Shown in pieces: positions 1 through 64,000 of a DNA stretch of 64,000 bases. The stretch is from Ferrimonas kyonanensis DSM 18153 (GTDB lineage Bacteria; Pseudomonadota; Gammaproteobacteria; Enterobacterales; Shewanellaceae). The notes below the pieces were generated by a model. That model was not told the origin of the DNA. It searched no databases and saw only the letters and a list, made by a program, of their open reading frames with translations. Both the position numbers and the translations under genes were made by a program. The DNA lies in assembly GCF_000425405.1 (NCBI RefSeq), contig NZ_AUDJ01000011.1, positions 62,001 to 126,000 of the forward strand, written 5' to 3'. The stretch's first letter is position 1; each line of letters starts with the position of its first letter.

Positions 1-297
1 ATTTTTACATATGCGACTGGATTTTTACCCATCTTTTCAGAAGCTTAGACTTTCCGAAAGCGCCAAATTGCTCGAAAAAAGCGAGCAATCCAACCATTGC
101 TTAAAACACGATATTAATAAAAAAAGCTTATAAAGCTTCTCTTAAATCAAACAGTTAGATCATCAAAGAAAAAGTGTGAACTGCTACCAAACCCCCACTA
201 TTGCACCTACTCGCTCATGCATGTTAGATTCCGCGGCCAGATGAATGTCTAAAACTTGACTAAGATTTATTAATATAATGAATTTAGTCAGCGTAAG
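1..297. other. AT-rich upstream region of the LysR gene
   Basis: No gene is visible here. The stretch holds a hairpin with 8-bp arms at 67-74 and 82-89 around a 7-nt A-rich loop, with no T tract behind it. A good -10 box (TATAAT) lies at 274-279, just ahead of the LysR gene, but without a convincing -35 box at normal spacing. The left window edge may cut off whatever lies upstream. Confidence 0.4.
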
Positions 298-309
298 TTG
301 GAAAGTACT

Positions 310-1239
310 ATGCCAGTGTTAATGCGTGACTTTGATTCGATTGATATACGACTGCTCATAGTGTTCCGCGCAGTGGTTTTTACCGGTAGCTTAAGCAAAG
401 CCGCCCGGAAACTGTCCGTAACGCCTAGTGCCGTCAGTCAATCCCTGTCAAAACTAAGTAAATACTTCAGCCACCCACTGTTCACCCGAACCAGCAATGG
501 ACTGGAACCCACCGATTTCGCGATGGAGCTGTACGGCTACGTTAACTCGGCCCTGGATCTGCTGCAGGACGGCGTTGAAAGCCTGAGCGACTTCGATCCA
601 GCCAACAGCAAACGTCGCTTTAGAATCTCGGCCAACCACATTCTTGACCTGATCATTCTTCACCCGCTGGCCCGCCACATCGAGTCCTTTAACAGTCAAC
701 TCAAGGTGTCGGTCAATAACCTGGTGGAAGAGGAATCGAAGATCATCGACAGCCTGCAGATCGACAACAACGACCTGTGCCTAGTGGCGATGAAGATCGA
801 CATGAAGAGCATCATTCAGGAGAAGGTGCTGGACGAAGAGATGGTGGTTCTGGGCTGCAAATCCAACCCGTTGACCAAAGAGGTCATCGACATGGACACC
901 TTCCTGGCTCAGCGTCACTGCCGTTACGCCGTCGGCCAGATTGGCTACAAGATGGGCAACGCCATGAACATGGGTTACGTCGACGAACGGGAAGTGTTCC
1001 TGGACACCAACAACCCCTTCAACGCCATGATGATGACTCAGGGCACCGACACCCTGGTGACCATCTCCCGCTGGTTGTGGGAAAAGTACGCCAGCCAATT
1101 CGAACTGGCAGAGATTAAGACCAGCTTCGACATTCCAACGGTGCCGCTGTATCTGACCTATCTGAAGAAGATGGAAGACAGCAAGGCCAATCGCTGGTTG
1201 CGCGACCAGGTCAAACAGACCCTCGCTTCATTGCGATAA
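310..1239 (+). CDS. LysR-family transcriptional regulator
   Basis: A LysR-type DNA-binding regulator of about 309 residues, the usual family length. The N-terminal winged helix-turn-helix spans roughly residues 8-65 and includes the typical stretch SKAARKLSVTPSAVSQSLSK, followed by the linker helix and an effector-binding domain of the periplasmic-binding-protein fold to about residue 300. An in-frame TTG lies at 298; ATG at 310 has GGAAAG just upstream and is preferred, and ATG at 322 is also possible. The gene stands alone: the next gene (tdk) runs convergently. LysR regulators often act on a divergent neighbour, but the window edge hides that side, so the target and inducer cannot be named. 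Confidence 0.85.
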   Translation: MPVLMRDFDSIDIRLLIVFRAVVFTGSLSKAARKLSVTPSAVSQSLSKLSKYFSHPLFTRTSNGLEPTDFAMELYGYVNSALDLLQDGVESLSDFDPANSKRRFRISANHILDLIILHPLARHIESFNSQLKVSVNNLVEEESKIIDSLQIDNNDLCLVAMKIDMKSIIQEKVLDEEMVVLGCKSNPLTKEVIDMDTFLAQRHCRYAVGQIGYKMGNAMNMGYVDEREVFLDTNNPFNAMMMTQGTDTLVTISRWLWEKYASQFELAEIKTSFDIPTVPLYLTYLKKMEDSKANRWLRDQVKQTLASLR

Positions 1240-1303
1240 CACCGAATTGCGGGAATGGATTCCTGCCCCTCTCCCCAGCTTCAACCTTCCCTTTCTGCCA
1301 GGC

Positions 1304-1327
1304 AAAAAAAAGCCGGCACATACCGGC
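1304..1327 (-). terminator. Intrinsic terminator downstream of tdk
   Basis: Read on the minus strand, a GCCGG/CCGGC stem with a 6-nt loop (plus positions 1312-1327) is followed directly by eight T residues (complement of the A run 1304-1311). It lies about 130 bases after the tdk stop codon. The region between holds no other recognisable gene. Confidence 0.75.
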
Positions 1328-1459
1328 AAACCCACACTGCGCTAGCAACTTAAAACTGCTTTAAATTTAGCAGCGGTTTACCAGCTTGCAATATTCGGGC
1401 GTATTTTCAGCCGAGAGTGCCCCACCGGTTCGATGCGACACCCCCTGATTCATCGATAC

Positions 1460-2038
1460 TCAGTCCCAGGCCAACTCTCGATAATGGGTCCGGCACATGG
1501 AGACATAACTGTCGTTACCACCGATCTGTACCTGGTCACCGTTGCGCACCGGGTTGCCGGTTTCATCCAGCCGAACCACCATGTTGGCTTTACGGCCACA
1601 GTGACAGATGGTCTTGAGTTCAACCAGTTTATCCGCCCAGGCCAACAGGTATTGGGCACCTTCAAACAGCTCCCCCTGGAAATCGGTGCGTAAGCCGTAA
1701 CAGAGTACGGGAATGTCCATCTTGTCCACCAGGTAGGTCAATTGACGCACCTGACTCTTGGTCAGGAACTGACACTCATCCACCAGCAGACAATTGACCG
1801 CTTGAGCGTCATTCTCCCGCAGGACCATCTGGATCAGATCATCCTCTTTGCGGTAGATAAGGGCATCGGACGACAACCCGATTCGCGACGTCACTTTTCC
1901 CTGACCGTAACGGTCATCCAGGCCCGCGGTCATCACCAGAACCTGCATGCCCCGTTCGCGGTAGTTGTACGCCGATTGCAGCAGAGAGGTGGATTTTCCG
2001 GCATTCATTGCCGAATAGTAAAAGTAGAGTTGAGCCAA
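1460..2038 (-). CDS. tdk: Thymidine kinase
   Basis: Phosphorylates thymidine to dTMP with ATP in the pyrimidine salvage pathway. The protein is 192 residues. The start is the TTG at 2038: from there the protein reads [17 protein letters not shown], matching the E. coli Tdk N terminus, and GGGG lies upstream at SD distance; no ATG gives this N terminus. The P-loop is around residues 9-17, the catalytic DECQFL motif at 87-92 (Glu88), and the zinc site is formed by Cys145, Cys147, Cys182 and His185. It is a type II (TK1-like) enzyme. It sits alone on the minus strand between the transporter gene and a terminator. Confidence 0.95.
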
Positions 2039-2131
2039 AATTGATCCCCCAGTAATCGCTGAGGCAAGTCTACCGAAAAGCCCGGATCTGAACCAGAGTG
2101 GGGGGGCAAAAAATGGCGGCGGCAAACGCAA

Positions 2132-2155
2132 ATCGGGCCCCTGGTGGGGCCCGAT
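2132..2155 (-). terminator. Hairpin terminator of the NhaC-type transporter gene
   Basis: A perfect 10-bp stem ATCGGGCCCC/GGGGCCCGAT with a 4-nt loop starts 17 bases after the transporter stop codon. The tail on the minus strand (TTTGCGTTTG) is a weak T tract, so termination may be incomplete. Confidence 0.6.
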
Positions 2156-2172
2156 GTGTCAGCGGATTAACC

Positions 2173-3732
2173 TCAGCGCCGACACAGGCGTTTCAGCAGC
2201 AGAATCACCAGCACCAGCCCCAGGGTGGCGGTGGCAAATCCGGCCATGACCGACCCGGTCATCCCCAGTACCAGGTAACCGGCCAGCGAGATCAGTGCGG
2301 TCAGCACCGCATAGGGCAACTGAGTAGTAACATGATCAATGTGGTGGCATCCGGCACCGGTGGAGGACAGGATGGTGGTGTCGGAGATCGGCGAACAGTG
2401 ATCGCCGAACACCGCACCGGCCAGTACCGAAGACAGCATCGGCAGCATCAGTGCCAGATCCACCGCTTCGGCCATGTTGGCAGCAATGGGCAGCATGATG
2501 GCAAAGGTGCCCCAACTGGTGCCGGTGGCAAAGGCGGCAAAGCCACTGAGCAAAAACAGCAACGCCGGCAATCCCCAGGCAGGCAGGTTACCCTGGGCCA
2601 GAGTCGCCATGAATTCGCCGGTCTTCATGTCGCTGATCACCCCGGCAATGGTCCAGGCAAACAGCAGAATGTAGATAGCCGGTAGCATCGATTTGATGCC
2701 ACTGATCACCGCCTTACTGATGTAGGCCGCCGGCACCCCCTGGCGCAAACCGAACAGCAGGGTAAAGCCGACCCCGGCCAGGCCAGAGTAGAACAGGGAC
2801 CAGGCGACATCGGTGTTTTCAAAGGCACCGATAAGGGAGAACGCCTTGTCGTCCGCCGCCAAGACCTGGTTGCCGGAAAACAACATCAAAGAAACCGTTA
2901 TCGCAATCAGGAAACCGATGGGGGCCACCAGGCCGGCGACCCGGCCATTGTTGGCCTCGGGCAGGTCCAGCTCTTCACCGGCAGGCACCCCTTTGGCTTC
3001 GTCCCACAGTTGACCGCGCTGAGCTCGCTGCTCGGCGTCCGCCATGGCGCCGAAATCCAGGCCGAAATAGACCACCGCCAGTAACAGGGCAAAGGCAAAG
3101 ATGGCATAGAAGTTCATCGGTACCATCTGCATAAAGGCACTCAGGTAACCGATGTCGGTCATGCCATGGGTGGTGAGCAAGCCCCCGATCAGGGCGATGA
3201 TGTACGCGCCCCAGGAGGAGATCGGTGAGATCACGCAGATGGGCGCCGAGGTGGAGTCGATGCAGTAGGCCAGCTTTTCCCGCGACACCTGATAGTGATC
3301 GGTCACCGGCCTGGCCACCGAGCCCACCACCAGAGTGTTGAAGTAGTCATCGATGAAGATCACCACCCCCAGTGCCATGGTCATCAACTTGGCATCGCGG
3401 CCGCAGCGGATGCGGTGACGGGCCCAATCGGCGAAAGCACGGGTCGCCCCGGAGACCGAAATCAGCGCAGTCATCACCCCCAGTAACACCAGAAAACCGA
3501 GCGTGTAGAGATTCCAGCTGTTGAGGGCGCCGTCATCCCAAACCAGAGAGACGGCACGGGAACCGAGCTCGGAAGCGCCATCAACCACAGAGAAATCCAC
3601 CAGCATCAGGATGCCAATGGCAATGCCTAACCCCAGGGACAGCAGAACTTTTCGGCTGGCGATTGCCATGCCAATGGCCACCACGGGGGGCAGCAGGGAG
3701 AGTGCCGAATCGGCGTAACTAATTAAAGCCAT
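2173..3732 (-). CDS. NhaC-superfamily transporter, predicted lysine transporter
   Basis: A polytopic inner-membrane protein of about 519 residues with some 12 hydrophobic segments and the NhaC-superfamily pattern (FIDDYFNTLVVGSVARP near residue 145, then STSAPICVISPISSWGAY). By fold alone it would be called a Na+/H+ antiporter. The leader changes this: a lysine riboswitch lies directly upstream (3877-4016). Riboswitch-controlled NhaC-type genes were predicted by comparative genomics to be lysine transporters (called LysW in that work), so lysine uptake or efflux coupled to Na+ is the best inference. The start is uncertain: ATG at 3732 is chosen, with in-frame GTG 3774 and TTG 3780 also open; none has a strong SD. 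The gene is monocistronic. Confidence 0.85.
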   Translation of the reverse strand: MALISYADSALSLLPPVVAIGMAIASRKVLLSLGLGIAIGILMLVDFSVVDGASELGSRAVSLVWDDGALNSWNLYTLGFLVLLGVMTALISVSGATRAFADWARHRIRCGRDAKLMTMALGVVIFIDDYFNTLVVGSVARPVTDHYQVSREKLAYCIDSTSAPICVISPISSWGAYIIALIGGLLTTHGMTDIGYLSAFMQMVPMNFYAIFAFALLLAVVYFGLDFGAMADAEQRAQRGQLWDEAKGVPAGEELDLPEANNGRVAGLVAPIGFLIAITVSLMLFSGNQVLAADDKAFSLIGAFENTDVAWSLFYSGLAGVGFTLLFGLRQGVPAAYISKAVISGIKSMLPAIYILLFAWTIAGVISDMKTGEFMATLAQGNLPAWGLPALLFLLSGFAAFATGTSWGTFAIMLPIAANMAEAVDLALMLPMLSSVLAGAVFGDHCSPISDTTILSSTGAGCHHIDHVTTQLPYAVLTALISLAGYLVLGMTGSVMAGFATATLGLVLVILLLKRLCRR

Positions 3733-3833
3733 CGTAATGTTATCGTCATTATTAGCGATGGAGGCAACTGACACGGCCAAAGCCGCGGGGGACTAGCAAA
3801 AAGCGAGAGATCCACCTTCCATTCAGTAGCGCT

Positions 3834-3878
3834 CCATAGTAAATCATCTTCCCAACATCCGGTTGGAATTTACTATGG
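3834..3878 (-). promoter_or_regulatory. Expression-platform hairpin of the lysine riboswitch
   Basis: A perfect 11-bp inverted repeat (CCATAGTAAAT at 3868-3878 on the minus strand, pairing with 3834-3844) contains an inner CCAAC/GTTGG stem. Its 5' arm starts inside the last two bases of the 3' strand of the aptamer P1 helix, so the two structures compete at their border. There is no T tract behind it, and a GGAAGGTGG sequence lies just downstream at 3812-3820. I infer a translational or folding switch rather than a simple terminator. Confidence 0.55.
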
Positions 3879-4016
3879 CAGTGTTACTCCTGTTAGAAGT
3901 AACCCCAGCGCGCAGGGATGATGCCCGGCACACTTCGGCATCGACTCCTTTGGGCCGGCGTCGTCGGGTATCAACCTCGACCGGCTTACTGATAGGCGAT
4001 GCGCCTCTACCTTATC
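3877..4016 (-). promoter_or_regulatory. Lysine riboswitch (L box) aptamer
   Basis: On the minus strand the leader shows the conserved lysine-aptamer elements in order: the P1 5' strand and loop-E region GGTAGAGGCGC (from 4011), ATCAGTAAGCC, the strongly conserved GGAGTCGATGCCGAAG block, a P5 hairpin with arms GTTACTTC/GGAGTAAC, and the P1 3' strand CTGCC (3877-3881) that pairs with GGTAG. The order and blocks match the known lysC leaders of E. coli and B. subtilis as I remember them. A small 6-bp hairpin (4022-4039) precedes the aptamer. It controls the NhaC-type transporter gene downstream. Confidence 0.88.
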
Positions 4017-4093
4017 GGTACTCGCATACGAAGATGCGAAGGCGGCATTCTAACTGCAAGTGCCCCTCACTTGACCAGCAGATGCCGCCATAT

Positions 4094-4109
4094 TGTGAGT
4101 TATATCACA
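4094..4109 (-). promoter_or_regulatory. CRP-binding site and promoter of the riboswitch-transporter unit
   Basis: The 16-bp sequence is TGTGA-N6-TCACA with both half sites perfect, the core of the CRP consensus. A TAGAAT -10 box sits on the minus strand at 4047-4052. The start site implied by it (about 4040) puts the CRP centre (4101.5) near -61.5, the classical class I activating position. The -10 assignment is tentative because the same bases can pair with the aptamer end. Confidence 0.6.
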
Positions 4110-4110
4110 G

Positions 4111-5037
4111 TTATAACAGTTCTGTGAGCTTAGGGACAGCGTCAAACAGATCCGCTTCCAGTCCATAATCGGCCACCTGGAAAATCGGCGCATCCGGGTC
4201 CTTGTTGATCGCCACGATCACCTTGGACTCCTTCATGCCGGCCAGGTGTTGAATGGCACCGGAGATGCCCACCGCGATGTACAGATCCGGGGCGACAATT
4301 TTACCGGTTTGTCCCACCTGCAAATCGTTGGCTACGTAGCCCGCATCCACCGCCGCCCGAGAGGCACCGATGGCTCCACCGAGCTTGTCGGCCAGAGCTT
4401 CGATCAAAGCAAAGTTCTCGCCGCTGCCCAAACCGCGGCCGCCGGAGATCACCACCCGTGCGGCGCCAAGCTCAGGACGCTCAGACTGCACCAGCTCTTC
4501 GCCGACAAACTGGCTGAGGCCGCTGTCCTTGACGCTGGACACCGTCTCGATGTCTGCCGCCGCCTGAGTGGCTACGGCATCGAACGCGCTGGTTCGAATG
4601 GTCAGCACCTTGATGGCATCCAGGCTTTGTACCGTTGCCAGGGCATTACCGGCATAAATCGGGCGCACAAAGGTGTCTTCTGACTCAATGGCAATAACAT
4701 CGGAGTGCTGAGCCACGTCCAGCAATGCCGCCGCCCGCGGCAGCACGTCTTTGCCCTTGGCACTGGCTGCGGCCAGGATGTGGCTGTAGCCACCGGCCAG
4801 CTCCAGCACCAGGTCGGCGACCGGTTCTGCCAGCTGATGGGCATACCCATCGTGATCCGCCAGCAACACCTTGGTGACGCCAGCCAGTTGTGCCGCCTGA
4901 TTGGCGGCCTCGGCCACGCCGCTGCCGGCGACCAATACATGAATCTCCTGACCCAGTTGAGTGGCCGCACCCACGACTTTGGCACACTCGGCACCCAGGC
5001 CCTGTTTGTCCAGCTCTGCAATAATGAGGATCGCCAT
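4111..5037 (-). CDS. etfA: Electron transfer flavoprotein alpha subunit
   Basis: The FAD-binding subunit of ETF, which carries electrons from acyl-CoA dehydrogenases to ETF:quinone oxidoreductase. The 308-residue protein has the usual two parts: an N-terminal nucleotide-binding-like domain to about residue 185 and a C-terminal FAD domain with GGRGLGSGENF near 199-209 and the ETF-alpha signature PDLYIAVGISGAIQHLAGMK near 250-270, then NKDPDAPIF. Its ATG overlaps the etfB stop as TAATG, so the two are translationally coupled. Regulation probably follows the LiuR-like operator upstream of etfB, linking the pair to branched-chain amino acid and fatty acid breakdown. Confidence 0.95.
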   Translation of the reverse strand: MAILIIAELDKQGLGAECAKVVGAATQLGQEIHVLVAGSGVAEAANQAAQLAGVTKVLLADHDGYAHQLAEPVADLVLELAGGYSHILAAASAKGKDVLPRAAALLDVAQHSDVIAIESEDTFVRPIYAGNALATVQSLDAIKVLTIRTSAFDAVATQAAADIETVSSVKDSGLSQFVGEELVQSERPELGAARVVISGGRGLGSGENFALIEALADKLGGAIGASRAAVDAGYVANDLQVGQTGKIVAPDLYIAVGISGAIQHLAGMKESKVIVAINKDPDAPIFQVADYGLEADLFDAVPKLTELL

Positions 5038-5786
5038 TAGACCACCTTCGCTTCGTTTTTCAGCTTCTCAACCAGCTCTTCAACCGAGCCCACCATGATG
5101 CCGCCACTGCGTTCCGCCGGGGCCGTTACCTTTATTACCTGTTGGTGGGATTTCAACTGCAACTCGAAATCCGCCACTGTAACGGTGTCCAGTGGTTTGC
5201 GCTTGGCCTTCATAATATTCGGCAGCGACGCATAGCGCGGTTCATTCAGGCGCAGATCTGCAGACACAACGGCAGGCAGTTTGACACTCAGGGTTTGAAT
5301 GCCGCCATCGATCTCCCGGGCAACGGTGACTTGATCGCCTTCGACCTCAATGCTGGAGGCAAAGGTTGCCTGCCCCATGCCTGCCAGTGCCGCCGTCATC
5401 TGCGCGGTCTGGTTGTTGTCGCCATCGATGGATTGCTTACCAAACAGCACCAAATCGGGTTGCTCCTTTTCAACAACCGCTTTTAACACCTTGGCAATCG
5501 AGATGGGCGCCAACTCTTCATCGTGCTCCACCAGAATCCCGCGATCGGCGCCCAAGGCCATGGCCGTACGCAATTGCTCCTGGGCCACTTTAGGACCGAT
5601 TGATACCGCAATAATCTCATCGGCCTGGCCTTTTTCCTTTAGCCTTACCGCTTCCTCGACGGCGATCTCGCAGAAGGGGTTGATCGCCATCTTCAGGTTG
5701 GCCAGTTCCACCGCTGACTCATCAGCAGCGACTCTCACCTTCACATAGGGATCGACCACCCGCTTGATCGGAACCAGAATCTTCAT
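5037..5786 (-). CDS. etfB: Electron transfer flavoprotein beta subunit
   Basis: The partner of EtfA; the heterodimer binds FAD and AMP and accepts electrons from several flavin dehydrogenases in the cytoplasm. The 249-residue protein starts [19 protein letters not shown], typical of the family, and carries the beta signature around residues 165-200 ([20 protein letters not shown], then DLRLNEPRY). The SD AAAGGACG lies 5-12 bases before the ATG at 5786. First gene of the etfB-etfA operon, with a 1-base stop/start overlap. Length and gene order are normal. Confidence 0.95.
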
Positions 5787-5849
5787 AGTACGTCCTTTGT
5801 TTAGCGCCAGAATCGACTTTGCATAACACTGCTTCCCACTCTAATTACT

Positions 5850-5867
5850 GTTAACGTAAACGTCAAC
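5850..5867 (-). promoter_or_regulatory. LiuR-like operator over the etfBA promoter
   Basis: An 18-bp imperfect palindrome GTTAACGT-AA-ACGTCAAC lies about 65 bases ahead of etfB. On the minus strand it supplies a -35 box TTGACG with TAGAGT 17 bases downstream as -10. The pattern resembles the LiuR (MerR family) motif known upstream of branched-chain amino acid catabolic and etf genes in Shewanella and relatives. The match is from memory and was not scored against a matrix. Confidence 0.5.
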
Positions 5868-6010
5868 ATTCAAAGGCCGGCAGCAGGGTGAAAATGAACA
5901 GAAGCTGAACCAGTGACATCGAAGGACATTTTTTTCAATGACACGGAACTCCTGAATAATGTAAATGTCTGCAAAGATATCGATATATCATCTTAGTAAT
6001 GAGTAATTAA

Positions 6011-6038
6011 TTGTCTTAATTTACGAGACAACTATAAT
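6011..6038 (+). promoter_or_regulatory. Putative hns promoter
   Basis: TTGTCT (6011-6016) and a perfect TATAAT (6033-6038) are separated by 16 bp, about 60 bases before the hns start. The -35 box is one arm of an inverted repeat TTGTCT/AGACAA (6026-6031), a possible operator. The whole stretch 5940-6090 is AT-rich, as expected for an H-NS autoregulated promoter. Confidence 0.5.
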
Positions 6039-6098
6039 TGCCCATGCTAATCTAAACACTGTTAAATTTGCACACTTGATAATTAGGTTGAATCCACG

Positions 6099-6491
6099 AT
6101 GGCTGATTTCTTAGAAATTTTGACTCACGGTCGCCGCTTAAAGGCTCAAGTTAAAGAGCTAGAGCTGGATGAGCTGAAAGATGTAATCGCTAAACTGCAG
6201 AAAATTGCAGACGAGCGCGAAGCTGAAGCAGAGGAAGAAATTGCTGCTCAAGCTGAACGCCTGGCTAAAATTGAAGCAATCCGCAAGCAACTTGCAGAAG
6301 ATGGAATTAGCGTTGATGAGCTAAATGCACTGGAAAGTGCTTCTCCACGTCGCAAGCGTGCACCACGCCCAGCTAAATACAAGATTGTTGTTGATGGCGA
6401 AACCCTGACTTGGACCGGCCAAGGCCGCACTCCAAAAGCCATCAAAGAAAAACTGGATCAAGGTCACTCCCTGGAAGAGTTTCTGATTTAA
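6099..6491 (+). CDS. hns: H-NS family nucleoid-associated protein
   Basis: A global silencer that coats and bridges AT-rich DNA. The 130-residue protein has the family layout: an N-terminal coiled-coil oligomerisation region (residues 1-75, rich in Lys/Glu/Ala), a short basic linker (SPRRKRAPRPAKYK), and the C-terminal DNA-binding domain with the core TWTGQGRTPKAIKEKL near residues 107-122. The Q-G-R hook that enters the minor groove is intact. It is a single-gene unit with its own promoter and a strong terminator. The codon use is more AT-rich than its neighbours, as often seen for hns in otherwise GC-rich genomes. Confidence 0.95.
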   Translation: MADFLEILTHGRRLKAQVKELELDELKDVIAKLQKIADEREAEAEEEIAAQAERLAKIEAIRKQLAEDGISVDELNALESASPRRKRAPRPAKYKIVVDGETLTWTGQGRTPKAIKEKLDQGHSLEEFLI

Positions 6492-6512
6492 GATTTAGTT
6501 ACAAAGTTTCCT

Positions 6513-6542
6513 AAAACGGCTGCCAATGGCAGCCGTTTTTTT
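6513..6542 (+). terminator. Intrinsic terminator of hns
   Basis: A perfect stem (AAAACGGCTGCC/GGCAGCCGTTTT) with loop AAT and a run of T residues (6536-6542) begins 21 bases after the hns stop. Confidence 0.9.
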
Positions 6543-6632
6543 ATGCCCGCTTGCCGAAGGCGAATTGCAGCCCCTCGTCGATGCAAGGATAATGGATTCG
6601 ATTCAGGAATAATAAAACAAAAGGATTTTTGA

Positions 6633-9600
6633 ATGCCTCTGCCCACAACTCATTGGCGTTGGCGGCTGCTGTGTCAGGTGCTCGCCTGCGCCGCCAGCCT
6701 GCCGGCATTTGCCAGCCCCACTCAACCCGTCAGCGCCATTGCCAGTGCCGATGATCACTACCTGGCCTTTACCCATGCCACCTTAATCCCCACTCCCGGC
6801 CAGCGACTCGAGAATGCGACGCTGGTGATAAAAGATGGGAAAATTGTTTCTATTTCAGAAAGTAACAAGGTTCCAGACGGGGCAAGAGAGATCCATTCCA
6901 GGGGAAAAACCATCTATCCGGGCTTTATTGACCCCTATACCGACTTTGGCCAACAGTGGCAGTATTCCGACTACCCCGACGGCGGGCCTCACTATAATGC
7001 CGAACAAGCCGGCGCCAAGGTAAATAACCGGGCCATCCACGCCGAAATGAACTGGGCGGACCATTTCCAATTTGATCATGAACGCGCTCAAGATTGGCAT
7101 AATAATGGCTTCACTTCGGTACAAACCGGCAAACTCGACGGCTTATTTCAGGGCATGAGTGCAACGGTCTCCCTCATTGACCTTCATTCTGAAAGCAGTA
7201 TCTATGCCATCGAAGGCGCTCACCTGATGTCATTTGACAAGGGAAGTTCTGAGCAAGAATACCCAAACTCGCTCATGGGCAGTATTGCGCTTATTCGACA
7301 AACGTTAAAAGATGCACAGTGGTATCAACAGCAATCCAGCAAATCAATACCTCAGTTATCGTTAAACCTGAATCAAACCTTTACCAAACTGTTACAGTTT
7401 AACAATCAACGAATCATATTTGACCCAGGACAAGGAAACAACGCCTCCCGCGCGCTGCAACTGTTGCAACCATTTCATCCTTCGCCGGTACTCGTGGGCA
7501 ATGGTTTAGAGTTTGAGCGACTGGAGTCGCTGAAACAAACTCGGCTTATCTTGCCATTAACTCTGGCTGCAAAACCGCCATTGGATGCCGGATTGGATAT
7601 TAGCCTTAAACAGCTTCGCCATTGGGAGCGCAGTCCCGGCAACCTTGCGGCAGTCGCCGCCGCCAATATTCCCTTTGCCATCACTCAGCATGGAATCGAT
7701 CCACTCGAGTTTTGGAACCGAATAACCAAAGCGGTGGAATATGGACTGCCCAAATCCACCGCTTTGGCCGCCTTGACTACCGTCGCCGCTGAATATGCCG
7801 GCGTCGACGACTTCCTTGGCCAACTGCAACCCGGCTTTCAGGCCGATTTGGTGATCGCCACCGGTGACCTGTTTGCCGGAGCCGAGATTGAAAGCCTGTA
7901 CCTCAAGGGCCGACCTCTGCCATTGAATCCGCAACTGGGTAGTCGGCTTTCGGGTCAATATCAGTTGTCCATTGATGAGACCGACCTGACGCTGGTTCTG
8001 AGCCAGGATCAGGGCGAACTCTCCGCCCAACTTGAAAGCGGCGAACGGCTGATTCTGCTGGACGTCTCCCACAGCGCGGCGGAACAGTTCAGCGCCGTCG
8101 CCGACCTGACGGAACTGGGCTTACCCGGATTAACCCGGTTGACCTTGCACCGGGTCCGCCAAGGATTGTTTGGCAACCTGACCCAGCACGACGGTCAACT
8201 GCTGCCGCTGGCAGCCAGCTACCTGGGTCCGATAGCCACGAGCACCGAACCGGAGCCAGTGACAGCACCGACCTACCTGAGCCGTCTGACTCGACCGAAC
8301 CGGGCCTTCGGTACCGACGCCCCCCTGCAGCAGGAACGACTGCACATTCGCGGGGCCACCCTGTGGACCGCCGCTGACGACGGCATCATCGCCGATGCCG
8401 ATCTGCTGATCGACAATGGGGTGATTCGCGCCATCGGCGAGAACCTCACCACCCCAGAAGGCTTCGACGTCCTCGATGCACAGGGCAAACACCTGACCCC
8501 CGGCTTTATCGATGAGCACAGCCACATCGCCATTCGAGGCGGTGTCAACGAAGCGTCGGACAGCAACACCGCCGAAGTCCGAATCGGTGACGTTCTCGAT
8601 GCCGACGACATTCACATCTACCGGTCGTTGGCCGGAGGGGTCACCACCGCTCAATTGCTGCACGGCAGCGCCAACGTTATTGGTGGCCAGGCCCAGGTGA
8701 TCAAACTGCGTTGGGGCGAATCCGACCATGACCTCAAATTTCAACAGGCCCCAGCCAGCATTAAGTTTGCCCTGGGTGAAAACGTCAAACAGAGCAATTG
8801 GGGCGATCGTTACGTCAGTCGCTTTCCCCAAACCCGAATGGGAGTAGAAGCCTACCTGGAGGATCAGTTTGAACAGGCCAGGGAACTGCAACGTCAGCAA
8901 CAGGCCTACCAAAGCCTGAGTCGTAACCAGAAACGGCGCCAATTGGCCCCGCGCCCCAACGACCGGCTTGAGGCCCTGATCGAGATACTGAACGGCAGCC
9001 GCAACATTCACGTTCATTCCTACGTGCAATCGGAAATTCTGATGTTGCTGCGGTTGTCGCAGCGGCTGGGATTCCACGTTCAGACCTTCACCCACATCCT
9101 CGAGGGCTACAAGGTGGCCGATGAGATGGCCAGCTATGGCACCAGTGCGTCCACCTTTTCAGACTGGTGGGCCTACAAGTTTGAAGTCTATGATGCCATT
9201 CCCCACAACGCCTGCCTGCTGCTGCAGAAAGGCGTCAACACCAGCATCAATTCGGACAGCGCCGACTTGATTCGCAAGCTCAATCAGGAAGCCGCCAAAT
9301 CGATGATGTACTGCGGCATGAGCGCCGAACAAGCCCTGAAGATGATCACCATCAACCCGGCCAAGCAGCTGAAGATTGATCGCTACACCGGCTCACTGGA
9401 AACGGGCAAACAGGCGGATCTGGTGCTGTGGGACCAACCGCCGATGTCGGTGTATGCCCGGGTGGAGTCCACCTGGGTGGATGGCGTGCGTCGTTTCGAC
9501 CGCCAGCGCGATCGGCAGCTGCAGCGTCAAGCCGGAGCCGAACGTCAGGCCTTGATTCAGAAACTGCTGCTCGATGACAGCGATGACGGGGAGGGCGAAT

Positions 9601-9659
9601 CGCTCACCCCGGACGAGGTGCCGCTGTGGCACTGCGACAGCCTCATCCACCAGCATTAA
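6633..9659 (+). CDS. Secreted two-module amidohydrolase
   Basis: An exported protein of 1008 residues with an N-terminal signal peptide ending near ASLPAFASP. It contains two amidohydrolase-superfamily modules in tandem. In the C-terminal module the first metal motif is intact (PGFIDEHSHIA, His629 and His631), with further conserved His residues (near 790-820) and the late Asp in INSDSADL (about residue 875), and the composite beta-sandwich end GSLETGKQADLVLWD. In the N-terminal module the matching position reads PGFIDPYTDFG, so the HxH pair is missing and the module is probably not catalytic. The substrate is unknown; periplasmic peptide- or amide-type hydrolysis is plausible. Followed directly by a third, also degenerate, module in the next gene. 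Confidence 0.85.
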   Translation: MPLPTTHWRWRLLCQVLACAASLPAFASPTQPVSAIASADDHYLAFTHATLIPTPGQRLENATLVIKDGKIVSISESNKVPDGAREIHSRGKTIYPGFIDPYTDFGQQWQYSDYPDGGPHYNAEQAGAKVNNRAIHAEMNWADHFQFDHERAQDWHNNGFTSVQTGKLDGLFQGMSATVSLIDLHSESSIYAIEGAHLMSFDKGSSEQEYPNSLMGSIALIRQTLKDAQWYQQQSSKSIPQLSLNLNQTFTKLLQFNNQRIIFDPGQGNNASRALQLLQPFHPSPVLVGNGLEFERLESLKQTRLILPLTLAAKPPLDAGLDISLKQLRHWERSPGNLAAVAAANIPFAITQHGIDPLEFWNRITKAVEYGLPKSTALAALTTVAAEYAGVDDFLGQLQPGFQADLVIATGDLFAGAEIESLYLKGRPLPLNPQLGSRLSGQYQLSIDETDLTLVLSQDQGELSAQLESGERLILLDVSHSAAEQFSAVADLTELGLPGLTRLTLHRVRQGLFGNLTQHDGQLLPLAASYLGPIATSTEPEPVTAPTYLSRLTRPNRAFGTDAPLQQERLHIRGATLWTAADDGIIADADLLIDNGVIRAIGENLTTPEGFDVLDAQGKHLTPGFIDEHSHIAIRGGVNEASDSNTAEVRIGDVLDADDIHIYRSLAGGVTTAQLLHGSANVIGGQAQVIKLRWGESDHDLKFQQAPASIKFALGENVKQSNWGDRYVSRFPQTRMGVEAYLEDQFEQARELQRQQQAYQSLSRNQKRRQLAPRPNDRLEALIEILNGSRNIHVHSYVQSEILMLLRLSQRLGFHVQTFTHILEGYKVADEMASYGTSASTFSDWWAYKFEVYDAIPHNACLLLQKGVNTSINSDSADLIRKLNQEAAKSMMYCGMSAEQALKMITINPAKQLKIDRYTGSLETGKQADLVLWDQPPMSVYARVESTWVDGVRRFDRQRDRQLQRQAGAERQALIQKLLLDDSDDGEGESLTPDEVPLWHCDSLIHQH

Positions 9660-9669
9660 GGAGCCGATG

Positions 9670-10941
9670 ATGAAAACCCTGTATACCTTGCTACTGCTGG
9701 CCCTAGGTAGCCCGGCATTGGCCACCGCCCTGATGGTTGCGCCGCCCCAGTCTCAACCGATCCTGATTCAGGGCGGCACCCTGCACACCGTCACCCAGGG
9801 CGTATTGCCCAACACCGACCTGCTGGTGGAAGCGGGTCGCATCCGCGCCATCGGTACCGCACTGCCCGTGCCCGCCGATGCCCGCCTTATTGACGCCAGC
9901 GGCCAACGAGTGTACCCGGGCCTGATCGCCCTGGCCAACACCCTGGGCCTGGAAGAGATTGAGATGATCCGTTCCACCGTCGACAGCGAAGAGGTGGGCC
10001 AACTCAATCCGCAGCTGAGGGCCGCCGTGGCCTACAACCCGGACTCGGAACTGATCCCCACGGTACGCAGCAACGGCATTACCCACATCCAGCTGACGCC
10101 CTCCGGGGATCTGCTGGCGGGCACGTCCTCCCTTCTGAACCTCGATGCCTGGAACCTGGATGATGCCCTGGTACCCGGCGGCGAAGGGCTGCACCTGTAT
10201 TGGCCCGACCTTCATCTCAGTGTCAGCGACGACGAGTTAGCAGAGCGACAACGGCAACGTCAACAGCGGCAACTGACCCAACTCAACCAGGCGTTTGAGC
10301 AGGCCTATGGCTATTACCTGAATCGGCAACACGCCCAACGCCAGGATCGGCGCTGGCAAGCGATGCTGCCGGTGTTCGAGGGGCAGCGGCCGCTGTTTGT
10401 ACACGCCGACACTCAACCACAAATCGAGCAAGCGTTACGGCTGGCGGATCGCTATCGGCTGAAGATGGTACTGGTGGGTGGCTACGACAGCTACCGCCTC
10501 ATCGACCAGTTGCTGGCGCAACAGGTTCCGGTGGTGTACACCCATGCCAACAGCCTGCCGTTGCGGCGCCACGAACCCGTGGATCTGCCGTTTACCATTC
10601 CGGCCCTGCTGGCCGACGCCGGGGTTGAGCTGGCACTGGCTTATCCCGGCAGTTGGGACAGCCGTAACCTGCCGTTCGCCGCGGGTTACGCCGCCGCCCA
10701 TGGCCTCGGCGGTGCCCGGGCGCTGAAAGCGATCACCCTGTCCCCGGCCAACATTCTGGGGCTGTCCGACATGGGGGCTCTGGAAGTCGGCTATCGAGCC
10801 AACCTGGTGATCAGCGACGGCGACCTGTTGGACATAGGCCAGAGCCGGGTCAGCATGGTGCTGATCGACGGCCGCCAGATCGACCTGAATAACCGCCATA
10901 AACAGCTGTACCACAAATACCTGAACAAGCCCGCTCGCTAA
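9670..10941 (+). CDS. Secreted amidohydrolase-like protein, metal motif degenerate
   Basis: A 423-residue exported protein with a signal peptide (MKTLYTLLLLALGSPALATA). It has the amidohydrolase fold signs (ILIQGGTLHT at the start, VYPGLIALANTLGL where PGxxDxHxH is expected, and the final AITLSPANILGLSD plus VGYRANLVISDGDLL), but the HxH metal pair is absent, so it may be a pseudoenzyme. The SD AAGGAG overlaps the stop of the upstream gene; ATG at 9670 lies 6 bases from it and ATG at 9667 only 3. The tight spacing makes a two-gene operon with the 1008-residue protein; the two likely form a complex or share a substrate. Confidence 0.8.
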   Translation: MKTLYTLLLLALGSPALATALMVAPPQSQPILIQGGTLHTVTQGVLPNTDLLVEAGRIRAIGTALPVPADARLIDASGQRVYPGLIALANTLGLEEIEMIRSTVDSEEVGQLNPQLRAAVAYNPDSELIPTVRSNGITHIQLTPSGDLLAGTSSLLNLDAWNLDDALVPGGEGLHLYWPDLHLSVSDDELAERQRQRQQRQLTQLNQAFEQAYGYYLNRQHAQRQDRRWQAMLPVFEGQRPLFVHADTQPQIEQALRLADRYRLKMVLVGGYDSYRLIDQLLAQQVPVVYTHANSLPLRRHEPVDLPFTIPALLADAGVELALAYPGSWDSRNLPFAAGYAAAHGLGGARALKAITLSPANILGLSDMGALEVGYRANLVISDGDLLDIGQSRVSMVLIDGRQIDLNNRHKQLYHKYLNKPAR

Positions 10942-10947
10942 GGGCAC

Positions 10948-10980
10948 TGGCCGCCGGTTCACTCACCCGGCGGCCCCTTT
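10948..10980 (+). terminator. Hairpin terminator after the amidohydrolase operon
   Basis: A 9-bp GC-rich stem GGCCGCCGG/CCGGCGGCC (10949-10957 and 10967-10975) with a 9-nt loop starts 8 bases after the stop codon. The T tract is weak (CCTTTGTGG). Confidence 0.6.
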
Positions 10981-11019
10981 GTGGTACACTTCTGTCATCT
11001 CTATACTCGGATATCTCCC

Positions 11020-11403
11020 ATGTTTTCATTGACCTCGTGGCACCGATGGGCCCTCGTTCTGCCGCTGCTTAGTGGCTGCAGCAGCCAGTTCCAGTTTTCA
11101 TCCAACCTCGACAGCGATGCCGTCGATGACTACTTCAAGGCCGGTAAGGTGCAGGTTTATCAGGGCAGCACCCCTCCCGCCGCTGAGCGGGATCTGGGAC
11201 TGCTGGAAGCCACCAGCTGTCAAGCCGACAGCAACGCCGTGCCCGCCAGCCAGGCCGATGCCCGCACCCAGCTCCGTCGGCTGGCCGCAGATCAAGGGGC
11301 CAACGCCATCTGGGTCAGCCAGTGCATCGAACTCAGTGCCGACAAGCATTGCCAGCACTCCATTGTCTGTTACGCCCGCGCCCTGGTGGTTCATGAAGAT
11401 TGA
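11020..11403 (+). CDS. rcsF: Rcs stress-sensing outer-membrane lipoprotein RcsF
   Basis: RcsF senses envelope damage and signals to the Rcs phosphorelay. The 127-residue protein has a lipoprotein signal with lipobox LLSGC (Cys20), a short flexible stretch, then the RcsF domain with RDLG near residue 57 and the four conserved cysteines Cys67, Cys102, Cys111 and Cys117 that form two disulphides in E. coli. The ATG at 11020 is chosen because it gives a proper signal peptide. Its neighbour trmO is also next to rcsF in E. coli. No rcsBCD genes are in this window, so the downstream partner is not shown here. Confidence 0.85.
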   Translation: MFSLTSWHRWALVLPLLSGCSSQFQFSSNLDSDAVDDYFKAGKVQVYQGSTPPAAERDLGLLEATSCQADSNAVPASQADARTQLRRLAADQGANAIWVSQCIELSADKHCQHSIVCYARALVVHED

Positions 11404-12103
11404 GATGACACCGGTGGCCCTGTGCCAGTCGCCTTACAAGCAGAAGTTCGCCATTCCCCGGCAGCCACGACTGGTGCCAGCGGCGGTAGGCCGCCTGCTG
11501 CTGCAAGGGGAGTGCAACACCGGCGATGTGCTGCGAGGCATTGAGCAGTTTGAGTATCTATGGCTGATTTTCAGCTTCCATCAGAACCTGCATCAAGGCT
11601 GGAAACCAACGGTACGGCCGCCGCGCCTCGGCGGTAACGAACGCATGGGGGTGTTTGCCACACGGGCCACCTTTCGCCCCAATGGCCTGGGCATGTCGGC
11701 AGTTAAACTGCGGGGCATCGGCTGCGAACAGGGCCAGCACTATCTGGAGGTTGAAGGCATCGATCTGCTGGACGGCACCCCGATCTACGACATCAAACCC
11801 TATGTGCCCTACTCCGACGCCCTGCCCGACGCCTGTGGCGGCTTTGCCCAACAGCCCCCGGAGCCGATGGCCGTCACCCTCAGTGACGCCGCCCAGCGGC
11901 AGATGAACGACGCCGAACGTCGTCAACCCGGCTTTCGTCAGTTGGCGGAGCAGGTGCTGGCCCAGGACCCCCGTCCCGGTTATCACAGAGGCGACAGCGA
12001 CCGCGAATACGGCGTGCAACTGCACCAATTTGATCTGCGATGGCAAGTGATCGACGGCGTCAATCACATCATCGCGGTAGCCCCGCTGGCCAGCCATGAC
12101 TGA
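11393..12103 (+). CDS. trmO: tRNA (adenine37-N6)-methyltransferase TrmO
   Basis: Methylates N6 of t6A37 in some threonine tRNAs using S-adenosylmethionine. The 236-residue protein matches E. coli TrmO (YaeB): [17 protein letters not shown] at the start, [17 protein letters not shown] and [13 protein letters not shown] in the core beta-barrel domain, and [14 protein letters not shown] near residue 140, then a C-terminal domain. The start at 11393 overlaps rcsF by 11 bases and gives the N terminus closest in length to E. coli; ATG at 11405 is the alternative. The rcsF-trmO pairing is conserved. The stop overlaps the next gene by 8 bases. Confidence 0.9.
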
Positions 12104-12704
12104 TCGCTACCGCGCACAGCACAAGCAGCGACTGAACTGGATGCCGTGGCTGTATTATCGTCTCAAGGAGAAGCACCTGGCGTGGGCTCGCCCCTGGCAG
12201 CAGCAGCACCAGCACCAGCTGATGGAGCTGGAAACAGTTCGCTTCGGCGCCGACTGCTTTGTGGCAGAGGAGTGTGCCCTGTTTGCCGAACCCGGTCGCG
12301 ACATCGTCTTCGGCGATCGCTGCATGCTGGCCAGCAACAGCTTTCTCCACGGTCCATTGCAGTTTGGAAATGAAGTCAGCATCAACCATGGCTGCAGTCT
12401 CGATGGCGGCCGGGCCGGGATTCGCATCGGCGATCAGACCCGCATCGCCCACGACGTGTCGATCTATGCCTTTAATCACGGCATGGCACTGGATCAACCC
12501 CTGTATCAACAAGGCGTCAGCTCCAAAGGGGTGGTGATCGGCAAAGACGTTTGGGTGGGCGCCAGAGTCTGCATCGTCGACGGTGTCACCATCGGCGATC
12601 ACGCCGTCATCGGCATGGGCTCGGTGGTCACCAAGGATGTGCCCGCCTACGCCAAGGTGGCCGGCAACCCTGCCCGGGTCATTGGCGATCGTCGACAGCC
12701 CTAA
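12096..12704 (+). CDS. Left-handed beta-helix acyltransferase
   Basis: A 202-residue cytoplasmic protein of the hexapeptide-repeat (LbH) acyltransferase class, close to the WbbJ/maltose O-acetyltransferase group. After a basic helical N terminus (residues 1-45), hexapeptide repeats run to the end, for example [20 protein letters not shown] and [20 protein letters not shown], closing with [12 protein letters not shown], which is the usual acetyl-CoA-binding end. His160-region chemistry (NHGMAL) matches the family. Substrate not identifiable; sugars of surface polysaccharide are common. The start overlaps trmO by 8 bases, so it is the last gene of rcsF-trmO-acyltransferase. Confidence 0.85.
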
Positions 12705-12777
12705 GCCCCCGAGCCCCCCTTGACGCCAACGGCGGCTCGCCGCCGCCGCACTCTGCCAGGGTAGGCCGGCACCGGGC

Positions 12778-14355
12778 TCAGCCCAGCATCAGATCCCCGT
12801 GCTGTTCGTTGTGGTAGGCGATGCGGTTTCGGCCCTGGCTCTTGGCTTTGTACAGCGCCTTGTCCGCCAACTCGAAGAACTGCTCCGGAGTCTGATCCAC
12901 CTCGGGCACCAGCGTCGCCACACCAATGCTGATGGTGACATAACTGCCGATGTCGGAGCCCTCGTGAGGGATACCCAGCGCCTCCACCATCGCCCGCAGG
13001 CTATCGGCAAATTTCACCGCCTTGCGGCCGGTTTCCGGCAGCACTGCCGCGAACTCCTCGCCGCCGTACCGTGCCAGCAGATCTCGCGGCCGATTCAACT
13101 GACTGGCCAGCATTCGGGCTATCTTCTTCAGGACCCGATCCCCGGCCAGATGGCCATAGCGATCGTTATAGGATTTAAACAGGTCCACATCGATGACAAA
13201 CAAGGTAATCGGCTTGCTGGTTCGCCGGGCACTCTCCCACTCCTGGCTGAGCCAGTTATCAAACTGACGCCGGTTCGCCACCTGAGTCAGGCCATCGGTG
13301 AGGCTCTGGCGGGTCAACTGCTGGTTAACCCGGTTCAACTCCTCGGTACGAGCTCGAACCAACTCCTCCACCTCCCGGTTGCGCCGACGCATCTGCCACA
13401 TGAACACTCCGGAAGCTAGGGCTGCCAGGGCACCGCCGATGCCGACCAGATAGGGGGTCAAGCTGCGCTTGCTGGAGAAGAATGCGGGATTGGCCAACGC
13501 CTCCAGGCGCCACTGACGCCCAGCCAGGTCGGCGTACACAAAGCGCTTGCTGCGCTCGCCAGCCACAGTCGGGTGCGGTTCGGCCCCCAACAACAAGATG
13601 CTATTGTCGCCGCTGTCGTCCCAGATCTGGTACTCGAGGTGAGCCCGGTGGCCGTCGAGCACCAGGTCATGGAGCATCTCCTCCACCTGAAACACCCCCA
13701 GCAAATAGCCTTTCAATAGCTTTTCCCGGCTGGCCACCGTCAGCGGCAGGCTGTGGTAGATGGGCACCACCGCCATCACCACCTTGCCAAGGTCCACATC
13801 CAGGTTTACGGCGGTCAGCGCCGGATTGGCACTGTTCATCGCCAGTTCAAAGGCGTCGGTCACCTCGGGTTGGCGTGACATGTCCATGCCGAAGCGGCGC
13901 TCGTTGCCAGAAAAGGGGCGCACGTAATAAACCGGGTAGTAACGCTCTCTCTGGCCGGCGGCCACCGGTTGCCCCTGCACCTTGTCGGTAAAGGTAAAAG
14001 CCGGATAACGTTGCTGCATCGCGGCCTCAAAGGCGCCACGCTCACTCGCCTTCACCCGGGGAATCCACTCCAGCGCCTTGATCTCACGATGCCGGGCCAG
14101 GATGCCATCGGCCACCATGGCAAACTCCTGCTCGGTGACCTCATCAGACCCCTGATACAGGGTGGACAGGTAATTGAGCACCGACAGCGACGAATCGATG
14201 CGCCATTTGATCAGCCGGGCCTGGTTGGCGGCAAAATAATCAAAATCGCGCTCCAGGGATTGCTGCTCGGTCTGATACAGCTTAAACGCCAGCCATGAGG
14301 TGGACATCACCCCGACCAGCACCACCGCCACGATGTCCCATCGCCTCTTGCTCAT
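12778..14355 (-). CDS. Membrane diguanylate cyclase with CHASE sensor
   Basis: Predicted to make c-di-GMP in response to an extracytoplasmic signal. The 525-residue protein has a first membrane segment at about 8-25, a periplasmic CHASE-type sensor domain at about 45-285 (WIPRV and VDLGKVVMAVVPIYHS-like motifs), a second membrane segment at about 299-320, a short coiled linker, and a C-terminal GGDEF domain. The active site reads GGEEF (431-435), and the product-inhibition site RPRD sits five residues before it, so feedback control should be intact. No EAL domain. ATG at 14355 is chosen over an in-frame TTG at 14388. Convergent with the acyltransferase gene; monocistronic. Confidence 0.9.
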   Translation of the reverse strand: MSKRRWDIVAVVLVGVMSTSWLAFKLYQTEQQSLERDFDYFAANQARLIKWRIDSSLSVLNYLSTLYQGSDEVTEQEFAMVADGILARHREIKALEWIPRVKASERGAFEAAMQQRYPAFTFTDKVQGQPVAAGQRERYYPVYYVRPFSGNERRFGMDMSRQPEVTDAFELAMNSANPALTAVNLDVDLGKVVMAVVPIYHSLPLTVASREKLLKGYLLGVFQVEEMLHDLVLDGHRAHLEYQIWDDSGDNSILLLGAEPHPTVAGERSKRFVYADLAGRQWRLEALANPAFFSSKRSLTPYLVGIGGALAALASGVFMWQMRRRNREVEELVRARTEELNRVNQQLTRQSLTDGLTQVANRRQFDNWLSQEWESARRTSKPITLFVIDVDLFKSYNDRYGHLAGDRVLKKIARMLASQLNRPRDLLARYGGEEFAAVLPETGRKAVKFADSLRAMVEALGIPHEGSDIGSYVTISIGVATLVPEVDQTPEQFFELADKALYKAKSQGRNRIAYHNEQHGDLMLG

Positions 14356-14520
14356 TCGCTGCCGCACTCCCGCCAAAACTTTTAACAATTATTCCATATA
14401 AAACAAATAATACTAACCTTAGATTCGCTGACATCACCGAATCCCTTGTCAGTATAAGGTGCTCACGACAGTCGCAGAGGCGAAAATAGGCGGATAATCC
14501 GCCCCAACCTCGCCGTGCCA

Positions 14521-14549
14521 TTAGACTTGCGCCACAGGCCTGATAGAAT
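14521..14549 (+). promoter_or_regulatory. Putative proS promoter
   Basis: TTAGAC (14521-14526) and TAGAAT (14544-14549) are separated by 17 bp and lie 33 bases ahead of the proS start codon, a normal sigma-70 layout. Confidence 0.5.
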
Positions 14550-14581
14550 ATTGGCTTCATTTTTTTGCACGGATTTTATTG

Positions 14582-16297
14582 ATGAGAACCAGCCGTTACC
14601 TGGTCTCCACTCTCAGAGAGACCCCATCAGACGCCGAGATCATCAGCCATCAGCTGATGCTGCGCGCCGGTATGATTCGCAAACTGGCTTCTGGCCTGTA
14701 CACCTGGTTGCCCACTGGACTGAAGGTCCTGAAGAAAGTGGAGAACATCGTCCGCGAAGAGATGAACCGCGCCGGGGCAGTGGAAACCCTGATGCCGATG
14801 GTACAACCTGCGGATCTGTGGCAGGAAACCGGCCGCTGGGACGACATGGGACCAGAGCTGCTGCGCATCAAGGATCGTCATCACCGCGACTTCGTGCTGG
14901 GCCCGACCCACGAAGAGGTGATCACCGACATCGTTCGCAATGAGGTGAAATCCTACAAACAACTGCCGCTGAACCTGTATCAGATTCAGACCAAATTCCG
15001 TGACGAAGTCCGCCCCCGTTTCGGCGTAATGCGCTCTCGCGAATTCCTGATGAAAGACGCCTACTCTTTCCACCTGGATCAGGCCACCATGGATGATACC
15101 TATCACGCCATGCACAAAGCCTACTGCAACATTCTGGAGCGGATGGGACTGGAGTTTCGCCCGGTTCTGGCGGACACCGGCGCCATCGGTGGCGCCCTGA
15201 GCCACGAGTTTCAGGTACTGGCTTCCAGCGGCGAAGACGCGGTGGTGTTCTCCACCGACAGCGACTACGCTGCCAATATCGAAAAAGCAGAAGCGCTGGC
15301 CCTGGGTGAGCGCGGCGACGCCGGTGCCGAGATGACCCTGGTGGACACCCCCAACGCCAAAACCATCGATGAGTTGGTGGCGCAGTTTGACCTGGCCATC
15401 GACAAAACCGTCAAAACCCTGATTGTGCACGCCAGCGACAGCTGTGAACACGACCTGGTGGCGCTGATGGTTCGTGGCGACCACGAGCTCAACGAAGTGA
15501 AGGCCGAAAAGCTGGCCGAGGTGGCCACCCCACTGCAATTTGCCAGCGAAGAAGAGATTCGCAACGCCATCGGCGCTGGCCCTGGCTCCCTGGGCCCCGT
15601 CGGCCTGAAACTGCCCCTGATCATCGATCGCTCCGTCGCCACCCTGAATGACTTCGGCGCCGGTGCCAACATCGACGACAAGCACCATTTCAACATCAAC
15701 TGGGAACGGGACGTGGCCCTGCCACGGGTTGAAGATCTGCGTAACGTAGTGGAAGGCGACGCCAGCCCATGTGGCCAAGGCACCCTGAAGATCGCCCGCG
15801 GCATCGAAGTGGGTCACATCTTCCAGCTGGGCACCAAGTACTCCGAGTCCATGAAAGCCACGGTACTGGATGAGAACGGCAAGGCTCAGCCACTGATCAT
15901 GGGCTGTTACGGCGTTGGGGTATCCCGCATCGTGGCGGCAGCCATCGAGCAAAACCACGACGACCGCGGCATCATCTGGCCGGCGGCCATCGCACCGTTC
16001 CAGGTGGTCATTGTGCCAATGAACATGCACAAGTCTCACCGGGTTCAGGAAGCGGCAGCCAAGATCTACGACGACCTGCAGGCCGCCGGAGTGGACGTGC
16101 TGTTCGACGATCGCAAAGAGCGTCCCGGGGTCATGTTTGCCGACGCCGAACTGATGGGCATCCCCTACAGCATCGTGATCGGCGAGCGCGGCATCGATGC
16201 CGGCTGCTTCGAGTTGAAAGTGCGTGCCGACGGCAGCAAAGAGGAAGTTGCCATCGACGCCATCGTCGAGGCCCTCAACACTAAGCTGAACGGCTAA
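14582..16297 (+). CDS. proS: Proline--tRNA ligase
   Basis: Charges tRNA-Pro with proline. The 571-residue protein is the bacterial-type class II enzyme: motif 1 region (residues 20-65), motif 2 (around [20 protein letters not shown], 138-157), the inserted editing (INS/YbaK-like) domain at about 220-400 that removes mischarged alanine, motif 3 ([17 protein letters not shown] near 440), and the C-terminal anticodon-binding domain ([11 protein letters not shown] to the end). ATG at 14582 follows an in-frame TTG and gives the standard N terminus [15 protein letters not shown]. Single gene, with its own promoter and terminator. Confidence 0.97.
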
Positions 16298-16315
16298 GCA
16301 CGCCTCTACCGCAGC

Positions 16316-16346
16316 AAAAAGGGTTGGCCATGGCCAACCCTTTTTT
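16316..16346. terminator. Bidirectional terminator between proS and tetR
   Basis: A near-perfect palindrome: an A run, GGGTTGGCCA/TGGCCAACCC (16321-16340), and a T run. It can end proS transcripts on the plus strand and the convergent TetR gene on the minus strand. Confidence 0.9.
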
Positions 16347-16379
16347 GTGTTTGCTGATATCAGCCAGGCTGAAGCGTCG

Positions 16380-17003
16380 TTACTGGGCCTCAGGCGCCCG
16401 GACTGCACGGCCCACACCGTCGATCAGCTCATCCAGCAACGCATCCAGATCCACCCCTTGCATGCACTGGCGAGGGCTGCAGATCAATCGAGTCAAGCCA
16501 TCGTGCATGGCATTAAACAGCAGGAACGCGGTGCTGACCGACATGCCCGGATGCAGCTTGCCCTGGTCGTGGGCCATCTGCAATGCTTGCTGCATGTGGG
16601 AATCTTCCTGACAATGCAGCTCATCCAGGCTTTCACTCAGCTCGGGCACCATCTCCGCCTGTCGGTACAGCATCATCACCTGGCGCATGTTGGACTCTCG
16701 GGTCAGTTCGTGCCAGAAGGAGCGACTGGCCTTAAGCAGGCACTCCAGTGGATCCGCCCCCTCATCGGTAATGCTGCGCCACAAGCGTTCCATTTCCGGA
16801 GAGATGGAACGCTCAAACAGCGCGTGCAGCATCGCCGCCTTGTCCTCAAAGTGCCAATAGATGGCCCCCCGGGTCATTCCACAGGCCGACGCAATCTGCG
16901 CCAGGGTGGTTTTGGCCACGCCGTTCTCACTAAACAGTTTTAACGCCGCATCCAGCAACAGCTGACGGGTCTTCTCGGCTTCGGCTTTGGTCTTTCTGGC
17001 CAT
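16380..17003 (-). CDS. TetR/AcrR-family repressor
   Basis: A 207-residue one-component repressor. The N-terminal helix-turn-helix (residues 10-55) contains GVAKTTLAQIASACGMTRGA followed by IYWHFEDKAAML, the classic AcrR/TtgR type, and the C-terminal half is the AcrR-like ligand domain (FWHELTRESNMRQVMMLYRQ). AcrR-like repressors usually control efflux pumps, but no pump lies nearby. Divergent from the patatin gene, with a candidate operator (17155-17175) in the shared region, so it may control the patatin gene, itself, and the small membrane ORF just upstream, whose stop is 13 bases before its start. Confidence 0.88.
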   Translation of the reverse strand: MARKTKAEAEKTRQLLLDAALKLFSENGVAKTTLAQIASACGMTRGAIYWHFEDKAAMLHALFERSISPEMERLWRSITDEGADPLECLLKASRSFWHELTRESNMRQVMMLYRQAEMVPELSESLDELHCQEDSHMQQALQMAHDQGKLHPGMSVSTAFLLFNAMHDGLTRLICSPRQCMQGVDLDALLDELIDGVGRAVRAPEAQ

Positions 17004-17016
17004 TGGGTTTCCGCGG

Positions 17017-17124
17017 TTAATGCCTGTCGCTTGCCAGACAATCTGACAGCCAGGCCAAAAGAAATATTACTCCCGCCCCGATGATCAGGTAGCTGACGGG
17101 ATTGTAGGCGACGAACGCTGTCAT
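17017..17124 (-). CDS. Possible 35-residue membrane peptide upstream of tetR
   Basis: A short open frame reading MTAFVAYNPVSYLI, then IGAGVIFLLAWLSD and ending CLASDRH, which looks like a single transmembrane helix with a charged C-terminal tail. It ends 13 bases before the TetR start codon and would be co-transcribed with it. The upstream sequence has only a weak SD (GAGTG). Hydrophobic pattern and position argue for a real small protein or a leader peptide; I know no family for it. Confidence 0.4.
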   Translation of the reverse strand: MTAFVAYNPVSYLIIGAGVIFLLAWLSDCLASDRH

Positions 17125-17154
17125 GGTGAACACTCAGTTACATGCAAGGATGTT

Positions 17155-17175
17155 TGTATAGTCGCTTATTATACA
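17155..17175. promoter_or_regulatory. Candidate TetR operator
   Basis: An inverted repeat TGTATA-N9-TATACA lies between the divergent TetR unit and the patatin gene; a further TTTGTATC follows at 17186. Size and location fit an AcrR-type operator. Assignment to this TetR is inferred. Confidence 0.4.
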
Positions 17176-17268
17176 TACAGCCAAGTTTGTATCAAGCCGA
17201 TTCGGCGCTGAACTATACTTATCTCATTGCGCCATCCTGTTAATCCCATTGTCTTTATCAGGTAATAA

Positions 17269-18498
17269 ATGACGGCGATGGTATCGGCGCCCACCGACAA
17301 CATGGATCCAGTCACAGGGACGATACGCAAACACATGACAGCCAAACCAAACCAAGGCCAATGGGCCCTGCAACTCAGCGGCGGCGGCGGACGTGCAGCC
17401 TATCAGATAGGGGTACTTAAGGCGATAGCCAACTTCTATCCCCGTAACCACGGCCTGCCGTTTCCCATCCTCTGTGGTACCTCCGCCGGTGCCATCAACG
17501 CCACCACCCTGGCCTGCTACGCCGGCGCCTTTCACAAAGGGGTGCGCAAGCTGGAGTGGATCTGGCGCAATTTCACCAGCAGCAAGGTCTACCACGCCCA
17601 GACGTGGCCTCTGGGCCGCTACCTGCTGCATCAGGTACTGCACCGAAAAGATCCTCAGCAGCCCCCTAGCCTGCTCAACAACGCCCCGCTGCAAACGCTG
17701 CTGCAGCAGGTTCTGCCGCTGGAAAAGATAGAACGCCATATCGATGCCGGCCACCTCAAGGCGCTGACCGTCGCCGCCTCCAGCTATCGCCACCCCTGCT
17801 GCGTCAACTTTTTTCAGGGGCAACCGAACCTGAGCCCATGGCAACGATTCCGTCGCCGCGGGGTGCCGGCCAGCATCGACATACATCACCTGATGGCCTC
17901 GGCGGCGATTCCTTTGGTGTTTCCCTCGGTCGCCATTGACGGCGAGCATTACGGTGACGGTGCCGTGCACCAGTTGTCGCCGTTGAGCGCACCGATACAT
18001 CTGGGGGCCGATCGCATCTTCATCATCAACCTCGAAAGCCCGGGCAACCCCGCGCCCCAGCACAACCCGCCCAACAGCGGCCTGATCACCGGTCACCTGC
18101 TGGACGCGGTGTTTTCCGATGCCCTCAACTCAGACCTGGAGCGCATCGCCCGCATCAACGCCTCGCTGGCGTTGATTCCACCGGAGCGGCGGGTGATGCA
18201 GCCACTGAAAACCGTCGAAACCATGACCATCAAACCGTCACAGAATCTGGACGCCATCGCCCTGCGCCACTACGGTTCTCTGCCCCGAGGCGTGCGTTCG
18301 CTGTTAAAGGTGATTGGGGTGGATGATCAGAGTGAGTCCAGCCTGCTGAGCTATCTGATGTTTGAAGCGGCGTATTGCCAGGAGTTGATAGAGCTGGGCT
18401 TTAACGATGCCAACGACAAGCAGCGGCAATTGAAGCTGTTCTTCGATCTTGATGATCACGGCCCTTCCAGCAGTGCCCGCTCCGCCAGTTCAACCTGA
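17269..18498 (+). CDS. Patatin-like phospholipase
   Basis: A predicted lipid acyl hydrolase of 409 residues with a Ser-Asp dyad. The oxyanion-hole motif GGGGRAAYQIG is at 38-48, the nucleophile elbow GTSAG at 70-74 (Ser72), and the Asp motif GDGAV near residue 227. No signal peptide; the enzyme is likely cytoplasmic or membrane-associated. ATG at 17269 has an AGG-type SD at CAGGTAATAA; starts at 17278 and 17302 are possible. The 3' end overlaps the convergent antiporter gene by 43 bases. The TetR gene is divergent and may regulate it. Physiological substrate unknown. Confidence 0.88.
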   Translation: MTAMVSAPTDNMDPVTGTIRKHMTAKPNQGQWALQLSGGGGRAAYQIGVLKAIANFYPRNHGLPFPILCGTSAGAINATTLACYAGAFHKGVRKLEWIWRNFTSSKVYHAQTWPLGRYLLHQVLHRKDPQQPPSLLNNAPLQTLLQQVLPLEKIERHIDAGHLKALTVAASSYRHPCCVNFFQGQPNLSPWQRFRRRGVPASIDIHHLMASAAIPLVFPSVAIDGEHYGDGAVHQLSPLSAPIHLGADRIFIINLESPGNPAPQHNPPNSGLITGHLLDAVFSDALNSDLERIARINASLALIPPERRVMQPLKTVETMTIKPSQNLDAIALRHYGSLPRGVRSLLKVIGVDDQSESSLLSYLMFEAAYCQELIELGFNDANDKQRQLKLFFDLDDHGPSSSARSASST

Positions 18499-20405
18499 TG
18501 AGGGGTCCCCAGCAACAGCAGGGTGTCACCATGAGCCAAGCGGGTCGTGGGCACGAAGGACAACGCTTCACCGTCTCGCTTGATGCCGTCGAGCTTGACC
18601 CGCCAATGATTCAGCGGCAACTCCACCACGAAATGGCCCACCGCCCAGGCATTGGGACTGAGGGTCACCGCATGCAACAATTCTCGCCCCGGGGCCAGAT
18701 CCTCACCACCAAAGAAACCGTGCAGAATTCGATAGCGATCCCGCCGTTCCCGTTCGATGCGCAATAAAATCCTCGGCAACGGCACTCCCAATTGATACAG
18801 CACCTGACTGACCAGCATCAGGCTGCCCTCCAGGCTCTCTGGAATCACCTGATCGGCGCCAGCCAGTTCCAGCGCCTCCAGGGTGGAGTCGTCCCGGGTC
18901 CGCACCAGGGTGCGAATGGAGGGCGCCAGCCCCTTGATGCAATCCAGCAGATTGAAGATGTCGCGGCGGTTATCAAAAGTCACCACCACCAGCCTGGCAT
19001 GGGGCAGGCCGACGTCTTTGAGAATCGCCTGACGACGGCCATCACCAAACACCACAGGCTCACCACCAGTACGGGCTTCGCGGACACGAATCGGATCCAG
19101 ATCCACCGCCACAAATGGCATCTTTTCCCGCTTCAGGAACCGGGCAATGGTCTGGCCTACCCGGCCATAGCCCAGCAGCACCACATGATCACGGGTGACC
19201 AGTTCCGGCTGGGGCGGTTCATCTCCCAGCCATTGCTCCCGTTGACCCAGTACCTGCTTGGCCAGATCCAGGCAACGATCCACCAACGTCGGGGTCAACG
19301 CCATGGAAAAGATGCCAGTCATTACCAGCAGGTTGGCCAGATCCCGCTCCAGCACCTGCCACTTCACCGCCAGGGCAATCAGCACGAAACTGAACTCCCC
19401 CACCTGAGCCAGGCAGATGCCGGTGGCCAGGGCGTCTTTGGCTTTTTCACCGGAGAGGCCGGCCAGGGCCCAGATGATGGCGGCTTTGGACAGCATCACG
19501 GTCACTACCAACGCCAATAGCAGCGGCAATTGCGCCCATAACAGTGACAGATCCAGCAACATCCCCACCGACACGAAAAACAGCCCCATCAGCAGATCCC
19601 GAAACGGCCGAATGTCCGCCTCCAGTTGCTGACGGTACTGGCTCTCACCCAGCAGCATGCCCGCCAGAAACGCCCCCAGGGTCATGGACAGCCCCAGAGA
19701 CAGGGTCACAAAGCCGGTGGCCAGGGCCACCGCCAGGGTGGTCAGCACAAACAGCTCATCGGAGCGCGAGCGCGCCACCTCATCGAAAATCTTCGGCAGC
19801 AGGAAGCCGCCCAACCCCAGCAGCAGTACGAAGGCCGCAGCCCCCTTCAGCAGCGCCCAGGACAACTCCATCGCCAGCACCGCACCGCTGCTGTCGGATC
19901 CCAGCAGCGGAATCACAATCAACAGCGGAATCACCGCCAGATCCTGGAACAGCAGAATGCTGACCGACAGTTCGCCATGACGACGGTTGATCCAGCCCCG
20001 TTCATCCAGCTGCTTCAGCACAATGGCGGTGGAAGAGAGGGCGATGGCACCGCCGCAGACAAAGGCAGCCCGCACGTCCAGGCCCAGCAGCCAGGACAAC
20101 AGCGAGGTACACAGCAGGGTAATCAGAACCTGGGCACTGCCCAGGCCAAACACCCGGGCCCGCATGGCCCACAATCGCGGCAGGGAAAACTCCAGCCCCA
20201 GGGAGAACATCAGGAACACGATGCCGATCTCCGCCACCAGCGCAATCTGGCCACTCTCCAGCCAGTTAAATCCCTGACTGCCCGCCAGGCCTCCGGTCAC
20301 CAGCCAGGCCAGAATCACCGGCAGCCGCAGGCGTCGGGTTACCACCAGTGAACCGATGGCCACCAGCGCCAGTAACAGAATGGGGATCAGAGAACCGTGT
20401 TCCAT
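18456..20405 (-). CDS. CPA2-family monovalent cation/proton antiporter (Kef-like)
   Basis: A 649-residue inner-membrane antiporter. Residues 1-380 form the 12-13-helix CPA2 exchanger (LRLPVILAWLVTGGLAG at the start, IALSSTAIVLKQLDERG and MTLGAFLAGMLLGES inside). Then an RCK/TrkA-N Rossmann domain (HVVLLGYGRVGQTIARFLKR, about 413-530) and a TrkA-C domain near the C terminus (TRLAHGDTLLLLGTP). This layout suggests K+ efflux gated by a nucleotide-type ligand. The ATG at 20405 is the first that gives an intact membrane domain; AGGAGG lies 13 bases upstream. Downstream of tilS on the same strand; the 3' end overlaps the patatin gene. Confidence 0.88.
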   Translation of the reverse strand: MEHGSLIPILLLALVAIGSLVVTRRLRLPVILAWLVTGGLAGSQGFNWLESGQIALVAEIGIVFLMFSLGLEFSLPRLWAMRARVFGLGSAQVLITLLCTSLLSWLLGLDVRAAFVCGGAIALSSTAIVLKQLDERGWINRRHGELSVSILLFQDLAVIPLLIVIPLLGSDSSGAVLAMELSWALLKGAAAFVLLLGLGGFLLPKIFDEVARSRSDELFVLTTLAVALATGFVTLSLGLSMTLGAFLAGMLLGESQYRQQLEADIRPFRDLLMGLFFVSVGMLLDLSLLWAQLPLLLALVVTVMLSKAAIIWALAGLSGEKAKDALATGICLAQVGEFSFVLIALAVKWQVLERDLANLLVMTGIFSMALTPTLVDRCLDLAKQVLGQREQWLGDEPPQPELVTRDHVVLLGYGRVGQTIARFLKREKMPFVAVDLDPIRVREARTGGEPVVFGDGRRQAILKDVGLPHARLVVVTFDNRRDIFNLLDCIKGLAPSIRTLVRTRDDSTLEALELAGADQVIPESLEGSLMLVSQVLYQLGVPLPRILLRIERERRDRYRILHGFFGGEDLAPGRELLHAVTLSPNAWAVGHFVVELPLNHWRVKLDGIKRDGEALSFVPTTRLAHGDTLLLLGTPHQVELAERALLEGP

Positions 20406-20461
20406 CGGCAGTGCGTTTCCTCCTGAAAGCGTACTCGAATCGATTGTGAGACGGCCAGCGC

Positions 20462-21787
20462 TCAGTCTTGTCGAACTGGCAGCAAGCCTTCGCCGGCGAG
20501 CACCAGCGCATCGCGCTCCAGCCAGTATCCCAGTGCCGCCACCAACTGCTCTCCAAAGAACAGCATCGGAATGCGGCTGCGCACCCAGGGGGGCACACCC
20601 AGCTCCTGCCACACCTTCTTCAGCGGCCGGGAGCCGCTGCGAAGATGAGGACGGACTCTCTGGGTGCCGAGCAGGTCGTAACGAATGGTGATCGCCTCCC
20701 CCGCTTTCGGCAACCGCAAGCGTTCGCCGCTGCAGGCCGCCTCCAGGCACCAATGTTCGCCATTGGCCATCTGCTGCCGAACCCGGGGAATCATCATCTC
20801 GGTGTCCAGCTGCGGCCCGTCATCCTCGGCCACCAGGTACAAGCCATCACGATAACGACGCAGCCAATGCTGCCCCACTTTCAGCTGCGGCTGCGCATCC
20901 TCGCGTGCCAGCCAGAACTGGGCGATCTGCTGCAGTTGCACCTGCGAGGGCATCATCAGGTTATGCCGTCGTAACCAATACCTTACCAGATTGTTGCGCC
21001 GCGGCGCAGACAAAAGACTCAGGCCCTCGATCGCCAATCCATCCGCCGCCAGGCTGAGCCGACTCAGATCCTCGGCGGCCATCTCATCACACAGGCTCTG
21101 TTGCTCACCGCACAGCTGGGCGCTGCGGGCGACCGCGTTGTTGAACCCGGGCCAGCGCTCGGTCAGCAGCGGCAGGATTCGGTGACGGAGAAAATTGCGA
21201 TCGAATCGAACATCGGTGTTGCTGTCGTCCTCGATGTGAGCCAGCCCCAGTTCCTGAGCCGCCAGCTCCACCTCGGCGCGACTGTGGCCGAGCAGGGGCC
21301 GCAGCAAGGTGGCACCGGCGAAGGGTTGGCTGGGCAACATCCCTGCCAACCCCAGCGGGCCACTGCCTCGCTTCAGGGCCAGCAACAGCGTCTCGGCCTG
21401 ATCGTCCTTGTGCTGGGCCGTCAACAGCAGGTCACCGGGCTGCAGCAGCCGATCCAGGGCTTGATAACGGGCGCTGCGCGCGGCTGCCTCGAGGCTGATG
21501 CGGCTGCCCTGCTCCACCGTCACCCTGGCCACGGTTAGCGGCAGGCCATACAGTTCGGCCCGGCGCTGACAGTGCTCGGCCCAGGCATCGGCGTGATCCG
21601 ACAAGCCATGATGGACATGAATCAACAGAAAAGGGCGGGCAGGAAATTGCGGCCTCAGACGGGCCAGGATGCTGGCGAGCAGTTCAGAATCAATGCCGCC
21701 GCTGTAGGCGAGGACCACGCGGCGGGCATTGTCCAGCTGGGCCGACAGCGCGGCCCTGACACTGGATTCAAGCTGGTTTAACGACAA
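20462..21787 (-). CDS. tilS: tRNA(Ile)-lysidine synthetase
   Basis: Converts C34 of the CAU-anticodon tRNA-Ile to lysidine so that it reads AUA codons; essential. The 441-residue protein carries the PP-loop SGGIDS at 29-34, the catalytic region [23 protein letters not shown] and [21 protein letters not shown] typical of TilS, and the C-terminal substrate-recognition domains ([31 protein letters not shown]). It overlaps the end of accA by 10 bases and is the last gene of the long lpx-dnaE-accA cluster, as in E. coli. Confidence 0.95.
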
Positions 21788-22737
21788 TAACCGTACTCCA
21801 TCAACCGGTCGTAACGTTGTTCCAGCAGAGTATCCACATCCAGAGTGTTCAACAAGTTCAAATCGGCAAGAATTTGATCTTTCAGGTTGCGGGCCATACC
21901 GTCGATGTCGCGATGGGCACCGCCCTTGGGCTCAGGTACCACCTTGTCCACCAACTCCAGCTCGTGCAAACGCTCGGCGGTGATGCCCATGGCTTCGGCC
22001 GCCTTCGGCGCTTCCGCCGCGTCTTTCCACAAAATGGAGGCACAGCCTTCGGGGGAGATCACCGAGTAGGTGGAGTACTGCAGCATGTTAACCCGATCGC
22101 CGACGCCGATGGCCAGCGCGCCACCGGAACCGCCCTCACCGACCACGGTGCAGATCACCGGCACCTTGAGGCCGGCCATCACTTTCAGGTTGCGGGCGAT
22201 GGCTTCACTCTGGCCGCGCTCCTCGGCGCCGACACCCGGGTAGGCCCCCGGAGTATCGATGAAAGTGATGATCGGCATCTTGAAGCGCTCGGCCATCTCC
22301 ATCAGGCGCAGCGCCTTGCGGTAGCCTTCCGGACGTGGCATGCCGAAGTTGCGGCGCACCTTCTCCTTGGTGTCACGGCCCTTCTGATGGCCGATTACCA
22401 TCACCGGCATGCCGTCCAGACGGGCGGTACCGCCAACAATGGCCGGATCGTCGGCGTAGGCACGATCACCACACAGCTCATCAAATTCGGTGAAGATGCG
22501 GTCGATGTAGTCCTGGGTGTAGGGGCGCTGCGGATGGCGGGCCATCTGCGCGACCTGCCAGGCACCAAGGTCAGAAAACACCTTGGTAATCAGGTTTTCA
22601 CGCTTCTCTTCCAGCTGTTGAATCTCATCCTGAAGATCCATGTCCAACTGGCTGTTGCGGCTGACGTTCTTCAGCTCGTCAATCTTTGCCTGTAGCTCGG
22701 CTATCGGCTGTTCAAAATCCAAAAAATCCAGGCTCAT
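21778..22737 (-). CDS. accA: Acetyl-CoA carboxylase carboxyltransferase subunit alpha
   Basis: Transfers the carboxyl group from biotin to acetyl-CoA, giving malonyl-CoA, together with AccD. The 319-residue protein has the usual length and motifs: coiled N terminus ([15 protein letters not shown]), [40 protein letters not shown], and [20 protein letters not shown] for acyl-CoA binding. Located 34 bases after dnaE, as in E. coli, and overlapping tilS at its 3' end. Confidence 0.97.
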
Positions 22738-22771
22738 AGTCTGATCACCTAAAGGTGCCTGTTGGCACTCA

Positions 22772-25700
22772 TCAATATGTCATTGTTACTTTATCCGAAC
22801 CGAACAGCGTTGCCAGTTGCAACAACAGCTCATCGTCCGGGCGTACCTGCCAGTCTTGTCCCAACTGCAGGGTGCCGCTGGCATCGGGTCGGTTAAATCG
22901 AATCTGTACCGGGCAACTGCCGGAGCGGTATTCCCCCAACAGCGCTTTTATCTTGGTCAGTTTAGTGTCATCCAGGCTGTCGGAGTCCAGCTCCAGGCTG
23001 ACGCCCTTGGCCCATTTCTCCCTCGCCTGACTGATGTCCAGCACCTCTTTGGCAGACATTTTATTGCCACCGCTGAAATCATCAAAGCTGACCTCTCCCT
23101 CGACAATCAGGATCTTATCCTTTACCAACAGATCTTGGTACTTTTCTACCCCTTCTGCAAACATCATCACTTCGAGGCGACCGCTCTTGTCATCCAGGGT
23201 CAGAATGCCCATCTTGCTGCCGCGCTTGGTGATCATCACTCGGGCGGCGATCACCAACCCGGCCACCCTGGTACTTTTACCGCGACCGGTGGGCACCACA
23301 TCTTTAAGGCGACCGGAAGTCCAGCCTCTGAGCTCTTTCAGGTACTGATTGATGGGGTGGCCGGTGAGGTACAATCCCAGGGTCTCGCGCTCGCCGTCGA
23401 GCCAGATTTTTTCCGGGAAGTGAGGCACCGAGACAAAGGCCTGATCCGCAGCGCCCGGCTCCGGGGTCAGGCTGCCAAACAGGTCATCCATGCCCTGAGC
23501 CTGGTTGCGGGCATTCTGGCCCGCCGCTTTCGCCGCCTGGTCCAGGGTCGCCATCATCGCCGCCCGGTGCGGCCCCAGGTTGTCCATGGCGCCGGCCATG
23601 ATCAGTTTCTCGATGGTGCGCTTGTTGACCTTCTTGAGGTCGACCCGGTTGCAGAAATCAAACAGGTCACGGAACGGTCCGCCACTGTTGCGGGCCGCCA
23701 GTATTTCATCCACCGGCCCCTCACCGACCCCTTTGATGGCGCCGATGCCGTACACAATCTCTTCTTTGGCGTTGACGTTGAACTTGAACAGGCCCATGTT
23801 GACGTCCGGCGGCAACAGGGTCAGCCCCATGCGCTCGCACTCGTCCACCAGGGTCACCACCTTATCGGTGTTGTCCATATCCGCCGACATCACCGCCGCC
23901 ATAAAGTAGGACGGGTAGTGGCGCTTCATCCACAGGGTCTGGTAAGACACCAGGGCGTAGGCGGCCGAGTGGGATTTGTTGAAGCCGTACCCGGCGAATT
24001 TCTCCACCAGGTCAAAGATCTTCATCGCCAGATCGCCATCAACGCCGTTGTTCTCGGCCCCTTCACGGAAGGTGCCCCGCTGCTTGGCCATCTCCTCGGG
24101 CTTTTTCTTACCCATGGCACGACGCAGCATATCCGCGCCACCCAGGGTATAGCCCGCCAGCACCTGAGCGATCTGCATCACCTGTTCCTGATACAGGATG
24201 ATGCCGTAGGTGGGTTCCAGGATCTCCTTCAGCGATTCGTGCTGATACTCGGCATCCGGATAGGACACCTCTTCGCGACCGTGCTTACGGTCGATGAAGT
24301 TGTCCACCATCCCCGACTGCAGCGGCCCGGGGCGGAACAGGGCCACCAGGGCGATCATGTCTTCGAAGCAGTCCGGACGCAGCCGCTTAATCAGATCCTT
24401 CATGCCGCGGGATTCCAGCTGGAACACCGCGGTGGTCTCCGACCGTTGCAGCATGTCGAACGACGGCTGATCATCCAGGGGGATGCTCTCGATGCGAATC
24501 GGCGCCTGCCCTTTGGCTTCCAGTGCCGGGTTGGCCATATCCAACGCCCACTGGATGATGGTCAGAGTCCGCAGCCCCAGGAAGTCAAACTTCACCAAGC
24601 CGGCGGTTTCGACGTCGTTCTTGTCAAACTGGGTCACCGGGTTACCGCCGGTATCATCGCAATACAGCGGCGCGAAATCGGTGATGGTGGTGGGGGCAAT
24701 GACCACCCCACCGGCGTGCTTACCGGCGTTACGGGTACAGCCTTCCAACTTACGGGCGATGTCGATGAGGTTCTTCACCTCCTCGTCACGATCGTAGATC
24801 TCCGGCAGCGCCGGCTCCTCTTTAAACGCCTTAGCCAGGGTCATGCCCGGGTCCGGCGGAATCAGCTTGGAGATGCGATCCACAAAGCCGTAGGGGTGCC
24901 CCAGCACCCGACCCACATCCCGAATCACCGCCTTGGCCGCCATGGTACCGAAGGTGATGATCTGCGACACCGCATCTCGACCATACAGCTCGGCGGTGTG
25001 ATCGATCACCTCGTCGCGACGATCCATGCAGAAGTCGACATCGAAATCGGGCATCGACACCCGCTCCGGGTTCAGGAAGCGTTCGAACAGCAGATCGTAT
25101 TCCAGCGGATCCAGATCGGTAATCTTCAGCGCGTAGGCCACCAGCGAGCCGGCACCGGAACCCCGTCCCGGCCCCACCGGAATGTTGTTGTCCTTAGACC
25201 ACTGAATAAACTCCATCACGATCAGGAAGTAACCGGGGAACCCCATGTTATTGATCACTTCCAGTTCGATTTTGAGGCGGTCGTCGTACTCCGGCCGCCG
25301 TTGCAGCCGCTCGGCCTCGTCGGGGAACAGGAACTCCAGTCGCTGCTCCAGTCCCTCCTCCGACACCTTAATCAGGAACTCTTCAATCTTCAGATCGCCG
25401 GTGGGGAAGTCCGGCAAAAAGTACTCGCCCAGGCGCACGGTGACGTTACAACGCTTGGCAATCTCGACCGTGTTGTCCAGCGCCTCGGGAATGTCCTCGA
25501 ACAGCGCAGCCATCTCGTCGGCACTGCGCAGGTACTGCTCCCGCGAATACAGCCGCGGCCGGCGACTGTCATCCAGAGTAAAGCCGTCATGGATGCAGAC
25601 CCGAATCTCGTGTTCATCAAAATCTTCCGGGTCCAGGAACACCACCTCGTTGGTGGCCACCACCGGCAGACCGGTGGCGTCGGCCAGCGCCACCGCCCGG

Positions 25701-26248
25701 TGCAGATAGGTCTCCTCGCCACTGCGGCCGGTGCGAATCAGCTCCAGGTAGTAACGATCGGCAAAATGCTGCTGATAAAACGCCAACAGGGAATCGACCA
25801 CCTGCTGGTTGCCCTTGGTCAACGCCTGGCCCACATCGCCGTCTTTGGCGCCGGAAAGCAGGATCAACCCCTTGGCGTGCTCCGCCAGCCAGGCCCGGTC
25901 CAGCACCGGCCGGTGATCGACGTGACCACGCAGGTACGCTTTGGAGATCAACAGAGTCAGGTTTTTGTAGCCGTCGTTGTCCATGGCCAGCACCGTCAAC
26001 CGACACTGCATGTCATCCAGCTCGGGACAGATTTGCCAGAAATCCGCACCGATGATCGGCTTGATGCCGTTTTTATGGCTGCCGCCATAGAACTTCACCA
26101 GACCACAGAGGTTGGTCTGATCCGTCAAGGCCAGTGCCGGCATCTCCATCTCCGCCGCCCGGCTGAGAATGGGACCGACTTTCTGCATACCGTCGACCAT
26201 GGAAAAGTCGGAGTGGACCCGCAGGTGAATAAAGCGTGGTTCGGCCAT
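22772..26248 (-). CDS. dnaE: DNA polymerase III alpha subunit
   Basis: The replicative polymerase. The 1158-residue protein has the family order: N-terminal PHP domain ([15 protein letters not shown], residues 5-19), polymerase palm with the catalytic triad motif [16 protein letters not shown] near 400-415 and the third Asp region later, [16 protein letters not shown] (primer/dNTP side), the helix-hairpin-helix region, the OB fold around 990-1080 ([20 protein letters not shown]), and the C-terminal tau-binding part. It lies 9 bases after rnhB in the lpxB-rnhB-dnaE-accA run. Length is as in E. coli. Confidence 0.98.
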
Positions 26249-26257
26249 GGTGTTCGT

Positions 26258-26833
26258 TTACTCCAGACCCAGTGCGCGTCGCACCGGTTTAAAACTGGTT
26301 CGGTGAAAAGGCGTGGCCCCCAGGGCGGCCAACTGCTCGAGGTGTACCTTGGTGGGGTACCCCTTGTGCTGGGCAAACCCGTATTGGGGATACTGGCGGT
26401 CCAGCGCCAACATTTCGCCGTCTCTGACCACCTTGGCCAGAATCGAAGCGGCACTGATGGCCGGCTCCTTGTCATCGCCCTTGATCAGGGCTTCCGCCGC
26501 CAAGCCGCCAAAATCCGGGCAGCGATTGCCATCCACTCGCACCAGCGTCGGCGTCAACGTCAATCCGGCCACCGCACGCTGCATCGCCAGCATGGTGGCA
26601 TGGAGAATGTTCAACTGGTCGATTTCGGCCACGCTGGCTCGGCCCACGTGCCACGCCAGTGCCTTCTCCTGAATCTCGATGAACAGCGCGTTGCGTTTTT
26701 TTTCGGACAGCTTTTTTGAATCCCGCAGCCCGTCGATGGGGTTGTCGGGATCGAGGATCACCGCGGCGGTCACCACGTCCCCCACCAAGGGGCCACGGCC
26801 CACTTCATCGACGCCGGCAATGTACTCAATCAT
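26258..26833 (-). CDS. rnhB: Ribonuclease HII
   Basis: Cuts RNA in RNA-DNA hybrids and removes single ribonucleotides from DNA. The 191-residue protein begins [20 protein letters not shown], with the first two acidic catalytic residues in GVDEVGRG, the third in [10 protein letters not shown] and the fourth in [16 protein letters not shown] at 26833 is preceded by GGAG at 8 bases; an in-frame TTG 12 bases upstream is less likely. The start overlaps the end of lpxB by 8 bases, so translation is coupled. Confidence 0.95.
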
Positions 26834-27971
26834 GATCGGCTCCAATCAGGGTCAATACCGCCTTCGCTGCCTGCTCGGAGGCGTCCAGGCGCAGCTCGGT
26901 GTGCATGCGGGTAAAGGTATCCAGCAGCTCGCCATTGTCACCGTCCAGATAACCACGCACCTGTTCGGCCAGCTGCGGGCCGGTGCAATCATGCTGAATC
27001 AGCTCCGGCACCAGGTCGCGCCCGGCCAGCAGGTTGGGCAGGCTGAAGCGGTCGATGTTCATCAGCCGCTGGGCAATGCGATAAGTCAGCGGCGCCAGCT
27101 TATAGGCCACCACCATTGGTCGCTTCACCAGCATCGCTTCCAGGGTTGCGGTACCGGACGCCAGCAGAATCACGTCACTGGCGGCCATCACGGTACGTGA
27201 CTGGCCCTCAACCAGGGTCAGCTCCAGTTCCGGGGCCAGTTCCGCTTTCAGGGCTTCAAACTGCAATCGACGCGCCTCGTTGGCCAGCGGCACCACGATC
27301 TGCAACTGCGGATGCGACTGCCGCAGCAAGCGGGCGGCCTCCAGGAACGGCGCACTGAGACGCTTCATCTCACCACCGCGACTGCCCGGCAACAGCGCCA
27401 GTACCTGAGCCTCCCCATCCAGTCCCAGCGTCTGCCGGGCCTGGCCCTGATCGCTGACCAGGGGAATCTCGTCCGCCAGGGTATGGCCGACAAAATGGCA
27501 GGGAACCTGATACTGGTCGTAAAACGCCTTTTCAAACGGCAGCAGCGACAGCACCAGGTTGGTGGCCTTGGCGATCTTAAAGATTCGCTTTGGTCGCCAA
27601 GCCCATACTGACGGGCTGACGTAGTGCACCGTGGCAATGCCGGCGGCCTTCAGGGGCGCCTCGATGCGCAGGTTGAAATCCGGCGCATCGACACCGATGT
27701 ACACGTCGGGACGACACTCGATCATGGTGTCGATGACGGTCTTCTTGATTCCCATCAGCTTCGGCAGGCTGCCCAGCACCTCCACCAGCCCCATCACCGA
27801 CAGATCTTCGATGTCCGCCAGGTTTTCGATGCCAATGGCCTGCATCTTGGGGCCGCCGATGCCGACAAACCGGGCATCGGGGTGACGCCGGCGAATGGCT
27901 TGCATCAGGCCGGCACCTAAAATATCGCCGGAGAGTTCCCCGGCGACAATGGCTATGGTCAGTTGGCTCAA
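26826..27971 (-). CDS. lpxB: Lipid-A-disaccharide synthase
   Basis: Joins 2,3-diacylglucosamine-1-phosphate and UDP-2,3-diacylglucosamine into the lipid A disaccharide at the inner face of the membrane. The 381-residue GT19 protein shows [20 protein letters not shown] near the start, [33 protein letters not shown] near 195, and [19 protein letters not shown] near 270. It is 11 bases from lpxA and overlaps rnhB, the standard lpxD-fabZ-lpxA-lpxB order. Confidence 0.96.
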
Positions 27972-27981
27972 TCAACCATCC

Positions 27982-28752
27982 TCATCGAACGATGCCACGG
28001 CTGGATTGCTCAACGAAGTCGGCCATAAAGGCCACCTCGGGGAAGCTCTCCGCCAGTTCCCGCAACTGAGGCAGGGCCTCGGCGGTGGTCAAGCTGCTGC
28101 GGTACAGCAATTTGTAAGCCTTACGAATGGCGGCGATGGCCTCTTTACTGAAGCCACGGCGCTTCAAGCCTTCGCTGTTGATGCCCCGTGGCACCGCGCT
28201 CTGGCCGGAAGCCATCACGTAGGGAGGCACGTCCTGCAGCACCAGAGAGCAGCCAGCCGTAAAGGCATGGGCGCCAATCTTAACGAACTGGTGCACGCCG
28301 GTCATGCCGCCGAGAATGGCGTTATCACCCACATGCACGTGACCGGCAATGGAGGCGTTGTTGGCCATAATGACGTTATCGCCAACCACACAGTCATGGG
28401 CCACGTGGGTATAGGCCATAAACAGGTTGCCGGAACCGATTTTGGTCAGCCCCTGATCCTGAACCGTGCCACGGTGAACGGTACAGCATTCGCGAAACAC
28501 GTTGTTATCGCCAATCTCCAGACGGGTTTGCTCGCCAGCGAACTTCTTGTCCTGGCACTCTTCACCAATGGACGCAAACTGGAAAATCTTATTGCCCTTA
28601 CCGATGCTGGTAGGGCCTTTAATCACTACATTGGCGCTCACCCAGGTGTCGTCACCGATGCTGACGCCCGGGCCGATGTAACTGAATGGTCCAATGGTGA
28701 CATTTTCACCGATGCTGGCATCGGGATGAACAATCGCCTGAGAATCGATCAC
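27982..28752 (-). CDS. lpxA: UDP-N-acetylglucosamine acyltransferase
   Basis: First step of lipid A synthesis: transfers a hydroxyacyl chain from ACP to UDP-GlcNAc. The 256-residue protein starts with left-handed beta-helix hexapeptide repeats ([20 protein letters not shown] and so on), carries the catalytic His region [12 protein letters not shown] near residue 125 and [13 protein letters not shown], and ends with the helical C-terminal domain. ATG at 28752 is 5 bases from the fabZ stop. Length is near that of E. coli LpxA (262). Confidence 0.96.
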
Positions 28753-28756
28753 GATA

Positions 28757-29206
28757 TTAAGCCTCTCGCTTGGCGCACATCAGGTCTGCGGTACAGACAA
28801 CTTTACCATCCACTTTCGCCTGAGCGGCGTAGAAGCCGATGCCGCGACGATCCTTAATGAACTCGATGTGCAGATCCAGAGTATCCCCTGGCACCACCGG
28901 CTTCTTGAAGCGGGCGTTATCGATGCCGGCAAACAGGTACAGTTCGTTCTCTTTCTTGCCGTAGGTCTTAAAGGCCAAAATGGCAGACGCCTGGGCCAGA
29001 GCCTCGAGGATCAGCACACCGGGCATAATCGGAGCCGCGGGGAAATGACCCGGGAAAAAGGGTTCGTTGTAGGTCACATTCTTGCGCGCGTGCAGCGATT
29101 CACCAGGAACGAAATCCAGCACCCGGTCCACCAGCATAAAGGGGTGGCGATGGGGAAGGTATTGGAGGATTTCATTGACCTCCATGGAGTTTAATTGCTC
29201 AGACAA
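28757..29206 (-). CDS. fabZ: 3-hydroxyacyl-[acyl-carrier-protein] dehydratase
   Basis: Dehydrates 3-hydroxyacyl-ACP in fatty acid elongation and competes with LpxA and LpxD for the same pool. The 149-residue hot-dog protein has [20 protein letters not shown], the active-site His in [20 protein letters not shown] and the Glu in LILEALAQ. The start is inferred as TTG at 29206: GGAG lies exactly 6 bases upstream and the resulting N terminus aligns in length with Shewanella FabZ. ATG at 29185 has no SD and would clip seven residues. Confidence 0.94.
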
Positions 29207-29224
29207 AGTCGTCTCCAAAAACGG

Positions 29225-30259
29225 TTATTGATCCTGCTCGGAATCCGGCAGCTGTTTTTCCAACTCGCGCAGGCGCTGATGCATATCATCCAGTTGACGC
29301 ATGCGAACCGAGTTGCGACGCCAGGACTTGTTGTCCTGAATGGGCGAACCGGAGGAGTAGACGCCGGCTTCACGCAGCCCCTTACTCACCCGGGACATCC
29401 CGGTAATCTGTACGCCATCGGCCAGTTCAATGTGACCGGCAATGGCGGAGTTGCCACCGATGATGCAGTGACGACCAATCTTGGTACTGCCGGCAATGAC
29501 CGAACAACCGGCAATGGCGGTATGGGCGCCAATGATGTCGTTGTGGGCGATCTGACACAGATTATCGATGATCACCCCATCCTCAATCACGGTGTCGTCG
29601 ATGGCACCACGGTCGATGGAGGTATTGGAGCCAATCTCAACCCGGTTACCGATGCGCACGCTGCCCACCTGGGGAATCTTGATCCACTGACCGGCTTCAT
29701 TGGCATAACCAAAGCCGTCGGAACCGATCACCGCACCGGAATGAATGATGCAATCCTGCCCCAGTTCGACGCCATGATACAGAGTGACGTTGGCCCACAG
29801 GCGAGTCCCCTGACCAATGTGGGCGCCCCGTCCGACCACCGAACCGGCACCAATCTGAACGTTGTCGCCGATAACCGCGTCGGCTTCAATCACCGCGTTG
29901 GCGGCCACCGTCACATTGGTACCGAGGCGGGCGCTGGCATCAATCACCGCCGACGGATGAACGCAATCGGCGGCCATCGGTGTGGTATCCAGAATCTGGG
30001 CGATTCGGGCGAAGCAGACATAGGGATTGGCTGCGATCAGCGCATTGCCAGAGTAAGCGTCACTGTCAGCCTCAGACAAAATCACCGCCCCGGCGGCGGT
30101 GTGGTCTAACTGCTTGCGATACTTGCTGTTGGCGAGAAAGGAGATGTGATCCGGGCCGGCGTTATCCAAGGTGGCCACGCGGGCCACCTCTTTATTGCCG
30201 TCCCCTTTAACGGTAGCGCCGACCAGTGAGGCCAGCTCCGTCAGGGTTTTGCTTGTCAT
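29225..30259 (-). CDS. lpxD: UDP-3-O-acylglucosamine N-acyltransferase
   Basis: Third step of lipid A synthesis, adding the N-linked hydroxyacyl chain. The 344-residue protein has an N-terminal uridine-binding domain (to about 100, LANSKYRKQLDHTAAGAVIL), then about ten hexapeptide turns of left-handed beta-helix (GTNVTVAANAVIEADAVIGD onward) with catalytic His in ANVTLYHGVELGQDCIIHSG and AHNDIIGAHTAIAG, and a C-terminal helix (MRQLDDMHQRLRELEKQL). Located between skp and fabZ as in other gammaproteobacteria. Confidence 0.96.
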   Translation of the reverse strand: MTSKTLTELASLVGATVKGDGNKEVARVATLDNAGPDHISFLANSKYRKQLDHTAAGAVILSEADSDAYSGNALIAANPYVCFARIAQILDTTPMAADCVHPSAVIDASARLGTNVTVAANAVIEADAVIGDNVQIGAGSVVGRGAHIGQGTRLWANVTLYHGVELGQDCIIHSGAVIGSDGFGYANEAGQWIKIPQVGSVRIGNRVEIGSNTSIDRGAIDDTVIEDGVIIDNLCQIAHNDIIGAHTAIAGCSVIAGSTKIGRHCIIGGNSAIAGHIELADGVQITGMSRVSKGLREAGVYSSGSPIQDNKSWRRNSVRMRQLDDMHQRLRELEKQLPDSEQDQ

Positions 30260-30263
30260 ACTG

Positions 30264-30761
30264 TTAGTTGCCTTTACCTACGGCTTCGACCACTTTGGCA
30301 GAGATGTCGGCGGCGTCGTTCACGTAAACCGCGGCGCCGCGCTGAAGAATGATGTCAAACTTTTCCGCTTCGGCAACGCTGTTGATGGCGGTTTGCACCT
30401 TCATCAGCAACTTCTGTTGCTCTTCGTTCTGACGCTTTTTCATGTCTTCCTGCAGCGCCTTGCCTTTCAGCTGGTAGTCTGCATTCAGGCTTTCCAGCTG
30501 ACGGCTCAGTTCGGTCTTCTGCTCATTGGTCATGATCAGGGCGTCTTTCTGCTGCTTTTCAGCCAGTGTCTTCAGCTCGGTTTCGATCTTACGTACCGCG
30601 GCAACACGCTCGGAGAACTCATTCTGCAGACCCTGCATCATTGCTTCCGCCTGAGGCAATTGCGCCATAATGGCCCGCATGTCCAGCACGCCAATCTTCT
30701 CAGCCCAGGCCGAAGGTGCCATTACTGCCATCATCAGGGCAATTGTCATTAACTTCTTCAA
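30264..30761 (-). CDS. skp: Periplasmic chaperone Skp (OmpH family)
   Basis: Holds unfolded outer-membrane proteins in the periplasm and hands them to BamA. The 165-residue precursor has a signal peptide (MKKLMTIALMMAVMAPSAWA) and a mature part that starts EKIGVLDMRAIMAQLPQAE, followed by a long charged coiled coil (residues 45-110) and a short beta body (FDIILQRGAAVYVNDAADIS), the jellyfish-like Skp layout. It follows bamA by 45 bases and precedes lpxD by 4. Confidence 0.93.
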   Translation of the reverse strand: MKKLMTIALMMAVMAPSAWAEKIGVLDMRAIMAQLPQAEAMMQGLQNEFSERVAAVRKIETELKTLAEKQQKDALIMTNEQKTELSRQLESLNADYQLKGKALQEDMKKRQNEEQQKLLMKVQTAINSVAEAEKFDIILQRGAAVYVNDAADISAKVVEAVGKGN

Positions 30762-30806
30762 GTTTCTATCCTCTGTATTTTATCCCAGTGCCATCGAGCA
30801 TCGGGT

Positions 30807-33296
30807 TTAGAAAGTTCGACCAATGTTAAAGGAGAACACTTCGTTGTCATCCCCTTCGTACTCTTTGATCGGCTTGGCCAGACTGAACACCATGGGCCCC
30901 ATGGGGGACAACCATTGCACCGACAAGCCGGCCGACGCTCGAATGCGCATCGGATCGGAGTAATCCTGAATCTTCTCGAACTCAGACTGGGGCAATGCCC
31001 GGTAGCTTTCGTAATCAAATTCGGTGTCCCATACGTTACCGGCATCGACGAAGAAACTGGTTCGCACCGAGTTCTTGTACGACTCATCCAGGAACGGAGT
31101 CGGGATAATCAGCTCGGCACTCAACGTGGCGATGCCGTTACCACCGATGGAACGACCCGTATCAACCGCTACGGTATCAGGATCACCCGGCAAATTACAG
31201 CCTCCGAAGCCGCCGTTCGGATCCGGAATGCATGGGGTACCGTCACCGGTCAGGTAGAAGGCCCGTGGACCCACAGAGTTGGTCTTAAAGCCTCGCAGAA
31301 TGGTGGAACCACCGGCGTAGAAGTTTTCCCAGAACGGCAGGATGTTGTCCTGGCCCTTGTACTGACCGTAGCCGTTACCATAGCCCAGTTTACCCCGGGT
31401 CAGGAACACCCAGTCGTGGGTCCGGTTGAGCGGGAAGTAGAAGCTGGTGTCAAAGCTCAACTTGAAGTATTGAATGTCGCTGCCAGGAATCGTGGCCTTG
31501 GCAAAGAACTTCTGGTTGTTACCCGAGGTCGGGAAGGTACCCCGGTTCAGGGTACTGCGGGTCCAGTTGCCGTTCACTTCGTAGTTGTTGAACGCAATCT
31601 TGCTGCCGGAGTTACTGGCATCGCCATAGATGTTGTAGAACTTAATCACCTGCTGATACGGCGACACTTCCGACAGTTCGTTGTGGCGATAGAACAGGCC
31701 CACACCCAATCGGTTGTATTCGTTCAGCGGCCAGGACAGGTCGAAGCCCCCACCGTAGGAGTTGTTCTTATAGGACTCCAGATAGTACTCATCGGCGTCA
31801 AACTCGGACCAGTAGATGCTGCCCCCCAGGCTGACTCCGTCCTTGGTGAAGTACGGGTCGCGGTAGGAGAAGTTAATGTCCTTCTGGTACGAGTTGTTGT
31901 TCAGGTTGATGCCGACGCTGTTACCGGTCCCCATGAAGTTACTCTGAGACACACCCAGCTGCAGACTCAGCTTGCTCTCGGTACCGTAGCCAACACCAAA
32001 GTTAAACGAGCCGGAAGGCTGCTCTTTCACCTTAAAGGCGACATCCACCAGGTCATCACTGCCCGGCACCGGCGTGGTTTCGGTCTCCACCGTCTCGAAG
32101 AAGCCCAGACGGTTCAGACGCTCCTTGGACAGTTCCACCGAACGGCTGTTGAGCCAGGCGCCTTCCATCTGGCGCATCTCCCGGCGCAGCACTTCGTCTT
32201 TGGTGACGTTGTTGCCGGAGAAGCTGACACTGCGAACGTAGATTCGCTTGCCGGGATCGATGTTGATGTTGAGGGTAACCTCTTTGGTCTCCTCATCCAC
32301 CTCGGGGTAAGTACTCACCCGGGGATAGGCATAGCCGTAACGGCCGAGGAACTTGCCGATCAGCTCCTCGGTAAAGGTCACTTCACCGCCGTTGTACATC
32401 TCACCGGTCTCGATGGGCACCAGGGATTTCAGCAGTTCATCTTTACCCAGCAACTCACCGGTCAGGTTGATGTCCTTAACCGTGTACTGCTCCCCCTCTT
32501 CCACGTTGATGGTGACGTACAGCCCGGTCTTATCCGGCGTCATCGCCACCTGAGTGGAATCGATCTTGAATTTCAGGTAGCCGCGGTCGTTGTAGTAGGA
32601 GGTCAGAGACTCCAGGTCCCCTTCCAGCTTCTGCTTCTGATAGCGACGATCGCCGAAGAAATCCCACCAGGCCACGTAATCGGTCAGCTCCAGCAGGCCG
32701 ATCAGCTCGTCATCCGGATAGACGGTGTTTCCGACGATGTTGATTTGATGGATGTCGGCGGCGTCGCCCTCGGTGAACTTCAGCTTCAGCTCGACCCGGT
32801 TGCGCGGCAGCGTGACGATCTGCGCGTCTACTTTGGCGTTGTATTTACCGACGCTGTAGTAGAAGTCCTGCAGACCGGATTCGATCTCGGTCAGCAAGGT
32901 GCGGTCCAAAGGCTCGCCGGTCTTAATGCCCGACCCGTCCAGACTCTCCTGCAGCTGCTCGTCTTTGATGTCTTTGTTGCCTTCAAACACGATGCTGGAG
33001 ATGGTCGGCCGCTCTTTCACCGCCACCATCAGCACATCGCCGTCCCGCGACACCGAGATGTCCTCAAAGTTATCGGAGGCGTACAACGCCTTGATGGCCC
33101 GCTGCAGAGTGACGGAATCAACCTGATCCCCCACTTTGATGGGCAGATTCAGCAACGCAGCACCCAGGGCTACCCGCTGTAGTCCCTCAACCTTAATATC
33201 TTCTACCACAAAGGCATCAAAGCCTGCAGCGTGCCCTTGTGCCGTGATGGCCGCACCGATGAATACCATCGATGCCATAATTTTATTCAGTCTCAT
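30807..33296 (-). CDS. bamA: Outer membrane protein assembly factor BamA
   Basis: The core of the BAM complex that inserts beta-barrel proteins into the outer membrane. The 829-residue precursor has a signal peptide (to about residue 23, TAQGHAAG), five POTRA domains (about 24-440; first starts [14 protein letters not shown]), and a C-terminal 16-strand barrel (Omp85 family) including the loop-6 motif (VRGF-like [15 protein letters not shown]) and ending FSFNIGRTF with the C-terminal Phe signature. Located between rseP and skp. Length and layout are normal. Confidence 0.97.
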
Positions 33297-33324
33297 AGAC
33301 GAAGATTCTTATTATTCCTTGGGC

Positions 33325-34680
33325 CTACAGTCGTGCTACGTCGTTGACGATAGCGATAATCATCAGCATCAACACCAGCGCCGAGCCGATGCGATAGCCA
33401 AAATCTTGAATTTTTTCCGGTACCGGCTTGCCGGTCAGCACTTCCACTGCGAAATACAGCAGATGGCCACCGTCGAGGACAGGGAGGGGCAACAGGTTGA
33501 TGATGCCGAGGTTCACACTGATCAATGCCAGAAAACCAAGAAAATACACCAAACCGTATCCCGCCGAGCTGCCGGCGCCCTGGGCAATGGATATCGGGCC
33601 ACTTAGGTTACTCACCGCAAGGTCGCCCGTAAACAACTTACCAATGGTTTTTACCGTCAGCTCCACCAATTGCCCGGTTCGCTGCAACGCCGGCATCACT
33701 GAATCCAGTACGCCGTAGCTCAAATCGATGCGGTATTCCTCTGGCCAGGACTCAGCCCGGGGTGACACGCCAATCTTACCCACCAGCTTGCCATCCGCGC
33801 CCGGCTCCCCTCGGGGCACCACGGTGACCTCCAGGCTGTTGAACTCCCGTTGCAGCGTCAGCACCATCGGGGTATCGGCACTGGCCTCCACCAGAGCCAC
33901 CAGTTGCAGCCAGTCCTGATAGGGTTGCCCATCGATGGCCATTAACTTGTCACCGACGCGGACCCCGGCCGCATAGGCGGCGCCCTCTTCGGTCACCAAT
34001 GCCAGTTCATTGCTGATGGCCGGGCGCCAAGGCATCATGCCCAGGCTGACAAACAGCGGTTCTTTATCCGGCTGAACCTGCCAGTCGCGCAGGTCGAGGT
34101 CGACGGTACGGCTACGGCCGCTGTTTCCGTCCTCCACAGTCAGGCTCAGTTCATCATTGCCGATGTACTCTACCAGAGCGAGGTTGACCGCTTCCCAGTC
34201 AACGGTGTCACGATCCCCGATTCGGGTGACGATGCTGGTCGGCGTGATCTGTGCCTCGGCGGCGATGGAGTGAGGGGCCACCTCTCCGATGACCGGGCGC
34301 ACCGTGGGTACGCCAATCAGGAACATCAGGTAGAAGGCAAAAATGGCAAAGGCAAAGTTGGCCAACGGTCCGGCGGCGACAATGGCAATGCGCTGCCACA
34401 CCGTCTTGGTATTGAATGCCTGCGACTGCAACGACGCCGGCACCTCATCGACCCGGCCATCCAGCATCTTGACGTAGCCCCCGAGCGGGATCATCGCCAG
34501 GGTGTACTCGGTCCCGTCCTTGCCGACGCGACGCAGCAGGGTTTTACCGAAACCGATGGAAAAGCGTTCCACTTTGACGCCACAGCGCCGAGCGACCCAA
34601 AAGTGGCCATATTCATGAACGGTAATCAGAATCCCCAGGGCCACCACAAAGGCCCCAAGACTCCATAAAAACTGCAGCAT
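33325..34680 (-). CDS. rseP: Site-2 protease RseP
   Basis: An inner-membrane zinc protease that cuts RseA after DegS during the sigma-E envelope stress response and clears signal peptides. The 451-residue protein has HEYGH at 22-26 in the first membrane segment, GGYVKMLD behind it, two PDZ domains (about 115-290), and the second active-site motif NLLPLPVLDGGHLLYF near 395-410 with the conserved Asp. Its ATG overlaps the dxr stop (TAATG). Together with bamA and skp it groups envelope-quality genes. Confidence 0.96.
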   Translation of the reverse strand: MLQFLWSLGAFVVALGILITVHEYGHFWVARRCGVKVERFSIGFGKTLLRRVGKDGTEYTLAMIPLGGYVKMLDGRVDEVPASLQSQAFNTKTVWQRIAIVAAGPLANFAFAIFAFYLMFLIGVPTVRPVIGEVAPHSIAAEAQITPTSIVTRIGDRDTVDWEAVNLALVEYIGNDELSLTVEDGNSGRSRTVDLDLRDWQVQPDKEPLFVSLGMMPWRPAISNELALVTEEGAAYAAGVRVGDKLMAIDGQPYQDWLQLVALVEASADTPMVLTLQREFNSLEVTVVPRGEPGADGKLVGKIGVSPRAESWPEEYRIDLSYGVLDSVMPALQRTGQLVELTVKTIGKLFTGDLAVSNLSGPISIAQGAGSSAGYGLVYFLGFLALISVNLGIINLLPLPVLDGGHLLYFAVEVLTGKPVPEKIQDFGYRIGSALVLMLMIIAIVNDVARL

Positions 34681-35870
34681 TACACTCCCCTGGCTATCCA
34701 GCCGTTGGCCATGGCCCTGGTTTGAGAATCCAAGGCATTCAACGCGGCCAGATCCGTAAGTGGGCTCAAATCCGCCTGTTCAAGGCAAAACCTGTTGACC
34801 CGGGCGATATCCGTAAATTTAATCTGCCCCTGAAGAAAAGCGGCCACCGCCTGTTCGTTGGCGGCGTTGACCACAGTGGTCGCTTCCTGGCCATGATCAC
34901 AAGCATCCATGGCCAGTTTCAGACAGGGATACCGTTGAAAATCGGGCTCTTCAAAGGTTAATTGTCCGACCTTGAAGAAATCCAAAGGTTCCACACCACT
35001 GACAATTCGATTGGGGTAGGACAGGCTGTGGGCAATGGGGGTACGCATATCCGGCTGCCCCATCTGAGCCAGAACCGAGCCATCCTGGTACTGCACCATG
35101 GAGTGGATAACGCTTTGAGGGTGAATCACCACCTGAATCTGCGACGGCGAGGCATTGAACAGCCAGCGGGCCTCGATGTACTCCAGGCCTTTGTTCATCA
35201 TCGACGCCGAGTCCACCGAGATCTTCTGCCCCATACTCCAGTTCGGGTGGGCACAGGCCTCGGCGGGGGTAATGGCATCGAAACGGCTCAGGTCGCGGGT
35301 ACGGAACGGGCCGCCGGAACCAGTCAACAGCAGGTGGGAGACGCCATTGCCAGCCAGATCGCAATACCCCAGTTGCTGTTGCACCGCTTCGGGCAGGCTC
35401 TGGAAGATGGCATTGTGTTCGCTGTCCACCGGCAGCAGGGTCGCCCCATGCTCCCGAACGGCGTCCATAAACAACCGCCCGGATACCACCAGGGCTTCCT
35501 TGTTGGCCAGCAGGATACGCTTGCCTTTGCGCACCGCCGCCAGGGTGGAGTTGAGACCGGCCGCGCCGACGATGGCCGCCATCACCACGTCGACGGAATC
35601 CAGCTCCGCCACATCAGTAAGCGCTTGCTCACCAGCCAACACTTCGGTGTTCGCCTGGCCCTTGAGGGCCTGGTTCAACTGTTGCGCCGCCTGTGGGTCC
35701 ACCATCACCGCCACCGCAGGCTGAAACTCCTGACACAGCGCCAGCATCGACTGCCAGTTGCTGTGGGCGGTCAGTACCTCAACCTGAAATTGTTCGGGGT
35801 GACGACGAACCACATCCAGAGTGCTGGAACCAATGGAGCCGGTGGCTCCGAACAGCGCAAGTTTTTGCAT
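34680..35870 (-). CDS. dxr: 1-deoxy-D-xylulose 5-phosphate reductoisomerase
   Basis: Second step of the MEP isoprenoid pathway, making 2-C-methyl-D-erythritol 4-phosphate with NADPH. The 396-residue protein has the NADPH site [15 protein letters not shown] at 7-21, [15 protein letters not shown], the metal/substrate site [13 protein letters not shown] and [13 protein letters not shown], and [21 protein letters not shown]. It feeds the neighbouring uppS and lies 4 bases from cdsA and 1-base overlapped with rseP. Confidence 0.97.
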
Positions 35871-35873
35871 TTA

Positions 35874-36731
35874 CTACATCCACCAATACAGGTACAGCAG
35901 GGCAAACACCGGCATGGCCGCGGTGATGCTGTCGATACGATCTAGGATACCACCATGACCGGGAAGAAGTCGGCCGCTGTCCTTAATATTGGCGCTGCGC
36001 TTAAACATGCTCTCAGACAGGTCTCCCAACGCCGAAGACAGCGCCGTCACCAGCACCACCGCCAGCACCGGCACAAAACCGTTGTTGGGCAACCACTGCC
36101 AGCCGGCAATGGCCAGCAGCACACACACCAGCAGGCCGCCCAGCAGCCCCTCGATGGTCTTACCCGGGCTCACGTGGGGAGCCAGCTTGTGCTTTCCAAA
36201 AGCGCGGCCAAAGAAGTAGGCGCCGGTATCGGCACCCCAGACAATCAAAAATACCGCCAGCACCAGGTAGGACCCGAACAGCGGGTCTTCCCCCTGGTTG
36301 AGGCTGTGCAGCACCATCATCGCCACAAAGGCCGGAATCAGTGTCAGTTGGCCAAACACCGCCTTGAGCACCATGGAATGGTGCCACATCCGCACCGAAC
36401 GCACGTAGGTCACCACCAGCCCCAGAGCCACCAGCCACCACAAGCCGCCAGCCTGCAGGATGATCTCCGCCAGCGGATGCAACTGCTGTTGATTCCACAT
36501 CAAATCCACCGGCATGATGAAGGTCAGAGCCGCCAGTAGCACGGCGATAGACAGGGTGAAGCTCACCTGGACCAGACGGTCACCGGGTTGAATGAAGCTG
36601 CCCCACTCCTTGGCAGCCAGCAGCATCACCAATGCGATGGCGATGGCAAAGCCACCGACCGGAAGAAGAAAAATTGCGGCCAGCGCTGCAGGAAGCAGCA
36701 GGATGGCAGTTAACACTCGTTGCTTAAGCAA
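35874..36731 (-). CDS. cdsA: Phosphatidate cytidylyltransferase
   Basis: Makes CDP-diacylglycerol from phosphatidic acid and CTP, the branch point of phospholipid synthesis. The 285-residue protein has about eight membrane segments and the C-terminal CdsA signature (SALGDLSESMFKRSANIKDS followed by GRLLPGHGGILDRIDS). Located between uppS and dxr, as in E. coli and Shewanella. Confidence 0.96.
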   Translation of the reverse strand: MLKQRVLTAILLLPAALAAIFLLPVGGFAIAIALVMLLAAKEWGSFIQPGDRLVQVSFTLSIAVLLAALTFIMPVDLMWNQQQLHPLAEIILQAGGLWWLVALGLVVTYVRSVRMWHHSMVLKAVFGQLTLIPAFVAMMVLHSLNQGEDPLFGSYLVLAVFLIVWGADTGAYFFGRAFGKHKLAPHVSPGKTIEGLLGGLLVCVLLAIAGWQWLPNNGFVPVLAVVLVTALSSALGDLSESMFKRSANIKDSGRLLPGHGGILDRIDSITAAMPVFALLYLYWWM

Positions 36732-36762
36732 AAAACTAACCTCTTAGGGTATTTTAATCTTG

Positions 36763-37521
36763 TTATTGAGCCTCGACCTGGGCACTGGTCTGCCCAAATC
36801 GGCGCTGTCGACCGGCAAACTCGTTGAGGCAATCATCCAGTGCCTGCTCGCCGAAATCGGGCCACAATACCGGGCTGAACACCAGCTCGGCATAGGCCGC
36901 CTGCCACAGAATAAAGTTGCTGATGCGGTGCTCACCGCCGGTGCGCACCAACAGATCCACCTCCGGCAGATCGGACATGGTCAGCTGCCGGGCGATGGTG
37001 TCCTCATCGATCTGCTCTACGTCCAGCTCACCGCGGCTGGCCGCCAGGGCAATTTTCTGGGTTGCCTGCAGCATGTCCCATCGACCGCCATAGTTGGCGG
37101 CCACGTTCAGCACCAATCCCTGACAGTCGGCGGTCATCGCCTCCGCCTTGCGAATGCGTTGCTGCAACTCTGGACTAAAGGCGTCGGTGTGGCCAACGAC
37201 TTTAAGGCGTACATCGTTGTTGCGAAGCAACTTTACCTCACGGGACAGCACCGTCATAAACAGCCGCATCAATAATGCGACCTCACGCTCCGGACGACGC
37301 CAGTTTTCACTGGAAAACGCGAACAAGGTCAACGCCTTGATACCATGTTTTCGACACACCCGTACCGCTTCTCTGACGGCCTTCACCCCAGCCCGATGTC
37401 CGGAGACCCGGGGGCGGCCTTTGGCCTCGGCCCAGCGGCCATTGCCATCCATGATGATAGCAATATGCTGCGGGAGTGGCACACAGGATGCCGGGCTTGT
37501 CGAATCACTACTGACGAGCAT
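36763..37521 (-). CDS. uppS: Undecaprenyl diphosphate synthase
   Basis: Adds eight isopentenyl units in cis to farnesyl diphosphate, giving the lipid carrier for peptidoglycan and O-antigen. The 252-residue protein carries HIAIIMDGNGRWAEAKG (catalytic Asp) near residue 20, SGHRAGVKAVR, FAFSSENWRRP, and the C-terminal RTGGEHRISNFILWQAAYAE. ATG at 37521 has AGGA 10 bases upstream; the frame open further upstream starts with TTG and gives an unlikely extension. It is the first gene after the frr terminator. Confidence 0.96.
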   Translation of the reverse strand: MLVSSDSTSPASCVPLPQHIAIIMDGNGRWAEAKGRPRVSGHRAGVKAVREAVRVCRKHGIKALTLFAFSSENWRRPEREVALLMRLFMTVLSREVKLLRNNDVRLKVVGHTDAFSPELQQRIRKAEAMTADCQGLVLNVAANYGGRWDMLQATQKIALAASRGELDVEQIDEDTIARQLTMSDLPEVDLLVRTGGEHRISNFILWQAAYAELVFSPVLWPDFGEQALDDCLNEFAGRQRRFGQTSAQVEAQ

Positions 37522-37543
37522 GGGAAGAAAATCCTGACCATTA

Positions 37544-37581
37544 AAAACAGAAACGCCGCGTAGTATATCCAAACGCGGCGT
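37544..37581 (-). terminator. Terminator between frr and uppS
   Basis: On the minus strand, a perfect 8-bp stem ACGCCGCG/CGCGGCGT with a 13-nt loop is followed by TTCTGTTTTTA. It would end or attenuate transcription from the rpsB-frr side before uppS. Confidence 0.7.
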
Positions 37582-37609
37582 CAAATCACTAGCAAACTAA
37601 GGCGTCTGC

Positions 37610-38167
37610 TTAGATCTCCATCAGCTCGGCTTCTTTCTCAGCCAGCACTGCATCGACCATCTTCACGTACTTGTCGGTCAATTTCTGGATTTCATCTTCG
37701 CCTTTGCGAGCATCGTCTTCACCGATCTCTTTTTCCTTCTCCAGATCTTTGATGTCGGAGTTGGCGTCACGGCGAATGTTACGGATGGCCACTTTGCCGT
37801 TTTCGGCTTCGCCACGAACCACTTTCACCAGGTCTTTACGACGCTCTTCGGTCAGTGGAGGCAGTGGAATGCGAATGGTGGCGCCAGCAGAGTTGGGGTT
37901 GAGACCCAAATCGGAGGCCATGATCGCCTTCTCTACCGCCTGAATCATGGTGCGGTCGAATACGGTTACCGCCAGGGTGCGGGAATCTTCAGTGGCCACG
38001 TTGGCCACCTGCTTCAGTGGCGTATCGGCACCATAGTAGGAAACTACGATGGTATCCAGCAGGCTAGGGTGAGCGCGGCCAGTACGAACCTTAGCCATCT
38101 GGGTACGGCAGGCTTCTACGCTCTTTTCCATACGCACTTCTGCGTCTTTCTTAATGTCGTTAATCAC
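37610..38167 (-). CDS. frr: Ribosome recycling factor
   Basis: Splits post-termination ribosomes together with EF-G. The 185-residue protein has the family length and sequence ([20 protein letters not shown] at the start, [33 protein letters not shown]). Follows pyrH by 36 bases, the conserved rpsB-tsf-pyrH-frr order. Confidence 0.97.
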
Positions 38168-38203
38168 GGTGAACTTCCTTACGGTGTCAACTCAGTGTCA
38201 ATC

Positions 38204-38935
38204 TTACAGATTGTTGGTGATCAGGGTGCCGTTGGCTTCCCCCATCACGGCCCGGCGCAGCGCACCTGGCTCGTTCATATTAAAGACCATCAAAGGCAGG
38301 TCATGGTCGCGGGCCAGGGTAAAGGCCGACAGGTCCATGACTTTCAGTTCTTTTTCGAGAACTTCGTTGTAGGTGATTTTATCATACTTCACTGCGTCCG
38401 GATTAGTAACCGGATCATCGGAGTAAACACCATCTACTTTTGTGCCCTTGAGTACCACATCGGCCTCAATCTCAATGCCACGCAGGCAGCAAGCGGAATC
38501 GGTGGTAAAAAATGGGTTACCGGTACCGGCGGAAAAAATCACCACCCGGCCTTGCTTGAGCAGGCTGATGGCCTCGGCCCAGTTGTAGTTATCGCACACG
38601 CCGTTAAGAGGAATGGCAGACATCAGTCTGGCGTTCACATACGCACGGTGCAGGGCATCACGCATCGCCAGGCCGTTCATCACGGTCGCCAACATGCCCA
38701 TGTGATCGCCCACTACCCGGTTCATGCCCGCTTTCGCCAGGCCTTCACCGCGGAACAGGTTACCGCCGCCAATAACCAATCCAACTTGAATACCCAGTTC
38801 GACCAACTCTTTGATCTCTTGGGCCATACGGTCTAATACTTTGGCGTCGATGCCAAAGCCTTCTTCGCCTTGGAGTGCTTCGCCACTCAATTTCAACAAA
38901 ATGCGTCGGAAAGCCGGTTTTGGATTGGTGCTCAT
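38204..38935 (-). CDS. pyrH: Uridylate kinase
   Basis: Phosphorylates UMP to UDP; bacterial hexameric enzyme of the amino acid kinase fold, activated by GTP and inhibited by UTP. The 243-residue protein contains [13 protein letters not shown] at 10-22, [10 protein letters not shown] near 55, [15 protein letters not shown] and [18 protein letters not shown] at 38935 gives the standard N terminus ([19 protein letters not shown]). Located between tsf and frr. Confidence 0.97.
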
Positions 38936-38954
38936 TTTCTGTGTCCTGAATGCT

Positions 38955-38982
38955 AAAAGACCGCGACAATTCGCCGCGGTCT
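38955..38982 (-). terminator. Terminator between tsf and pyrH
   Basis: Minus-strand stem AGACCGCG/CGCGGTCT with a 9-nt loop and a TTTT tail, 22 bases after the tsf stop. Probably partial, since pyrH and frr normally also receive some readthrough. Confidence 0.7.
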
Positions 38983-39004
38983 GTATCAAAGGTTATCGCG
39001 GGCC

Positions 39005-39880
39005 TTAGGCCTTTTTGGCTGCTTCGATTTGAGCCGCTACTTCTGCAGCGAAATCTTCTTCAGCTTTCTCGATACCTTCACCTACTTCCAGACGTACGAA
39101 AGTGGCTACGTCAGCGCCGGCGTCTTTCAGCAGCTTGCCAACGTTCATGGATGGGTCCTTAACGAAAGGCTGACCAGTCAGAGAGATCTCACCGGTAAAC
39201 TTCTTCATACGGCCTTCAACCATCTTCTCGGCAATCTCTTGAGGCTTGCCGGAGTTAACCGCGATCTCAACCTGGATGCGGCGCTCGTTGGCGACAACGT
39301 CGGCATCAACGTCTTCAGGCTTAACGAACTGTGGGTTGGACGCTGCAACGTGCATTGCAATGTCTTTCGCCAGGGCTTCGTCACCGCCGTTCAGGGCTGC
39401 AACTACACCGATCTTACCACCGTGGATGTAAGCACCCAGGTTAGCGCCTTCAACCAGAACAACACGACGTACGTTCATGTTCTCGCCGATTTTAGCAACC
39501 AGGTTAGCACGGGTCACTTCAACGGTGTTGCCGTCCAGCTCAGCCGCATTCAGCGCATCGATGTTGTCGATTTTGCCAGCCAGAGCAACGTCTGCAACCT
39601 TGTTAGCGAAAGCCAGGAAGTTTTCGTCACGAGCTACGAAGTCAGTTTCGCAGTTCACTTCAACCATTGCCGCCAGGCCGTCATTGCTCTTAACAATGAT
39701 CACACCTTCAGCAGCAATACGGCCGGCTTTCTTAGCAGCTTTAGCTTGGCCGGACTTACGCATGTTCTCGATGGCCAGTTCGATGTCGCCGTTGGTTTCT
39801 ACCAGGGCTTTCTTACAATCCATCATGCCAGCGCCAGTGCGGTCGCGCAGCTCTTTAACCAGGGCAGCGGTAATTGCCAT
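39005..39880 (-). CDS. tsf: Elongation factor Ts
   Basis: The nucleotide exchange factor for EF-Tu. The 291-residue protein starts [20 protein letters not shown], with the conserved [12 protein letters not shown], then [13 protein letters not shown] and the core and C-terminal subdomains. ATG at 39880 follows GAGGAATTGGAC, a strong SD. It is separated from rpsB by an intrinsic terminator, so its level can be set apart from ribosomal protein S2. Confidence 0.97.
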
Positions 39881-39914
39881 GTCCAATTCCTCTATGACTT
39901 GCGTCTTAAATGCG

Positions 39915-39944
39915 TAAAAAAACAGGGGCCACGAGGGCCCCTGT
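39915..39944 (-). terminator. Attenuator-type terminator between rpsB and tsf
   Basis: On the minus strand, a 9-bp stem ACAGGGGCC/GGCCCCTGT with a 5-nt loop followed by seven T residues, 54 bases after the rpsB stop. It likely passes part of transcription to tsf. Confidence 0.85.
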
Positions 39945-39997
39945 TAACCAATATCTGTTGGTTAATAAGGGGCGAGTAAACTCACGCCTTATTATGC

Positions 39998-40726
39998 TTA
40001 TTCAGCTTCTACGAAACCGTCTTGCTCAGCTTGAACAGCCAGGTCTTGGTTACGACCTTCGGTAACAGCTTCAGCAACAGCGTTAGTGTACAGCTGGATA
40101 GCACGGATAGCATCGTCGTTACCAGGAACAACGTAGTCGATGCCGTCTGGGTTGGAGTTGGTATCAACGATAGCAACTACTGGGATGCCCAGGTTGTTGG
40201 CTTCTTTGATGGCGATGTGCTCGTGCTCGGCGTCGATCAGGAAGATCGCGTCAGGCAGGCCGCCCATGTTCTTGATACCGCCCAGAGACTTCTCCAGCTT
40301 AACCATTTCACGGGTGCGCATCAGCGCTTCCTTCTTGGTCAGCTTTTCGAAGGTACCGTCTTGGCTCTGAGCTTCCAGATCCTTCAGACGTTTGATGGAC
40401 TGACGAACGGTTTTCCAGTTGGTCAGCATGCCGCCCAGCCAGCGGTGGTCTACGTAGAACTGGTCACACTTCTGTGCAGATTCTTTAACGCTCTGACCTG
40501 CAGCGCGCTTGGTACCAACAAACAGGATTTTACCTTTCTTAGAAGCAACGTTGCCCAGGAAAGCCAGAGCTTCGTTCATCATAGGAACGGTAGATTCCAG
40601 GTTGATGATGTGAACCTTGTTACGAGCGCCGAAGATGAAAGGCTTCATCTTAGGGTTCCAGTAACGGGTTTGGTGACCGAAGTGCACACCGGCCTTCAGC
40701 ATGTCGCGCATGGATACAGTTGCCAT
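39998..40726 (-). CDS. rpsB: 30S ribosomal protein S2
   Basis: Ribosomal protein of the small subunit, needed for S1 binding. The 242-residue protein starts [20 protein letters not shown] and contains the S2 signatures ([39 protein letters not shown]). The ATG at 40726 follows GAGGAATATC. It is the first gene of rpsB-tsf-pyrH-frr and is divergent from map, as in E. coli. Likely autoregulated through its leader. Confidence 0.97.
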
Positions 40727-40834
40727 GATATTCCTCAATAATAGTTCGGGGTTAAGCCTCCACGCATCCCATGACCCGACCCCGAGGGGCACCCCGGACC
40801 ATGTGCCGATACGTGTGTGGTTTAATAACAAATT
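40727..40834 (-). promoter_or_regulatory. rpsB leader, possible S2 autoregulatory element
   Basis: The roughly 108-nt leader starts below a TATTAT -10 box (40841-40846) and contains a GC-rich folded part (GGGGTGCCCCTCGGGG with flanking CATG/CATG) and GGCTTAACCCCG just before the SD. In E. coli the corresponding rpsB leader (t44 RNA) binds S2 and represses translation. The general layout fits; I could not check a covariance model. Confidence 0.4.
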
Positions 40835-40996
40835 AACGATATAATAGACGCCATTGTTCGCGTGGCGACCCGCAGGCCATTCAGCCCGGGTTCCATCACG
40901 ACTCAACAGAGCCGGCGCGCTTTATACCATACTGAGCAGCAAAGCTCAACTTAAGTGTGTGCCACGCCACCGAGTTTTCGATAGAAGAGTAGACCA

Positions 40997-41785
40997 ATGA
41001 CCATCGTTATAAAAACCCCGGAAGAGATCGAAAAAATGCGCGTCGCAGGCAAACTGGCGGCCGATGTACTGGAGATGATCACCCCCCATGTGCAAAAGGG
41101 CGTCAGCACCGGTGAACTGGATGAGATCTGCCATCAGTACATCACCGACGTGCAAGAGGCGATTCCGGCCCCTCTGGATTATCATGGCTACCCCAAGGCC
41201 ACCTGCATCTCGGTCAACGAGGTGGTGTGCCACGGCATTCCATCGCATAAGAAGCTGAAAGAGGGTGACATCGTCAACATCGACATCACCGTCATCAAAG
41301 ACGGCTACCACGGTGACACCTCGAAGATGTTCATCATCGGCCAGACGCCGCTGCGCAACAAGAAGTTGGTCCAGGTCGCTCAGGACTCTCTGTACGCCGC
41401 CATTCGCCAGGTGCGCCCCGGACTGTGCATGAGCGAAATTGGCGCCGTGATTCAGCCCATCGCCGAAAAAGAGGGCTTCTCCGTCGTCCGCGATTACTGT
41501 GGTCATGGCATCGGCGCCAAATTCCACGAAGAGCCACAGATTCTGCACTACCGCAACCGCACCAAGCTGACCCTGCAGGCCGGCATGTGCTTTACCATTG
41601 AGCCGATGGTCAATGCCGGCGATTACCGCTGCAAACTGAACAAGAAAGACGGCTGGACAGTCACCACCAAAGATGGCCAACCGTCCGCCCAGTGGGAACA
41701 CACCCTGCTGGTGACCGACGACGGCGTCGAAGTACTGACCCTGCGCAGTGACGAAACCCTGGAACGGATGATCTCACACAGCTAA
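40997..41785 (+). CDS. map: Methionine aminopeptidase, type I
   Basis: Removes the initiator methionine from nascent proteins. The 262-residue protein has the class I fold with five metal ligands: the Asp pair in VNIDITVIKDGYHGDTSKMF, His in DYCGHGIGAKFHEEPQ, Glu in FTIEPMVN and Glu in AQWEHTLLVT. Also the conserved NEVVCHGIP. Divergent from rpsB and followed after 62 bases by glnD, the order map-glnD-dapD of other gammaproteobacteria. Confidence 0.97.
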   Translation: MTIVIKTPEEIEKMRVAGKLAADVLEMITPHVQKGVSTGELDEICHQYITDVQEAIPAPLDYHGYPKATCISVNEVVCHGIPSHKKLKEGDIVNIDITVIKDGYHGDTSKMFIIGQTPLRNKKLVQVAQDSLYAAIRQVRPGLCMSEIGAVIQPIAEKEGFSVVRDYCGHGIGAKFHEEPQILHYRNRTKLTLQAGMCFTIEPMVNAGDYRCKLNKKDGWTVTTKDGQPSAQWEHTLLVTDDGVEVLTLRSDETLERMISHS

Positions 41786-41847
41786 CTGGCCCTCAGCCTG
41801 GGCCCGTTCAATGCGGGCCCAGCTCATCATCAGGACACCACACCGGC

Positions 41848-44433
41848 ATGAAGCCCGACAACACCGCCCTCACTCCCATCGACATCCGCCAGCAGCTGCA
41901 ACAGCAACGTGAACAGCTGCAACAGCAGTTTGCCCAGGGCGACGCCATTGGCGTGCTGTTAGCGGAACGCTCACATCAGATCGACACCCTGCTGCAGCAG
42001 CTGTGGCAGCAGCACCAGGTGCCCCCCTGTCAGACGGCACTGATTGCCGTCGGCGGATACGGCCGCGGCGAGTTGCACCCGCACTCCGACATCGATCTGC
42101 TGGTGCTGACCACCGAACAGTGTGAGCAGGCCACCGAGGAGGCCATCGGCACCCTGCTGACCACCCTGTGGGACAGCAAGCTGGATGTGGGTCACTCGGT
42201 TCGATCGGTAGAGCAGACCTTTGAACAGGCCTGCGGCGACGTCACCATCGCCACCAACCTGCTGGAGTCCCGTTTCCTGTGTGGCGATATCGCGCTGTAT
42301 CAGCAGCTGCAACAACGGCTCGCCAGTGCCGATTTCTGGCCCATCTCGGAGTTCTACCTGGCCAAGCGGGACGAGCAGCGCAGTCGGCACGCCAAGTCCT
42401 CGGGCTTTGACCTGGAGCCCAATATCAAGGCCTGCCCTGGCGGCCTGCGGGACATTCAGACCATCACCTGGGTGGCGATGCGCCACTTCAACGCCTCCTG
42501 CATGGCCGACCTGGTGTCTCATGGCTTCCTGGCCCGCGAGGAACTGGAAGAGCTCAACACCTGCCGCAATTTCCTGTGGCGACTGCGCTTCGCCCTGCAT
42601 TCGGCCGCCGGCCGCCCGGAAGACCGGCTGCTGTTCGACCATCAGCCCAAGGTGGCTCAACTGCTGGGCTACACCCAGGGTACCCAGTTGCCGGTCGAGC
42701 AGATGATGAAGCGCTATTACCGAACCATTCGAGCGGTGCGAGAACTGAATCAGATGCTGTTGCAGCTGTTCAAGGGCGAGATGTTGCCGCACCTGGCCAA
42801 CCGCGACGACCCGGTCAACCTGGACCAGGACTTCTGCCGCATGGGCCGTTACATCGCCGTGCGCCATGAGGGCGTGTTCGAGCAACCGGACAAGATTCTG
42901 ACCCTGTTCAGCCACTGCGCTCGGAATGCCGAGATCGAGGTGGTGGCCGCTCCGACCCTGCGACTACTGCGCAACGCCCGCCGACGCCAGAAACAGCCTC
43001 TGAGTGAGCGCCCGGAATGCCGCAGCCAGTTTATGGCGATCCTGCGGCACGCCAACGGCATCAAGGCACTGTCATTGATGCACCGCCACGGCATCCTCGG
43101 CACCTACCTCAAGGCCTGGCAACAGATCGTCGGCCAGATGCAGTTCGACCTGTTCCACGCCTACACCGTCGACGAACACACCCACCGATTGCTGCAGTTC
43201 ATCGACCGCTTTGCCGACCCGGCCCACAAAGAGATCTTCCCCCTGGGCAGCGTACTCATCGACCAGTTGCCGAAAAAGGGGCTGCTGGTATTGGCGGCAA
43301 TCTTCCACGACATCGCCAAGGGCCGCGGCGGCGACCACAGTGAGCTGGGCGCCGTCGACACCCTGCAGTTCTGCCAGTTGCACAACCTCAATGACCACGA
43401 CGGTCGCCTGGTGGCCTGGCTGGTACAAAACCACCTGCTGATGTCGGTGACCGCCCAGCGCCGCGACATCAATGATCCCGAGGTGATTCAGACCTTTGCC
43501 GAGGCGGTCAGTGACACCACCCGCCTCAGCTACCTGTACTGCCTGACGGTGGCCGACATCTGTGCCACCAACGACAACCTGTGGAACAGCTGGAAGGGCT
43601 CGCTGCTCAGGCAGCTGTACCAGAGTACCCGCGGCATGCTGCTCAATGGCCTGGAGAAACCGGTAGACACCCGCGCCCGCATTCGCGAGCATCAGAATAA
43701 GGCCCTGTACCAGCTGTCGAAACTGGGGTTTGTCGAAGCGGACGTCACCCCGTTGTGGCACCGGTTCTCCGCCGACTACTTCCTCAGGTTCAGTCCACTG
43801 CAGGTGTGCAACCACACCCAGGCCCTGCTGGAACGCAAGGATGAGCAGCCCCTGGTGACCATGGCCGAGCACGAAAGCAGTGCCGGCACCGAGCTGTTTG
43901 TCTATTGCCGTGACCGCCCTGGCCTGTTTGCCACCGTGATGGCGGTGCTCGACGGCAAGAACGTCATCGTTCATGACGCGCAGATTTTCACCTCCAAAGA
44001 TGGCTACGCCCTCGACAGTTTCGTGATTCTTGAGCAGGACGGCAGCCGGGTGGTACACCCATCACGCATCAACAGCATCCGCAATAGCCTGACCCGTATG
44101 TTGTTATCACCGACACCGGCAAAAGTGCGGCAACGGCCATTGCCAAGGCGTATGCGACAGTTTAAGGTTCGTACGCAGGTGAATTTTCTTCCCGGCAAGC
44201 GCAAACAGGGTTCCATGGTCGAAATCATCACCCTGGACTCCCCCGGCTTGCTGGCTCGAATTGGCCAGGTGGTGGATCAGTGCCGATTCACCATCCATTC
44301 GGCCAAAATCACCACCGTCGGGGAGAAAGCCGAGGATCTGTTTATGCTGGCCAATGACGACGGCCTGCCGTTAACACCGGATCAGCAGAACCAGTTCCGG
44401 GACTCCCTTACCCAGGCACTAACCACCGATTAA
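41848..44433 (+). CDS. glnD: Bifunctional uridylyltransferase/uridylyl-removing enzyme GlnD
   Basis: The nitrogen sensor: adds UMP to PII proteins (GlnB/GlnK) when glutamine is low and removes it when glutamine is high. The 861-residue protein has an N-terminal nucleotidyltransferase (GGYGRGELHPHSDIDLLVLT near residue 68), a GlnE-like helical region (KACPGGLRDIQTITWV), the HD domain (AAIFHDIAKGRGGDHSELG near 490) for deuridylylation, and two C-terminal ACT domains (about 680-750, 785-855) for glutamine sensing. Slightly shorter than E. coli GlnD (890) but complete. It lies 18 bases before dapD. Confidence 0.96.
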   Translation: MKPDNTALTPIDIRQQLQQQREQLQQQFAQGDAIGVLLAERSHQIDTLLQQLWQQHQVPPCQTALIAVGGYGRGELHPHSDIDLLVLTTEQCEQATEEAIGTLLTTLWDSKLDVGHSVRSVEQTFEQACGDVTIATNLLESRFLCGDIALYQQLQQRLASADFWPISEFYLAKRDEQRSRHAKSSGFDLEPNIKACPGGLRDIQTITWVAMRHFNASCMADLVSHGFLAREELEELNTCRNFLWRLRFALHSAAGRPEDRLLFDHQPKVAQLLGYTQGTQLPVEQMMKRYYRTIRAVRELNQMLLQLFKGEMLPHLANRDDPVNLDQDFCRMGRYIAVRHEGVFEQPDKILTLFSHCARNAEIEVVAAPTLRLLRNARRRQKQPLSERPECRSQFMAILRHANGIKALSLMHRHGILGTYLKAWQQIVGQMQFDLFHAYTVDEHTHRLLQFIDRFADPAHKEIFPLGSVLIDQLPKKGLLVLAAIFHDIAKGRGGDHSELGAVDTLQFCQLHNLNDHDGRLVAWLVQNHLLMSVTAQRRDINDPEVIQTFAEAVSDTTRLSYLYCLTVADICATNDNLWNSWKGSLLRQLYQSTRGMLLNGLEKPVDTRARIREHQNKALYQLSKLGFVEADVTPLWHRFSADYFLRFSPLQVCNHTQALLERKDEQPLVTMAEHESSAGTELFVYCRDRPGLFATVMAVLDGKNVIVHDAQIFTSKDGYALDSFVILEQDGSRVVHPSRINSIRNSLTRMLLSPTPAKVRQRPLPRRMRQFKVRTQVNFLPGKRKQGSMVEIITLDSPGLLARIGQVVDQCRFTIHSAKITTVGEKAEDLFMLANDDGLPLTPDQQNQFRDSLTQALTTD

Positions 44434-44451
44434 ATTCAGAGGATAAGTTTC

Positions 44452-45276
44452 ATGACCGAGTTGCAACAACGTATCGAGGCCGCCTTCGAACAGCGCGCCG
44501 ACATCACCCCAGCCAATGCCGATGCCGGCCTGGTGAACGATGTCAAAATCGCCCTGGAGATGCTGGATAAAGGCCAGGCACGGGTTGCAGAAAAACGGGA
44601 CGGTCAGTGGGTGGTCAATGAGTGGCTGAAAAAAGCGGTGCTGCTGTCATTCCGTCTGTTCGACAACCAGGTGATGGAGGGCGGTGAGACCCGCTACTTC
44701 GACAAGGTACCGATGAAATTTGCCGACTATGATGACGCCCGTTTCCGCGAAGAGAGCATTCGTGTGGTGCCGCCGGCCACCGTACGCCAGGGAGCCTTCA
44801 TCGGCCGCAACACCGTGCTGATGCCCTCCTACGTCAACATCGGCGCCTACGTCGACTCCGGCACCATGGTGGATACCTGGGCCACCGTTGGCTCCTGTGC
44901 CCAGATTGGTAAGAACGTGCACCTGTCCGGTGGCGTCGGCATCGGCGGCGTTCTGGAGCCGCTGCAGGCCAGCCCTACCATCATCGAGGACAACTGCTTC
45001 ATCGGCGCCCGTTCCGAAGTGGTGGAAGGGGTGATTGTCGAGGAAGGTTCGGTGATCTCCATGGGCGTGTACCTGGGGCAGAGCACCCGCATCTACGACC
45101 GTGAGACCGGCGAAGTGCATTACGGCCGGGTTCCGGCTGGCTCGGTAGTGGTGTCTGGCACCCTGCCCTCCTCCGACGGCTCATGCAACCTGTACGCCGC
45201 CATCATCGTCAAGAAGGTGGACGCCAAGACCCGCAGCAAAGTGGGCATCAACGAACTGCTTCGCAGCGCCGAATAA
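44452..45276 (+). CDS. dapD: 2,3,4,5-tetrahydropyridine-2,6-dicarboxylate N-succinyltransferase
   Basis: The succinylation step of lysine and meso-diaminopimelate synthesis. The 274-residue protein has the N-terminal helical domain, a left-handed beta-helix ([58 protein letters not shown]), and the C-terminal domain ([20 protein letters not shown]). Last gene of map-glnD-dapD. Its pathway ends in lysine, which is also sensed by the riboswitch at about 4 kb, a functional link only. Confidence 0.97.
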
Positions 45277-45331
45277 CGGCCCTGCGGCGGCGATGCCGTC
45301 ACCGGGTTCCCGGTCGGCACCCCCGCTAATT

Positions 45332-45359
45332 AAAAAAGTCCGCTTCGGCGGACTTTTTT
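45332..45359 (+). terminator. Intrinsic terminator of map-glnD-dapD
   Basis: Stem AAAAAAGTCCGC/GCGGACTTTTTT with the stable TTCG loop, 55 bases after the dapD stop. Its symmetry allows action in both directions. Confidence 0.93.
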
Positions 45360-45559
45360 GTTTCAGACCGGACACACTTTTTTGAAGGAATAGTGAGTCA
45401 AATTAGCCGCCTTTCTATGCAGCCCTTGCCCTCGCAGCTCGCAGACACACCTGTTTACCCTTTGTAACAGTGGGGACACGGTTCAGGCACCATGCTTAAA
45501 ACGAACTTCCCCCCTCTGTACCGACCGCGTGTGACTGAGTGACACAGGAGAGACTGATA

Positions 45560-45913
45560 ATGAAAGCCCTGACTCTGACTGCAGTAACCCTGGCCGCCAG
45601 CCTGGCCATTCCAGCTCAGGCTGCCCAGGCCAACATGACCGCCGCCATGGAGCAGTCCCTGATTGCGACCTGCAAAGCCTCGCTGACCGACAGCAAATAT
45701 CGCTTCAACAAAACCATGAAGGTGTTCCGGGTCAATCCGTACCGGGTATTGGATAAGTTGGTGTGCAATGGCCAAGACATCGCCACCTTTGCTGAAAATC
45801 ACGGCGCCCCCAATAACGCTGAGTACATCCGTGATCGCTACCTGCCTGGTCAGGTAACCATTCAGGATATCGCCATGACCAGCAATCGTCTCGAAGTCTG
45901 GTTCGAGCAGTAA
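45560..45913 (+). CDS. Small exported DUF3718-like protein
   Basis: A 117-residue secreted protein of unknown function, with a signal peptide (MKALTLTAVTLAASLAIPAQ, cut after AQA) and a small mature domain with two cysteines (ATCKASLTDSKYRFNKTMKV and KLVCNGQDIATFAENHG), probably disulphide-bonded. The sequence pattern resembles the DUF3718 family seen in Shewanella and relatives; this is from memory. ATG at 45560 has GGAG 9 bases upstream. Single gene between two terminators; the 200 bases before it show no other gene. Confidence 0.75.
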   Translation: MKALTLTAVTLAASLAIPAQAAQANMTAAMEQSLIATCKASLTDSKYRFNKTMKVFRVNPYRVLDKLVCNGQDIATFAENHGAPNNAEYIRDRYLPGQVTIQDIAMTSNRLEVWFEQ

Positions 45914-45934
45914 CGCTTCAGAAGCCTGAAACTC

Positions 45935-45961
45935 ACAAGCCACCGTCTCGGTGGCTTGTTG
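45935..45961. terminator. Hairpin between the DUF3718-like gene and ptsG
   Basis: An 11-bp perfect stem ACAAGCCACCG/CGGTGGCTTGT with a 3-nt loop lies between two convergent genes. The T tract is short on both sides, so efficiency is uncertain; the ptsG stop codon is only a few bases away. Confidence 0.6.
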
Positions 45962-45964
45962 CTA

Positions 45965-47371
45965 TCACAGCAGGTCCTGCATCTCTCCTCGCAGTTTTTC
46001 CGCCTTGGGGCCAAACACCACCTGAACCCCGTCGCCGATCACCACCACCCCTTTGGCCCCCAGGCTGCGCAGTACCGCCTCGCGCACCTTACCGGCCTGA
46101 TGAACACTGACTCGCAGCCGGGTCAGGCAGGCGTCCAGATCGCGAATGTTGTCGCCGCCCCCCAGCGCCGTCAACACCTGTTCGGCCTGAAACCGCTCCA
46201 TATGCTGCTGAGGCGTCCGCCCCGGGGTTGGAAGATTAAAACGAATAATGGCAAAGCGGAACAACGCGTAATACGTCACCGCGTACAAACAACCCAGCAC
46301 CCAAAACCAGACGCCATTATGAGACAGGTGATAAAACAGGCTGAAGTCCAGCAGTCCCTGGGAGAACACCAGGCCATGATGGAAGTCCACCGAGATCACC
46401 AGTACATAGGCCAGCCCCGTCAGAAGCGCATGGATCAGGTACAGCAGCGGCGCCACAAACAGAAACGCAAACTCCACCGGCTCGGTCACCCCGGTGATGG
46501 CGCAGGTCAGCGCCGCCGACAGCATCACCCCGGCGGTCTGAGCCCGCTGCTTGCGATCGGCACAGCGCCAAATGGCCAGTGCCGCTGCCGGCAGTCCCCA
46601 CACCTTGACCAAATAGCCCCCGGCCAGGTGGCCGGCATTAGGGTCACCGGCCAGGAAGCGGCCGACTTCGCCTTGAATCAGATAGCCACCCGGAGTATTG
46701 AAACTGCCCACTTCGTAGAAAAACGGCAGATTCCAGATGTGGTGTAACCCCAGCGGAATCAACAATCGTTCCACCAGGCCATAGAGGCTCCAGGCCAGCA
46801 TCGGCTGCTGATACACCACCCAGTTGGAGAAGTGATCCAGCACCAGGGTCATCCACGGCCACAGGCTGGCCAGCACCAGCCCCAGGCCGATGGCCGCCAG
46901 CACATTGGCCAGCGGCACCAGGCGACGACCAGAGAAAAAACCAAGAAATTCTGGAAGTTCAACCCGATAACAACGGCGATAGACCCAGGCGGTCAGGCCG
47001 CCACTGAGCACCCCGCCGAGTACCCCGGTATTGAGGGTCGGCAACCCCAATATGGTACTGGTTTCCCAGCCGTAATACTGGGCCAGCGCCGACATGGTGG
47101 CCAGCATCACCCCGTAACCAATCACCGCCGACACCGATGCCGAGCCATCCTGATAGCAGAAGGACAGGGCGATGGCGATGGCGAACAGCAACGGCAACAG
47201 GTTGAAGATGATGGTGCCGGTTTGCAGCAGCAGGCTTTGCACCACCGGGTGGAACCACCCCATGGGACTGGTCCCCAGCCCCAGCAACAGCCCGGCCGCG
47301 GGCAACACCGCCACCGGCACCATCAGGGCCTTACCGACCCGCTGCAATCCTCGGAACCAGGAGAAGGTCAT
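45965..47371 (-). CDS. ptsG: PTS glucose-type permease, IIC-IIB
   Basis: Imports and phosphorylates a hexose, most likely glucose, using phosphate from HPr via IIA. The 468-residue protein has the IIC membrane domain (about 1-370; MVPVAVLPAAGLLLGLG near 17, GLHHIWNLPFFYEVGSF near 215, and the IIC signature GVTEPVEFAFLF near 290) and a C-terminal IIB domain with the phosphorylated Cys415 in LDACLTRLRVSV. No IIA domain is attached, as in E. coli PtsG, so a separate Crr is needed. Located 10 bases after yqcA on the same strand, an unusual neighbour. Many Shewanella lack this gene, so it may be a lineage-specific gain. Confidence 0.88.
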   Translation of the reverse strand: MTFSWFRGLQRVGKALMVPVAVLPAAGLLLGLGTSPMGWFHPVVQSLLLQTGTIIFNLLPLLFAIAIALSFCYQDGSASVSAVIGYGVMLATMSALAQYYGWETSTILGLPTLNTGVLGGVLSGGLTAWVYRRCYRVELPEFLGFFSGRRLVPLANVLAAIGLGLVLASLWPWMTLVLDHFSNWVVYQQPMLAWSLYGLVERLLIPLGLHHIWNLPFFYEVGSFNTPGGYLIQGEVGRFLAGDPNAGHLAGGYLVKVWGLPAAALAIWRCADRKQRAQTAGVMLSAALTCAITGVTEPVEFAFLFVAPLLYLIHALLTGLAYVLVISVDFHHGLVFSQGLLDFSLFYHLSHNGVWFWVLGCLYAVTYYALFRFAIIRFNLPTPGRTPQQHMERFQAEQVLTALGGGDNIRDLDACLTRLRVSVHQAGKVREAVLRSLGAKGVVVIGDGVQVVFGPKAEKLRGEMQDLL

Positions 47372-47381
47372 AGCGCCCCTC

Positions 47382-47852
47382 TCAGGCCTGAGACAGCGCC
47401 AGCGTCAGCGCCGCCTGCCAGGTGTCCACCCAGGCCACGGCCGCGTGCTCCGGCTCAAAGGTGTCACAGGCATCGATGGTCAACATCTCACCGATGCGCG
47501 ACGCCGTCAGCTCCTGCAGCAGGGCATCGAACTGGCGGCCGCCGCCACAGAAGGTGTCACCATAGCTGGAGTCCCCCAGGGCGATGACACCGTAAAAAAG
47601 ATCAGGGATCAGAGGAAAGCGGTCATTAAGAGAGGTAAACAGCGGCAGAATGTTGTCCGGCAAATCGCCGCTGCCGGTGGTGGAGGTGATCACCAGCCAG
47701 GCGTCGCTGCCCTCGGCCAGCAACTCCTCGGCACTCTGGGCACCACTGATGCTGGCGCTGTGTCCCTGGGCCATCAGAACCTGACACACCTGCTCTGCCG
47801 TGTACTCGGCACCACCGTATACGGAACCAACCAATACGCTAATCTTAGCCAT
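47382..47852 (-). CDS. yqcA: Flavodoxin YqcA (MioC-like)
   Basis: A small FMN-binding electron carrier of 156 residues. The start (MAKISVLVGSVYGGAEYTAE) contains the phosphate-binding loop, and later loops TSTTGSGDLPDN and LGDSSYGDTFCGGGRQFD bind the flavin ring. ATG at 47852 is preferred over longer frames. The name YqcA is preferred to MioC because truC lies upstream on the same strand and yqcC is nearby, as in the E. coli yqcA-truC-yqcC cluster. A 199-base gap separates it from truC. Confidence 0.88.
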   Translation of the reverse strand: MAKISVLVGSVYGGAEYTAEQVCQVLMAQGHSASISGAQSAEELLAEGSDAWLVITSTTGSGDLPDNILPLFTSLNDRFPLIPDLFYGVIALGDSSYGDTFCGGGRQFDALLQELTASRIGEMLTIDACDTFEPEHAAVAWVDTWQAALTLALSQA

Positions 47853-47944
47853 CCCTAAACATCCTGTTAACGACTTGATAAATTCACATTTCCACCTTAC
47901 TGTAAGGACCGTAAAGGCGCAACAACCGCTAACTCGGAGGCAGG

Positions 47945-48091
47945 ATGCAGTACCGTCAGCGAACACGCCGGCTCCACCATAAAGTCCACATTAAGCGGCA
48001 ACGGGTGCGCCGCATTACCTACTTTACCCAGAGCCATATGGAAGGCCAAGTTCAACTCCCCAAGGCAGCGCCGTCACGATCCAACAGCTGA
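47945..48091 (+). CDS. Possible 48-residue arginine-rich protein
   Basis: An open frame starting MQYRQRTRRLHHKVHIKR and continuing QRVRRITYFTQSHMEGQVQL, with about one basic residue in three. It starts with ATG after a strong SD (GGAGGCAGG), divergent from yqcA, and its 3' end runs antisense into the last 40 bases of truC. Composition suggests nucleic-acid binding. No family is recognised, and conservation is needed to support it. Confidence 0.4.
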   Translation: MQYRQRTRRLHHKVHIKRQRVRRITYFTQSHMEGQVQLPKAAPSRSNS

Positions 48092-48819
48092 TAATCAGAC
48101 TGTTGCTGTGACCAGCCAAAGGCCTCAAACAACTGCAGCCACTCGGCTTCCAGTTCGGTTTCCAATACCACCACCGTCTCAGTCACCGGGTGGGTAAACG
48201 ACAACGTCTTGGCAATCAACCACAGCCGCTGCACACCGAAGTGATCCCGATAGAATTTGTTATGGCGACCATCGCCATGGCTGGTATCACCGATAATGGG
48301 ATGACGCAGGTGGGCCATATGCCGACGTAACTGGTGCTTGCGCCCGGTCACGGGCTTCATCTCCACCAACGAATAACGACAACTGTCGTAGCGTCCCACC
48401 GGGAAGGGCAGTTCGACCTGGTTCAAGGGCCGGTAATCGGTGATCGCCTCCTGGGCCTCTTTGTCCTGGCTGGCCCGGGCATCGGCAATCTTGTCCAGCT
48501 CCTCTTTCAGCGGATAATCGAGATGCCCCGCCTCATTAACGTAGCCCCGTACCAACGCCAGGTAGCGTTTATCGATGCCACGCTCGGCAAACTGCGGCTG
48601 CATCACCCGCGCCACCTCGGCAGATTTGGCAAAAATCAGAATGCCGGAGGTGGGCCGATCCAATCGATGCAGTGGAAACACATGGCAGCCAACCTGATCC
48701 CGCACCATCTGCATGGCAAACTCGGTCTCTTTGCGCGCCAGGTAGCTGCGATGCACCAGCAAGCCGGAGGGCTTGTGCACGGCCACGATGTGCTCGTCTT
48801 CAAACAAAATGTTAATCAT
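48052..48819 (-). CDS. truC: tRNA pseudouridine(65) synthase TruC
   Basis: Makes pseudouridine at position 65 of tRNA-Ile1 and tRNA-Asp. The 255-residue RluA-family protein has the active site HRLDRPTSG at 51-59 (Asp54), VGRYDSCRYSLVEMKPVTGR-type substrate loop with GRKHQLRRHMAHL near 160-170, and no S4 domain, like E. coli TruC. In E. coli it lies between yqcA and yqcC. Here yqcA follows downstream, but yqcC is 1.6 kb away behind an inserted membrane gene. Confidence 0.93.
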   Translation of the reverse strand: MINILFEDEHIVAVHKPSGLLVHRSYLARKETEFAMQMVRDQVGCHVFPLHRLDRPTSGILIFAKSAEVARVMQPQFAERGIDKRYLALVRGYVNEAGHLDYPLKEELDKIADARASQDKEAQEAITDYRPLNQVELPFPVGRYDSCRYSLVEMKPVTGRKHQLRRHMAHLRHPIIGDTSHGDGRHNKFYRDHFGVQRLWLIAKTLSFTHPVTETVVVLETELEAEWLQLFEAFGWSQQQSDYQLLDRDGAALGS

Positions 48820-49265
48820 GGGGTTCCGCTGAATCTGCTGTTAAAAACCACGCTCGCCACCGAGCGGCGCTAAAAGGTACCAGATTTTGCCGACTTTGGC
48901 CTCTGCGGGTTAGCGCTGACGTCGGTGATGCCTCATCCCGGCACCGATGGTGGTCCCCACCCAACTCAGGCAACCACCGAGAAACAGCAAGTACCGAGCC
49001 GACACGCCTCCTCGGTGAGAGCTGAGTCACACTGAGTTACCCTGATCTAACGAAAAATAGAGTATTTGCTCTATATTTGTTGAAAAATTGATGTAAGACA
49101 AGAAATCGGAGTCTATTCAGGCGTAATTTAAATATGAAGCATTGGTGATTTGGTAACTGAAACAGTCGATATAAAGGTTAGCGTAACGAGATTGCATTAG
49201 TGATATTTAACCGTTTATTTTTTTAGCCTGGCTAGAAAAAAACACAATAACTAAATTCGATAGGT

Positions 49266-49373
49266 TGGCCGTCGCAGGTAACTCTGCGCCCACGATTTAT
49301 TTAATCTAAAAGTATTCAGCACTCTATTCTGAATACCCGGTTGTGGGCGACACTCAGAGTTATTACCAGGCCA
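49266..49373 (+). promoter_or_regulatory. Structured 5' leader of the DUF5692-like gene, possible cis-regulatory RNA
   Basis: Four nested helices can form: P1 TGGCC/GGCCA (49266-49270, 49369-49373), P2 TAACTCTG/CAGAGTTA (49279-49286, 49355-49362), P3 CGCCCAC/GTGGGCG (49287-49293, 49343-49349) stacked on P2 with a 5-nt bulge, and P4 GTATTCAG/CTGAATAC (49312-49319, 49329-49336) with a 9-nt loop. GTCGCA directly follows the 5' arm and again the 3' arm of P1. The element ends 32 bases before the start codon. It fits no riboswitch class I know. Confidence 0.55.
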
Positions 49374-49405
49374 GTCGCAATTATTATAAATGGAGATAGT
49401 GTATT

Positions 49406-50341
49406 ATGGGTTTCTTTTATGAAGTCCCCGGACTCATGGGCTGGGCCATCGGCCTGGGCGTACTCATCGCCCTGATGGCCTTCAATGAATTCGGTCGTAC
49501 CACCATGTGGGGCGGCATCCTGCTGTATCTTATCATGCCCATCGGGCTGACCATCTTTGTATGGCCAACCACCGCAGCGCCGGGTAACGAATACGGCACG
49601 GGTAACTGGTTCAACTGGGTGAAAACCTATTCTGCACTGGCTGGCTGCCTTGGCTTTATGGCAATACGTTACAGCCCTAAGCTAGCCAAGAATAAATATG
49701 CACTGGCCTTCCCCGCTTTTATTCTGGCACTGAATATTTTTGAAGCCTGTCTGCGTGATTTCCAGGTTTACAGCTATGGTGCCTGGGATGGACAGGTTAT
49801 CGATAACCTATGGTTAATGTCCGGTTCATGGAACATCATGAATGGTATCGCTGGCCTGCTTAATATCATTACCATCTGCGGCTGGACCGGTATTATGATC
49901 TCCAAGGACAAATCCAAAGATATGGTTTGGCCTGATATGATCTGGCCCTGGATTATTGCCTATGACCTGTGGAACTTTGCCTACACCTACAACTGCATCA
50001 CCGACCACTCTTTCTACTGTGGCGTGATCTTACTGTTGTCCTGCACCATTCCGGCCTTCTTCATCAAGAAGGGCGCCTGGCTGCAACACCGGGCCGCGAC
50101 TCTGGCGCTGTGGATCATGTTTGTCATGTCCGTGCCCTCCTTTGCGGATCGCATTGCACCGGTACCGGCTACCCGGGACCCAGATGCCTTCTTCGCCGCC
50201 AGCTTCGTCGCCCTGGCCGCCAACGTGGCGCTGTTTGTCTACCAGTTCTACAAGATCCGCAAGCACAAGCTGAACCCGCTGAAAGACGAGATCTTCTCCG
50301 ATACCGCCCCGTACAAACTGGTGGTTGAAGAGAACAAATAG
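49406..50341 (+). CDS. DUF5692-family membrane protein
   Basis: A 311-residue polytopic membrane protein with about eight to nine hydrophobic segments and many aromatic residues. Segments such as GLTIFVWPTTAAPGNEYGTG, KTYSALAGCLGFMAIRY, SGSWNIMNGIAGLLNIITIC and AYDLWNFAYTYNC recall the DUF5692 family, better known from Firmicutes; the assignment is from memory. Function unknown. SD GGAG is 10 bases before ATG 49406. The gene has its own terminator, a 500-base AT-rich upstream region and a structured leader. It splits truC from yqcC, so it looks like an insertion relative to the usual order and may have been acquired. Confidence 0.75.
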   Translation: MGFFYEVPGLMGWAIGLGVLIALMAFNEFGRTTMWGGILLYLIMPIGLTIFVWPTTAAPGNEYGTGNWFNWVKTYSALAGCLGFMAIRYSPKLAKNKYALAFPAFILALNIFEACLRDFQVYSYGAWDGQVIDNLWLMSGSWNIMNGIAGLLNIITICGWTGIMISKDKSKDMVWPDMIWPWIIAYDLWNFAYTYNCITDHSFYCGVILLLSCTIPAFFIKKGAWLQHRAATLALWIMFVMSVPSFADRIAPVPATRDPDAFFAASFVALAANVALFVYQFYKIRKHKLNPLKDEIFSDTAPYKLVVEENK

Positions 50342-50366
50342 TTCATCATCCTGCAAGACCCCTAAC

Positions 50367-50401
50367 AGGCACGGTATGGCACCCATACCGTGCCTTTTTT
50401 T
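50367..50401 (+). terminator. Intrinsic terminator of the DUF5692-like gene
   Basis: A perfect 13-bp stem AGGCACGGTATGG/CCATACCGTGCCT with a 3-nt loop and a seven-T tail, 26 bases after the stop codon. Confidence 0.93.
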
Positions 50402-50426
50402 GTCTCTGACTGCTTCAGCGACCCTC

Positions 50427-50741
50427 CTAGGCCGAGCAGAGCAGCGCATCCAGATGGGCAATGGCCGCAACCAGCGCGGGCTGCGAGCCCGCAAAGGTCT
50501 GTTCGGCCATCGGCGCCACCGCCACCTTGGTCGGCAATGGTTGACCCGCGTCCAGCAGCGCTTGCAGCTTAGGCAGATAGATAAACTGCAACCATTGCGG
50601 AAAAGACAGGGTATCAATGGCGAAGGGCTGGGTACTGGCCAGCGCCTCGGCCGACACCGGCGTCTGTTGCCATAACTGCGCTTGCTGCAGGGCCTGTTGC
50701 AATCTCAGCAGCCCGTGCTGCACCTCATTCTCGCGGCTCAT
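50427..50741 (-). CDS. yqcC: YqcC-family protein
   Basis: A 104-residue all-helical cytoplasmic protein of the YqcC family, function unknown. Typical family features are LWQQTPVSAEALASTQPFAI, then DTLSFPQWLQFIYLPKLQAL. In E. coli it is next to truC; here it is alone on the minus strand, convergent with the DUF5692-like gene and divergent from the DUF3549 gene. SD GGAG precedes the ATG at 50741. Confidence 0.88.
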   Translation of the reverse strand: MSRENEVQHGLLRLQQALQQAQLWQQTPVSAEALASTQPFAIDTLSFPQWLQFIYLPKLQALLDAGQPLPTKVAVAPMAEQTFAGSQPALVAAIAHLDALLCSA

Positions 50742-50851
50742 CTCTCACTCCCAGGGAACAAATGGGGCCAAATCATACCATCGGGCAAGCCTTGGCCCTA
50801 TAATACGCGGCTAGTTTGCACAGCGATTCGTGCCTCAGATAAGCGATCATC

Positions 50852-51874
50852 ATGACCATGGAAAACATCAATACTCTGCATCAGTTCCTGCAAGCCGCCG
50901 GAGTTCAGTATCAGGTCTTCGATATGGGCCGCCGCGTCACGCCCATCGATCCCATCGAATTTGCGCAGATCGAAGCGATGACCACGCCCTACCCCTACCC
51001 CAGAAACGGCCACGCCTGGTTGGGGATCCTGTTCTGGAATCCACAGGAATCGCAGCAGCACTTTATCTGGTTTCTGAAGTTACCGGTGGATGAACAGGGC
51101 CTGCTCAACCCCGCCGCCCGCAGCCAGTTTCTGCAAACCGTGGTCGACGGTCTGGGTCGGGACCCCACCGCCCCCATGACCGAGGCGCAGCAGGAGGGGC
51201 TCAAGAGTAACCCTTTCATCTTTGCACCAGGTCAGGAAAAACTGGCGGTGTTCCATGCCCGGGTCAACCTGCAACTGGCGCGGCCGGCTTCCATCTATTT
51301 CGAACACTGCCAGAGTTACCTCAAGGGTCAGATGGGCTGGGACAACTGGCAGCAGGTCGGGCTGCAGGGACTGGCAGACATCCTGGCCCGGCTCACCGAG
51401 CAGCAAGCCCGGCATGAGTTACCCACCGCCATCGGCCAGATGCCACCACAGCCACTGGCGGCCCTGGCTTCTGTGGCCGAGAACTTTCCTTGTGGAGAGG
51501 CGATGGCCGACGCCTGGTTGCACCTGATGCAAGATGGCAGCAACGACGCCATTAACCAGATGGTCTTGCGTGGCCTGGCGGGGGCCGATCAGGCGCTGGC
51601 CAAAGCCATCGACCTGGCCCTGCCCCACGCCAGCGCCGATACCCTGGTGGTGATCGCCGCTCGCTGCTGGGGACCTCTGGCTGAACCCCAACGAATGATG
51701 GCCTACCTGGAACGACTGGCGACCGAGGACAAAGAACTGTTCGTTGCCCTTTACTCTGACCTGGTTTCCATGCCAAGTTTACGACAACAGGTATTGACCG
51801 CCATTCGCACCCCACAGCGTTCGACGCAGTTGGCGGCCGCCATCGGTCATCTCATGCAATTAGTCAGGGCTTAA
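50852..51874 (+). CDS. DUF3549 family protein
   Basis: A 340-residue soluble protein of unknown function, conserved in Shewanella, Vibrio and relatives near truC/yqcC. The N-terminal half holds MENINTLHQFLQAAGVQYQV, DPIEFAQIEAMTTPYPYPRN and HAWLGILFWNP; the C-terminal half is helical (about 190-335), perhaps HEAT-like. No catalytic motif seen. It lies 3 bases before the DUF3301 gene, so the two form an operon. Divergent from yqcC. Confidence 0.85.
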   Translation: MTMENINTLHQFLQAAGVQYQVFDMGRRVTPIDPIEFAQIEAMTTPYPYPRNGHAWLGILFWNPQESQQHFIWFLKLPVDEQGLLNPAARSQFLQTVVDGLGRDPTAPMTEAQQEGLKSNPFIFAPGQEKLAVFHARVNLQLARPASIYFEHCQSYLKGQMGWDNWQQVGLQGLADILARLTEQQARHELPTAIGQMPPQPLAALASVAENFPCGEAMADAWLHLMQDGSNDAINQMVLRGLAGADQALAKAIDLALPHASADTLVVIAARCWGPLAEPQRMMAYLERLATEDKELFVALYSDLVSMPSLRQQVLTAIRTPQRSTQLAAAIGHLMQLVRA

Positions 51875-51877
51875 TCA

Positions 51878-52297
51878 ATGCTAAATCTCACCGATCTCAT
51901 TCTCGGCCTGCTGGTATGTGGCATTGCCGCCGTATTCTGGCAGCTCAGGCAGATCTCTGAAATTGCGGAGTTCCATGTGAAGCGGGTATGTCAGAAACGC
52001 CGGCTACAGTGGGTCAGCACCGCCCGGGTTCAGGCCCGGCTGGGATTCATCCCTGGCCAGGGGCTGGGCTGGAATACCCGCTATCAATGTGAATTTTCCA
52101 CCGACGGCATCAACCGACTGCACGCCATCGTGGTGCTCAGTGGCAAGAAACTGAAAGACGTTGAGATGCCCCTGTACCCGGAGCCGGAGTGGCAACAGGC
52201 CCCCGAGAGCAAAGGCCGCATCGGCGGCTGCGGTGGCGGCGGCGGTGCCAGCAGCTGCTCTCCCCGTTCCGGCGGTTGCTCCAGCGGCTGCAAGTAG
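51878..52297 (+). CDS. DUF3301 family membrane-anchored protein
   Basis: A 139-residue protein with one N-terminal membrane helix (LTDLILGLLVCGIAAVFWQL), then a soluble part with CQKRRLQWVSTARVQARLGF and YQCEFSTDGINRLHAIVVLS, as in the DUF3301 family of Shewanella. The C terminus, after residue 113, is a low-complexity tail of Gly, Cys and Ser with five cysteines (GGCGGGGGASSC and SGGCSSGCK), which could bind metal. Operon with the DUF3549 gene. Confidence 0.83.
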   Translation: MLNLTDLILGLLVCGIAAVFWQLRQISEIAEFHVKRVCQKRRLQWVSTARVQARLGFIPGQGLGWNTRYQCEFSTDGINRLHAIVVLSGKKLKDVEMPLYPEPEWQQAPESKGRIGGCGGGGGASSCSPRSGGCSSGCK

Positions 52298-52314
52298 ACC
52301 CGGGTTGCCACACC

Positions 52315-52340
52315 AAAAACCACCGCACGCGGTGGTTTTT
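52315..52340. terminator. Terminator of the DUF3549-DUF3301 operon
   Basis: Stem ACCACCGC/GCGGTGGT flanked by an A run and a T run, 18 bases after the DUF3301 stop. It is symmetrical and could also stop transcripts from the csrB side. Confidence 0.88.
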
Positions 52341-52380
52341 TATTGCCTAGCCTACGAGTCAATTGCCCGGAAAAGCGCGG

Positions 52381-52469
52381 TTGTGGGTGCAGGGTGCCGA
52401 CAGGGACGCACAAAAAAGCCTGGCATTCGAGCCAGGCCGTTTGTCACTTGCCGGTGCCAGCACCCACAA
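52381..52469. repeat. Inverted repeat enclosing a terminator, downstream of csrB
   Basis: Perfect 10-bp arms TTGTGGGTGC (52381-52390) and GCACCCACAA (52460-52469) enclose the terminator hairpin at 52412-52437. The arms could fold the whole 89-nt stretch into one structured unit. Confidence 0.5.
52412..52437 (-). terminator. Second terminator downstream of csrB
   Basis: On the minus strand a 7-bp stem GCCTGGC/GCCAGGC with a 6-nt loop is followed by six T residues. It is stronger than the hairpin at the csrB end and may catch readthrough or end a longer csrB form. Confidence 0.8.
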
Positions 52470-52472
52470 GCA

Positions 52473-52838
52473 GAAATAGAACGGGGCGCCACGAGTGCGC
52501 CCCTAGATATTACACGCTAAGCAATCCTGCTATAATTGGTGCTCCCTGCATCATCCTTGCGTACTGCTGCTTCCTGCGGTCTTCCTTGCGCTGATCCTTC
52601 AGCTTCCTTGTACTACTGTACTGTCGTCCTTAACACGATAACATCCTGTTATCGAACTCATCTCCATCCTGGAGGTGTCCTGATCCATCCATGGGAATCT
52701 GCAATCCTGGCAGAGTAAGCGCCCTTCTCAAGTCTCACCATCCTAGTGATGTCTGATCCGTTTGCTTTCACCGAACTCGTGTATGGCAACCTCCTGTCAC
52801 GCATCACTAATTCAGTTCCTAGCCGTTTCCCTTGGCAC
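52473..52838 (-). ncRNA. csrB: CsrB-family sRNA that sequesters CsrA
   Basis: A regulatory RNA of about 366 nt on the minus strand, close to the 369 nt of E. coli CsrB. It contains 20 GGA motifs, many in hairpin loops, for example GATAACAGGATGTTATC (52635-52651 region) with a perfect CsrA consensus ACAGGATGT, CTCCAGGATGGAG, CACTAGGATGGTG and GCAAGGATGATGC. The block GGACACCTCCAGGATGGAGA matches E. coli CsrB as I recall it. The 3' end has a GGGGCGC/GCGCCCC hairpin (52483-52503) followed by a T-rich tail. By binding CsrA it should release translation of CsrA-repressed mRNAs. No convincing protein-coding frame exists in this stretch. Confidence 0.92.
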
Positions 52839-52844
52839 AACTAA

Positions 52845-52872
52845 AGTCTACTCAGATCACAGAACTAAACAA
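52845..52872 (-). promoter_or_regulatory. csrB promoter
   Basis: TTGTTT (52867-52872) and TAGACT (52845-52850) on the minus strand with a 16-bp spacer. It puts the start at about 52838, giving a csrB length near the known one. Confidence 0.6.
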
Positions 52873-53011
52873 GGCATTTTCGCACCATACTGAAGCCGAA
52901 ACTCAAGATTTCACATTGCGAAAGTCTGACTGAAATACCACTTAATTCATGAGCTTAAATGAAAACACCTGTTCGAATTTCGTCAATCTTCGGCCCTTTA
53001 TCCTACACGCT

Positions 53012-53029
53012 TGTAAGAGATCTCGCACA
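53012..53029 (-). promoter_or_regulatory. UvrY/GacA-binding box of csrB
   Basis: TGTAAG-AGATCT-CGCACA matches the GacA box TGTAAG-N6-CTTACA in 10 of 12 defined positions. Its centre lies about 182 bases upstream of the predicted csrB start, the distance at which the box occurs before Csr/Rsm sRNA genes in other gammaproteobacteria. Between it and the promoter, 52873-53011 shows no gene. Confidence 0.75.
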
Positions 53030-53036
53030 AAGGCGA

Positions 53037-53681
53037 TCAGCAAGACTGGGCCAATTCATCCTCACCCGTCTGGGTGCAGTACATTAATTGGCCGCTTACG
53101 TCAGCCACGGTCACTTTCTGAAGTCGCTTGAAACCTTTTTGTTCAAACAGAGCTTCGTGTTCCTGCTGAGACACAAACACCGCCAAGCCATCCACTTCGT
53201 GATCGGCCATCAGTTCGATCAGAGACTGCACCACCTGCGCCCCCAACCCTTTACGTTGATGCTGCGGGTGTACCGCAATCAGCTGCAGCAACCAATAGTT
53301 GTCGGTGGGCAGCAACCGCTTCAGTTCATCTTCACGCTCAATCCAGTTGCGGGTTGGCGTCCAGCCGGTACCCAAGGCCATTTTCAGGCGCCAGTACCAG
53401 TAGCGGCTCTCGCCCTGGGGATACTCTTTATCCACCACACAGGCGACGCCCACCAGCACATCTTCCAGGTAAAAACCGATCACCTTCTGCTGGTGATGCC
53501 ACAACTCATTCAACTCTTCGCGCATGGCGGCCCGCAGCTTCTGGCCATAGCTTTGTCGACCGAAAGCCTGCTGAAAAAACAGATCATCGTGGTAGGCGTT
53601 GTACAACAGCGACGCCGCCACCCTTAACTCTTCTGCCGTCAGATACACCGCTTTTACGGCACTCACTTGCTCACTCTGCAT
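53037..53681 (-). CDS. GNAT-family N-acetyltransferase
   Basis: A 214-residue protein with a GNAT acetyl-CoA site: LQLIAVHPQHQRKGLGAQVV near 140-160 (Q/RxxGxG/A loop) and the later strand VFVSQQEHEALFEQKGFKRL. Substrate unknown. ATG at 53681 (MQSEQVSAVKAVYLT) is chosen because GGGAGAGG lies just before it; the longer frame would start upstream at 53726 without support. It lies upstream of csrB on the same strand, and its stop is 8 bases from the GacA box, so readthrough could reach csrB. The 53682-53961 region behind it shows nothing recognisable. Confidence 0.82.
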   Translation of the reverse strand: MQSEQVSAVKAVYLTAEELRVAASLLYNAYHDDLFFQQAFGRQSYGQKLRAAMREELNELWHHQQKVIGFYLEDVLVGVACVVDKEYPQGESRYWYWRLKMALGTGWTPTRNWIEREDELKRLLPTDNYWLLQLIAVHPQHQRKGLGAQVVQSLIELMADHEVDGLAVFVSQQEHEALFEQKGFKRLQKVTVADVSGQLMYCTQTGEDELAQSC

Positions 53682-53961
53682 CCATCCTCTCCCAACAAAT
53701 GCATCATCGCTCACCTCGGCCTCCACTCCGCATCAGGTCATGCCAGGCCACGCCTCGATTCGTCGCCGTTATGACGGAGTGAAGAGCACCAATGACTCTA
53801 CTAGTTATAAACCCTCCTTTGATAACACAAGATGAGGGATTGGGATACCCCAACCAAAGCACGAGCGAATCCGAATGACGACAATTTAGCGGGTCGGCGC
53901 TCGCCGAAGCCGGTTTTGGCCAACTACACTTCATCACACAACGATTTGGGAGCCGTTAATC

Positions 53962-54192
53962 ATGGACACCACTCAAGCCACCCTGCCCCACCTGTTTGAG
54001 CAGTTGGGACTGCCCAGCAGCGAGCAAGCCATCAATCAGTTTATTCAGGCCCACCCCCTGGATCGAGCCACGCCCCTGGAGCAAGCGCCGTTCTGGACCG
54101 CAGCCCAATCAAGCTTTCTCAGTGAAGAGCGCAATCGCGATGCCCAGTGGAGCGAAGTTATCGATACCCTGGATACCCTGCTGCATAAATAG
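53962..54192 (+). CDS. DUF2789 family protein
   Basis: A 76-residue cytoplasmic protein, helical, of the DUF2789 family: TLPHLFEQLGLPSSEQAI near the start, then APFWTAAQSSFLSEERNRDA and WSEVIDTLDTLL at the end. Function unknown. SD GGGAG is 9 bases before the ATG. Single gene. Confidence 0.85.
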   Translation: MDTTQATLPHLFEQLGLPSSEQAINQFIQAHPLDRATPLEQAPFWTAAQSSFLSEERNRDAQWSEVIDTLDTLLHK

Positions 54193-54250
54193 GCCAGCAC
54201 AACGACAGGCGCCGGCACGAGGCCGGCGCATTAATACATACAAGCCGTGC

Positions 54251-54637
54251 TTAGATGGCGTTGTGGTAGGCCTTATCCCCCCAGCCAACCACCTTGCCCT
54301 GCTCCAGCACCACCGCCGTGCACTCCTCTTTGGTGGTCTTGCCATCCCCCTTGGTGCGGTGGGTACGATAGAACAGCACCTGCACGTCCTTATCGTCCTG
54401 ACGATAAAACTCATTAAATTCTGCCGTCCCCAACAGTGCCACCACCTGGTCAACACTCATGCCCGGGCTCAGCTGTGACAGCTTCTTGCGATTCTCTTTC
54501 TCCAGCTTAGCCCAGTGACTGCTGGAATCGCTGTCCCAGCTGTCTGACTCCCAGCCGTCACCGCCAACGGCTACCACACAACCACTCAAACCGAACGCCG
54601 CCGCCACGACCATGGGCAACAAAACTTTAGATTGCAT
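54251..54637 (-). CDS. DUF3192 family lipoprotein
   Basis: A 128-residue lipoprotein: signal peptide with lipobox GLSGC (Cys20), an acidic Ser/Asp linker (GDGWESDSWDSDSSS), then a SmpA/BamE-like small domain (KKLSQLSPGMSVDQVVALLG, near 50-75, and QVLFYRTHRTKGDGKTTKEE). The DUF3192 family is common in Shewanella and Vibrio. The fold suggests an outer-membrane assembly or envelope role, but none is known. Convergent with the DUF2789 gene. Confidence 0.83.
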   Translation of the reverse strand: MQSKVLLPMVVAAAFGLSGCVVAVGGDGWESDSWDSDSSSHWAKLEKENRKKLSQLSPGMSVDQVVALLGTAEFNEFYRQDDKDVQVLFYRTHRTKGDGKTTKEECTAVVLEQGKVVGWGDKAYHNAI

Positions 54638-54817
54638 CTCTGTCTCCTTGAGGAATGATCAGTACCACCTACTAGGAGCAAGTCCTTTGCCAACTATTTA
54701 ACCAATTGAAAACAAACGGGTAATCAATTTTAACTTGTGGTGGAGTGATAAAATCCGCCACACTGTTGGCTAAAATCACTAACAGTTAGGCTGACCCAAC
54801 AGGTTGAGGAGGCCCTT

Positions 54818-55099
54818 ATGGATTCCCAGATACAACAGGCACTTGGCCGCCTGCATCGACAGGGGCAAACGGTGTCTCTGGCCACCCTCAAAGGCCAGTT
54901 AAGCGGCAGCTACCCGATGCCGGTGTTGATTCAGGCCATCAAACACTACAAGCAGAATCCGGACTCGGTGCTGCAGCTGTCGCCCGAGGTCACTGATGTG
55001 CCCCCCGTTGCCGAGCCGGACGATCGCCTCGCCCGGCTGGAACGCCAGATCCAGGCGTTAACCGCCCGAATCGAACAGCTGGAGGCCGAGCGGCGCTAA
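54818..55099 (+). CDS. Hypothetical protein with C-terminal coiled coil
   Basis: A 93-residue protein not assigned to a family. The N-terminal 45 residues (IQQALGRLHRQGQTVSLATL, then PMPVLIQAIKHYKQNP) look like a small winged-helix-type domain, as found before coiled coils in some DNA-binding proteins. Residues 65-93 form a regular heptad coiled coil (RLARLERQIQALTARIEQLE). A strong SD (AGGAGG) precedes the ATG. The 3' end overlaps the convergent transporter gene by 4 bases. Confidence 0.75.
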   Translation: MDSQIQQALGRLHRQGQTVSLATLKGQLSGSYPMPVLIQAIKHYKQNPDSVLQLSPEVTDVPPVAEPDDRLARLERQIQALTARIEQLEAERR

Positions 55100-56589
55100 C
55101 TCAGCGGATGGCGCTGGAGCCAACGACCGTAATGAATCAGGCCAGCGGTGGTCACCAAGCCCACCGCGGCCATCAGATACCACACCAGCCCCACCTGGCC
55201 GGATTGATACAGCTGCTCGGTCAGCACCGAGGCGCTGAGTCCGGTCTGCTGCTGCAGATGCTGAAAATACTCCCCCTGAGGAATACCACTGAGCTGCGCC
55301 GCCGTCATGCCATGCTGAGCCAGTGCCTCCCTTGCCAGCGTCTCCTTGGCCCCCCAGGCATCGTAAACCCGTGGCCCGATGATCGACTCCGCCACCCAGC
55401 CAATACCATAGGGCAGCTCTTTAAACCCCAGATACATCGCCTTTTTGTCATCGGGCGCCAGATTGCCGATGAACTTGGAGGAGGTGGGGCTGGCCAGCAT
55501 CTCGCCGGAGGAGAACACCAGCACCGCCAGCACGATGATCCAGGCGTAGGTGGACAGCCCCAGGGTCAGCAGTCCCAACGAACATAACAGGGTGCCAGTT
55601 ACCAGCGACGGCACCGTACCGATGCGGCCGGCCACCGCCGCATACAGGAAGCACACCAGCATGATCATGCCAAAGTTGATGTTCATGATCCCCTCCGGCA
55701 ACACCGCCAGGGTATCGGGGTCGATGGCCAGAATGGCCTGCATCAGCGCTCCTGGCTCGGCCCCACCAAACAGGCTGGTCACCAGGGTGCGGGTGTCGAC
55801 CCAATCTCGAATGTACACCGGCAGCACGTCGAACAGGGCCATGAACATAAACCAGAAGCCGGAGAACAGCAGGGTGTACCTCAGCAGGTGGGGTTGTCGA
55901 ATCTCCCGCCAGGCGCTGCGCCACATGCCGCTCTGATGCGACACCGCCCGTCGCTGCGCCTTACCCGGTTCCCGGTAGGTCAGCAGCAACAGGAAATTAA
56001 GGCTGATGATGGCCGCACAGGCAAAGAACAATTTATCCCAGGCCAGGATTCGCATCTGAGCCGCTAAAATCGGCCCCAACCAGCCGCCAATGTTGACCAT
56101 CTGGTAAAACAGGCCCCAGGCCATGGCCGAGTTCTCCCGGGTCGAGCACTTAACCAGGGTGCCCTGAATGCCGGGTTTAAAGATGCCGGTGCCAAACGCC
56201 AGGGTCGCCGCCCCCAGCAAAAAGCCCCAGAACGACGGGAACAACGCCATGAGCAGATAAGCCGCAATCTTAATCACCGTCGACAGGGCGATGGTTTCCT
56301 TGTAGCCGATGCGATCGGCGGTGGCACCGAAGAACACCGGCACAAAGGACTGAAACAGGGCCCAGGCCAGCAAAATCCAGCTGAAGTCGGTCATGGTCAG
56401 GCCAAGGCCGCCGGCGGATTGCGCATCGGTGGCATAGATACTGGCGGTGGTTTTGACGCCATAGAAGGCCAGTCGCTCCACCAGTTCCATACCACCGACC
56501 ACCCAGAATACGTAACCGAGACTGGCGATGGCGGCACCGATCCCCAGTTTACTGGCGTCGTTCCAGCCACCTGAAGCGGGTTGGGTCAT
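55096..56589 (-). CDS. MFS transporter, POT-like
   Basis: A 497-residue inner-membrane protein with about 12 to 14 membrane segments. The first segment carries GGMELVERLAFYGVKTTASI, similar to the ExxER-F-YYG motif of proton-dependent oligopeptide transporters, and the loop ADRIGYKETIALSTVIKIAAY plus GTGIFKPGIQGTLVKC match the MFS/POT pattern. Substrate unknown; peptides or related compounds are plausible. Monocistronic, overlapping the small coiled-coil gene at the 3' end. Confidence 0.8.
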   Translation of the reverse strand: MTQPASGGWNDASKLGIGAAIASLGYVFWVVGGMELVERLAFYGVKTTASIYATDAQSAGGLGLTMTDFSWILLAWALFQSFVPVFFGATADRIGYKETIALSTVIKIAAYLLMALFPSFWGFLLGAATLAFGTGIFKPGIQGTLVKCSTRENSAMAWGLFYQMVNIGGWLGPILAAQMRILAWDKLFFACAAIISLNFLLLLTYREPGKAQRRAVSHQSGMWRSAWREIRQPHLLRYTLLFSGFWFMFMALFDVLPVYIRDWVDTRTLVTSLFGGAEPGALMQAILAIDPDTLAVLPEGIMNINFGMIMLVCFLYAAVAGRIGTVPSLVTGTLLCSLGLLTLGLSTYAWIIVLAVLVFSSGEMLASPTSSKFIGNLAPDDKKAMYLGFKELPYGIGWVAESIIGPRVYDAWGAKETLAREALAQHGMTAAQLSGIPQGEYFQHLQQQTGLSASVLTEQLYQSGQVGLVWYLMAAVGLVTTAGLIHYGRWLQRHPLS

Positions 56590-56709
56590 CCTTGAACTCT
56601 CATATTTTAGAATAAAGTATACAACCTAGCGATTGCGGCCCCCAGGTACAAGCTTGCCGTCACCGCCAACGCCGTTATAATGGCCGCCCCAACCCAACCG
56701 GAGTCCCTC

Positions 56710-57486
56710 ATGTACTTGGTAGAACTGCGTTTCGAATGCTTTGATGACACCACCCTGTCTCAGGTGGAGTACGCCATCAATCAGCTGGTGGAAGCCTGGC
56801 GCGCCAATGGCCAGATCCTGGGAAAAGAGTTCCCGGTGATGCAGAACCAGGCCGAGTTTCGACTGCGGGCCCTGTGCCCGGAAGAGGACAGCCTGCATCC
56901 GAGGTTTCACTCCGACTGGGTCAAACAACGGCTGGATAAGTTGGCCGATGCCAGCCTGACCCGCCCCCGCCTCAAAGTGCTGGGGCGCGACATCAACAGC
57001 GAAGCCAGCTCACCGGTGCTGCCCACTAACTGGCAACTGCTGTACACCACCTACGTGCACACCTGCTCACCGCTGCGGGATGGTGAAACCATGATGCCGG
57101 TGCCCCTTTACCGGTTGCCGGCAACCTTTAACGGCGACCATAAGGCACTGATTAAATGGCAGAGTGAATGGCAAGCCTGCGATGAGTTGCAGATGGCTGG
57201 CAGTGGCGCGGTCGAGTTTGCCGCCCTGGACGAGATCAACCAGGTGGACAGCGCCCTGTTCCGCCGCGGCTGGGATCTCCGCGGTCGCATCGAGTACCTG
57301 ACCCAGGTCCCCACCTATTACTACCTGTACCGGGTCGGCGGTGCCAACCTGGAGCAGGAGAAGGCACGCCCCTGCCCCCGCTGCGGCAATCCGGACTGGT
57401 ACCTGGGCGAAACCATCCACGATCTGTTTCACTTCGTCTGCCACGACTGTCGACTGGTGTCCAACCTGTCCTGGGACCTGATTTGA
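56710..57486 (+). CDS. DUF2310 zinc-ribbon protein
   Basis: A 258-residue protein with an N-terminal uncharacterised domain (MYLVELRFECFDDTTLSQVE onward) and a C-terminal zinc ribbon formed by CPRCGNPDWYLG and FVCHDCRLVSNLSWDL (two CxxC pairs). This is the DUF2310 family, described as possibly nucleic-acid binding. ATG at 56710 follows GGAG. Divergent from the MFS gene. Confidence 0.85.
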   Translation: MYLVELRFECFDDTTLSQVEYAINQLVEAWRANGQILGKEFPVMQNQAEFRLRALCPEEDSLHPRFHSDWVKQRLDKLADASLTRPRLKVLGRDINSEASSPVLPTNWQLLYTTYVHTCSPLRDGETMMPVPLYRLPATFNGDHKALIKWQSEWQACDELQMAGSGAVEFAALDEINQVDSALFRRGWDLRGRIEYLTQVPTYYYLYRVGGANLEQEKARPCPRCGNPDWYLGETIHDLFHFVCHDCRLVSNLSWDLI

Positions 57487-57493
57487 GCCGGCA

Positions 57494-57509
57494 TTAGACT
57501 AAAGTCTAA
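57494..57509. promoter_or_regulatory. Perfect inverted repeat upstream of the aldehyde dehydrogenase gene
   Basis: TTAGACT-AA-AGTCTAA, a 7+2+7 perfect palindrome, lies 183 bases before the dehydrogenase start and 7 bases after the DUF2310 stop. It looks like a dimer operator. A LuxR-type regulator of the ethanol/acetate switch (ErdR/CrbR group) is one candidate, unverified. Confidence 0.5.
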
Positions 57510-57545
57510 AGGCGAAACGCCTCAATCCTTTCATACTGGCGATTC

Positions 57546-57567
57546 GGCTTCGATAAACGAAGCCTTT
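57546..57567 (+). terminator. Hairpin downstream of the DUF2310 gene
   Basis: A perfect 7-bp stem GGCTTCG/CGAAGCC with a 5-nt loop and a TTT tail. Weak terminator, or part of the dehydrogenase leader; a further TTCGGC/GCCGAA hairpin follows at about 57590-57601. Confidence 0.45.
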
Positions 57568-57691
57568 CAACTCCCAATCAAAGAGCTTTCGGCGCGGCCG
57601 AAGCCCGAGCCATTTTCTGGGCTCCAACGTCTTTGTGCTGTGTCGTCTCCCGCGCCGTCACTCTCGCCACTCGAAGCGAAGGAGACGCACC

Positions 57692-59209
57692 ATGATCTAT
57701 GCCAAACCCGGCAGCACCGATGCCCTGTTCAACTTTAAGCCACGCTACGCCAACTTCATCGGCGGCCAGTGGGTCGAACCCAGCCAGGGCCGCTATTTTG
57801 CCAACACCAGCCCGGTGGACGGCTCCACCATCTGCGACATCCCCCAGTCCTGCGCCGCCGACATTGAACTGGCGCTGGACGCCGCCCATCAGGCACAACC
57901 GCTGTGGGGTGCCACCCCGGCTGCCGAGCGGGCCAACCTGCTGCTGAAAATTGCCGATCGCATCGAGGCCTACAGCCAGACCCTGGCGTTGGTAGAAACC
58001 TGGGACAACGGCAAACCGATTCGCGAAACCCTGGCCGCCGATCTGCCGCTGTGCGTCGATCACTTTCGCTACTTCGCCGGCGCCCTGCGCGCTCAGGAAG
58101 GCAGCATCGGTCAACTGGACGCCAATACCAACGCCTATCACTACCACGAGCCCATCGGCGTGGTCGGCCAGATCATCCCCTGGAACTTCCCGCTGCTGAT
58201 GGCGGCCTGGAAACTGGCACCGGCGCTGGCCGCCGGCTGCTGCGTGGTGCTCAAGCCCGCCGAGCAAACCCCGGCCAGCATCCTGGTGCTGATGGAAACC
58301 CTGCAGGACCTGCTGCCCGCCGGCATCATCAACGTGGTTAATGGCTACGGCCACGAAGCCGGTCAGGCCCTGGCCAGCTCCAAGCGGATTCGAAAACTGG
58401 CCTTTACCGGCTCCACCGAGGTCGGCCGCCACATCATGCACCAGGGCGCCGACAACCTGATTCCAGTAACCCTGGAGTTGGGCGGCAAGTCCCCCAACAT
58501 CTACTTCGAAGACATTCTGGATCAGGACGACGCCTACATCGACAAGTGCGTCGAAGGGCTGCTGCTGGGCTTTTTCAATCAAGGCGAGGTCTGCACCTGC
58601 CCTTCTCGGGCACTGGTGCACGAGGCCATCTACGACCGCTTCATTGAACGGGTGATCGCGCGTGCCAAGGCCATCAAGCAGGGCAACCCACTGGACACCG
58701 ACACCCAGGTCGGGGCCCAGGCCTCTCAGGAGCAGTTTGATAAGATCATGAGTTATATGGAGGTGGCCCGGGCCGAGGGTGCCGAGTTCCTCATCGGAGG
58801 ACAAGCCAGCCAACCTGCAGGCGTGGAATCCGGCTTCTACGTGCAGCCGACCCTGCTTAAGGGTCACAACAACATGCGGGTATTCCAGGAGGAGATCTTC
58901 GGCCCGACCCTGGGGATCACCACCTTCAAAGACGAAGCCGAAGCACTGGCCATTGCCAACGACACCAGTTACGGCCTGGGCGCTGGCATCTGGACCATGA
59001 ATCAGAACCGAGCCTTTCGAGTCGGTCGTGCCATCGAGGCCGGGCGGGTGTGGGTCAACTGCTACCACCTCTATCCCGCCCACGCCGCCTTCGGCGGCTA
59101 TAAGCAATCGGGCATGGGCCGGGAAACCCACAAGATGGCCCTTGGCAACTACCAGCAAACCAAAAACCTGCTAGTGAGTTACGATCCCAACCCGCTGGGC
59201 TTCTTCTAA
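57692..59209 (+). CDS. NAD-dependent aldehyde dehydrogenase (AldB/ExaC type)
   Basis: Oxidises aldehydes, most likely acetaldehyde, to acids with NAD(P)+. The 505-residue protein starts [20 protein letters not shown] and aligns through its length with AldB and Exa[40 protein letters not shown], the general-base Glu in [15 protein letters not shown], and the nucleophile Cys301 in [11 protein letters not shown]. The end (TNLL-type motif [14 protein letters not shown]) is that of the subgroup. ATG at 57692 has AAGGAG upstream; a longer frame from 57635 is not supported. An inverted repeat lies upstream, and a TetR gene is convergent. A hairpin without T tract follows at 59222-59243. Confidence 0.93.
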
Positions 59210-59323
59210 GCCCTGCCACACAAACGGCCTCCTTCGAGGCCGTTGGTACAACCTTGTTGGTTCCATGCCGCCCGGTCCCCCATCATCAATGCCTGTTGAT
59301 GGCCCAACCGGTATCGCCTGCCG

Positions 59324-59929
59324 CTACTGTCCGGCTCTTTGCGGGCACAAAAACAACGCCACCGATTGTTGAACGTAGTCAGCAATGACCGCCTGAGATG
59401 GTGGCGCCGTTCCCAGCAAGGCTTCATGAAAGAAATTGGCCCGCATCAAGCCCAAAAACTGTGCGGCCGCAATGTCTGAATCGGCAATGTCGATATGCCC
59501 TCTCTCGGCATAATCATTAAGAAACTCACCCAGTTGGCTGTGCAAACGCCGAGGTCCCTGGGCCATAAACAGCTCGGCCAGTTCGACATCCTCTCTGGAG
59601 GCATCACTCATCACCCGATACATGTTGATGAAGTCCTGACGGTAAAACATGTTGATGTAGTCTTTACCAAATTGAATCAGCTTTGGCTCTAAGCTCTCTG
59701 CGGACCCAGCCTCAAACTGAAACAGCACCCCGGTCATTTCAACTTGTTGTTGAATCACCTGCTGCAGCAACCCTTTCTTATTACCAAAGTAGCGATAGAG
59801 GGTTTCTTTAGACCCTCCGCACAACTCCAATATCTGGCTCATGCTGGTCTGACTAAACCCTTGTTTAAAAAATAGCTCTCTGGCAATAGTCAGAATCTTA
59901 TCTCGCTTCTCTTTTGAGGATGGTCGCAT
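59324..59929 (-). CDS. TetR-family transcriptional regulator
   Basis: A 201-residue repressor with the N-terminal helix-turn-helix (residues 8-55: ILTIARELFFKQGFSQTSMS, ILELCGGSKETLYRYFGNKK) and a C-terminal AefR-like ligand domain (AELFMAQGPRRLHSQLGEFL). The target is unknown: the convergent dehydrogenase and the downstream cytochrome are candidates. Monocistronic; about 160 bases before it (59930-60092) show nothing recognisable. Confidence 0.88.
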   Translation of the reverse strand: MRPSSKEKRDKILTIARELFFKQGFSQTSMSQILELCGGSKETLYRYFGNKKGLLQQVIQQQVEMTGVLFQFEAGSAESLEPKLIQFGKDYINMFYRQDFINMYRVMSDASREDVELAELFMAQGPRRLHSQLGEFLNDYAERGHIDIADSDIAAAQFLGLMRANFFHEALLGTAPPSQAVIADYVQQSVALFLCPQRAGQ

Positions 59930-60092
59930 CTATTGGGGCCTTCAGGACTGGGAGAACAGAGCCTAAACACAAGGTAGGCGTTGCCATTCTAAGGACAAGC
60001 CCCCGCACCATCAAGGCATTCTCCGCAAGCCAGCGTTGAAGCGATCAATCCCTGCCGCAACCCGAAAAATGCCGACATGCCCGCCCAGGAAC

Positions 60093-60124
60093 AAACAACC
60101 GATGCCGCAGGGCATCGGTTGTTT
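60093..60124 (-). terminator. Terminator of the tetraheme lipoprotein gene
   Basis: A perfect 14-bp stem AAACAACCGATGCC/GGCATCGGTTGTTT with a 4-nt loop begins about 43 bases after the stop on the minus strand; the arm ends in TTGTTTGTT. Confidence 0.85.
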
Positions 60125-60166
60125 CCATCAGGCACTCACGCACTCCTCTCTTAATCTCGTCTCTGA

Positions 60167-61954
60167 TTAAGGGGTGGTGTGGCAACTGACGCAGGCGTAC
60201 GGCTCAGGGAACTGCTCATCGGTATGCCACAGGGAGTTGGATGAGGTCAGCTGCTCATCCGCATAGCCCTCGCCATTACCCGCAGCATCATGAGGTTTCA
60301 CTAGCAATGCCGCCGCGTTCGCACAAGGCCCGGCTTCGCCGTCAGGGCAGGTCAATTGAGACAACCGGTATTTGTTACTGGCGGTTCCGTGATTGATCAT
60401 CGCCTTGTCTTGAGAATGGCACCAGCTGCAACGGGCGGTTTCACCATGGCCAGGAGTCGCACCGTTACTGCCATGGCACGACGCACAGTAATGGGGCTGA
60501 AGGTTGGCTGGCAGAATCGGGGAGTCTCCCTGCAAATGGGTTCGTTCCAGGGCGTGACATTGAGAGCAGTCGGCAATTTTCCAGCCAAAGTGGCTGTCTG
60601 TCAGCGGCTTGATGGCATCGCGAGAATCGTACACCTCCTGTTTGCCATCGCCAACGACATTGGGCTGCGGCGTTCCCCACAGTCCGGGCATGATGTTGTG
60701 CCACTGCAGCTGCACCATCTCAGGCGTGGCATTCAACACCCAATGATCCGACATCTGGTGAATTTTGTTGCCGCCAAATACGTCGTTCCAGTCCGCCTGA
60801 CAGATCTTGGCCTTATCAAGATCCATCTCCCCTAACCAGGGGCAGAATGTTCCATCTTTATTCTCCAGAATCGTCTCTAATGGCACTTCCACTTTACCGA
60901 TGGAGCCGAAGAAAAAGTCCCGCTCTGAGGCAATTTCACCCACTTGATAGGCCCAGCCATACAGGCCGTTGGCAGCGCGGCCCTCAAACTGAGTGACCGC
61001 AAACGCATTCACCCTGGCATTGGTCGACAAAGTCGGCCAATAAGTAAATTCCAGATTAAAACCGTAGTCATAGTGCAGCGTCATGAAAAAGTCAGCCAGC
61101 GTGTATACGTCTTTTTGGAACAGATCATCACGAATGTTGAAGTGCCTGACTTTAATATCTTTGGCCAGAGTCACATAGCCACGGCCATCCTTGAGATTGA
61201 CCTGAAATTCAGGAATGATCAACGCACCGCCATCCCGGGCACGGCGCGCTACCTGCTGCCGCTGCAACTGTTCCCGCCGCTGAGTCATGGCACTGGAATG
61301 AGACTCGAATCGAATCTCCGTGCCATACGCCACAATCAACTCATCCGCCGGCCGGTAATGAGCCTCCAGTTCCACCGGGCCAATCTCTCGCTTCAATTCA
61401 CTGGCATAGCCCCATCTTGGATACCAGTCCGGGCTGCGATAGTTGTCTGCCCCATCACCTTCGGCACTGAACTGACCATCACCATTCACATCCCAAGACA
61501 CCAGGAATTTGTGAGTGCCGATGGATTCATCAAATCCAGTCAGCTCAATCTGAAAGTCATCACGAATATCACTGACGTACATCATCACGTCCAGCAGTGA
61601 ATAATTTCCTGCGACAAAAATATCCGGCCTCAACGGCTGCGGCCGAGCTTGTTTTAATTTTTCCGCCGCCACGGTAACAATGTATTTGCGGTCATCCAGC
61701 GTCGAGCTGGACTTATTGTCTGCAGTACAAAACTCAGGGTGCGCTTCTCCACAGGGAAACCACGGTCCCAAATACACAGTGACCTCACCCTCCAGGCTGG
61801 ATTGGTTATTGACCTGCAGTTGAAGGTTGTCGTATTGAACCTCTGGTGGTTCAGTTGGGGGTACGGCCACAGTCTCATCGTCTGAGTCACACCCGCTTAT
61901 CAGTGCTCCAAGCAGCAACATTGGCAGCCACTTGAAAGGTTTTAATATTGTCAT
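60167..61954 (-). CDS. Tetraheme c-type cytochrome lipoprotein
   Basis: An exported lipoprotein of 595 residues with lipobox LISGC (Cys22) and four CxxCH heme sites near the C terminus: CSQCH 463-467, CASCH 490-494, CSWCH 509-513 and CVSCH 588-592. The last one is only 3 residues from the end. Residues 25-450 are an unrecognised, probably beta-rich domain with a calcium-loop-like stretch DVNGDGQFSAEGDGAD. Likely held in the outer membrane or on the cell surface and involved in electron transfer, by analogy to other lipoprotein multiheme cytochromes of Shewanella and Ferrimonas. SD AGGTAGGG precedes the ATG. The LuxR-type gene lies next upstream on the same strand. Confidence 0.85.
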   Translation of the reverse strand: MTILKPFKWLPMLLLGALISGCDSDDETVAVPPTEPPEVQYDNLQLQVNNQSSLEGEVTVYLGPWFPCGEAHPEFCTADNKSSSTLDDRKYIVTVAAEKLKQARPQPLRPDIFVAGNYSLLDVMMYVSDIRDDFQIELTGFDESIGTHKFLVSWDVNGDGQFSAEGDGADNYRSPDWYPRWGYASELKREIGPVELEAHYRPADELIVAYGTEIRFESHSSAMTQRREQLQRQQVARRARDGGALIIPEFQVNLKDGRGYVTLAKDIKVRHFNIRDDLFQKDVYTLADFFMTLHYDYGFNLEFTYWPTLSTNARVNAFAVTQFEGRAANGLYGWAYQVGEIASERDFFFGSIGKVEVPLETILENKDGTFCPWLGEMDLDKAKICQADWNDVFGGNKIHQMSDHWVLNATPEMVQLQWHNIMPGLWGTPQPNVVGDGKQEVYDSRDAIKPLTDSHFGWKIADCSQCHALERTHLQGDSPILPANLQPHYCASCHGSNGATPGHGETARCSWCHSQDKAMINHGTASNKYRLSQLTCPDGEAGPCANAAALLVKPHDAAGNGEGYADEQLTSSNSLWHTDEQFPEPYACVSCHTTP

Positions 61955-62227
61955 CGGTACCCTACCTCTTCATTTCATCTCTGCCTTTTCAGGTCACTCT
62001 GAAAAGCCATCATTTCCCTGTGGTATTTATCACCAGCACGGTAAAGAAATGCTCCTATAACTCCCGGTCGAGAATCTGTGTCGAAATGTATAGAGATTTA
62101 GCGCAAGCCTAAAAAGGGTGATCGGCATTGGAATTCAAAGCCTGCAAAACCGGCTTGGCTGCATCGTAATTCGCCACGCGATATAGATTCGATGCCCTAA
62201 GGTTTGAGCATCACTCTGCCATCAACG

Positions 62228-62995
62228 TCAGAAAATCAATCTGTTCCGGTATAGATGAGAAACGAGATGAACCCGGTTTTTCGCACCAATTTTGTCTTTC
62301 AATGTATCGATGTGATACATCACGCCCCTTTCGGTCATAAAGAGAGAATCGGATATCGACTTCGTGGTTTCTCCCTTTGAAAGCAGCTCAATGATTTTTA
62401 AAGACTTAGCGCCTATTACTGAAAAATTAATATAGGGATTTATCTCATCGGCATGACATCGGAACAGATCCTCACTGCAGGCTTTTAATTGATGCGATAC
62501 TTCTGGCAATCCAAGTCGTCTCTGCAATTCAGACTGCTGGTAACTCGAATACAGTGTAAACACGGCGACCCAGTGAGGCATGACGTCCAACTCCATGACC
62601 ACCAACACCTTGGCGCCGACGCCGAACTGCCCCCAATAGTTGGTGCACGACTGGCGCTTCACACATTGAAAGGCGGAGCAGCCCACGACTCGGTCACCGG
62701 CCTCGCTGCGTGAGGTAAACGGCAGCAAGTGCTGACATCGCTTCCTGAACCTCAGGGTATAATCTGAATTGCAGATGCTCCTTGCAGGTTGTCTTATGCA
62801 AGACTCTTTCGGGCGACGCCCCAGTTCCCCTCCGACTTCCAGCCACTCCTTGTCATAGAGGTAATAATCAATAAAGCGCAGCCCGAGCTGTGGCAGTGCT
62901 TTGGCCAACCTCTCAAGCCGCTCCTTGCCTTCCAAGACTGCCACCTCTCCAGAAAGTGCCATCGACACACGGCCAATGCCTATCCCAGTATTCAT
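62228..62995 (-). CDS. LuxR-family regulator
   Basis: A 255-residue protein with a C-terminal LuxR/GerE helix-turn-helix (about 190-250: IGAKSLKIIELLSKGETTKS, ISDSLFMTERGVMYHIDTLK, then KIGAKNRVHLVSHLYRNRLI). The N-terminal 180 residues match no family I recognise; they include four cysteines and an aromatic-rich part but no obvious receiver domain or acyl-homoserine-lactone motif. Faces the cytochrome gene on the same strand after a 273-base gap that shows no gene. It could control the cytochrome gene or the metallo-hydrolase gene. Confidence 0.8.
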   Translation of the reverse strand: MNTGIGIGRVSMALSGEVAVLEGKERLERLAKALPQLGLRFIDYYLYDKEWLEVGGELGRRPKESCIRQPARSICNSDYTLRFRKRCQHLLPFTSRSEAGDRVVGCSAFQCVKRQSCTNYWGQFGVGAKVLVVMELDVMPHWVAVFTLYSSYQQSELQRRLGLPEVSHQLKACSEDLFRCHADEINPYINFSVIGAKSLKIIELLSKGETTKSISDSLFMTERGVMYHIDTLKDKIGAKNRVHLVSHLYRNRLIF

Positions 62996-63099
62996 ATCCC
63001 CTCCTTTACCGCGGAGCTCTTCTCTCCCTCGCCAATGACAAAGCCCTCATCACCTGAAGTGAAGAAATTTTGAGTCTGGTTACACGGCCATTAACGAAC

Positions 63100-63115
63100 C
63101 GTACCGTACGGTACG
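63100..63115. promoter_or_regulatory. Perfect 16-bp palindrome upstream of the LuxR-type gene
   Basis: CGTACCGTACGGTACG reads the same on both strands and lies 105 bases upstream of the LuxR start codon, in the 342-base gap before the metallo-hydrolase gene. It is a likely dimer operator for a TetR-type or LuxR-type regulator. Confidence 0.55.
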
Positions 63116-63282
63116 ATAAATGGAGAATCATAAGCAACGATCGCTAAGATCCTGGGCCCTCATTTGCGATCAACATCAACTTTGTCTCAGTAAAGCCAGG
63201 ACAGCAGAGTAACTCCTATCCGGTATCAGCCCCGTTCCCGGGCTAACAGTCCCGGGCCCGACCCTGTCGCCACCAACCGAAT

Positions 63283-63307
63283 CGGCCCGGAGGAATCCCC
63301 CGGGCCG
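63283..63307 (-). terminator. GC-rich hairpin after the metallo-hydrolase gene
   Basis: Stem CGGCCCGG/CCGGGCCG with a 9-nt loop, about 30 bases beyond the stop on the minus strand. No T tract, so a pause or mRNA-end hairpin rather than a strong terminator. Confidence 0.4.
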
Positions 63308-63337
63308 AACCTGAATACCGCCAATCCAATACAGCCG

Positions 63338-64000
63338 TTACCAGCCCATATGATAATAGGCCCAGATTCGCTCAACATTCATAGGCAACCACTGTTCGTA
63401 GTATTGCCATTGTTGGTACTTAGGCAGTTTGATGTGCTGCCTTAACGCATCAGGACTATGCACACCGGAGTCCATGGCTTGCTTCACCGCAGCCATCAAG
63501 TCTTCGATGTAGACTCGCTGCTCCTTAATCACCGAAGCCGGATCTATGGCGGGCTGATCCTGAGGCCCGTGAGCCGAAATCACATAGGCTAAATCCATGC
63601 GTTCAATCTCCTTCAGGGAACGCACCCACTCATCGGGCCAGAAATCCGGCATTCCCCGGAATGCCACTCTTCTGGGGGTGACAATATCGACGATAAACGC
63701 AATATTCTCTTCGGGAAAATGAGTCACAATCAGGCTATTACCATGATTAGGTCCGAAATACCTCAGTTCCAGCGTCCGGCCTCCCAGGGTCAGTGTGTAG
63801 CTGTCTTCAAAGGTGATATCAGGCAGTGGCAACACCGGACTTGGGTGGTCCGCTAACTCAGCCAACACATTTTTATGCCCGATAAATTGGGCGCCTTGAT
63901 CCTTGAAGATGGTGCCACCGGAAATGTGATCATGGTGATTGTGGCTGTAAATGACGTACTTCACCGGCTTGGTGGTGACCTTACGAATTTCAGACTGCAG
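63338..64000 (-). CDS. Metallo-beta-lactamase-fold hydrolase (partial, 5' end cut)
   Basis: The frame stays open to the window edge, so the N terminus is missing; 220 residues are visible. The MBL signature SHNHHDH (HxHxDH) lies about 17 residues into the visible part, followed by the later metal ligand His in PNHGNSL and the Asp in AFIVDIVTP, then AHGPQDQP. No family-specific substrate is evident. Adjacent to a LuxR-type gene and a multiheme lipoprotein gene on the same strand. Confidence 0.85.
   Translation of the reverse strand: MQSEIRKVTTKPVKYVIYSHNHHDHISGGTIFKDQGAQFIGHKNVLAELADHPSPVLPLPDITFEDSYTLTLGGRTLELRYFGPNHGNSLIVTHFPEENIAFIVDIVTPRRVAFRGMPDFWPDEWVRSLKEIERMDLAYVISAHGPQDQPAIDPASVIKEQRVYIEDLMAAVKQAMDSGVHSPDALRQHIKLPKYQQWQYYEQWLPMNVERIWAYYHMGW

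Follow-up and report, generated by a model that had tools for sequence, protein, structure and literature searches.

Which substrate does a transporter carry when its family name says sodium/proton antiport and its mRNA appears to sense lysine, and how is its synthesis controlled? This question is raised by a gene of Ferrimonas kyonanensis DSM 18153 that we call lysW, after a predicted lysine transporter gene under riboswitch control whose first prediction reportedly dates from 2003. An earlier note, made from the letters of the DNA, had stacked a CRP site, a lysine riboswitch and a switch hairpin in front of this gene. We followed up these claims within a window of 64,000 nucleotides (contig NZ_AUDJ01000011.1, positions 62,001 to 126,000 of the forward strand; all positions below count from the first letter of this window) and in leaders of related genes. 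The reading that we consider probable is that lysW encodes a lysine importer whose control region takes two inputs, a CRP-dependent promoter being followed by a lysine riboswitch that acts through a switch at the start codon.

The features of the leader and its surroundings are collected in Table 1. A single base separates the CRP core from the stop codon of etfA (last base 4111). As the beginning of the transporter gene we use the conserved ATG at 3732; the TTG at 3780, which a mechanical list of open reading frames gives as the start, was rejected. The small hairpin at the predicted transcript start shows changes on both sides of its stem among relatives (judged by eye and uncounted). Two further RNAs above their gathering scores lie on the minus strand of the window, namely a t44 RNA before rpsB (40751-40837) and a CsrB/RsmB RNA (52472-52768).

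Table 1. Features of the lysW leader and neighbouring genes (window positions)
Feature	Position	Strand	Remark
etfB	5037-5786		ahead of etfA
etfA (electron transfer flavoprotein alpha)	4111-5037	-	upstream neighbour of the lysW leader
CRP core TGTGATATAACTCACA	4094-4109	-	centre 4101.5; perfect TGTGA-N6-TCACA
Imperfect inverted repeat	4041-4091	-	arms 4091-4082 / 4048-4041; predicted -10 within 3' arm
Predicted -10, TAGAAT	4047-4052	-	41 nt past the CRP core
Predicted transcript start	~4040	-	
Small 5' hairpin, CGCAT-loop-ATGCG	4023-4038	-	at predicted transcript start
Lysine riboswitch aptamer (RF00168), full length	3819-4017	-	117.2 bits, E 1.2e-30
Aptamer helix P5	3834-3878	-	arms 3878-3868 CCATAGTAAAT / 3844-3834 ATTTACTATGG; 11 bp
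Switching strand X ATGGAGCGCTACTGA	3823-3837	-	P5 foot, core joint and P1 3' strand
Hairpin H2	3772-3787	-	between X and Y; 6 pairs, 4 with changes on both sides
Switching strand Y TCAGTTGCCTCCAT	3758-3771	-	partner of X (ON)
CCATCG	3761-3756	-	overlaps end of Y; partner of start-codon CGATGG (OFF)
CGATGG	3729-3734	-	contains start codon ATG (3732-3730); partner of CCATCG (OFF)
lysW, NhaC-superfamily transporter gene	2173-3732	-	519 aa; conserved start ATG 3732

The lysine aptamer that the earlier note had claimed was borne out by a covariance-model search. RF00168 gave a significant full-length match on the minus strand (model positions 1-182) at 3819-4017, with a score far above the gathering score of 30 (Table 1). 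By the measure of this model, the predicted lysW mRNA begins with a lysine riboswitch. The 11-bp hairpin in the same leader had been described as an additional switch element with its base in the P1 helix. The stem does exist, and in the RF00168 alignment it is the aptamer's own helix P5. Since four unpaired bases (AGCG) lie between this stem and the 3' strand of P1, the hairpin is not based in P1, and we rejected a separate third control element. The last four bases of the stem (ATGG) form part of the proposed switching strand X. The match before lysW is the sole RF00168 match in the window, and dapD (44452-45276, plus strand; TIGR00965, 487.5 bits) was therefore correctly described as a lysine synthesis gene with no lysine leader. 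Another lysine riboswitch of the same genome precedes lysC on contig C7 (RF00168, 78.1 bits).

As to the substrate, LysW contains a PF03553 domain (274.9 bits against 23), and this domain is named for a Na+/H+ antiporter family. The gene might accordingly encode an antiporter for pH balance, with lysine acting only as a signal, for example of lysine decarboxylation, and not as the substrate; a suggested pH role is also reported in the part of PMC5584792 available to us. Three observations make this explanation decidedly unlikely. First, the NhaC equivalog model TIGR00931 scores LysW at 43 bits, far below its cut-off of 370. Second, the Na+/H+ antiporter label, which the earlier note had expected from the fold, holds for the family name but not for the predicted fold, which is that of elevator-type solute carriers: the AlphaFold model of LysW (pLDDT 88.2) matches MleN best (TM 0.61), followed at TM values of about 0.4-0.5 or below by sulfate, sialic-acid, dicarboxylate and similar carriers, whereas the Na+/H+ exchanger NHA2 gives a TM of 0.14. 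A sequence search of solved structures with LysW returned no match at E 0.001. Third, RF00168 lies directly upstream of the gene in 32 of the 38 named relatives that were scanned, out of 80 fetched (Gammaproteobacteria and Firmicutes by title), and this recurrence of the riboswitch before one transporter family points to its ligand as the substrate. With a cruder motif test, the riboswitch motif was found in 57 of all 80 fetched relatives. The nearest named relative is the F. sediminum protein (96%; the search may omit records of the own genome). In the F. kyonanensis genome itself, two of five scanned PF03553 loci have a lysine riboswitch, and a second riboswitch-led lysW copy (L011) is located on contig C11 (RF00168, 121.4 bits).

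The same comparison gives good support to the proposal that the gene product moves lysine, which also agrees with the name lysW in the literature (PMC5584792). The part of this source available to us presents lysW, a member of the NhaC superfamily (COG1757), as a gene under lysine-riboswitch control with predicted lysine transport; it is a published prediction, for which this part holds no transport assay that we could find. The gene is also named as a candidate in the part of PMC545781 that was consulted. Because lysine is predicted to switch lysW off, the gene product most likely imports lysine into the cell.

The best curated NCBIfam match of LysW is another family name, Tet(35) (NF000013), with 414.4 bits. 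This match raises the possibility of a drug exporter akin to Tet(35), although its score falls short of the cut-off of 750. In a class-wide sample, none of 369 genomes contained a gene above this cut-off. After this null result, sampling was moved to the order level (394 genomes), where the Tet(35) model found matches in 322 genomes, four of them over the cut-off. From 30 fetched loci (L199-L228, presumed Vibrio) we scanned 20, comprising the four over the cut-off and 16 lower-scoring ones. Every one of these 20 genes has an upstream lysine riboswitch on its own strand, and 16 are followed by a histidine-operon leader. Two named Vibrio relatives that score 671 and 658 bits with the Tet(35) model are riboswitch-led too. 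At four named Vibrio loci (L071, L072, L075 and L076) the gene is likewise riboswitch-led and followed by a histidine-operon leader in all four cases.

Since all 20 scanned genes are riboswitch-led, "Tet(35)" appears to be a family of lysine transporters, and the genes that bear this resistance name are likely to be lysine transporters. That the four genes over the cut-off are themselves riboswitch-led also argues against a drug exporter. A further argument comes from Vibrio of southern sea otters, where, in the part of PMC11921324 available to us, tet35 is described as ubiquitous, yet 62 tested isolates were susceptible to tetracycline; the authors explain this susceptibility by a weak pump or altered alleles. 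For LysW, drug export as the function is in our estimate highly improbable. The original Tet(35) may still export tetracycline; neither the riboswitches nor the susceptible isolates show the contrary. A broader proposal would be that the Tet(35) family consists of chromosomal lysine importers under lysine riboswitches, that resistance catalogues therefore count a housekeeping gene in Vibrio, and that the Ferrimonas and Shewanella members stand under a conserved AND-NOT gate of CRP and lysine. We hold this proposal to be evenly poised between right and wrong.

We then turn to the first of the two inputs. The perfect CRP core TGTGA-N6-TCACA that the earlier note had pointed out was confirmed and is the only one in the window, where shuffled sequences lead one to expect 0.08 (7 of 100 shuffles contain at least one). 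The 4.93-Mb genome contains this core at eight places, against one for a reversed control pattern, and it encodes a crp gene (NF008732, 399.3 bits against a cut-off of 266). For comparison within the genus, we took one lysW ortholog from each of 14 Ferrimonas genomes, selected on the basis of leader and N-terminus and with no use of a tree. Nine of these orthologs have the perfect ten-letter core, and the other five retain 9, 8, 8, 8 and 7 letters; all 14 cores are situated 95-110 nt ahead of the aptamer motif GTAGAGG. In 14,000 mononucleotide-shuffled upstream sequences the best core had ten letters once, nine in 35, eight in 643 and seven in 4,012 cases. Given the frequency of eight- and seven-letter cores among the shuffles, the score does not set four of the five worn cores apart, so that position alone would speak for them.

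Behind the core, the hexamer TAGAAT follows at exactly 41 nt in 10 of the 14 orthologs. The remaining four have TAGATG, TAGATA, TGAATG and TAGATT, so that a hexamer beginning with TAGA other than TAGAAT stands 41 nt past the core in three. This gap would centre CRP at -61.5 if the hexamer is the -10 element. No full sigma-70 promoter match and no -35 element were recognised in the leader of the window; the predicted -10 accordingly draws on conservation and spacing. The spacing to the predicted -10 would fit a class I CRP promoter, given a transcript start that is itself predicted. In genus g2 (presumed Shewanella), the best -10 match in 16 leaders is weak, with a mean of 3.69 of 6 letters at a gap of 40.

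Could the core instead form part of the etf operon's 3' end, or be a chance relic that does not drive lysW? It is found one base past the etfA stop, ahead of a terminator-like repeat, and it is worn in 5 of the 14 orthologs. The repeat 4041-4091 is perhaps the old etfBA terminator, in which case the -10 would be nested in the terminator of the upstream operon; at this place the 16 leaders of genus g2 have a GC-rich stem with a T-rich run behind it (pairs uncounted). However, the gap of 41 nt from core to -10 is kept in 10 of 14 orthologs while the intervening bases change. The second lysW copy of the same genome (L011), on contig C11, has a core of 9 out of 10 letters that likewise ends 41 nt before a TTAGAT, and three of six second-copy leaders are without a core. 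At the level of the family, 79 of 152 genomes contain GTGA-N6-TCAC with GTAGAGG 66-96 nt behind it. Of 89 hits to GTGA-N6-TCAC in this pattern, at least 70 (in 70 of the 152 genomes) run into an RF00168 match among the matches listed, and 19 do not. In view of this conservation, we regard a core that has nothing to do with lysW as unlikely.

A core in front of a lysine riboswitch is not peculiar to transport, which is one of the points in favour of a relic. By the same test, the core occurs in 12 of 27 lysW leaders and in 4 of 24 RF00168 leaders of other kinds; of these 24, 22 lie before lysC and two (L043 and L048) have no listed open reading frame. We therefore rejected the idea that the core is confined to transport genes. 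The four positive leaders (L039, L042, L044 and L047) all belong to Ferrimonas lysC and have a CRP-type core 40-115 nt before the riboswitch, an arrangement that joins CRP and riboswitch at a synthesis gene. The proposed dual setting of lysW by CRP and lysine is supported as far as the conservation of both sites goes. What CRP would report is a different matter, because the Crp regulon of Shewanella, of the same family, is described in the part of PMC3223726 available to us as one of anaerobic respiration and not of carbon catabolism. This makes "carbon state" uncertain as the physiological meaning of the CRP input at lysW.

How would lysine binding reach the gene? No intrinsic terminator was found on the gene strand between aptamer and lysW in the window, and the sole gene-strand terminator hit in the leader falls within the aptamer; an intrinsic terminator as expression platform was rejected on these grounds. 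By eye, no clear Shine-Dalgarno sequence was seen. We aligned 20 Ferrimonas lysW leaders (14 orthologs and six second copies) over the stretch between the end of P5 and the start codon. Leaders outside Ferrimonas were excluded from the ON, OFF and folding analyses, and one further riboswitch-led transporter (L036, genome G009), which has a different N-terminus and belongs to neither lysW group, was kept out of the counts.

The ON structure, in which X pairs with Y, has 95.7% of cells paired in the 20 leaders, and its main X-Y helix is formed in all of them. RNAalifold proposes this helix unprompted, and in covariation score the ON structure ranks above each of 500 shuffles and each of six slid versions. 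Four pairs of the structure change on both sides, and all four are in hairpin H2. By contrast, seven of the eight pairs of the main X-Y helix are invariant; the helix hardly varies because X is fixed by the aptamer. Support for the X-Y helix therefore comes from conservation more than from covariation. In the OFF structure (87.9% of cells paired), the start-codon segment C/A-GATGG is paired with CCATC-G/T. All 20 leaders form the first six pairs between Y and the start codon; the first five are invariant, while the sixth (105-130, adjoining the start codon) reads G-C in 12 rows and U-A in the other 8. Of the ten pairs in this helix, one changes on both sides, probably reflecting a small number of events, and two on the loop side are broken in 11 of 16 and in 15 of 17 rows with letters. 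An alternative pairing that connects the aptamer with gene output is thus present, mostly by conservation and with little covariation in X-Y.

Constrained folds, in which the ON state was forced to form the X-Y core and in the OFF state X was merely kept unpaired with the aptamer energy outside the model, gave mean unpaired probabilities of the start codon of 0.38 (ON) and 0.03 (OFF), with the lower value in OFF for all 20 leaders. The positions -12 to +3 were more open in ON in 17 leaders and less open in L007, L015 and L019. Some start codons stay mostly paired even in ON (unpaired 0.04 in L007 and 0.15 in L016), and L021 has an OFF value of 0.33. From the conserved, partly covarying pairs and the constrained folding we infer that the lysW riboswitch is a translational OFF switch. 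Since X is required for the aptamer core, binding of lysine should free Y.

Instead of masking the start codon, the riboswitch might work through transcription termination (Rho-dependent or intrinsic) or, as in E. coli lysC, through access of RNase E. The part of PMC5584792 available to us describes control of gammaproteobacterial lysC by RNase E, and the aptamer is followed by five consecutive T residues in the window and in L033, L019 and L021. Such T runs are missing at that place in the other 16 of the 20 leaders, no intrinsic terminator was found between aptamer and gene in the window, and the conserved pairing reaches into the start codon. We find this alternative doubtful as the main mechanism; RNase E or Rho could act on the lysW leader as well.

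A switch at the start codon would operate as follows. From conserved sequence and spacing, a CRP-dependent promoter, with CRP at about -61.5 and the -10 at 4052-4047, is predicted to make the lysW mRNA. When lysine is scarce, X would pair with the downstream strand Y, the start codon would be freer and the transporter would be made. When lysine is bound, X would be held in the aptamer and Y released, so that CCATCG could pair with CGATGG and translation would stop. The leader would then place two signals in series, a global regulator bound to DNA and an RNA switch that senses the amino acid directly, in a conserved layout that can be tested with simple reporter fusions.

The pairing of this riboswitch with this transporter is already known from the part of PMC5584792 available to us. 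Three elements may be new, since we did not meet them in the literature searched, some of it consulted in part: the conserved layout around the CRP site, the switch at the start codon, and the link to Tet(35). The last of these has a practical side: the riboswitch makes it most likely that a tetracycline-resistance determinant which annotation pipelines list in Vibrio is a transporter of lysine. If true, this would help to explain the susceptible isolates in which tet35 is ubiquitous (PMC11921324, as far as it was available to us).

Compared with known systems, the predicted fold of LysW is closest, among solved entries, to MleN (PDB 9a59, an integrative model; TM 0.61), with which it shares 13% identity and whose substrate we take to be malate/lactate. 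The Tet(35) model NF000013 fits the protein best among curated models and has riboswitch-led members as well, but its name stands for tetracycline efflux. The published lysW (PMC5584792, in the part available to us) has the same riboswitch class and the same transporter family as the Ferrimonas gene, and some Shewanella have two riboswitch-led copies per genome, as does the Ferrimonas genome; CRP and a start-codon switch, both of which we propose here, are not mentioned in the parts of PMC5584792 and PMC545781 that were consulted. The gammaproteobacterial lysC riboswitch has the same aptamer class, and differs in that lysC serves synthesis whereas Ferrimonas lysW serves transport. Finally, the E. 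coli lac promoter has a class I CRP site with 41 nt from core to -10 and CRP at -61.5. The putative lysW promoter is like it in this spacing, and differs from it in having no recognised -35 element and in leading into a riboswitch.
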